38,309 nucleotides of DNA, from the NCBI GenBank assembly GCA_004565275.1, contig SDOX01000096.1:1-38309 (forward strand), written 5' to 3'. The position numbers and the translations under genes were made by a program. Positions 1 to 38,309 of this stretch are shown here, piece after piece. The notes beneath the pieces are model-generated. The model made no database searches, was not told the origin of the DNA, and saw nothing but the letters and a program-made list of their open reading frames with translations. Position 1 is the first letter of the stretch, and each line of letters opens with the position of its first letter. Origin of the DNA: Nannochloropsis salina CCMP1776. Its lineage: Eukaryota > Sar > Eustigmatophyceae > Eustigmatales > Monodopsidaceae.

Positions 1-84
1 TCCCTCCGTCCCTCCCTCCGTCCCTCCCTCCGTCCCTCCCTCCGTCCCTCCCTCCGTCCCTCCCTCCGTCCCTCCCTCCGTTCC
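1..84. repeat. Tandem 12-bp repeat TCCCTCCCTCCG, running off the left edge
   Basis: About seven copies of a 12-base unit made of TCCCTCCC plus TCCG, nearly perfect. On the minus strand it reads as CGGAGGGAGGGA and starts just after the splice donor of acetyl-CoA carboxylase exon 4 (donor GT at 88-87). It is therefore the donor-proximal, purine-rich part of the next intron. Runs of GGGA like this can form RNA or DNA G-quadruplexes; that is known of such sequences in general and not shown here. Confidence 0.9.
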
Positions 85-88
85 TCAC

Positions 89-1612
89 CTGTCCGCGTCC
101 ATGACCTTTCGGATCCCCTTGCCCCCTCCTCCCTCTGAAGCCTTCACCATCACGGGGTAGCCAATCTCCCTCGCTGCCTCCAGGGCCGCTTCGGCCGTGA
201 GCACGTTCGCCCGTGCGTACACCTCGTCCGAGAGGCTGGAGGGAGGAGGGGAGGGAGGGAGGGAGGGAGGGAGGGAAGGGGAAACATGCGCGTTGAGTGT
301 GGGGTACAGACCGCGGAGTGCGTCCAGAGCCAAACGAAGGGTCAAGAGGGAGAGAGGGAGGGATGCGAGGGAGAATGAGCAAACGCCATTAGTGGTCAGT
401 CACGGAGGTATAAGGAGACGCCCTGACCAGGAAAGCATTCCTCGCAAGACACCGCCAGTCCCGCCCTCCGTCCCGCCCTCCGTCCCGCCCTCCCTCCCTA
501 CCCGCCCGTGGCGTAGTCGCACACGATCCCGTTCCCGTTCCAGGCGATCACGGGCACGCCGGCCGACTGGGCGATGATGGTGCTGCCAATCTTGTCCCCC
601 AACGCGCGCATGGGGGGACCGGGCGGCCCGATAAACACGATTTTTCGGTCCGTTTTCGCCAACGAATCCGGGAGTCGGGGATTCTCGCTCGCGTGGCCCC
701 AGCCCGCCCACACGGCGTCCACCTGCCACCGTTCGGCGATCTCCACGATCAGCATCACGTTCGCGTAGTTGTTGTTGTTGGAGCCTGGTTGGGCGGGGAG
801 GGAGGGAGGGAGGGAAGGAGGGAGGGAGGATAAGAGGGAGGGATTGACCGGACAGGTTGGCGCATGTCGCCCCGGCCCCGTCTTCCTTCTTTCGCCTTTC
901 CAGAAAGAATCTTCTTCGCTGAATCTTCTTCGCTCCACAGACCTCCGCATGGGCCATGTCAACAAACCATCTCCCCCTTCCTTCCTCCCTCCCTCCCTCC
1001 CTCCCTCCCTCCCTTGCGATCCTCACCTCCGGGCACATCCACCACCTCATCGGCCATACGGATGTACTCGGCATTGGCCCGCATGTCGTCTGGTGTCGCC
1101 ATCACCACGAAGGAGACGGCTCGCTCATCCTGATACCAGGGAGGGCGGGAGGGAGGGAGGGAAGGAGGGAAGGAGGAAGGGAGGGTTTCCCAGTGGACCG
1201 GAACGGGTAAGTGCACAGTCAGCTACAACACTAGCTCTTGCATCTCGACACTGCTCACATGTCCCGCACGCATAAAGCAGTTCTATTCCAAGCTCGCGTC
1301 CTGCAAATGAGTACCCGGGTAGGGTATCCTTTCTCGCCCTCCAAGGCCTCTCCAACATTCCCCTTCCCCCTTCGATCCCCATCCGCCTCCTCTCTCCCCC
1401 GCCGCTCTCCCCACCTGGAAGGTCTCGAAGGCCCACCGACGGATGGAACGGATCGCCTTCACGGCTGCAATGCCGTTGTTGGCGATGAGGACTTTCTTGA
1501 TGGCTCGTTGCCCCCCCACGTACTCGACGTATTCCTCCACGGAGGAAAAATTACCACGGGGAGACAGAGGCCCGCTGCTGGCGGTGCTGGACAGGGGAAC
1601 GCCCGCCGACAT
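89..1612 (-). CDS. ACC1: Acetyl-CoA carboxylase, eukaryotic multidomain type, N-terminal part (biotin carboxylase domain), partial
   Basis: Carboxylates acetyl-CoA to malonyl-CoA, the committed step of fatty-acid synthesis. Exons on the minus strand: 1612-1415, 1129-1027, 784-502 and 235-89, all joined in frame by GT-AG introns; the gene continues beyond base 1. The start is the ATG at 1612-1610. The product begins with a Ser/Pro/Gly-rich stretch of about 20 residues, then [14 protein letters not shown] and the biotin carboxylase start [20 protein letters not shown]. Later come [37 protein letters not shown] and the ATP-grasp glycine loop [14 protein letters not shown]. These follow the order of animal and yeast ACC (recalled, not searched). 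No hydrophobic signal peptide precedes the enzyme, so as read it would be cytosolic; an unseen upstream exon could change that. Introns are purine-rich after the donor and pyrimidine-rich before the acceptor. Confidence 0.93.
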
Positions 1613-2621
1613 GGCTGCACCTTGGGTCTTGCGTGTCCTCAGAGACAATGACCTCGCAGTCGTGCTCTACCTCGCACCGGTCAGTATCCGCGCGTACAAG
1701 GCAAGACTGAGCAGTGCGGTATGCAAAGAGGAAAATGGAAATGGAAGAGATCGTATAGAACGGTAAGGCGACCAGATATTGCGGAGAGTGAAAACAAAAG
1801 GGACAGGGTGCAGTCGGGTCGGGGTAAAGCGGGCCGCTGCGTTCAGGCACGAGGAGTCGTGCAAGCGCTTTGCTACCAATCCAACATCAACATGCGATTG
1901 GAAGGTGACATTCCCATGTCTGTAGCCTAGTCGCAATGTTCCCCCCTACTTCATTTTATCTTTCTGGCCGGAGCGGCCACGCGATCGGGCGCCGTCCGAG
2001 CAAGGAACAGAGCTTTAACGTTTCCTGAGAGAGCACGTCTCAACCGCAGAGCAAGCATTTTTGCGAAACCGGACACACGTAGCCGCCCCCTCACTTTGAG
2101 CCTTTCCGACATGCAAGCCCCCTTCCAGGCAGATGCACACGATGCGTGTCACGCCTTGCTTCGAGCGGAGAGGCCTCGACTCGCGGACGGTGTCTGGACT
2201 TCTTAAGCGATTTCCCCTTGTCCGCTCACAGCGGCTCATCTGGCAGCGGCGCTGACAGTCGCGGGGAGGAGTGCACCCAAACAAACCCCGGCCGCGCCCT
2301 GCCGGTCTACACCACAGACTTGATGTGTATAGGTAGCCACTAGGAGACGCACGGTGGGGATTGTGAGCCATTTTTGGGTGTTGGCTTACTTTTTCCTACC
2401 GGCACTGGACTCCGTTGGGAAGCTCTCTCCTCCGGGTCGCATTTCCCAGCGGCTTGCTCGATAGTCCCCGATCTTATTGGGGAGAAAAGTCCTACGCGAG
2501 GGGTACTAGGGACCTAGAGGCCGATTTTTGAATCACAGCCGTGCTCTTTAAATAATAGGATCACAGAATATGTCAATTTTCTTATCTTGGGCGTGCGCCC
2601 TGACTTTTAAAGTGGATTTTT
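1613..2621. other. Intergenic: 5' side of acetyl-CoA carboxylase and 3' side of the SNM1 gene
   Basis: About 1 kb between two minus-strand genes. It should hold the carboxylase promoter and 5' UTR and the SNM1 3' UTR. Open frames here (for example 2015-2371 minus) are rich in Cys and Arg, show no family motif and are not convincing. The part after about 2520 is AT-richer. No RNA gene or mobile element is recognised. Confidence 0.5.
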
Positions 2622-3140
2622 TCATTTTTTTCTTAAATAGGCCAAGAGAGATTTTTGACGTTTGTTGTGCGCTACGGTGTCTTCATCTTCTGTCTTACCT
2701 CCAATGCCTTTCAAAACTAATGTGCAATGGCTATCATACTTGGCGTAGGCCCGCTGCTTCTTGCCTTTCAATCCCTCTTCGCCCCCAACGGGACACTCGC
2801 CTCCGGCTATCCCCTTTCTCCCCCGTCCCTGCCCCTGCACCACCTTTTGATCTTCTGCCACCCACGAACCCTCCTGTCTTCTAGTCCCACACAATGTACA
2901 ATGTATGTCAATGTGCTGCTGCACGTATGTACAGGCTTTGCACGCCCATCCTCTCAACTCGGTGCCGGTCGTCGGCCTTTGTGATAGAGGCCCTCGCTCT
3001 CGGCGTTGCCAGGGGGAGACCCTAGGACCGCATGCAAGGGCTTCCGCCTCATCGGCACTTCCATAAGTCACTGTCCCTTTCACCTCCTCTTTCTCGCCCT
3101 CACCCTCGACGTCCACGACACTCCCCCCCCCCTCCCCTCT
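2622..3140 (-). CDS. RanBP2/NZF-type zinc finger and C-terminal PCNA-box-like exon, probably the 3' end of the SNM1 gene
   Basis: This frame runs open from about 3140 to a stop at 2622-2624. It holds one four-cysteine finger, GWACKACTYVQQ followed by CTLCGTRR. That is the W-x-C-x2-C...C-x2-C pattern of RanBP2/NZF fingers, with the Thr-Tyr pair at the place where ubiquitin-binding NZF fingers carry Thr-Phe. The protein ends in KRQKSLLAYLRKK, which resembles a PCNA-interacting box (Gln, hydrophobic at +3, aromatic at +6) next to basic residues. Between 3340 and 3080 a second minus-strand frame encodes an acidic stretch and then VVVLVEP, like a SUMO-interacting motif. The SNM1 nuclease ends immediately upstream on the same strand, with no room for a promoter. 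The frames are separated by a 10-C run (3123-3132) and a possible donor near 3097. I infer one gene. A separate zinc-finger gene is the alternative. Confidence 0.6.
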   Translation of the reverse strand, partial: RGEGGGSVVDVEGEGEKEEVKGTVTYGSADEAEALACGPRVSPWQRRERGPLSQRPTTGTELRGWACKACTYVQQHIDIHCTLCGTRRQEGSWVAEDQKVVQGQGRGRKGIAGGECPVGGEEGLKGKKQRAYAKYDSHCTLVLKGIGGKTEDEDTVAHNKRQKSLLAYLRKK

Positions 3141-3261
3141 TCACCCTTCCCGCTTCCGCCTCTCTCTTGACCGCTCTCTCCTTCCCTCATCCCAGCACCC
3201 TCCCTCCCACTGGGCTCCACCAGTACCACAACCTCCTGCTCCTCGTCTTTCTCCTCCTCCT

Positions 3262-5032
3262 CTACCAAAGAGCAGCCCGCCGCGTCCCTCTCTGCGTCCG
3301 CCCCCCCCTTGCTCTGCCCGCTCTCCCCTGGTCCCGACGGCCCTTCCCTCCCTCCCTCCCTCCCTCCTTCCTTCCCTCCTTCCCTCCCTCCTTCCCTCCC
3401 TCCTTCCCTCCCTCCCTCCCTCCCTCCTTCCCTCCCCCCTTCCCTCCCCCCTTCCTCCCCCCCGGCTTCCCGAACAAGGAGAGAAATGCTCTCTTCCCCT
3501 CCGCGTCGTCCAGCACCCCTCGAAAGCGTCGGAGGATCCTGTCCTTCTCCTTCGCGTCGCTCCACACCGTGGGCACAACCCGCCTCGGTCGCAAATACCC
3601 GACAAAGTCCAATAAGTCCGCGAAGGGCGTGTGTTCGCTGTACGGTATCAGCTGCACCTTGATTCTCGCCTCCCCCCCTCCCTCTTTCCCTCCATCCTCC
3701 GACCCCCCCCCCCCTTTCTCCCGCACAGCGTTACGCCGGTTGAAGTTGCTGCCTTCCGCCCACCCTGTAGGGATGAAGGCGTAGACACGTGTGTAGCCCC
3801 CTCCCTCCCTCGCTTCCTCCTCCAATTTCTTCTCCAAATTGGAGAAATTGGGTTTGAAAAAGGGCCACATCTCCCCGCAAAATCCCATGCGGCAGACGTG
3901 GAGACAGGTCTCCGTCTTGTCCGTGGTGAAGGGGGAGGGCGGGAGGGAGGAAGGGGGGGAGGGCGGGCGGGAGGGGGGCAGATCCAAGCAATCCAGTATC
4001 TTCATCTTCGCCTCGTCGACATAGATGGGAAGGCGGGTGCGGCGAGCGACATCCAGGAGCAGACGCTCCTTGCCGATGCTGTAGGCGCTGAGGAGGAAGA
4101 GGGTCTTGGGGCGAGGGGAAGGGGCGGACGGGGGAGGGAGGAAGGGAGGGCGAGGGGGAGGGAGAGAGGACGTGGTGGAAGAAGGAGAAGATTGCCTGGC
4201 TAGGGTCCCTCCCTTTGGGTTGTTCGAGGTCGTGGCTGTGGTGGGAGGGTCGCCGGGTGCGACCTCTCTCCCTTCCTTCCTCAGGCGGGCCAAGATCAAG
4301 TCTCCCACGCTCTGGATCGCATCCTCCTGAGCAGCAAAGGCGTGTTTGGGGTGCGCATAGGTTGTGTCCAGGTAGATCGTGTCGAGCTTGCGAGGACGGG
4401 GCGGTCGCGGAGGATGGGAGGCGGTGGTGTCGTGCAGGAGGGCGGCGTAGTGCAGCATTCTGGGGTGGTAGCGCATGTCCCCACAGTGCAAATGAAGCGT
4501 AAATTCGTCGTCCCTCTCCCTCCCACTGACCTCCGCTCCATGGCCGTCGCCACCGTTGCACCCCGTGGTGCTTCCTGGGCATGTCCGGACCCTGAAGAGC
4601 AACATGCAGGCCCCCGGGCAATGATTAGCGTCGAGCAACGTCACGCTCAAACCTCCCTCCTCGCGTCCGCCCCTCCCCGGATTCCGTGGCAGAGGCACCT
4701 CTTCATGCATGGGCAAGGCGCGCACGTATTGAGCCTGCACACCCATGATATTTGTCAAAAGACGGGCTGTGATGGTTGAGCAATATATCACACCCGTGGA
4801 CCACTCCATACTCAGCCCTTGATAGTGATCTGCGTGGTAATGGGAGAGGAAAAACAGGGCTTGGGCACGGCTTCCGACGGCGGGGCAGTGATACTTGCGG
4901 AAGGCATCGACGAGGACGGGCGTATCAGGAACCTGCGGGCAAGATCATGGATGAATCTGAGGGTGAGAAAGGGAAGGGAGGGGGAGCGAGCAGTCGGATA
5001 CTGACCTGGTGGACGGAATTATCCTTGTTCAT
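3262..5032 (-). CDS. SNM1: DNA cross-link repair nuclease of the SNM1A/PSO2 (DCLRE1A) family
   Basis: A metallo-beta-lactamase/beta-CASP 5' exonuclease, a family that trims DNA at interstrand cross-links in the nucleus. Exon 1 is 5032-5006 (MNKDNSVHQ, ATG in the context GCCACCATG). A short GT-AG intron joins it in frame to the exon starting at 4932. The metal motif is HYHADHYQG about 45 residues from the N-terminus. It is followed by LLDANHCPGACMLLF, HCGDMRYHPRM, LDTIYLDTTYAHPKHAF, LLSAYSIGKERLLL, a GFCGEMWPFFKPNF block, FIPTGWAEGSNF, LIPYSEHTPFADLLDF and VVPTV. These cover both the nuclease and DRMBL regions. The frame ends at 3262 after a long Gly/Lys/Glu/Arg repeat encoded by TCCC repeats. 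Convincing protein sequence resumes in another frame next to a 7-C run at 3457-3463, so the true C-terminus probably lies downstream. Unlike animal SNM1A, the nuclease domain starts almost at the N-terminus. Confidence 0.9.
3342..3470. repeat. CCTCCCTCCTTCC low-complexity tract
   Basis: About 130 bases of CCCTCCCT/CCTT repeats ending in C-rich blocks and a 7-C run. It lies at the 3' end of the SNM1 nuclease frame, where minus-strand frames read Gly-Arg-Glu-Gly or Gly-Lys-Glu-Gly repeats. It contains no splice donor that I could find, so it may be translated, unlike the similar repeats inside introns of other genes here. Copy-number error in assembly is likely in such a tract. Confidence 0.8.
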
Positions 5033-5783
5033 GGTGGCTATGAATCAAATTATTTTTCGCACGCCGGAAACCCATTGTACCATTCTTGTAGCTTTATCGA
5101 TGCATATTTTGCCTTGCCATTCGGCCAACGCAACCCTGACCAAGGTCCGTGCCGGGTATCTGCCGATGCGATGGCTTGAGTCCACGCGTTGCGTCAGCAG
5201 GGATTTATCCCAATCCTGCGTTTTTGGAGTAAGCGCTTGTGTGAAAGACAAGAAAAATTAAAAATACCTGAGTGATGGAAAAAAAGGTGGTGCATGGTTT
5301 TACGAAGGCGATAGCGACCGCGTCAACGGATAGCACCTCGCTCTTTTGTGCGCGTAGGTACAAATAGAGATAACAAAAATGACGAAAATCCGTCTCACAA
5401 ATATTTGGTTTAGTGTAATGATAGACGGGAAAGTTTCATTCGGGAGATATTTTTATTTCCCTTTGGATGCGTCTTGAGCAGCTAGCTTTTCGATCAAATC
5501 ACTTTCAGCCACTTGCTCTTTGACATCATGTAACTAGTAAAATCCATGCGCAACCTATAGCGGACGTTATGGGCTGATACAAAAGGAAGCCATTTCCGAA
5601 AGAGAAGGACGCAAAAAGAAAGAAAAAGCAAACCTGCCTCATTCGAAAGTTTCCTCCTTTCTGCCCCGTTGCTGTGGGAGGAGGGGCCATGAATTTGGAG
5701 TAAAACAATCAAAAGGAATCTGTGAAATTTCATTCTTTCTTTACAAAGTCTGTCGTTGTTCTTCCCAAACCTGCCCTTCTCAG
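5033..5783. other. Intergenic: SNM1 promoter side and SNARE 3' side
   Basis: AT-richer than the genes around it. The ORF at 5494-5856 minus overlaps the SNARE 3' end in another frame and has no family motif. I see no gene, RNA or element here. Confidence 0.5.
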
Positions 5784-6746
5784 CTACGTGAAGCCAATCA
5801 CCAAGAGCAGGACTAAGATGATCAGCAAAATAGCGATGCAAATGTACAAACGACATACCGTGCTTTGCTCGCGTATCCGCTGGGCATGTCGAGCTTCCAT
5901 GCGCAAAGACGAAGCCGCCGCCTCCACGTCCCCGTCGATGTCTTCCAACAGCTTGTGGTGGATCCCAGTTTCGTCCCGGATCACCAGGCCCTGCATTTTC
6001 AGCCGGTCCACGCCCTTCCCCAGGTCCTCCAGGAGCTCGTCTTGCTCGTGGATGATCTCTCGACGTTGCTGTGCGAGGGTACGGAGGCCTCCGGGTACTC
6101 CTCCACCGCCCGAAGCCGCCGAGCCGTCGCGAGTAGTCCCTGTGGCCAGGCCGTTGGTGCCGTGGCTGCTGGTGCCAAGGAGGGACAGCTGATGACGCAG
6201 CCCCTTGACCAGCTCTCGACGACGGACCACGTCCGATTGGGAGCTAGGAGGGGGGACGGGAGGAAAGCAGAGAGGGGTGAGGGTAGGAGGGAAGGAGGAA
6301 AAGGGAGCGAAGAGGGGAGGGAGAGTAGGAGAGACAAAAAGAAGGATGTCAAGAGAACTGTGCATCCGCCGACCACAACAAATCGACACACCCTGCCCAT
6401 GTCTGTTATTGCCTCGCGGATACGTTTCAATGGCTTTCATATGGGAGCATAGCTTGAAATCCATCGGTACAATATCGGTGTGATAAATATCAAAATGGAC
6501 TCTCTCCCTCTCTCTGTGGGCCTCGCTTCTACTTTGTCGCACTCACATGCCGAATTGCCCAGGATTTTGCTCCATGGTCCCCAATCGATAGTCCAGCTTG
6601 TCGACGGTCTGCTCTAGGTTAGCCAATTGTTGCGTCGATGGATTGGAAGAAGAGGACGAAGGGGTTGCGAACGAGGCGCGTAGATCTATTGCAGAAGTCT
6701 TCACCCGGCCATATTCCTCCGTCCACTCCTGCGCCGTAAACGCCAT
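5784..6746 (-). CDS. Qc-SNARE, syntaxin-8/SYP7-like, tail-anchored
   Basis: SNAREs drive membrane fusion by zippering into a four-helix bundle; Qc proteins give one helix, usually at endosomal or secretory membranes. Exons: 6746-6547 and 6243-5784, joined GT-AG in frame, giving 219 residues, close to syntaxin 8. The start at MAFTAQEWTEEY is the first ATG of the frame and is also where the family begins. An N-terminal helical region with ISQSDVVRRRELVKGLRHQL is followed by a Gly/Ser/Thr-rich linker. The SNARE motif begins EIIHEQDELLEDLGKGVD and continues IRDETGIHHKLLEDIDGD. A single C-terminal membrane helix, ICIAILLIILVLLLVIGFT, ends the protein. Ungapped alignment from memory with syntaxin 8 puts the first His of the HHK triplet at the ionic zero layer, where Qc-SNAREs have Gln. 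The gene is head-to-head with the SOD gene, 442 bp apart. Confidence 0.9.
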
Positions 6747-7188
6747 AGGAACGACCAACTGGAAAGCTTTGGCCGGGTGGACTGTTAGGTGCAGGATTGC
6801 AATTGAGCGTTGTGCGGAGGTAAAAATCTATGTCGCGTATTCCTTTTGACCGTGCTACTCGCATCGACAGCCTCGCTCCTCTGCTTCGCTTCATTGTGTG
6901 AAGGTCTGTGCGGAGGCAACGATTGTCATCCAGCTTTGTCACGTGTCAATGACACTTCATGCGTACTATATCAATGCCTCATTAGCCCTCGCCATGCGCG
7001 TCGACGAGCTCGTGCGGCGCAGGCACAAATTGTGTTCAAATCTGGACTCTGACCGCCGTAGGCCCTACGAGACCCTCTCGACCTCCCCCCTTCCTCCCCC
7101 CTGCCCTGTTCTAAACCCGTACTTTCTTGCTCACAAAGCCTCTCACTTATTTAATCGCATGGTGCTAAACTCATGTCAAGGTTTTACG
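6747..7188. promoter_or_regulatory. Divergent promoter region between the SNARE (minus) and SOD-like (plus) genes
   Basis: 442 bases separate the two start codons, so both promoters and 5' UTRs should lie here. The plus frame is open from 6898 into the SOD start, but its sequence is not a recognisable presequence. No specific transcription-factor site is assigned. Confidence 0.55.
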
Positions 7189-8435
7189 ATGGCCAGATGC
7201 GTGGCTCTCATCCGCGGTGCTCCTGGTGACACAGAAACGTCCATCCAGGGGGTCATTCGCTTCGAGCAGGTAATTACGGTTGGCAGAGGGCGGCTCGGGA
7301 CTTTCACTAATTTTACGTATGTGTGGCTTCGTATTTTCCCATTATGGTCCCAGGCGTCAGAGACAGCACCCACAATCCTGGACGGGGTCATCACGGGCCT
7401 AGCACCGGTATGTGGACGCATTGTTCAAGGGTCCCTTGACAGGCGGCCCAGTCTCCTCAAGGTCTTCTCTCATTCTACTATTATCACGCGCACAGGGACG
7501 ACACGGTCTGCACATCCATACCTTTGGAGATTTTTCAGAGGGATTCGCTGGGGCAGGTGCGGGCCTTGGCTCTTTATGTCCGTTCCCTCTTCTGGCGTGT
7601 TATCGTCTTGCAGGCTACGGCCTCCATGTGCTCGCCGGAGCCGTTCCTCCCCGCATGACACGCAGCATTCCTCCGGATTTCTCCCAAGACTCCTTTTCTC
7701 ACCACACCCTTTTCACATCAAACACAACCTGGACACGGCAGGGGGCATTTTCAACCCGTTCGGGAAGGCCCACGGGGCCCCGGACGACGACGAGCGGATG
7801 GCGGGCGACTTGGGCAACATCGAGGCCAACGGGGAGGGAAGGGCGGAATTCCGTGTGGAGGTGAGGGGCCAGAGAGGGGAGGAGGGGGAAGCGGGCTTGT
7901 TTGCGGGGGCGACATGTGGTAGCAATGGGGAGGAAGGGGGATGGAAGGCGGAGGGAAGAGGGGAGCAAGTCGAAAGAAGGGGAGAGAGGGCTTTTGTCTT
8001 GTCCGATAGCAGTGGCGACAAGAAAGAGAGAGAGGAGAGCGAGAGGGCCACAAAAGGGCACAAGCAAGCGGAAGCACGTGCGGGGCACTGGGTCCTTACT
8101 TAGGGCCGTCCTGGCGCCTCCACCTTTCCCTCCCCTTCCCCCTCGACGCAGGACAAGCACGTGCGCCTGATGGGGGCGCATTCGGTCATCGGTCGCTCTG
8201 TGGTGATCAAAGCACAGGAGGACGACTTGGGACGGGTGAGGCAGGCAGGGAGGGAGGGAGGGAGGGGAGGGGGGGGGGGGAGGAGGGCTTGACGATGAGG
8301 TCATCGTCGCAGGTCTCGCCCCTCCAACCGTCTCCTTCCCCTTCTGCCACACAGGGCGGGCACGAGCAGTCCCTGGTGTCGGGGAACTCTGGCGCGCGTA
8401 TCGCGGGGGGTGTGGTCGGGATAGACTCTGCATAA
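7189..8435 (+). CDS. Cu/Zn superoxide dismutase-like protein with incomplete metal ligands
   Basis: Six exons: 7189-7269, 7354-7407, 7496-7556, 7742-7860, 8152-8235 and 8355-8435, all GT-AG and phase-consistent, giving 159 residues (family about 153). The order matches the SOD_Cu fold: [86 protein letters not shown]. In human SOD1 numbering, His46, His48, His71, Asp83, His120 and Arg143 are present. His63, the residue bridging Cu and Zn, reads as Ile, and the zinc ligand His80 reads as Met. The disulfide partners Cys57 and Cys146 are Phe and Gly. A Cu site with three histidines remains and the zinc site is half gone, so dismutase activity is uncertain. A second in-frame ATG at 7159 would add ten residues. 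No targeting peptide is seen. Dismutation of superoxide is the family role. Confidence 0.9.
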
Positions 8436-8809
8436 GGAGGAGGGAAAAGGAAGGGCAGATCCCTGTCTAGGCGCTTGGGGCGTGGTCGAGGAAGCAGAGG
8501 CTGGAGGAGGGAGGGCGGGGCAGAGGGAGGGAATGGAGGGAGAGGGCACTGGTTTGAGAGAAGGCGAGGGAGAAAGGGATGAGGGCGCAGCTTTTTTACG
8601 GAAAGTAGAAATGCCAGCAGGTACCCGCGCTGTCCCTCTCCCACATTTCTTTCCTTCCGATGTTTCTCGACCCTCGGCCACCCGTGAGCCGCCCAACCGT
8701 CATCGTCCAGCAGCAGGGAATAGGTCGACTGGCAATCGATCATCGGGCATTAAATTAGATGTTGCGTTTCCAGCGAAGTCTATTGTTATTCGTGCTTGGA
8801 CGTTTTAAA
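8436..8809. other. 3' region of the SOD-like gene, no gene seen
   Basis: A GA-rich stretch (8480-8610) and then unremarkable sequence up to the retroelement fossil. No ORF here shows a family motif. Confidence 0.5.
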
Positions 8810-9330
8810 GGGGGTCAAGTATTCCACTGTAACGGACATCCTTTCCGCGTATCACCAGATAGATATTGAGGCAGACTCGATAGAGAAAGGGCCTTGGTGT
8901 GTAAACTCGGTTGGTACGAGTTTCTACGAGCAAGCTTCGGGTCGAAAAAGACTACTCGGATTTTCCACGTGAGTCCTCGAAATACGAGGTCGGCTAATCG
9001 CCTCCACAATCCTGGCAGGTTTCTCATCCCGAACATTGCTCTGCGGAACTCGTACTTTCTAAACTTGCGAACGAACGCCGTCTTTTCCACCGGATCCGCC
9101 TCGACCTATGTCTCATGATGCGCGAGCAGGATGCCCGTCACCGCAAAGTATCGAGCCCCGTTGCACACGTCCAAGCACGAATCAAGCGACTATGTCGGGT
9201 GATGGACGTCACTGTCACGCACAACCTCATTCAACGCCTGACGATCGGTTGCCAGTAAAGCTTTTCCTTTCTGCTGAACGATGACGATCGAGGCGGCCCA
9301 CGGGGAGGCCGAGGGCCTTTTGTTCGTGCT
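8810..9330. mobile_element. Fossil Ty3/Gypsy-type retrotransposon pol fragments in inverted arrangement
   Basis: Short reverse-transcriptase-like stretches can be read on both strands. On the plus strand (about 8815-8965) there is AYHQIDIEAD and then GWYEFL. On the minus strand (about 9300-8950) there is RPSASPWAASIVIVQQKGK, then ALNEV, KTAFVRKF and YEFRRAMFG. These correspond to the region around the first reverse-transcriptase motifs of Ty3/Gypsy (metavirus-like) pol. The two strands carry related pieces, so this is either an inverted partial duplication or two insertions. The element is clearly broken, with several breaks. No LTRs, gag, integrase or protease were recognised. Divergence suggests an old insertion, but no age can be measured. 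Confidence 0.7.
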
Positions 9331-9430
9331 CAGGTGTCTCTCAGACTCTCGACGACTTGCCGCGAGCCTGGCATCGCCGCCTCCACCCAACCCCGTCCAG
9401 GAGCATCAATCAACGCCCATATCCCTTCTC

Positions 9431-9733
9431 CTATGTCTCGGCTGGCGGCTCCTCATCCTTTCTCGGTTGTCTTCCTTTTCTTCTGTGCGCTCGGGAAAAC
9501 CCTGCCTCCACTCTGACCTCCGCCGCTCCTGTCCCTCCATGGTCACCACTCCCTTCTTCCCGCCCCGGAAATTGTAACTCCCCATCCTTTCCCCACGTCA
9601 CCACCGGCTTTGTCTTTGATCCTGTGTTTAAATCTGCATGCTGGCTGACGACAACCACCGGCATTCGTCGCTGTTCTTCTTCTTGTCGTTGCATTTCTTC
9701 CAGCATCATCATTTCGTCCTGAGGTTGAAGAAG
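9431..9733 (-). CDS. Possible 3' exon of an unrecognised minus-strand gene
   Basis: A pyrimidine tract followed by CCTCAG at about 9734-9739 (minus sense) precedes an open frame that starts DEMMMLEEMQRQEEEQRRM and continues with a hydrophilic, charged tail to a stop at 9431. The composition (Met/Glu/Gln helix, then Gly/Glu/Arg-rich tail) looks more like coding than chance. I found no convincing upstream exon within 1 kb and recognise no family. It could be a gene remnant next to the retroelement fossil, or chance. Confidence 0.3.
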   Translation of the reverse strand, partial: LLQPQDEMMMLEEMQRQEEEQRRMPVVVVSQHADLNTGSKTKPVVTWGKDGELQFPGREEGSGDHGGTGAAEVRVEAGFSRAHRRKGRQPRKDEEPPAET

Positions 9734-10689
9734 AAATATGGCCAAACAAAATCAGACTTGTGGAGGACAAGAAAAGTTCACACGTGTGATGAAACTAATG
9801 GGTCCTTAGACTCATGAAAAACCATGTATCAGACACTTCGCGTGGTTCATTTTACCTCATGCCGATGCCACCGGTTCAACCGCCGCGTGACTGCGTACGT
9901 CCGCCTGTCTACTTTTCTCGTAATTTCGAAAGTAGGATGGGACAGCACCGCCGACGGAGGGAGTGGAAAGGGTTGAGGCGTATGCCTAGCGAAGATAGTT
10001 CGAAAGAGTTTAGAACGGGGGGGAAAGCGTGGTTGCATAAGAGTGATAGAGGCCGGGCCAGACTTTAACCTCCTGCGGCTTCAAGGTCGTCTGCAAAAAT
10101 ATATGCTCAATCCTGTTGAAAGCGAGATTATCTCTCAACTCAATGCAGAAGCCGTTGAAAAGGATGTAGCTCTACTTGTGCCGGCTGTGGGTGGTGGCAG
10201 TGTGTGTTATTTGTCTGTGCCTCAGGAATAGAAGGACTCCTACATGGTAGTCAAGTGGGGGGCGTGTCGGTCAGTTCCGCAATCCCCGTCTGCTCCCTAC
10301 CCTGCCATTGATAATGAACGCGCAACGCCACCGGGACATGCTACCGTGACGATGGTTAATTTTTGTGCACATACAATGCTTTTGCTGGTCATTTGCGGGG
10401 TGTGATCACCCTATCGAGGACAGCTACAGTCTCTCCTCTGTCAACTGCCTGCGCCAAGGCGGGCGCACTTGTTCGTCCCGCCCCCTGGTTCTAGTTTTCA
10501 CGTCGAGGTCGGCTCAAACATGAATTCAGGCAAAGATCTAACCAGTATATGTGAAAGATTGGCGGTCTTTAAAAATGGATCGGTGGGAATTCATCATTAC
10601 CGACGTCAACATAAAGTTTTTCCCTACTAACACTTCAAACCTCCTTCTTCCTAGGTACCTCCTGCTTTTTCTTTGTGTAGGGTGGCATC
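9734..10689. other. Stretch without a supported gene upstream of the MINDY-like gene
   Basis: A short plus-strand ORF at 10043-10231 has a helical look (NLLRLQGRLQKYMLNPVESE) but no recognised family and no supporting splice sites. The last 150 bases should contain the MINDY-like promoter and 5' UTR. Nothing else is seen. Confidence 0.45.
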
Positions 10690-11707
10690 ATGGATCAGCA
10701 GGCGATGCGAGAGGCGCGGCTCCGAGCATTGGGACAGCCCAATGGTGATTGTCGAGATACAGAAGAAAAATCGGCTGAAGTCGGACAGGCATCGCTTTCA
10801 GGATCGATGGCAAGGTCTGTAGTTCAGGCATATTGCACTTGCTCCCTGCTTCTTCTACCATTTCCTTGTATGCTGGACCTACCTGTATGCTCCATTCATG
10901 CCTGTGTGTGTCTCAATAAAGAAGTCCTCACGATATTCCTCCTTCCATCTCCCGTATCTACCCTGCTTCCCTCCCCATCGCGTACTCAGCCCCCGAGAGA
11001 GGGAGGAAGAGGGGTGGATGGTCGTTGACACCCCCGACTGCCCCGCAACCGCTTCTCCGGCCGCTGCCACTGCCACCGCTAGCCCCGACAGCGACAGTGG
11101 CAGCCTTTTATCGCAACCTCTCTCTGCCCATGACATGGACGCCCTCCGTGGGGTGCGTTTCTCGTTCCCGCTCTCCCTCCCTCCCTCTTTCCCTCCCTCC
11201 CTTTCCCACTGGAATTCTCCTCCCCTCCTTTCACCCTCCGACTCACGCCTCTTTCTTCCCTCCTTCCCTCCCTCCCTCTTTCCCTCCCTTCCTTTCTCGG
11301 CTCCTAGCTCCTCTGGCCTGCGGACGTGACCGAGGACGACGTCTCCCGCTGGCACACGCAGGGCTTCAGCTTCACGCCCTCCAGCCCGCCCTCTCCCGCC
11401 CCCCCCCTCCCCTCCCTCCCTTAGCTTCGGCCTCGCCCAGTCCCAGGGCGGGCCCTGTGGGGTCTTGGCGGCGGTTCAGGCGGAAATGGTGCGCCTCCTG
11501 GTCTTTGGCGAGGGAGGGAGGAGGAGGAAGAGGGAGGAAAATTATCGACGCGGAGGTGGCATTCTTGGATCTTTTACGTTTGCTCGATACATCCATTTGG
11601 TCCTCATCCTCCCTCCCTCCCATTCTCCCTCCGGGTAGGTGTTGGCGACAAAGTGGCCGGGGGCACAGTTCGACTGGGTGGACGGCACCCCTCCTAGCAT
11701 CGACTGA
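10690..11707 (+). CDS. MINDY-3/4-type deubiquitinase, internally deleted or mis-assembled
   Basis: MINDY enzymes are cysteine deubiquitinases that trim Lys48 chains. Exon 1 (10690-10814, MDQQAMREARLRALGQPNG), exon 2 (10990-11152) and exon 3 (from 11308) join in phase. Exon 2 is Ala/Thr/Ser-rich with EEEGWMVVDTPD and ends SAHDMDALRG. Exon 3 gives LLWPADVTEDDVSRWHTQGF, the conserved family start. The catalytic block FGLAQSQGGPCGVLAAVQ, Cys codon 11456-11458, lies one frame away, across a 9-C run at 11399-11407. After MVRLLVFG only about 130 bases of low-complexity sequence follow before VLATKWPGAQFDWVDGT and a stop at 11707, which resembles the extreme C-terminus of MINDY-4. The roughly 250 residues that should lie between, including the catalytic His, are absent. 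So it is a decayed gene, an assembly collapse in repeats, or a non-catalytic short form. Confidence 0.75.
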
Positions 11708-12136
11708 GAGATCGGGAGGAAGACGGGGGAGGGGGGAGGGAAGGAGGGAGGGGCTTTTTGGCGGGTAGACGCGAATTCCCAGAGGGCGGGGAATCAAGGA
11801 ACGGCATTAATCCTGGTTTCGGAGGAGGCCTGCTTGCGGACGATGGCATGATCATCAAAACGTGCTTATTCGCCGACTTTTACTTCGTTTCTTTTCCTTT
11901 TGTCTCGCATTTCATACCGGGTGCCCGTGCGCGTCACCTCCCCTCCGTCCTCCTCCCACCCCTGCCTTCTGACCGCCTCCCACCCCGGACACTATACCCC
12001 TATACTACAAAACTTTCCTGCCCTCGTGCTTCGAGAAGGCGACACAAGACAACGTCTTCATCCCCCGCAAATTTACATCCCGCGCCTCCTCCCCATCCCT
12101 CTCTTCCCCTCCTTCGACCTCCGTCATTGGCCCCTC
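11708..12136. other. Convergent 3' region between the MINDY-like gene and the dehydrogenase
   Basis: The 3' ends of a plus and a minus gene face each other. The sequence is pyrimidine-rich after 11930. The missing MINDY middle was looked for here on the plus strand and was not seen. Confidence 0.5.
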
Positions 12137-14539
12137 TTACTCTTCCTTGTGCCCCTTCCTCCCCCCCGCCCCCCTTGCAGCGGGACAGAGGCGGTAACGA
12201 CGGGAGCCAAGCCAGGTCAGGAAATGGACGAGTCGCTCCGGCAGCATCATGACGGGGCTCAGGAGGAAGCGTCCGTCCATCCCAATCAGGTACTGACGCC
12301 GCGGGCTGCAGGAAGGGGGGGAGGGGGGAAGGAAGGAAGGGAAGGAGGGCGAAGGAAAAAAAGGTGTCAATGATGTTGCGAGCAAGGCGTCGGTTAGGAA
12401 GCAATAGGAGAAAGCCTTGGCTGACTTCTCGTTTCCTTTCCTCCCTCCCTCCCGCTCCCTTTTATCCTCCCTCCCTCTTTCCCTTCCTCCCTCCCCCCCA
12501 CCTGTCGGCCGTGGTGGCGTGGCGAAGCGCCCGCAGGACATTGGAGGGGTCCCAGCTGGCGCAGGTCGTGACACTGGATGCGATCCGAACGATCTCCTCC
12601 TTGAAGGTCTGATGGAAGGAGGGCGGGACAGCGGGGGGGGGCGGCCCAGAAAGATTGTGAGCAGGTGGAGAGAAGCGACTTTCCTCCCTCCTCATGTCCA
12701 AGACCTCAGACCCCGAAGCCGTCAACACGCCAGAGCCCCCCCCTCCTTCCCTCCCTCCCTCCCTCCCCCCCTCCCTACCTCCCCATATTCCTCCTGCTTC
12801 TCCCGCTCCATCCCCTGGTACGCCTTCTCCACGCTCCCCGCGGCCGCGGTGACCAGGGCGGTGGAGTGGAAGGTCGGATTCAAAATAGGCACCCGGATGC
12901 CCCAGCACTCGAGCTCACTGCGGAGGGCGTGCCTGAGGGAGGGGGAAGGGAGGGGGGAAGGGAGGTGGGAAGGGAAATTGACCATCCGCTTCAATACCTA
13001 CCGCGTCGCGTGCAACACATGTCCATCCCGTGCTCGACTTCCTCCCGGTCTTGTTCCCTCCCTCCCTCCCTCCCGCCCTCCCTCCTGCCCTCCCCCCCTG
13101 CCTCACCCGAAGGCCTCGGCCGCGTGCTTGGAAGCGCAGTAGGCGCCCATGGAGAGCTGACCGGGCACCAAGCCGGCGAAAGACGTGACGAGGACGATGC
13201 GGGGAGGCTAGGGAGGGAGGAGGGAGGGAGGGAGGGAGGGAGTGAGGGAGGGGTACGTCCGTATGGGCACCGCGGCTGCGTGGTGAGGAAAGCACCGCAT
13301 CGATTTGGGGACGTAAGGAGGGAAGATGGGAGGTCTTACCGCGTCGCATGCCCTGCTTGCCCGTTTTTTTCAGGAGGGGAAGACAAGCCTTGCTGACGGC
13401 GATCATGCCGAAATAGTTCACTTCCATGATCTTGCGGAAGTGCTCCATCGGCATCCAATCCACCAGACCGGCGACGCCGATGCCTGAGGGAGGGAGGGAG
13501 GGAGGGAGGGAGGGAGAGAGGGAGGGAGGGAGGGAGGGGATGACTGGGGACCACAGGGATGAAGCGCAAAGTCCACAGAGAGGTGGGAAGGGCGGAGGGT
13601 ACCCACCGGCGTTGTTGACGAGGGCAAATAGCTCTCCACGACATTCGGCGCGCACCCTGTGGACCGCCGCCGCCACCTCGGAGGCCTGGGTCACGTCCAG
13701 GGAGAGGGGGACCAGAATGCCTGCGCAAGGGGAAGGAAAGGTGGGGAGCGCGAGGCGAGCAGGAGTCAGGAGATGGGGATCTCGCCGTTGCGTCAGGAGG
13801 GTCAGAGAGGGAGGCTGGCCAAGTGTGGCAGAAAAGGGAAGAAACAAGAGACAGTCCCGAAAGGTAGTGCGCCTTACCGTGCGCTGTGGCCTCTGGCGCC
13901 CTCTGGATTATCTGCTCACGGCCCTTGGCTGAGAGACAACCAGCGTACACTCTCCACCTCCTCCCCTTTGGCTCCTCCCTCCTCCCCTCCTTCTTTTCCT
14001 CCTCCAGACACGACAAACTTTCGGCGGCCAAAGCCATGGCCAAATCGAATCCGAAGCCCGAGTCACAGCCCGTGATGAGGATGGCTCGCTCCTCTCTCGC
14101 CTCGCCGTTTTTTCCCTTCATAAATAGGATCTTGGATGTAAAAAAACGACGCACGTGAAGCTGATCAGGAGGGATGACTTCGCGAAAGTGCCATGTAGAC
14201 TCTCCTCGTGTCTACTTTCCTTGACGCGTGCGGATGATATCAAGCGGTACTCACCAGACTCTTGACTTGCTGGCGTGCGAACGAGTAGATGGCAAAAAGG
14301 GTGTCGAGCACGGAGAAGAGGATGTGACAAAGGAGGTAGAAAGGGGCCATGGCGATGTAGAAAGCCCACACCACATACCAGGCGAGGTCAAAGAGGATGG
14401 GAAGGTGCAGCACATTGTTGGTGGCCTGAAGGAGGATGTCTGGTAGCTGGAGAAGGAGGGAGGAGAACGAGGCTTCCAAAAAGGAGAGATGCAGGCAGGT
14501 ATCAGGAAGTGAAGACATATTCATGGGAGGGTGAGGCAT
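12137..14539 (-). CDS. Short-chain dehydrogenase/reductase, retinol- or 17-beta-hydroxysteroid-dehydrogenase-like, with N-terminal membrane region
   Basis: NAD(P)-dependent oxidoreductase; the substrate is not predictable, but the relatives act on lipids, retinoids or steroids at the ER. Exons: 14539-14255, 14130-13878, 13720-13607, 13483-13340, 13207-13107, 12932-12779, 12608-12502 and 12305-12137, with consensus splice sites. Exon 1 encodes hydrophobic segments (LFDLAWYVVWAFYIAMAPF and onward), a likely membrane anchor; the start at 14539 is a guess among nearby ATGs. Next come the cofactor motif LITGCDSGFGFDLAMALAA, the NNAG motif, WMPMEHFRKIMEVNYFGM, catalytic Ser in VLVTSFAG and the Tyr/Lys pair in GAYCASKHAAEAFG. 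The C-terminal RRQYLIGMDGRF is typical of retinol-dehydrogenase relatives. About 23 charged residues are inserted before VYAGCL. Exon 4 meets exon 5 out of phase by one base; a 7-T run at 13364-13370 inside exon 4 is the obvious suspect. Confidence 0.87.
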
Positions 14540-15626
14540 GTATGGAACAAAGGAAATTGGCTTTTGTAAGAATATCGAGCGCTCATAAACCTCAACGCGC
14601 CATTCTTCAGGGAGGATTGTGGTGCTCCAATGCAACGTAAACTACCCTTTGCGAACATTATAAGACCTTTTTCAGTAAAGCCATGCACCTTTTCTGCTTA
14701 CCTCTTTTCTCCCCGTTCGTCACTTGCCTGTCTCCATTCATATCATTCCGTGTGGATGTACCTGTCGGGCTGTCGAAGTGGTGAAATTGCCGGACAAACA
14801 GCATCACAAGATCACAAGACGGCAAGTTTTCCAGCGACATACGTGTGTTCCTAAAACCACCACGCCCCCGAATCTTGTCGGGCAGCAAAGACGAACGACC
14901 AATTTCTCCGTGTTGAATAGGCGGCAAGTTCTTCTCACTTCTTTGCAGCTTTCATAGTGGTCGTCGCGGACGTCTTTACCAGTTTGTGGGACATCGCAGT
15001 GCGTGATAACCTCCTCTCTCCAATGACCCTCGCCCCCGGCGTTTCTGAAATTTGTGTTGCCTTGTTTACTCTAATTTACAAACAAATGTGGACAAAGATA
15101 CGCAATTTCTTAGGCAGATAATCGGATGAGTCCCCATTTCTCGCATCCGCTCTGCCCAGAGAGCTCATCCTGCACCCGTTCTTCTTCTTTCTTTTGCCGC
15201 GATAAGGAATGATGTTGGGAGTTAGACAGCACACCACGTAGTAATCCACCACGACCACAATAATCAAGAATGCTAATGGACGAGTCATATAACTTTGAAC
15301 GCTAACGTACGAGTGATTTATTTTTCAAGCTCGTCAAATTACTGGTGTGTCATCCTCCATCCCTCACATCCCCTTCGATTCCATGTCCTCTTTCCAACTT
15401 TACATACTCTACCCTCCGCGTGCCCTCACCATCTTTCCTCCTCCACTTAGGCTCAGTCACTAGTTCGCTACGGACGATAGGGATGGACTCGGACATTCAC
15501 GGGAGCAGCATGCTAGGACGTGGTTCGGGCTGACGACCACAATAAAAAAGTGACAGGGGGGGCTAGCTCCGTCACGTCTGTCAAGGGAAGGGCTGCATTC
15601 TCATCGCACCCAGTTCAAGGAGAAGC
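14540..15626. other. Intergenic region between the dehydrogenase and the light-harvesting gene
   Basis: It holds the dehydrogenase 5' side and the 3' UTR of the light-harvesting gene, both minus strand. It is AT-richer than the genes. Short ORFs (for example 15076-15288 minus, with one hydrophobic stretch) have no motif or splice support. Confidence 0.5.
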
Positions 15627-16458
15627 CTAGTTTCCGCTTAAGTTTTGCAATGCACCTTGGTGAGTGGAGACACCTTGAAGAATCATGCCTGCGGCAGCAA
15701 TCATGGCAAGGCGGCCGTTCTTCACTTCCTTGAGCTATAGAGGTTTGAAAAGGCAAGAATAAGATTTGTCATTACGAGCTACGAGCATAGAAGGCATATG
15801 GAACATTCTGCTGTTCAGACCTCGACAGCGGTTGTAGATGCTGTACGTCTCCAATACATCTTTGGGGGCCTCTCTTCTGGCATCGCCCCTCTACAATCCT
15901 CACCTGCAAGTCTTTGAACTTGGCGGGGTCCTTTCCAAAGCCCAGGGGGTCAAAGTTGTAGTCGCCGGGCGCTCGGTCCCCGTTTTGACGGCCCTGGGTG
16001 GTGGCGACACCCGAGATCACTTCCAAAATCGCAATAGCTACCACGGCCGCCCCCACGAGGGAAGGCTTCTCGGCATACACGGTCCAGAACGCATCCATTT
16101 GGCTCTTGGTGGAGGGGAAACCGGGGGCGGGTCCCACAGCCTCCACGAAGAGAATGCCGGCCGCGGCCATCATCCCGAGGCGGCAGTGCTTGAGTTCCGC
16201 CTCCCGCAACCAGTACAGGTCGATGCCGACTTCGTTGATCTCTGACAGGCCCAAGGGGTCGAAGCCAACGTCACCAGCCATGGACCCGTCCAAGTTCTTG
16301 GGCTTCATCAGGAAGGGAAGGGACTTGGATCGTTCCGCCATCATGGTAGTGCGGCCTCGCACGGCTTTCCCTGCGGAGGAGGCTGTGGGGAGGGCCACCG
16401 GAGCCACAAAACCAGCCGCGTATGGGAGGAGGGCAGCAAGAGCAAATACTGTCTTCAT
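15627..16458 (-). CDS. Chlorophyll a-binding light-harvesting protein (FCP/VCP-type LHC), plastid-targeted
   Basis: Binds chlorophyll and carotenoid in the thylakoid and passes excitation energy to the photosystems. Exons: 16458-15904 and 15734-15627, phase 0, 220 residues. The presequence MKTVFALAALLPYAAGFVAP is a signal peptide ending just before Phe-Val-Ala-Pro, the heterokont plastid signature, followed by a Ser/Thr/Arg-rich transit segment. Mature features: DVGFDPLGLSE, helix 1 WLREAELKHCRLGMMAAAG with the Glu and His/Arg pigment ligands, helix 2 AAVVAIAILEVISGVA with its Glu, YNFDPLGF, and helix 3 EVKNGRLAMIAAAGMILQG with the Glu-Asn-Gly-Arg core. The protein ends shortly after helix 3, as usual for FCP proteins. 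Which light-harvesting subfamily it belongs to (VCP, red-lineage LHCR or LHCX) needs a tree. Confidence 0.95.
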
Positions 16459-17687
16459 ATTACTTATTTGGTGAACTGTGGGAGTGTGGAAGGATGCTTT
16501 TAGTATTAAGTTGAATTTTGATCTGCTAAGGACTTCGTGCTCGAGGTTGGATTGGGAGGATTAAGTGGGCAACTGTCATCACAAACATCACGGGAACTTG
16601 TCTCATCGTAGTCCGAAGAGGGGTAATCAACCAATAAATGATTTCTACTCGAGAGTAGGACAACAAACAGTGTTTGTGCACGAAAAGCAGGCAATAAAAA
16701 AGGCTGCTAACGGGGGGCAGCCGGCAAGCGCGTTCGGACATGATCTGTTGGAACAAGAAGTAAGTTAGGGGCATCACTCGGCACTCAACAATCAACGAGA
16801 CGCCAAAAGCTGAAATTCCCTGACCGAGACCCCTGCTACCATTGACAACGATTCTTTGTCAGGCGGCCTTCCGTACTGGCCGCGCTCCCGTCGATAGTGT
16901 GCCCAAGACAAAGGCAGCAGAAGCCGGCGAACAAGGATTTGAGGTCAAGGTGGGTGTCGTTCGCGCCAAAATTTTAAATTTGTAACCGCAGGCTTCGCGC
17001 AATTTTCAAATAATTTGGGGAGCCGGGCGTTTTCCGATGGCCGTCTTCTAAAGGGGAGGGGGTTATCAAGAGGAAAGCAAAGGCAAGCGCGTGGCTTCGT
17101 TCTTCTTTTTTTTGCTTGGCATCCCTTGATTTGTGTAATTGGGAATTGGAGCGCGTCGGGGGCTAGAAACCAGAAGTACACATCGGACTATTACGATCGT
17201 GAAGCGTCGTCGTGGATTTGGCAAGTATTTTACATAAAGGCATGCATGCATACACTGTGCGAAGTCGAACATACTCGTGAGAGACTACATGCTTTTTCCG
17301 TCGACTCTGAATCCTCATCGCGCCAAACGAGTAAAGCACGCGTCCAATTATTTTCTTTTCACTTTTTCAAGAGCCGGAAGCGCAGGGCCTAGGAATTTGT
17401 ACCCGTCATCTTTCATTCTGCAACCAATTCCGGTCCAAGACAAAATAGAATTAACCCTTATCTGTACCATGGTGTGCCCTTGCAACGAAAAGAAAGGGCC
17501 GTGAAGCGCAGCCCCTTTTCCCATTGCTTCGTCGACCTTCTCGATCGCCATTCCGTCAAAATACACATTTCCTCTCCATCGGTGGAAAAGTTTTCTTCTT
17601 GCTTCACGTAAGCCTCCAAACTTTCTCTTGATCACACTTGTTGCTTCTCTACCCGCTGCATTTCCTCACACGCCTCATAGAGATAAT
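16459..17687. other. Light-harvesting gene promoter side, and 3' side of the small membrane protein gene
   Basis: The first few hundred bases upstream of 16458 should carry the light-harvesting promoter; no light-response element is claimed. An ORF at 17348-17635 minus has basic, partly coding-like composition but no ATG at its upstream end and no family. It is probably 3' UTR of the neighbouring minus-strand gene. No RNA gene is seen. Confidence 0.45.
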
Positions 17688-18470
17688 TTAATCTTGGGGG
17701 TCTGTCTTTCGACGCCAATTCTGCAGGATTGAGAAAAGGAAGGGTGTATCAGGGATAGGGAGCCGTACGGGATGATCAACTTGTATGTGTCATACACAAG
17801 GAAGGGAAGATGGAACGGTTTGCGCAAAATCGGTGAGAGAGCGACAGAAGGGGGGATATCCATCACAAGGTCTTACGTTTGGGTCGGGGTCATAGACAAA
17901 TTGAAAATCTTGAAAAAGGATGTCGACGATGAAGATCATCCCTGCAAAAATGATGAAGACGGTCTGCGAATGGACAGAGCGAGGGAAGACAGAGGACCGG
18001 AGAGGAATATCGATGAGGATTGTGAGCCTCTCTTCGGCACGATAAACTCGACACTGCGCCCGCCAGACTCAAGACATGAATTTTGGCTCTCCGAAGTTGC
18101 AGAAAAGCATTCCACACAAGGCTTTGACAGGTCAATGTGGGCAAGGGTAAATACACCTCCAGCCTGTATTATCTCCCACGCACGATATGACCGGCGTGGG
18201 AGGATACCTGAGACAATATACCAGTAGACGCGACAATATATTACAGGAGTGCGTGAACATACGTACATAGTAGATCCAGATGCTCTTCCGGGTGAATATG
18301 GCAAACATAAAGAGAAGGGCCAGGATGAAAAGCTGCAAGTAATGCCGGCCTTTGAGGACACTGCTTTCACCCATGACCAACCACCCTGCTGCAGCTGCTG
18401 CGGCTGCTCCTCGCACTAAGACTTGTGTGGCAGCTACTGCTAATGATGGATGCCACACGACCGTGTGCAT
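17688..18470 (-). CDS. Small two-helix membrane protein, function unknown
   Basis: Three exons, 18470-18267, 17963-17877 and 17720-17688, each a whole number of codons and bounded by clean GT/AG sites, predict 107 residues. The N-terminal 35 residues are Ala/Val-rich (LVRGAAAAAAAGWLVMG). Then come two likely membrane helices, LQLFILALLFMFAIF and TVFIIFAGMIFIVDILF, separated by the basic turn TRKSIWIYY. A short polar tail has DPDPNNWRRKTD. Both helices coincide with exon ends, and the phase agreement across three exons makes this a real gene more likely than chance. I recognise no family. The start ATG is the first in its exon; further upstream exons are possible. The C-terminal Arg-Arg-Lys cluster leaves topology and compartment open. 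Confidence 0.65.
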
Positions 18471-19599
18471 TGGCGTGAAAAGAAAAGAGAAAGGTATGAG
18501 CGACTCGGATAAAGGGGCGGAAGGGAGTTGAGGACGGGGTTGACGCTTCCACCTCCTTCCCTCTCTCCACCGACGTCCACGCCAGAGGTAGGCATCAGAA
18601 TACAACAGGGAAGAAGGAGATAACGATGGCGTGAGACTTCGGTGGCCACGGTGCGCACCCGACATCATGTCGCACAGGTGAGAATCTGGACCGTCTCGGC
18701 TTCTTGCCAGTTGCACCGAGGGGGATCTCAACGATTGTGTCTCAACTCAGTGAGTGCGCTTGCGAAATGCACGGCGTGTGAGTCTTCAATGATCTGATAC
18801 ACACACACGTTCCCGATGGGACGCGCAACTTTGGTCAAATGTCTGGATCCTGCTTGTTTGTCTGACCTCTCTCGCCGGCGGCCAGCGTCATTGGGCGAAG
18901 GCCCAGACGAAAGGGAGACTGGAGCGAGGGCCCCCCAAAAGACGCGAGATTGCATGCTGCTCCAAAACACAGTGCATATCTATGTAAGAATACGAACACT
19001 CTCCAAATGTGTGTACAATCAACAAAGTATTCCTCTCAAGAACATGAAAAAAAATCAAAATTTGTCTTGTGAAAGGCAAGGGGGGGAGGCCTTGCAAAAG
19101 CAAAGTGCTAAGTTCGACATTTTTTTTTGGGTAAGAGACTATCCATTACCGCATAAAGAAGTGTGTAGGACGCCGTCATACATTTTCATGTGTCCGTGAA
19201 GGAGATCACTTGAGGGTAAAGGACGTATCAGGCAATAACCATCGCCTTTTCATCGATATTGAAGATGGGCCACCGTCAGCGGGAAGAAAGCGAGTTTGCA
19301 ACATGAAGCAGGTGGATAAATTTTGCAAGATTTTCTTTCTTTTATTTCCTCTTTCATTTCTGAGATCGTTCCCATGTTTTTTCCACCCGAAAACAATCTC
19401 CTCTTCACCTCATCGAACAGTCTCCTATCGCTGCCGTATATTCTGTGATCCTTTTATTAATTTAATTACACTTTACTCTTACACGCTTCATTCAAAGCTG
19501 ATGGTCATCCAGCAACATCTTTCCTCGCACATCGCCTCTTCAATGCGCCTTCGCACCGCCCTCTCTTTTCCGCCTTCTCCTCAGCACTGGTGAAAATTG
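18471..19599. other. Intergenic stretch without a supported gene
   Basis: Upstream of the small membrane protein gene and downstream of the F-box-like gene (both minus). Only short ORFs without motifs occur. Sequence around 19320-19500 is AT-rich and looks non-coding. Confidence 0.5.
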
Positions 19600-20185
19600 A
19601 CGATTTGGACGCTACTCCACCACCACCAGTGCCCCGCAGGGATACCCGGAACAGGCGGGACGAAGAGTTCGAGGGCCTCTGAGAGAGCGAGGAATGGGAA
19701 GGACGAGGAGGACATGGATCAGGGATCTGAACCGCAGTCAAGGGGACATGGCCGTGGTGCATCCAGATGCTTTGCCTCCTCTTCCCTCCTCCTACCTGCA
19801 ATAGTGCTCTTGATGGTGCTGTCCAGGGCCTCCACCAGTCCCAAGGGAAGTAGAGGCGCCTTCTGTTGACAGGCTGGGACTGGGTTATTCCGAGAAAGCT
19901 CCGAGGAGCCCGTGGATAGAGGCGGAGGGGGGGAGGAAGAGACGAGAGGAGGAGGAGGGGGAGAATGGGAGGAAGGGGAGACGGGCACCGAGGAAGAGGG
20001 AGCGCGAGTGACGTACAAATCGATGAGAAATGCGATGGCGCTGCGCCGCCTGGGGGGATGGGAAAGAACAGGGGCCTCAGGGATGATGGAATGGAATCCT
20101 CCTGCCAGTCTCCTTGATTTCAGCCCTGGCATCCACGTGCCCTCTGTCCCGCCCTCCCCACCGCCCTTCCCCCCACCCCTCCTAC

Positions 20186-21746
20186 CAGGGCACGGCAGGC
20201 CATTCTACGAAGCCTCCGTTCCACACGTCGTAGTGCATGGCCAGGGCCTCTGTGTGCCGGACAAAGTCGTGGACACAGGCCCGCTACCACGCGGCCAAGG
20301 CGGCGGGAGGCAAGCCAAGGGGGGGGGGGGGGAGAAAGGGGGGAGGAAGGGGTGTTGTCGTGTGAAAGAGAAAAGCGAAAAGCGGGCACCTCGTCCAGTA
20401 GCCACGCCACGCGAAGGTCGGTCCCCGCCCGTCCTCCTCACCAAGAAAGCCGACGCCTCCAGCCTTCGCCTCGTGCTTTCCAGGTAGGCCTCCAGGGCCA
20501 GGCTCTGCGCGCTCAGCTTCTTCAGGGACAGCTTCCTTCCCAGGTCATAGGTCGCTCTCATAAAGTTCTAAGCCGGGGGGGGCGGGGACGGGCAACGCAG
20601 TCGGAGGCCCGGTGGACACTCGCTCTCCCTTTGGCTTCCGCATGCTCCTTCTCCCCACCACCCGACTGCCATTCTCCCCTCCCTCCCCCCCCCCATTGTC
20701 CTCCCCCTGCTTCTTTCTTACCTCGAATGTGGCTCGGACCCAAGGGATTTGCGGTCTTGGCGCCTCGTTTAGCGCCTCTTCGCCATCTTGTCCTTCCCCG
20801 GATTTTACACCCGCCTCCAAGGAGGTCAAGGCGAGGACCCCCCGGTTCAAAATTTCAAATATTGGCCGTGACACGGCCACCAGGGAGAGGAAGAGCAGCC
20901 GCCAGGAGCCTTTGTAGGATGGGGACGTCGGGTCGCACAGGGGGGCGGCCCAATGATGCCGGCAGATCTACAGGGGCGAGGCCGGCGGGAAGAGAGGAAG
21001 AAGACCACGTTAGGGATGGAGGCAAAAGGCAGGGCCAGGAGAGACGGAGAATCGCCATTGCTACCGGGCCCAGGGCACGGCGTGGGCACATTTCTGACCC
21101 ATAAGCTTCAACGCGGCCCCTTCTCCACCCCTTACTCTCTCCTCCCTTCCATAAGCCAAGTCTCTTCAATTCCATCACCTTCCCCCTCAGCCTCATCTGG
21201 TGCCTTTCGGTCCTCATTATTTCTCCTTCACTTTCTTTTTCTCACCTCGGGATAGAAGGAGGGCGACTGATCCAAAATACTCCTCCACGTGCGGCAGACC
21301 CCCTGAAAGTTTGCAACGTCCTGCAAGGCACACAACCAGGAAATCTGAAGGTGGATTGACTTATGGTTGAGTGCATTTAGATTTATCTATTCTCAAGTTT
21401 CAGACCAGCTTGCAATGCTATTGAGGACATGCAAGATTAAATCATCGTCTGCGACGCCTGGGGAGGTTCCCCCGCTGACGCGTGACCTGCACGATTTTTT
21501 CTTCCACCGTCATTACTTTTTTATGTCCTGCGACCAACGAAGCCATTCAAGTACCTATACACGCCGTCCGTCTATCTTACATGATGCATCATGATGCACA
21601 CTTTAACCAATGCACTGTTTAAACCTATAGACATCTTTTTTGTATGCCTCTTTCGTATGCCCCCAAAGACGAACCTGATGCAACAGGTCTATCGGTAATG
21701 TTGCCCAACCTGTCGCTTGTCCAGGTTCCGAATCCGCCAACGCCAT
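20186..21746 (-). CDS. F-box-like protein with an unrecognised C-terminal helical region (core exons)
   Basis: F-box proteins link substrates to SCF ubiquitin ligases through Skp1. Supported exons: 21746-21675 (24 codons, ends WATLPIDLLHQ), 21320-21246 (25 codons, DVANFQGVCRTWRSILDQ), 20967-20722 (82 codons, ICRHHWAAPL and YKGSWRLLFLSLVAVSRPIF), 20567-20442 (42 codons) and 20283-20186. The LP-x-DLL start, the VCRxW core and the following His-Trp and Lys-Gly-Ser-Trp elements fit an F-box. The roughly ten residues linking the first two exons are missing, so a small exon lies between; 21404-21460 can read LILHVLNSIASW, but its phase does not fit simply. After the F-box come Arg/Leu-rich helices (SLKKLSAQSLALEAYL) and ACVHDFVRHTEALAMHYDVW, of no family I know. 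Further exons probably reach about 19600, but competing acceptors leave the C-terminus unresolved. Confidence 0.65.
20319..20345. repeat. Long G run with GGGGAGGA flank
   Basis: An uninterrupted run of a dozen or more G followed by G-rich sequence, in an intron of the F-box-like gene. On the minus strand it is the C-rich intron interior between the exons ending at 20442 and starting at 20283. Such runs are error-prone in sequencing and can form G-quadruplexes. Confidence 0.7.
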
Positions 21747-22531
21747 GCCCTGCACCAGATTTGGCCCAGACGTTCCCTGAGTCGGTGGAGATCTGGGGAA
21801 AAGGATGCGTCTGTAACAAAAATGCGACCTTTTCGCTGCGGGATTTTGCCAGGTATTTTTGCTTACAGTGTAGGACAAGAGGGCGTTCCGATCCGTTCCG
21901 ATCCGCTCAATGTCGCATCGATAAAGAAATCTGATAAAGGCACCGTCTACTTGAGAAGTTTTTTATAAAAGCTCCTAGCAATTCGCAGATGGTGGTTATA
22001 CGAGAAATTTCGTATAAAGTGCTTACACACAAAGGCTATAGTCTATTTGTTCCTCTATCTGACAGAACCATAAGGCCAATTGCCATGACAAGATCTGGGT
22101 CCTCTCCTTTAAGAAGGCATGTCTTGGTGTTGAAGGCTGAGAAATGTGTAGTCATAAGATGGTATTGGCTGCCAATTCGACCGCAGCATCGCATGTTGCT
22201 AAATCTTTGCGATTGCTAAGCCATACTCTGTCACGCGACACATCTCACATTCATCAGTCGCACTCAATGCTTTTAACAACACTTGGCAAAAAAAAGGATG
22301 TATTTTGTCTTGCATGACAAAAGAATGTTGTCACCTCCCTCAATCTGCTCCGGATTTCCGGATTCTTTTCCATTAATGCCTCTCATTCCCTCAACTTCTC
22401 TTCTAGTTCTTCAAGTACATCTTTTACAATGCGTACAGTGCCGTGCACTCATTATCGAGCCATGCGAAGGCATTGGCAGGGTTGCCTCTGATAGGAAAGG
22501 GGTAAAGGTTGATTGGGCGCTTGTAATCCCA
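21747..22531. other. Intergenic: F-box gene 5' side, MIT gene 3' side
   Basis: AT-rich. It contains an inverted repeat at 21996-22017 with 8-base arms (TTATACGA and TCGTATAA) around GAAATT. No gene is supported. Confidence 0.5.
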
Positions 22532-23011
22532 TTAAAATTTATTCTCTTTTTTGGTGTCATCTTCGCTAAGAGACATTCGTTCATTTGGCCTTCTAAGCGT
22601 GTCTTCTGCTTCGAAATTCATAGTAAAAGGACCTTCAAGAAACGATGCTTCTTGAGAGTCGCATCCTTCGCACTCATCTCTTTTCTGATTCCTATTCGCG
22701 CACAAGAATTCTGTCATCGTGTCTGCTCGCGTGGTAATGGGGGACGAGGAGCATTCAACCTCAGATGTTGTTCTACGCGCCCCATATCCCATATTCAAAA
22801 GTATTTTAAGCTCTTCCGCACGTGTCATGTAGCCATGAATCTTCGCCTTCAATGCGTCTCGCGCAGTGGCCGCCTTCTCCAGCTTTAACCATTCCATCAG
22901 ATGTACAAGACTTTCCTTATAATGGAAAAAGGCCCGGCGCCTTTCTCCTGCCCTGTCGGCTTTGACTGCTTTAGAAGAGTGATCAATGGCCCGTGACTGC
23001 AACGCAAGCAT
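22532..23011 (-). CDS. Stand-alone MIT-domain protein
   Basis: MIT domains are three-helix modules that bind the tails of ESCRT-III proteins at endosomes and abscission sites. A single uninterrupted exon from ATG 23011 encodes 159 residues. Residues about 5-68 fit an MIT domain: AIDHSSKAVKADRAG, AFFHYKESLVHLMEWL, then ALKAKIHGYMTRAEELKILL, with the amphipathic helix spacing and the Tyr/Ala/Leu pattern of VPS4 and spartin MIT domains. The remaining 90 residues are polar and Ser/Glu/Asp-rich with no recognised domain. There is no AAA ATPase region downstream before the next gene, so this is not VPS4. No intron is seen, unlike most neighbours. An undetected 3' exon is possible but not needed. 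Confidence 0.75.
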   Translation of the reverse strand: MLALQSRAIDHSSKAVKADRAGERRRAFFHYKESLVHLMEWLKLEKAATARDALKAKIHGYMTRAEELKILLNMGYGARRTTSEVECSSSPITTRADTMTEFLCANRNQKRDECEGCDSQEASFLEGPFTMNFEAEDTLRRPNERMSLSEDDTKKENKF

Positions 23012-23606
23012 TATATACGCTCTTTAAAATGCCTAATTGTGGGGGATTGGGCATCGGGACGTAAGGAAGTCGGAACATAAATAGGAAGCCGACAGACACT
23101 GACTTGAAAATGCAATATGTCAAGAGTTACACTTCAGAATTGTAAAGAAGAAAAACTTGAAATTTGATCTGTCATTTTTGCTCGAAGACTTAATCACGAC
23201 AAAATTGCTACAGCACACAATCATTCCTCGCTGCGTTGCAATAGAGCGGAAAGAAACAAAATGACAACAGAAAAAATCTTGATAGGACGCAGCGGCTGCG
23301 TTTATGACCGATATTTGCAGTAAGAGGGTAAGGAGGGTTATCAAAATTAGGCGTTCTACCCCATTTTTTGGTTTGCAAGCATTTAAGAAGCGTGGAGCAT
23401 AAATCCTATGGAGAATAGCTGCGTTGCTTCTTGAAGTTTGTGTTTCCCCCGTTCCGATCTTCCCGTCACACACGTTGCAAAGCTTTTTAACCGCCCACAG
23501 AAAATGGAAGAAGAAGGAAATTTGTCAATTTTTCTTCACGACGATTTGCATTAAGACGAATAAAAATTGCTTTCAAGAATACGCCCCGTCTCTCGTCATT
23601 TACTGG
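23012..23606. other. Intergenic: MIT gene promoter side and USP 3' side
   Basis: AT-rich, with T and A runs and no ORF showing a motif. The MIT promoter should be in the first few hundred bases; a TATA-like stretch lies immediately upstream of its ATG. Nothing else is seen. Confidence 0.5.
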
Positions 23607-26013
23607 TCAACGCGAGGCTGCTCGTTTCCGTCTCGGCGTCACTGCCGCTTTTGGTTGGATTCCATACTTCTGTACAGCGTCCTCCTTTGACTCATCTCCT
23701 TTCCCACTCCTCCTTCCCCTCTTACAATCATGATTCTTCAAAGCAATTGCCTCCTCCCCTGGGGCCTCCTCCCCTGCTGTTTCCCATGCGTTGCCCAGGT
23801 CCGTCATGACCGTTACAGGAACACTCAGAGGGCGGGGCCGTTTGCGGACAGGGCCTGAGAAAAGCCGACCCGAGCTGGTCGGTGCTTTGTTTTCAGCCCG
23901 CTCGCATCGCAAAGCCGACGCACCGGTGGACAGGACCGTTGCTGCTGACGTGGAGGTCCCCGCCGACGCCGACGAGGAAGACGTGGAGGAGGAGGAGAGG
24001 GAGGAAGTGGAAGAGGGTGAGGAAGAGATGGAGGGAGAGGACAAGGCAGGGCGGCTCTTCTCGCCGCCCAGCATTCGCATCGATGCCTCCCCTTCTTCCT
24101 CTCGCTTGACGTCTTTTCCATCCCCTTGCTGCTGCTCCTCCCCCTCCCCCTCCCCCTTCCCCGCCCCCCCCCCCCCTTCTTGGCCCTGTCCCTCCGCCTG
24201 TACACAAGCATGTAAACCTCGTCCGAGGCCCGCAAAACCCGACACGCTTCCACCTCCTGATACCGCTTGGCGTCGTCAAACAGCCACCACTTGCCGCTCT
24301 CCCCCCCTCCCTCCACCCCCTCCAAAACCCTCTGATACAGGTAGTAGTGCCCGCGCTGACGCGTGCGGCCTTGGTGGAGAACCACTGACATGAGCTCATA
24401 CTCAGACGGGCCCCGCACGCCTTGCTCCTCGCCTCTCGATCCCTGTCCTCCCGCCGCTTCTCCTCCCTCGGCGTTCAAGCTGAGAACGACCCTTTCTCCT
24501 TCTCCCTTCACGCTCTCCCTCCTCTTCCTCTTCCCCCCCACCCCCGCCCCCCCGTGCGCTTCGGCCCCTCCCTCCCTCTCCGTCGTCCCCGCTTCCTCCT
24601 CTCTGGATACAAAGTGCCCAAAGTCAATGGTCTCCTCGTACGCGACCGGCGTCCTGATCTTCTTCAAAGAGTTGTCGAAACGGAGGAGCCGCAGGCACAC
24701 ATACCGGGGCAGGTGGGCCAAGCGCAGCTGCTGGTGTTTGTCGTGTCGCGCAGGGGGAGACGGAGAGCAGCGGGGAGAGAGAGGAGGCCGCGGAGAGGAA
24801 GGGGCGGGAGAAGAGCGTCGCATGGGGGTCGTCGCGCTCCCTCCTCCGGCCCCTCCCCCCCGTCCTCCCTTCACCGGCGGGGGCGTCCTCCTGCCCCTTC
24901 CTCCCGCACTCTCCTCCCGCCCCGCCTCCTCCCGCTCCTTCCGCATTGAAGGGGGCGACCGGGCCGCCGGCCGCCCGTAGGGGCATCCTTCCTCCTCGCA
25001 CTCCCGGCCCGTGACCACCTTGTCCTCGAAGACACTCGCCCGCAGACAGGCCATCACCGAGGAGGGCGAGGCGGGCACGGGGAGGTTCAGCATGAGGAAG
25101 GGCTGGGAGTGCAGGTTCTTGGGCTGGACGGGGCAGCGCGGGAAGGAGGCGGGGTCCACCCACTCGTGCTCGAAGGCCGCCCCCTCGAAGAGGTCGTGGA
25201 AGAGGGGGAGGGCGTGGGCAGGACCGGCGGCCCGGTCCACACACCAATCCGCGGCCCCGTGGAGGAAGCAGGCGGGATCGCTCTGCCGGTAGAGATCTCC
25301 GATCACCCCCTCTCCCGCCTGCTGATACTTGAGGACCCAGCTGGCAGACAGGGCCTGGCCCTTGGCGGCGGCCACGGGCACGTCCACCGCGTGCCGGCTC
25401 AGGTCCCGGGGGAAGCAGTAGTCTTCCTCGCAGGCCTGGGAGAGGCAGAGGTCAAGGGAAGGCACACGAGGCGTGAGATTGGTACCAGCATGGCGGTGGC
25501 ACTCGACTGAGGGGACGCAGGCGGATGGAGGTAAGAAAGAGCTGCCTATCCCGTTGGCCCCCCTTTTCCTACCGTATGTCCTGCTGCAAATTCGACGAGC
25601 CGCTGGCGTACGTCTGGAAGGTTGACCAGGATTTGTAAAATACAATTTTGGTAACATGAATTACCCAAATTCATCAGACGGCAACCAATCTGCCGTCGTA
25701 CGTCGTTTTCAGGTAGCTCAACCCCCCGCGACCCGCGGCGCTTGCTCCGTTCAGCCCGCGCTTCCGATCGTGCGATTCTTGCCGCAATTTCAGGAGGCAC
25801 AGAGGCAATTGTCGCTGAATGGTACTGCTCCTGCCCGATACGGGCGAAAGAAAGAGGGGAAGGTGGCCGAAGAGCGGGGGGGGAAGCGGGGGGCACGGGC
25901 GGCATGGGTGGAGCGAGTGGGGGGAGGTTGAAGAGGCAGGGAGTCGGCCCACTAAGGTAAGGCGGACGAGGACAACGGGAGTCAATGCCCTGATCCCGCG
26001 CCTGTTCTTGCAT
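23607..26013 (-). CDS. Ubiquitin-specific protease (USP/C19 family)
   Basis: Cysteine deubiquitinase. The exon ending at 25573 holds the Cys box, RLMNLGNSCYQNCILQILV, and joins in phase 0 to the exon starting at 25435 (ACEEDYCFPRDLS). The latter continues through PFLMLNLPVPA, LPRYVCLRLLRFDN and IDFGHF to the His box YELMSVVLHQGRTRQRGHYY and the Asp box WWLFDDAKRYQEV, ending DEVYMLVYRRR. The triad Cys, His and Asp is therefore intact. A Pro/Ser/Arg-rich insert of about 100 residues splits the domain. After the domain the frame changes across a 13-C run (24164-24176). The other frame then gives a Lys/Glu-rich and Ser-rich tail with SGPVRKRPRPLSVPVTVM and a basic end, RRKRAASR, suggesting nuclear localisation, with its stop at 23607. 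The N-terminal start at 26013 is the first ATG of the Cys-box frame and is tentative. The substrate is unknown. Confidence 0.88.
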
Positions 26014-27013
26014 TTACGTGAATTGAAGAGTGGTGTGAGTGTACTTCGATGCGATGATATGGGGGTGGTTGCCGTAGGGGCAAGGGACCATAGCCTCGAC
26101 GTGCCCCCGCCTGCGAGACGTCAACACGACAAGAGTATCTTTCCTTGCCCCCCTGCCTGGATAGCGCTTTCCCGGCTATCGCCGTCCTGTGGGGGGCGGA
26201 GGCGTGCTGACTCTGCCACACCTCTTGTTTGTACACCGAGAGCATGCATGTACACGGTGGGGTTGGGGCGTGGGGCGGTTTTTAGTACATTGGTTCGAGT
26301 GCTAGACCGTCCCGCAAGCCCCCCCCTCGCTCACAGCGACATGCCCGCAGGCTGTCAAAAATATCTTACGAGCTTCCCCGACTATTCTGAGGAACATTGC
26401 TGCTTCCTTTTGTGAATTGAACGCTTAATGGTGACCCTGAACCACGCTGCATAGTAGACAAGGAAAGAGACAATGGAAGTGAGCTTGTGTCGGCCCGGTC
26501 GGTACTCTGTTCGGGGCGATGAAGCCCCAAGGTAGCCCCATCGCGTGCCTTATGGTCATGTATTATTGCCGAAATCGCCGTCTGCAAAAAAAGACCAGAT
26601 CATGGCAAGAGCTTCATCGCAACCGACAAACGGTTGAAAGGAGTAGACAATTGTTTTACGCGTACAGATGTTTATTCATGGCCATGCCTGCATTCACCCT
26701 TCGTTTGCCGAACCCGACTTACTTGCGCGTTCTTGGAAAATGCCACGCTGTGGACAATGCGCTGGACACATGCTACTGAAGCTTTCTGATGATTGCAATC
26801 TCTCGTTCCACGACCACATAGGGCATCGGTTGTGGACACACTATTCTCCACCCCTGAGGGATTGAGTAAGCTTTCTGGCCGAAGTAGACGTGCGCGTGGA
26901 GCTAGTCCGGCATTCTGTGACACTAGTTGCAGGGGCACGCAATAAGACATTCCAAAAGTCGTGCCGTTCGTGGCCGTGCTCGACGTTGTAGGACGTCGTT
27001 GTTGGGTGGTAAA
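26014..27013. promoter_or_regulatory. Divergent region between the USP gene (minus) and the Tudor-knot/ankyrin gene (plus)
   Basis: One kilobase separates the two tentative start codons, so promoters and 5' UTRs of both should lie here. Short ORFs on both strands carry no motif. No regulatory site can be named. Confidence 0.45.
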
Positions 27014-29029
27014 ATGACGGTTGCAGATCCGCCCTCGCGTACCTCTCCCACCTCCTTACCTCCCCTCTTGGCGGGGGCAGCTCCTCGACCCGCCGTTCCC
27101 TTTTTGATGGCCCGTGTTCCAAGTGAGGACGCGCAGGAAGCCTGCGAAGAAGAAGAGGTTGGCGGAGAAGCGGGTGAGGCACATGGGGCAGGTGGAGGAG
27201 GAGGAGGAGGAGGAGGTGGTGGTGGAGGAGGAGGAGGAGGAGGAGGAGGAGGAGGAGGGTTAGGCGACGGCGAAGACTCCCGCTCTTTTTTTCCTCCTTT
27301 GCCTGCACCGTCTTGGCAGTCGAGTGATCAGCACGGTCTCATCAGCGCCAGTATGGGCAGCGGCGGCGTTATGGGCCTTATGATGGCAGGCCAGACCGCT
27401 CCCTGCCTCGTCCCCTCCCCCCCGATACCCGATATCAGGATGGACACTCCCTCCCTCCCCCCTCCCTCGTCCGCGCCCTATGATCCATCCGACAGCGGCA
27501 GTCACACCCCGGTCTCCCTGCTCGTTGCGGGCGGTCGCAGTGTCAGCACGGCCTGCAAGCGGGCAAAGAGCGTCCGCACCTTCTCGGCGGGAGCGCGCGT
27601 GGATGCGATGGATCTGGAAGGGGTCTGGCACGAGGGCGTGGTCAAAGAAGTGGACGGGGTGCAGGTAGGGGGCAGGGAGGGCGAATTGAGAAATAATCCT
27701 CTCACAGAAGTTTGACACCTTGACGGGTATCCCTTCACTCCCTCCCTTCCTCCCTCTCTCCCTTCCTCCTTCCCTCCCTCCCTCCTCCCCTCCCTCCCTC
27801 CCAGGGATACAGGGTGCATTTCCTAGGCTGGAGCCATCGATGGGACGAGTGGATTGAGAGCGGCTCGGAGCGCATTCAACCCTGCTACACCAAGGTACCC
27901 AATCTTTCTCTCTCTCCCTCCCTCCCTCCCTCCCTCGCCCCTTTCCTTCCCTCCCTCCTTCCTTCCGTTCCTCCCTCCTCCTCCCTCCCCCCCTCCCTCG
28001 GCCCCTCTCTCTTCCCCTCCCTCGCCCCGACACCTCCTAGTTTGGAGCCGACGTGAACGTGCAGGACATGTCCCGCGTCACCCCACTTCGACACGCCGCC
28101 TACCGGGGTGAGGCCTCCCTCCCCCCCCCCTCTTTCCCTCCCTGGTGCTCCTTGTCCTCCCCCTCCTTTCTTTCCCTCTTTTGCACGTCCGTTGACTATC
28201 CCCCCCTCCCTTTCCCTCTTTTCCATGTCCTTGCCCCATTGACTCTCTTTTTCCCTCCAGGTGAGGAGTCTGTCGTCAGGCTATTGCTCCATTACGGCGC
28301 CGATCCCACCTTAGCCGACGCGCAAGGGGGTTTGCCTGTGCAGGTGCGCTCTCTCTCTGGCTTCATCCCTCTAATGCTTTCCCTCTTTCTCCCCTCTCGT
28401 CAACTTTTTGGTGTAGGTCACATGTTTCACGATTGTCAATTCTGGGCTATGTCATTTTAATCTATTCCCTTGCTCTCTCCTCCTTTTATGGGAGCCTGCA
28501 CCACTACACACCACTACAAGTCCGACATGTCCTCAAAGGATCTCTTCTTTCATGTATATTTCACATTTCCTCCCCCCCTCCCGGTCAGGTCGCCTGCTTT
28601 CTGCGAAACCGCCACAAACGGCCGACCGTCACGCGGCTTTTGCTCGAGGGCCACCGAGGGTATCTCCTCAGGAAGGCGAGGCAGCTCCTCCTCCTTGCGT
28701 GCGAGAATGCGGGTAAATGGGATGAAGGGTGGAGTGGGGGGTGGAAGGGGACGCCCGAGGAGGGAATGCCGGGAAGGCGGGGTTGGCCGAGAGTAGTGCT
28801 GAGGGCACACCTTGGAATGGGGGAGAGAGGTGAGGCCAGGAAGGTGTTTTTCAGGCGTGAAGAAGGACGGGAAGAAGAAAAAGAGATGGAGGGATGCGGT
28901 GATCTTGGGGAGGAGAGGGGGAGGGAGGAGACAAAGTATGAGTGTGAAATAGTGGAGGAGACATGCGCGTACGTGCTGTTTAAAATAAACCAGGATTTGT
29001 TCATGGAGCTGGCTGACTTTTTCACATGA
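27014..29029 (+). CDS. Tudor-knot/chromo-barrel plus ankyrin-repeat protein
   Basis: Exons: 27014-27664, 27805-27894, 28041-28107, 28261-28343 and 28589-29029, phases consistent, 408 residues. The N-terminal 190 residues are low complexity with a run of over 20 Gly encoded by GGA/GGT repeats (27195-27259). Then comes a small barrel of the Tudor-knot/chromo-barrel type: GARVDAMDLEGVWHEGVV, YRVHFLGWSHRWDEWI, aromatic-rich as in MRG15/MSL3 and MBT-like histone readers. Two ankyrin repeats follow: FGADVNVQDMSRVTPLRHAA and VVRLLLHYGADPTLADAQG. Exon 5 begins VACFLRNRHKRPTVTRLLLE, probably a further ankyrin-like helix pair, then a Lys/Glu/Gly-rich tail to the stop at 29029; splicing at 28711 instead is possible. 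Likely a chromatin or scaffold protein, by domain content only. Introns carry TCCC repeats just before each acceptor. Confidence 0.82.
27195..27259 (+). repeat. GGA/GGT trinucleotide repeat coding for polyglycine
   Basis: An in-frame run of GGA, GGT and GGG codons giving more than 20 consecutive Gly in the N-terminal region of the Tudor-knot/ankyrin protein. Its length is likely polymorphic. Confidence 0.85.
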
Positions 29030-29823
29030 TTGAGGAAAAGACGGCGCGTAGAATTTGTATGGGACCCATGAGTCGTCGAGTGCTGATGCTGGAAAGTGTG
29101 CAGATAAGGGGAATTTATCAAGCGTTGGGGCAGAATTATATCCAGGTTCAAGAAGAGACATAGAGTGTAGAAACAGGGCAGATTCATATGTCAAAGCATG
29201 GTGAATAAATAGCAGGAAGGGATTGAGGACAAACGATAAGAAAAAGAAATCATTTGCCCGGAAGATCGGGAAACATGTTAGAACTCAGCGCTACGTCTTG
29301 GTCGACAGTTGTCATGGCGTGTGCATGCGTCGAGGATGGACACCAGCACGTGATGTGAAATTCTCGTGTGGAACTATCACACATGGAGGATAAAGTCGTA
29401 GTTGACCAGTTTTGGGCGGTAGTAGAGTCCCTCTATTAATTCCTATCGTGGGAAATTTGTGCTCGTCTGGAGGTCGTTTTTTGCAAAGTAGAGGAAGGAA
29501 GAGCGATTGTCCGCACTCACCGCCTTAGCCTTTCATAACCACTCTATTCCTCCACTGCTCGTTTTAGCTTTGACTCGGACAAGCATGCAAGTGACTGTAG
29601 CAAAGAAGCAAGCCAGTGTACGATGCTTTTCGACGGGCAACCTCTCGGAACCTCTTGGGACATCGGGATTTTTAGATTTTTGAATTTTCAAATCCATCAT
29701 CATCGATCACGATCACAGCATGCGTTCGAGCCGCCTGCCAACTCTGGAAACACCTCAACATTTTCCCCGCATGAAGTTTCATTCCTCAAAATTTGCATAC
29801 TTGCATGGTTTGACAGTGTCCGT
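29030..29823. other. Intergenic: ankyrin gene 3' side and methyltransferase promoter side
   Basis: AT-rich, with no gene supported. The plus frame is open from 29623 into the methyltransferase start, but the sequence before 29824 does not look like protein. Confidence 0.5.
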
Positions 29824-32264
29824 ATGGTAGGGCGTCAAGAAACGCAACCATTGGCATCCGTTCGATGCAATGGTAACAATCGACGCCGCCTCGCCCTCTA
29901 TTGCGTTCTTCTTCCTTCAGCATACGCATTTCCACTTCGATCGCAGCCAGCCGCGCAATTCTGTCTATCAACATCGCCCATGCTTACTGTGTCATGGATA
30001 TGCACTGTTTATCCCTCGGTTTCACTCAAATCGTGTGCCCGGTTGAGTAACTCTTTGCGCCGCTCTAAGGATGTCAGCGGCAGCAGTAGCAGTATCAGCA
30101 GCACCCAAACGAGTGACATACACAACGACTACCCGAAGAAACCCTACAACAATGGCAGTGCCGCCTTTGCCTACTTTGATGCAAGTAAGTCTATTTCTTA
30201 CACATCACGTTTTGCCGTGCGCGCTTTTTCCTAAATCCAATTATCATCCCGTCAAAATGCATTGTCCCTCCAGGTCAAGGAAACGTGCTGGTAACGGAGG
30301 AGGCAGATGGAAAGAGTTTGAAAGACGACGGCAAGGATGGGAATGGCACCACGAGGGGCCTCGCACCAGGTCAGGTTGCCCTCGCCGATGAAGTGTGCCT
30401 GCGGGTGATAGAGCTCATGCTACAGCCCGACGCCCGCCCGACGGAATGGTTGCTTCGAAAGGCGCTGCAGAGGGATGGCCAAGCGTTGGGTAATGGTGGA
30501 CGGGAAGTGGTGGGGAGGCGGTGCCTGGGGATCACGAGCCTGTTGGGTCGGTTGATGTACATCGGGAACGAGGCCCTGCGACAGCTGCGGGCGATGCAGG
30601 AACTGGCAGGCGGGGCGGAGGAAAGGAGGCAGGGGAGGGAGGAGGGGACGGTGACAGATAGAGTGGGACCGCCCGAGGACATGCCGCAAGAGGAGAAGAG
30701 AAGGGAGGGGATACGATGGCAGGAAGACGCCGGCTTTCCCGCCAACGAGTCGCGGAGGAGGCCGTTCGCCCTCCGCCCTCCACTCACAAGCCTCAGCCTG
30801 CCACTCTCCTCCCGAAACATGGCGCGCTTGCTTCTCGGGCAGTATATTTTGCATCATGAGCGTAGTCCTGACGGCATTGACGACCTTGGACGCGGTCTAT
30901 TCGATAGTGAACCAGCTCTTTTTGCTCTCCTCCTCTCCCTCCCCCCCCCCACCTCGCCCCTCCCCGACCCCGTGGCCGACGTCGTCGTCCACCCTGGCCT
31001 GCACGATGACAGCAAACATCACGCCCACGACGCAACGCCCGTGGTCCGCCCCTCCCCGTTCCAATATTTCAGCATCCCATGGCCCTCGGCACCGGGGAAG
31101 GCGCTTGCCGCCAAGGGCTCCCTCCCCCTCTGGCTGGCCGCGGCCTGGATCCGTCAATATGGATGGGAGGACGCTGCGGCTTTAACGGCGGCGGCGAACG
31201 CGCCGGGACCCGTGACCTTGAGGTGGAACATGCTTAGAGGGCGGGGGGAGGAGAGCTGGGTCACGGGTGGAAGAGAGGGGGAAAAGGAAGGAGTCGTTGT
31301 TATTCCAGGGAAAGGCGGGAGGAGGGAAGATGACCCCACCGTGAAGAACGGGCTCTCCCTCTTTCTCGATCGACTCGCCCAGGACGGTATCCGGGACGAG
31401 ACACCCTGCCCCTGGTCTCCAGTGGGCGTGCGGCTGATGCACGGACGGCCGCCACACGGCTTCTGGGGCCTGTCTGCCTGGAAGGAAGGCTGGTTCGAGG
31501 TTCAGGACGAGGGCTCGCAGCTGGTCGCGCTGGCGACGCGGGTGAAGAGGGGGGAGGAAGTACTGGACCTGTGTGCGGGCAACGGCGGGAAAACCTTGGC
31601 GATGGCGTCCTGGATCCTGAGGGACGGAAAAAAGGGAGGCAGTGAGGGGAGGCTGTGGGTGTATGATACGGAGCAGGCGCGGCTAAAACAATTGCTGGCG
31701 GGGGCAAGGAGGATGGGAGCGGAGAGGTTGGTCAGGGCAGTAGAGGATGAGGTGGCCTTGGAGGCACTGATGGGGAGGGAGGAAGACGGGCAGGGGAAAG
31801 GGAAGTGCGACGTGGTGCTTGTGGATGCGCCCTGCTCCTCAACGGGCGTGTTGCGGCGCCGACCTTCCCTCCGCTGGAACCTGAAGCCGGACGCCGCGCT
31901 CAACGCCCTCCCTGCCATCCAACGTCAGCTCCTGGTTCAGGCACAGCGATACGTGAAGGTGGGGGGAAGGCTCGTGTATGCGACGTGCTCCTTGCTCGAG
32001 GAGGAGAATGAGAAGGTAGTGGGTTGGTTTTTGGAGGAGTTTGGTTCGGGAGCGAGGGAGGGAGGACGAGAGGGAGGGCGTTATCGACCCCTGCCTTGGG
32101 CCGAAGAAGAGGAACCTTTGCGAGCGGCGGTGGAAGCTTATGGAAAAAGACAGGAACGGGCAAAAGGCATGATAAAGGAGCTGGCGCCCGGCATGTTGCT
32201 TTTGATGCCCCATGTACACGGCACAGACGGGTTCTTTATTGCGAGATTTGAACGGTACCGTTGA
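29824..32264 (+). CDS. RsmB/NSUN-type RNA (cytosine-5) methyltransferase, probably plastid-targeted
   Basis: SAM-dependent m5C methyltransferase; in bacteria RsmB methylates 16S rRNA C967. Exons: 29824-30184 and 30274-32264 (A|GT junction restores Ser), 783 residues. The proposed start gives a basic N-region, then the hydrophobic stretch LALYCVLLPSAYA followed by Phe-Pro-Leu-Arg: a signal peptide plus the Phe-led transit motif of heterokont plastid proteins. An N-terminal helical region (ALADEVCLRVIELMLQPDAR to LLGRLMYIGNEALRQL) may be a NusB-like domain. The catalytic part has WFEVQDEGSQLVA, SAM motif VLDLCAGNGGKTLAMA, VDAPCSSTGVLRRRPSLRW with a conserved Cys, and YATCSLLEEENEKVV with the nucleophile-type Cys, ending GTDGFFIARF. 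Both m5C cysteines are present. Long Gly/Arg-rich inserts enlarge it well beyond bacterial RsmB (about 430). Confidence 0.88.
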
Positions 32265-33430
32265 AGGAGAGGAATTGGATGGGTGTACAGGGTTGTCCAT
32301 CATGCACATAGACAAGATATCACTGATAGAATGTAACTGAGGATGTATCGTGGAGTCTAATAAAATAAAAAAGTACGATCCCTTGCTTGCCGCGCTCATG
32401 ATAAGCCTTGGGTTATCGATTTTTTCCACAATCTGTCGGAGGGCCCTCGGAGTGACCTGTATTTACCTTGCAACTTTATTTTATAATTGCTGATAATGGT
32501 AGCAATAACATTTTACTAAATCACTTGTTTTTGATTGGAAATACTTTGGCTTGACAAGACTCAGAAGAAATGCGGAGTTCAGAGCGAGCTTGCGATTGAG
32601 ATGGCGGGTTCAGACTAGAATTCCACTTTTTAAACAAGGAGGAAAAACGGTTTTCTGTAGATTAGCAATAACTAGAACTAAATGAACCTTGTGATTTATA
32701 TTGTTGTTCATTGGACGAATGTAAACGTCTTGCCCGACGTTTCCAGAACCCCGGTGCTCAAGTACTGCCCTTAACTCAGGCCTACCAGTCCGTACATTTG
32801 TAGGCCCGCGTGGTCAGGGATCCCATAACTCCATTAAAAGGTCGACAGCACATTGTTTCCATAAGCATGTCTAAGTAGATTGTACCTCTCCGCTCATAAA
32901 ACACGTTTCTTTTTCTACTTCGCCTTGAACTTCCTAGGCGATAAGAGAAAAGAGAAAAGAAAGAACATTTTAGGGGGGAAAGGCTTTTCCCCCGGAATCA
33001 CCGGATCAGCCGGAACGGCAATTGCCAAGTGAGATGCCAAACCACGGAAGGGGTTGAAAAAAGTCGCCTCAAATTACACCCTCAATTGTGTGCGTATGTG
33101 ACGAATGTCATTTTTATGCTGAGGCCGCCATCAGTTTTATAATATTTCCCCCCTATGAAATGAAAGGGAAGACCGAACGTCCATCCGACCTTCTCCAAGC
33201 GCATTGCTACGACTAGGTGCGATGGGAGGGGGACGGCCGAGGACTTGCTTCCTTGCCTACGGGCGTGCTTTTTCTCTCTTCAACCACAGAGAAAATTTAG
33301 AGCCTTATACACCACGGACAAAAAGATCGGTGGGATTAATTGACGTCCAGAACCATATAAGGGCACTCGAATCTTGTGAATTTTCAACCTCCTACCGTTC
33401 TGTTCAATATCACAACATCATAGGTACACA
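32265..33430. other. Intergenic: 3' side of the methyltransferase and MFS promoter side
   Basis: Markedly AT-rich. An AATAAAATAAAA stretch at about 32359-32370 could act as the methyltransferase polyadenylation signal. ORFs here are short and without motifs. No RNA gene or element is recognised. Confidence 0.5.
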
Positions 33431-35338
33431 ATGCAGGAGAATGGTGGGCCTGGAAATGTGAATGATAGTGTGAATAATGACGTTCCGGAGCGTGTCAACC
33501 ATCCGTTGGACCTGGCTGGGCACAAAAGCGAGTTGGGCCCTAGCCGTGAAGGCAATGGCGTTGAGCATAAGGCCGAACGACGGGATGACAAAGCTCTACA
33601 AAGAAGCCTAACGCTTCCCCACAGAATGCTGTCTCGGCAGTCTTCCAGCCAGTCATTTATGGTGCGACAGCTGGAAAATCTTCGCGCTCCGTCCTTGGGC
33701 CGCGTCGCCTTGTCCGGTGCCCCCAGTGACATCCCGGACGTGGGACTGATGCTGCCTCACGTGGATTTGGACGTGAAAACCGAGGAGGCCAAGATGCTGT
33801 GTATTCCAGGAACGAGATGGCATATGCTTCTGGTGGTCCTTGCTTGCAGTATTGCCTTTGGACCCTCCTTTTCTCGCTCCATCTTGAGCGCAGTGAGTGC
33901 GGACGTGATGCTTGCCTTTGGCATGACGAAAGCCACCTACGGAGCTCTGTCAGGTCTACCCGCCATCCCCAACATCTTTGCCTCCCCCATTGGTGGTGCC
34001 ATTGTCGACCGGCTGGGCGCGGATAAGAGTTGCGTCCTTTATTCGGGTATCACCGTCTTGGGCAGCATATGTCTGTCGACGGCCGTCTACATCCGTTCCG
34101 TCCATCTGCTCGCCGCCGCCCAGATCCTTCTCGGGATCGGGAGGGGCACGCTGGTCATTGCTCAGAAGGTGTTTCTCAAGCTGGCGGCGGACCCGAAGGA
34201 GACCTCCTTCCTCTTCGCCCTCTCCTTCTCCATCTCCCACGCTGGAATGTTCATGGCCTTCTTCCTCTCCCCCCTGATCGAGGACAACAGCCCCTACGGG
34301 TACCTGGCGAGCGTGTGGGCCAGCACGGGCATCACCGTGCTCTCCTTTCTCTGCACGATCCCCCTCCTGGGCAAGCTCAGACACATCCTCCCCTTGCTGA
34401 GGACCGAGGAGCAGGAGTCTTTCTTGGCGGACGAGGAGGAGGAGGAAGAGGACGGGAAAGCGGGAGAAGCAGAGGAAGGGGGGGGCGGCCCGACGGCGTC
34501 GTCGAGGTGGGACAGGCGAGAGGGAGGCTCGTGGGTGGAGCTGGTCGGCGCGGGCACCTTGCAACGGGTCATGAACGCGAGCAGAAGACAGGCGGGGGGC
34601 GCCTCCATGAGCGATCTGGCCAACCACCCGATCCCCTCCCCCTCCTGCTGGCAGACGGCCTATCAGTACTTCGAGGACCTGATCTCCATTCCCTTCTTCC
34701 TCCTGGTCCTCTGCATCGTCTGCTACTACATGGCCTTCGTCCCCCTGGAGACCTTCGCCGTCGACTACCTCAAGTCCGACCTCGGCTACAAGGCCTCCAC
34801 CGCCTCGCTCGGGGCCTCCCTGCTCATGCTCGGCTCTGTCTTCCTCGGGCCTTTCTTCGGCCTCCGCGTGGACATCGAGCTCTGGAAGAAGGGCGTGCCC
34901 GGACAATGGACGCGCCGCTTGTGTCCGCCGGGGGCGACGCAGGCGTGGGCTATGTTCCTGACGGGGACGGGCATCTTCACCGTCACGCTCGCTTCCACCA
35001 AGTGGCCGTGGGGCTTCGCCTTGGTCAGCGTCGGGTATGCCATGGCCTGCGCTGCGCTCTGGTCGTCGGTGCCGGAGGTGGTGAAAGCCCGGTCACTGGG
35101 CCTGGCCTTCGGGGTGATCCACGCCGTGATGGACGTCATGATCATGGTCACCGAGGTGGTGATAGGCCGGCTCTTGGATACTGGGCACACCTATGAATCC
35201 GCCGTGTGGCCCATGTTGGTCGGCTTCACGACGGCGGGTTTCCTCGCCACGCTCGCGCTGATGCACGTGTTGATGAAGCAAGTCAAATTGAACGCGGTCA
35301 TTGCGGCTCTGACGGATAACGAAAATTGGGACGAATAG
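33431..35338 (+). CDS. Major facilitator superfamily transporter, MFSD1-like
   Basis: Polytopic secondary transporter in one uninterrupted exon of 635 residues. The first 120 residues are hydrophilic and Ser/Arg-rich. The first helix is at about 130 (WHMLLVVLACSIAFGPSFSR). Then come helices 2-3 around the MFS motif A region, IGGAIVDRLGADKSC, helix 4 LLAAAQILLGIGRGTLVIAQ, and helices 5-6. An acidic, Glu- and Gly-rich central loop of about 100 residues separates the halves. The second half has YFEDLISIPFFLLVLCIVCY, LGASLLMLGSVFLGPFFGL, ALVSVGYAMACAALWS, GLAFGVIHAVMDVMIMV and a last helix near the C-terminus. The motif A region and the helix-4 Gly-x-Gly-Arg-Gly are reminiscent of MFSD1, a lysosomal transporter in animals. 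The substrate here is unknown. Codon use is GC-rich from about 34000 onward and more mixed at the N-terminus. Confidence 0.85.
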   Translation: MQENGGPGNVNDSVNNDVPERVNHPLDLAGHKSELGPSREGNGVEHKAERRDDKALQRSLTLPHRMLSRQSSSQSFMVRQLENLRAPSLGRVALSGAPSDIPDVGLMLPHVDLDVKTEEAKMLCIPGTRWHMLLVVLACSIAFGPSFSRSILSAVSADVMLAFGMTKATYGALSGLPAIPNIFASPIGGAIVDRLGADKSCVLYSGITVLGSICLSTAVYIRSVHLLAAAQILLGIGRGTLVIAQKVFLKLAADPKETSFLFALSFSISHAGMFMAFFLSPLIEDNSPYGYLASVWASTGITVLSFLCTIPLLGKLRHILPLLRTEEQESFLADEEEEEEDGKAGEAEEGGGGPTASSRWDRREGGSWVELVGAGTLQRVMNASRRQAGGASMSDLANHPIPSPSCWQTAYQYFEDLISIPFFLLVLCIVCYYMAFVPLETFAVDYLKSDLGYKASTASLGASLLMLGSVFLGPFFGLRVDIELWKKGVPGQWTRRLCPPGATQAWAMFLTGTGIFTVTLASTKWPWGFALVSVGYAMACAALWSSVPEVVKARSLGLAFGVIHAVMDVMIMVTEVVIGRLLDTGHTYESAVWPMLVGFTTAGFLATLALMHVLMKQVKLNAVIAALTDNENWDE

Positions 35339-35974
35339 CGCCTGGCCGTCTAGTTATGTCGAAAATTGGGGCCCAGACCTGTGCTAGCTTGCACACGTCC
35401 CAGGATCCGCCCTTTCTGAATGTAGTATGACATGCATGTGCAGTTAATTTCAAGGTGTCTTATAGGGGTACCGAGGTCTTGAAAGCGTGGGGGTGGTATT
35501 TTTACCCTTTGTGGCGGCTTTGAACGAGCAACACCGGGGTGCATGTAGATATGTTGACGGCTGCAATCAGCGGATATATTCATAAATTCATGATGTAGGT
35601 ACTCATCTACCGATTTTCCAGAATGCTCAAGTCGAGGACTATGTCATTGGTTTCGCGTTTCTATTTTGACCTCGCCGACATGTGCGCAATGACGAGTATA
35701 TTTTATATTCCGGCAACCATTTAAGCAAATTGATCACGTCGTAGTACAAGGATGCTTTCTAGATAGCTACGTACGTTTTTCCCATGAGAAAAGCAACGCA
35801 TCGCGGATAGACGTGGAAGAGATGGCGAGTCCTGCGTGGTGAAAGGTGGGAGCCCTCCTTACTGTGTCCGCTTTCCCCGTGGTGCATCTCACCGATGCTA
35901 TTGGCTAAGCTTACATTGGTACTCAGTTACTACAGGCTGGCTGTCGTCGCAAGAATGCATACAGTTGGGTCGCA
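35339..35974. other. Intergenic: MFS 3' side and oxidoreductase promoter side
   Basis: AT-rich spacer between two plus-strand genes. No ORF with a motif, RNA or repeat is seen. Confidence 0.5.
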
Positions 35975-37522
35975 ATGAGATCGGGTTTGCTCCTCCATCC
36001 CCTGAGCGCTACTGCCGCCACCACGGCCCCCTTCCTACGCAGCCCAAGAATCACGGCGACGTTTGCGACGCTGACACGTGCGAACTCGCTACCGCGCATG
36101 GCTTCGTCCGCTTCTTTTTCGATAGAGAATGACGGTGGCAACACTGCCCCCAAAGTCGCGATTATTGGAGCGGGCATCGCGGGACTTACTTGCGCCCGTA
36201 CGCTCCTAACCTCCTGCCCTACTGCTCGTGTCTCGCTCTTCGAAAAGAGTACCAGCCACGGTCGATGCGCCACACGGACCGTCCCTGGGATCGGCAGCTT
36301 TGATCATGGGGCCCCGCATTTCTCAGCTTTAAGCCCTGCCTTTCGCGAGCAGGTCCAGACTTGGCGGGAAGCAGGCTTGGTAGTGCCCCTCTCACCTTTC
36401 ACCTCGTCTTCCGACTCGACCTCGGCGGCGGCAACAGCCCGTTATGTTGTGCACCCCAGCATGCGCACCCTTCCTACGCATCTCGCGGAAGGACTCGCCG
36501 TACATCGGCCTCTTTTGATCACCAAACTTGAGTACGTTCGGAAGGCGCAAGGACAGGATGCCAGCCAGGAGCAGTCCGCCCCCTCCTCTCCTCCCGGTCA
36601 TCAGGGCGGATGGGCCCTCCACCACGACCAGGGCACTGTCCCAGAAGTCTTTGATGCCGTCGTGGTCGCGGTCCCCGCGGAGCAAAGCTGCGCCCTCTTG
36701 TCGCCCGTCTCCCCTGCCCTGACCTCCCTACTCGCACCGGTTCGGAGCCGTCCTTGCCTGAGCGTGCTTGTGGCCTGGGATGGGCCTACAGGCGCCCCTT
36801 GGAGCGAGTGGACGGCCGACATGGATGGCGAAGACGGGTGCGTGGGAGGTGACAGCCATGGTGCGAGTGTCTGGGCCCGGTCTGGCGTTCAACCTGTGCC
36901 TCCAGGTTCACTCCCTCCTCTTTCCCTAGACCATTCGAGACTGTCGCCCCTCCTCTTCCCTCCGACCGACTTCCTCTCTCTTTCCCGCATCATATGCACT
37001 ATCCCTTATTCCGAACCTCCTTCCCCCCCCTCTGCCCTTCGTACCCCTCTCAGCATCCTAGCCAGCGCCCGCCGCGATGACTTGAAGACAGCAGGGCGGC
37101 CAGGGAGGGAGGGAGGGAGGGAGGGAGAGAGGGTAGGTGAATTGTGGGTGTTTCATACCACACCTGAGTACTCAGCCCGTTACATCCAGACCGAGCCCTT
37201 CCCCCGGGAAAAAGTCGTGTCCGATGTGTTGCGCTCTTTTTCGGGGAAATTCGGGAGCGGCGAAGAAGGTGGCGGCACGCGACAGGGAGGGGGGAGGAAA
37301 CCGGCTTACGTCGCCGTCCAGCGTTGGTTGTACTCGCAAACGGACAATCCGGCCAGGCCCTCGTACGGATGGGAAGAGGGTGTGCGGCTGGGAGCTTGCG
37401 GGGACGGGTGGGAGGGCGGGAGGGATGGGGGGGAGGGAGCAGAGGGCGTGGAGCGGGCGTGGTTGAGTGGGAAGGGGTTGGGGGAGAGGATCGCCGCCTC
37501 CTTCACGAGGAAGAAACGCTAA
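35975..37522 (+). CDS. Renalase-like FAD/NAD(P)-dependent oxidoreductase (COG3380 type), with likely organelle presequence
   Basis: Single exon, 515 residues. The first 45 residues are rich in Ala, Ser, Thr, Arg and Leu with no acids (MRSGLLLHPLSATAATTAPF), like a mitochondrial or plastid-type presequence; a second ATG at MASSASF could give a shorter form. The FAD motif follows as KVAIIGAGIAGLTCARTLL, then VSLFEKSTSHGRCATRT, FDHGAPHFSA and FREQVQTWREAGLVVPL. This is the family order, with the usual Gly-Gly-Arg represented by His-Gly-Arg. The C-terminus has VQRWLYSQTDNPARPSYGW, RLGACGDGW and ERAWLSGKGLGERIAAS, the conserved FAD-closing end. The middle contains Ser/Pro- and Arg/Gly-rich inserts. 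Bacterial and plant relatives and renalase oxidise nicotinamide-type substrates; the substrate here is not known. Confidence 0.85.
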   Translation: MRSGLLLHPLSATAATTAPFLRSPRITATFATLTRANSLPRMASSASFSIENDGGNTAPKVAIIGAGIAGLTCARTLLTSCPTARVSLFEKSTSHGRCATRTVPGIGSFDHGAPHFSALSPAFREQVQTWREAGLVVPLSPFTSSSDSTSAAATARYVVHPSMRTLPTHLAEGLAVHRPLLITKLEYVRKAQGQDASQEQSAPSSPPGHQGGWALHHDQGTVPEVFDAVVVAVPAEQSCALLSPVSPALTSLLAPVRSRPCLSVLVAWDGPTGAPWSEWTADMDGEDGCVGGDSHGASVWARSGVQPVPPGSLPPLSLDHSRLSPLLFPPTDFLSLSRIICTIPYSEPPSPPSALRTPLSILASARRDDLKTAGRPGREGGREGERVGELWVFHTTPEYSARYIQTEPFPREKVVSDVLRSFSGKFGSGEEGGGTRQGGGRKPAYVAVQRWLYSQTDNPARPSYGWEEGVRLGACGDGWEGGRDGGEGAEGVERAWLSGKGLGERIAASFTRKKR

Positions 37523-37807
37523 CGAGCGCAAGCGGATGGAGGGAAGAGAATCACAGGGGAGGTGTCGAGGTGCGATGGAGAAGTGGACTTTCAGTCGCAA
37601 CTTTTGAATCAAAGAGGGCTCAACAACCCTTCTCCCCCGTGCGACATTGGCTTAAAAACTTCCCCACGCCTAAGGAAGATTTCGACAAAATTTCGAACAT
37701 GCATCGATCTCTGCATGACTTTGATTTCTCCGAATTGCTGACGACCCTCCTCTGCCCCCCGCCCTCCCTCCTCACACGGTGAGCCCCTCCCTCGCCACGC
37801 TTAGCCG
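37523..37807. other. Convergent 3' ends of the oxidoreductase and ABC transporter genes
   Basis: 285 bases between the stop of a plus gene and the stop of a minus gene; both 3' UTRs should lie here. No further feature is seen. Confidence 0.5.
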
Positions 37808-38309
37808 TCACCTGTGCGGCCCCTCCAAATCTATCACTCGGTCGTGCAGCCCCACTAGACTCGCCCGGTGCCCTGTCGAGACCACAGTGACCCGCCTCCC
37901 TCCCTCCCTCCCCCTCCCCTCTCCCCACCCCCTTCGCAGTAGCTCGTACACTCGTCGCTCCATGCTCTCCTCCACCGCGGAAGTGGCTTCGTCGAGGAAG
38001 AGGAGGCGGGGCTGGTGGTAGAGAGCACGGGCCAGACAGAGCCGCTGCGCTTCCCCTCGCGACAGCCGGTTAGGCCAATCCCCTGTGACGGCGCGGAGGG
38101 ACGAGGGCGGGGGCCCCGGGGAGAGGACGGGGGCAGGCAGGGCGGGAAAGAGGGAGGGGCGGCGTGGGCGCACAGGTGCTGCAGCCCTAAGGTCCCCAAT
38201 GCCTCCCAGGCCCTCGCTTCGTCCGGCCCGCCCTCCCCCGCGCCCTCCCCCGCGCCCTCCCCCTCGCCTTCAATCGGTGTCGGGTACACGACTTGGCTGA
38301 GGAGGGGGC
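37808..38309 (-). CDS. ABC transporter, C-terminal nucleotide-binding end (ABCD/YddA-like), partial
   Basis: ATP-driven transporter; only the end of the ATPase domain is in the window and the rest lies beyond the right edge. The frame ending at 37808 reads GDWPNRLSRGEAQRLCLARA (signature motif, with Ser-Arg in place of Ser-Gly), RLLFLDEATSAVEE (Walker B and D-loop) and VTVVSTGHRASLVGLHDRVI (H-loop), then stops. Trp just before the signature and the STGHR H-loop are typical of ABCD peroxisomal or bacterial YddA/SbmA-type half transporters. Upstream, another frame reads PLLSQVVYPTP, a Gly/Glu repeat made of 12-base units (about 38225-38265) and AWEALGTLGLQHLC. This fits the segment expected before the signature, so the two frames belong together; a short intron or an indel between about 38100 and 38175 must separate them. 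Confidence 0.82.

Follow-up and report, generated by a model that had tools for sequence, protein, structure and literature searches.

Our best explanation of the locus described here is a single gene for a member of the SNM1 family outside SNM1A, whose putative product would combine an N-terminal nuclease, an acidic linker, an NZF finger and a PIP-like end and would be recruited to ubiquitinated PCNA, and to this reading as a whole we give a confidence just short of even. All features of the locus lie on the minus strand of the window, by which we denote the whole analysed stretch of 38,309 nt of contig SDOX01000096.1. That nuclease, acidic linker, finger and PIP-like end belong to one gene is, judged from the sequence, the likeliest reading, albeit unproven; the domain combination is of moderate interest, and it sits in a probably frame-broken gene.

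Exon 1 (5032-5006) encodes the nine residues MNKDNSVHQ and ends at the donor CAG/GTCAGT, from which a 73-base intron (5005-4933, GTCAGT..CCGCAG; donor at the 57th and acceptor at the 54th percentile of the trained sites) leads into frame A, open from 4932 to a TAG stop read at 3264-3262. The start Met was also the one chosen by the gene model, and since an in-frame TGA lies upstream of it with 12 nt between, the short N-terminus is likely genuine. The SNM1-family MBL/beta-CASP nuclease occupies 4932-3466 and contains low-complexity inserts, one of them of 53 codons (4263-4105, minus strand), which the gene model takes as an in-frame intron. Its metal-binding motif HYHADH (4842-4825) was located by alignment to the human proteins, and the motifs HYHADHY, LLDANHCPGA, CGDMRY and IPYSEH align to human SNM1A or Apollo. 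The Pfam DRMBL match reached 61.2 bits (cut-off 22), and the comparison with the human SNM1A structure gave an E value of 1.3e-34, SNM1A being the best single-sequence match. By these matches the protein belongs to the SNM1/PSO2 family, with MBL and beta-CASP (DRMBL) parts and intact metal motifs, and by family it is predicted to be a 5'-exonuclease. The position of this domain directly after the nine-residue exon bears out the claim of the earlier note that the nuclease begins close to the N-terminus. Searching the genome with the nuclease returned 17 rows, two in the window locus and 15 elsewhere, the latter confined to residues 431-558 of the query, largely its low-complexity end; an exon by exon DRMBL search, which gives a lower bound, found at least two places. 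On either side of the locus, also on the minus strand, lie the probable start of an acetyl-CoA-carboxylase-like gene (1415-1612; Biotin_carb_N 23.6 bits, under the cut-off of 25.5) and a probable SNARE with a C-terminal membrane anchor (5784-6243; PF05739 19.4 bits, under the cut-off of 26.8).

Behind the nuclease, a GGGA repeat detected by a tandem repeat scan (3463-3342) encodes a Gly/Arg/Glu-rich linker that is open in frames A and B. Frame B (3730-3080, with a single ATG at 3190) carries the acidic stretch with VVVLVEP, EEEEKDEEQEVVVLVEP (3262-3212), and frame C (3140-2622, 172 codons, without any ATG) carries the NZF-like finger WACKACTYVQQHIDIHCTLC (2948-2889) and the terminal QKSLLAYL (2657-2634), followed by RKK and a stop at 2624-2622. 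The modules that the earlier note had placed after the nuclease, from the acidic stretch and VVVLVEP through the finger to QKSLLAYLRKK-stop (2657-2622), are accordingly all present as letters, but they are distributed over the three frames A, B and C instead of lying in one. Two homopolymers are possible slip sites, a G8 run (3308-3301), around which the coding signal changes from frame A to frame B, and a G10 run (3132-3123) for the change from B to C, which is confined to the interval bounded by a stop in frame C (3143-3141) and one in frame B (3082-3080). The path from A through B to C would result if each of the two G runs had been undercalled by one base, or if one 4-base repeat unit had been lost. 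The tail DNA is single-copy, with one match (itself) in a search of the 26.5 Mb genome.

The coding statistic follows this same path: over 3264-3145 it was 16.0 for frame B, 2.5 for A and −0.8 for C, and over 3144-3083 it was 5.8 for C, 0.6 for B and −0.3 for A. Across 3261-2622, a path without stops gained 25.8 log units when two frame switches were allowed at will, a value reached by none of 187 intergenic windows of the same length (half-overlapping, both strands; maximum 0.94), of which just 20 allowed any stop-free path, and none of 34 3' flanks matched the tail's coding gain, a stop-free crossing being possible in two and positive in neither; the same gene model had served to define both reference sets, and high-scoring windows had thereby been taken out of them beforehand. 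Left free, the switches settled at 3327 and 3136 (gain 33.0), near the G8 and G10 runs and not inside them, and slips at the runs gave 27.8, with slip limits (3300-3307 and 3121-3130) one and two bases off the actual runs. Frame C alone scored 7.1 over 170 codons, against −35.2 to −3.0 for nine intergenic open frames of equal length.

These values bear on the reading in which the nuclease gene stops at 3262, or is spliced so as to stop directly ahead of the finger, and the finger frame, outside its product, is the remnant of a pseudogene, a small gene unrelated to it or a product of chance; we regard this as unlikely but a serious contender. It draws on the weak codon signal towards the end of frame C (0.8 over its final 112 codons, under all 87 coding references and equalled or exceeded by 4 of 60 non-coding open frames; −8.0 over the finger stretch 3000-2881), on a finger below the Pfam cut-off, and on a gene-model optimum that stops before the finger. 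Against it stand the missing ATG in frame C, the coding signal behind the nuclease, unmatched in the intergenic windows and 3' flanks, and the improbability that chance alone gave one short frame both a PIP-like end and the exact spacing of an NZF. The claim that nuclease and tail form one gene has the coding signal and the ATG-less final frame on its side, but has to accommodate the frame breaks and the optimum that omits the finger.

The two-strand gene model behind that optimum was trained on 19 of 20 stretches (L026-L045) and on window positions 6501-38309, together 92 genes with 133 introns; L036, in which 8050 of 10000 bases are N, was excluded from the model and from the terminal-PIP count and included in the finger spacing scan and the profile search. 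Applied to the C18 paralogue, it recovered a multi-exon SNM1A except for the first exons and one junction residue. At the window locus, the best solution scored −5277.9 without constraints and −5279.6 when the nuclease core had to be included, each of them ending in another frame directly ahead of the finger; then came the end at 3262 (−5284.6) and the spliced fusions that reach the finger through one intron (−5287.9) or two (−5289.5), so that the 3262 end leads these fusions by 3.3 and 4.9 log units. Because the unconstrained optimum splices out part of the nuclease, from IPYSEH onward, it is not trustworthy as a whole.

The same scores speak to a rather improbable alternative in which the frame breaks are real, with no assembly error, and one gene is restored by splicing, either through an intron at 3265-3022 from A to C, which would skip the acidic and SIM-like stretch, or through two introns via B. 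Both joins are in phase, both models lie less than 5 log units from the 3262 end, and the tail donors are fair, those at 3103 and 3083 being average. The acceptors, on the other hand, are poor: the best one ahead of the finger lies only at the 10th percentile, as seen in the alternative 62-base intron from B to C (3083-3022; donor at the 46th percentile) that forms part of one spliced-fusion model, and the sense strand is purine-rich where the acceptors of this genome, according to the training set, are C/T-rich. Splicing to the finger is possible in the gene model and not favoured, and in the single-gene reading that we prefer the two frame breaks would be one-base undercalls or repeat slippage in the contig, removal by splicing being the less likely route.

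The finger has the exact spacing W-x-C-x2-C-x10-C-x2-C, and the pattern W.C..C.{10}C..C occurred twice in the window and the 20 stretches L026-L045, here and in the known RanBP finger of L034. A test against NZF/RanBP2 models, as proposed in the earlier note, gave a divided answer: Pfam zf-RanBP (PF00641) yielded 7.5 bits against a cut-off of 27, and the finger is absent from the 16 genome-wide zf-RanBP matches, but a profile built from 12 fingers of the same genome placed it second among 5397 six-frame peptides (E 1.9e-4; next 0.15). As the Pfam cut-off was not reached, we hold the claim to "NZF-like". DUF5816 matched with 18 bits, below its cut-off of 26.9, and the PDB matches were weak (TRABID E 0.035, NPL4 E 0.076). 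TRABID NZF1 contacts ubiquitin through a Thr, a Tyr and a hydrophobic residue that precedes its final Cys (excerpts of PMC4386640), and the window finger has T, Y and L at the positions aligned to the ubiquitin contacts of TRABID and NPL4. It carries Gln in place of the usual Asn two residues after F/Y; in ZRANB3 this Asn is N634, and N634A abolishes ubiquitin binding (excerpts of PMC12841045). The reading as an NZF of the ubiquitin-binding kind is supported by the spacing and the T-Y and L contacts, and weakened by the failed Pfam cut-off and the Gln. Identity with UBZ4 was considered and fits poorly, since nine residues separate the second Cys from the His here and 13 in the human SNM1A UBZ (available part of PMC11199599), whereas the four-Cys NZF spacing is exact. 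For a 60-residue segment containing the finger, single-sequence AlphaFold predicted a helix and not an NZF (mean pLDDT 66.4; 42-57 in the other four models), a prediction that says little without an alignment but lends the finger no support.

The C-terminus QKSLLAYLRKK fits Q-x-x-h-x-x-a, with Leu in position 8 and the final aromatic missing, whereas the canonical PIP reads Q-x-x-[ILMV]-x-x-[FY]-[FY] (excerpts of PMC6116012 and PMC12841045). With Q, L and Y present, the motif is at best a non-canonical PIP, and what had been described as a PCNA box survives as a PIP-like terminal QKSLLAYL that departs from the consensus at position 8. A relaxed PIP within the last 15 residues was found in 2 of 761 six-frame open frames of at least 100 aa, the window frame among them. 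As for the SUMO-motif-like element, VVVLV does follow an acidic run in frame B; the case for it is weak, as it depends on translation of that frame, and the SIM regex did not flag it. As to the genomic counterparts of such motifs, Rad60-SLD matches of equal or near-equal score at C15:914482-915132 (spacing 228 bases, i.e. 76 codons), C55:1197755 and C52:744813 resemble ubiquitin or polyubiquitin more than SUMO, and C72:595511 is the likelier SUMO gene. One PCNA gene was located in the genome, with the Lys aligned to yeast Lys164 kept, and an XPG-family gene (L049, C72:590354-591100) carries the canonical PIP QSRLDSYF; together, this PIP and the single Lys164-keeping PCNA support our best explanation.

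Regarding the identity of the nuclease, the gene on C18 matched human SNM1A with 239 bits and Apollo with 117, and the window gene matched them with 124 and 86 bits, respectively, the low-complexity insert having been omitted from the C18 query and retained in the window query. A quartet on 271 gap-free columns was best resolved as window with Apollo and C18 with SNM1A (bp-RELL 0.978), and the other two arrangements, window with human SNM1A or with C18, received p-AU 0.0174-0.0176 and p-SH 0.0325. When four Bacteroidales rows were added as outgroup, placement of the window nuclease inside the SNM1A clade received p-AU 0.015 and p-SH 0.064, and a position as Apollo sister, as sister of the SNM1A clade or on a deeper branch were all compatible; these trees have few taxa and long branches, and the outgroup rows are distant bacterial sequences, one of them (L054) shortened by its reading frame. 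The rows derive from 406 pattern matches in GTDB genomes, which came down to four distant Bacteroidales MBL proteins that serve only as outgroup; those of the Bacteroidales MAGs (L053-L056) show HYHADHY and are distant relatives of the nuclease's N-terminal part. Among viral contigs, 19 stretches matched one pattern and no relative was confirmed.

SNM1A orthology was rejected by the AU tests in the quartet and the outgroup tree, though not by SH in the latter (0.064), and a better SNM1A lies on C18. The reading of the earlier note, an SNM1A orthologue whose UBZ and PIP were replaced by a C-terminal NZF and PIP, can still point to SNM1A as the top single-sequence match but is very improbable, as both the four-taxon and the outgroup trees point outside the SNM1A clade. 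We accordingly abandon the label "SNM1A-type", with C18 closer to SNM1A and a p-AU of about 0.02 against a joint placement. The proposed relocation of motifs into the opposite order does not hold either: with the nuclease first and the tail last, the protein is arranged like SNM1B/Apollo, so that no "moved" motif has to be assumed, and the gene model indeed puts the catalytic domain at the N-terminus, as this arrangement requires. A long N-terminal region that could hold UBZ4, PBZ and PIP as in SNM1A is missing, exon 1 contributing its nine residues only. A regex search of the three minus-strand frames over 5500-2600 found no UBZ4-like or PIP-like motif upstream of the nuclease, the sole UBZ4-like match being the NZF-like finger itself. 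A dinoflagellate survey, in the part available, gives SNM1 and SNM1B as separate entries (PMC6680887).

The best quartet would also suit an ordinary orthologue of SNM1B/Apollo with a tail that no longer functions in binding, the Asn-less finger and the PIP without its last aromatic being relics, and the exchanges of Asn for Gln and Phe/Tyr for Leu at key places point the same way. We nevertheless find this doubtful, since the four Cys, the Trp, the T-Y pair and the terminal Q..L..Y are retained and, with the outgroup, the Apollo sister position is only one of three compatible placements. The C18 SNM1A orthologue has features of its own: it ends in KTVEVIVLDDDDN-stop, which is SIM-like (L025 2245-2286 = C18:85814-85855), has a PIP-like DKSRLDRYLG without Gln right behind the nuclease (L025 1981-2010 = C18:85550-85579), and gives one UBZ4-like regex match in three forward frames, within a predicted intron. 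A speculative extension, unlikely though worth stating, is that the two SNM1 nucleases exchanged addresses: the C18 SNM1A, with no credible UBZ in the scanned frames, ends in the SIM-like VIVLDDDDN, and the second nuclease, outside the SNM1A clade, would independently have gained a C-terminal NZF and PIP serving ubiquitinated PCNA.

In the mechanism that we propose for the single-gene nuclease, the PIP-like end would dock on PCNA and the NZF would bind the ubiquitin attached to Lys164 of PCNA, K63 chains being the most plausible form by analogy with ZRANB3, and this dual binding would bring the nuclease to stalled or crosslinked forks. Given the substitutions at two key positions, Gln in the finger and Leu in the PIP, binding may be weak or lost. 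In animal SNM1A, PCNA- and ubiquitin-binding modules steer the nuclease to damage; if the present reading is true, equivalent but unrelated modules sit on another family member in a distant lineage, which would mean that such a dual address arose on more than one occasion, and a single small genome would offer its two nucleases for direct comparison. Should the tail be a frame-broken exon, it would exemplify how undercalled G runs hide domains from annotation.

No SNM1-NZF fusion was described in the literature searched, which was mostly without subscription papers, nor did this literature contain an SNM1 paper on Nannochloropsis; in the available excerpts, SNM1A and the NZF of ZRANB3 are treated as separate proteins (PMC6213728, PMC6116012). 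Among known systems, SNM1A (DCLRE1A) shares the nuclease family with the window protein and gives the highest single-sequence score, and its logic of PCNA and ubiquitin binding, in which PIP and UBZ of the human protein act jointly (excerpts of PMC7607226 and PMC11199599), is the one proposed here from sequence. It differs in that UBZ4, PBZ and PIP are N-terminal there, whereas the NZF-like finger and PIP-like end are C-terminal here. SNM1B/Apollo (DCLRE1B) has the matching layout of an N-terminal MBL/beta-CASP nuclease followed by a tail (excerpt of PMC7607226) and is the best quartet neighbour, although the placement beside it is just one of several once the outgroup is added. For the finger, TRABID NZF1 and the NPL4 NZF share its spacing and ubiquitin-contact residues, with a weak sequence match. 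ZRANB3, whose PIP and NZF act jointly on K63-polyubiquitinated PCNA (excerpts of PMC6213728 and PMC12841045), resembles the window protein in pairing these two modules and in the T-Y of the finger; it differs in being an SNF2 translocase with an HNH nuclease, in placing the PIP before the NZF with an APIM at the end, and in having Asn634 where the window finger has Gln.
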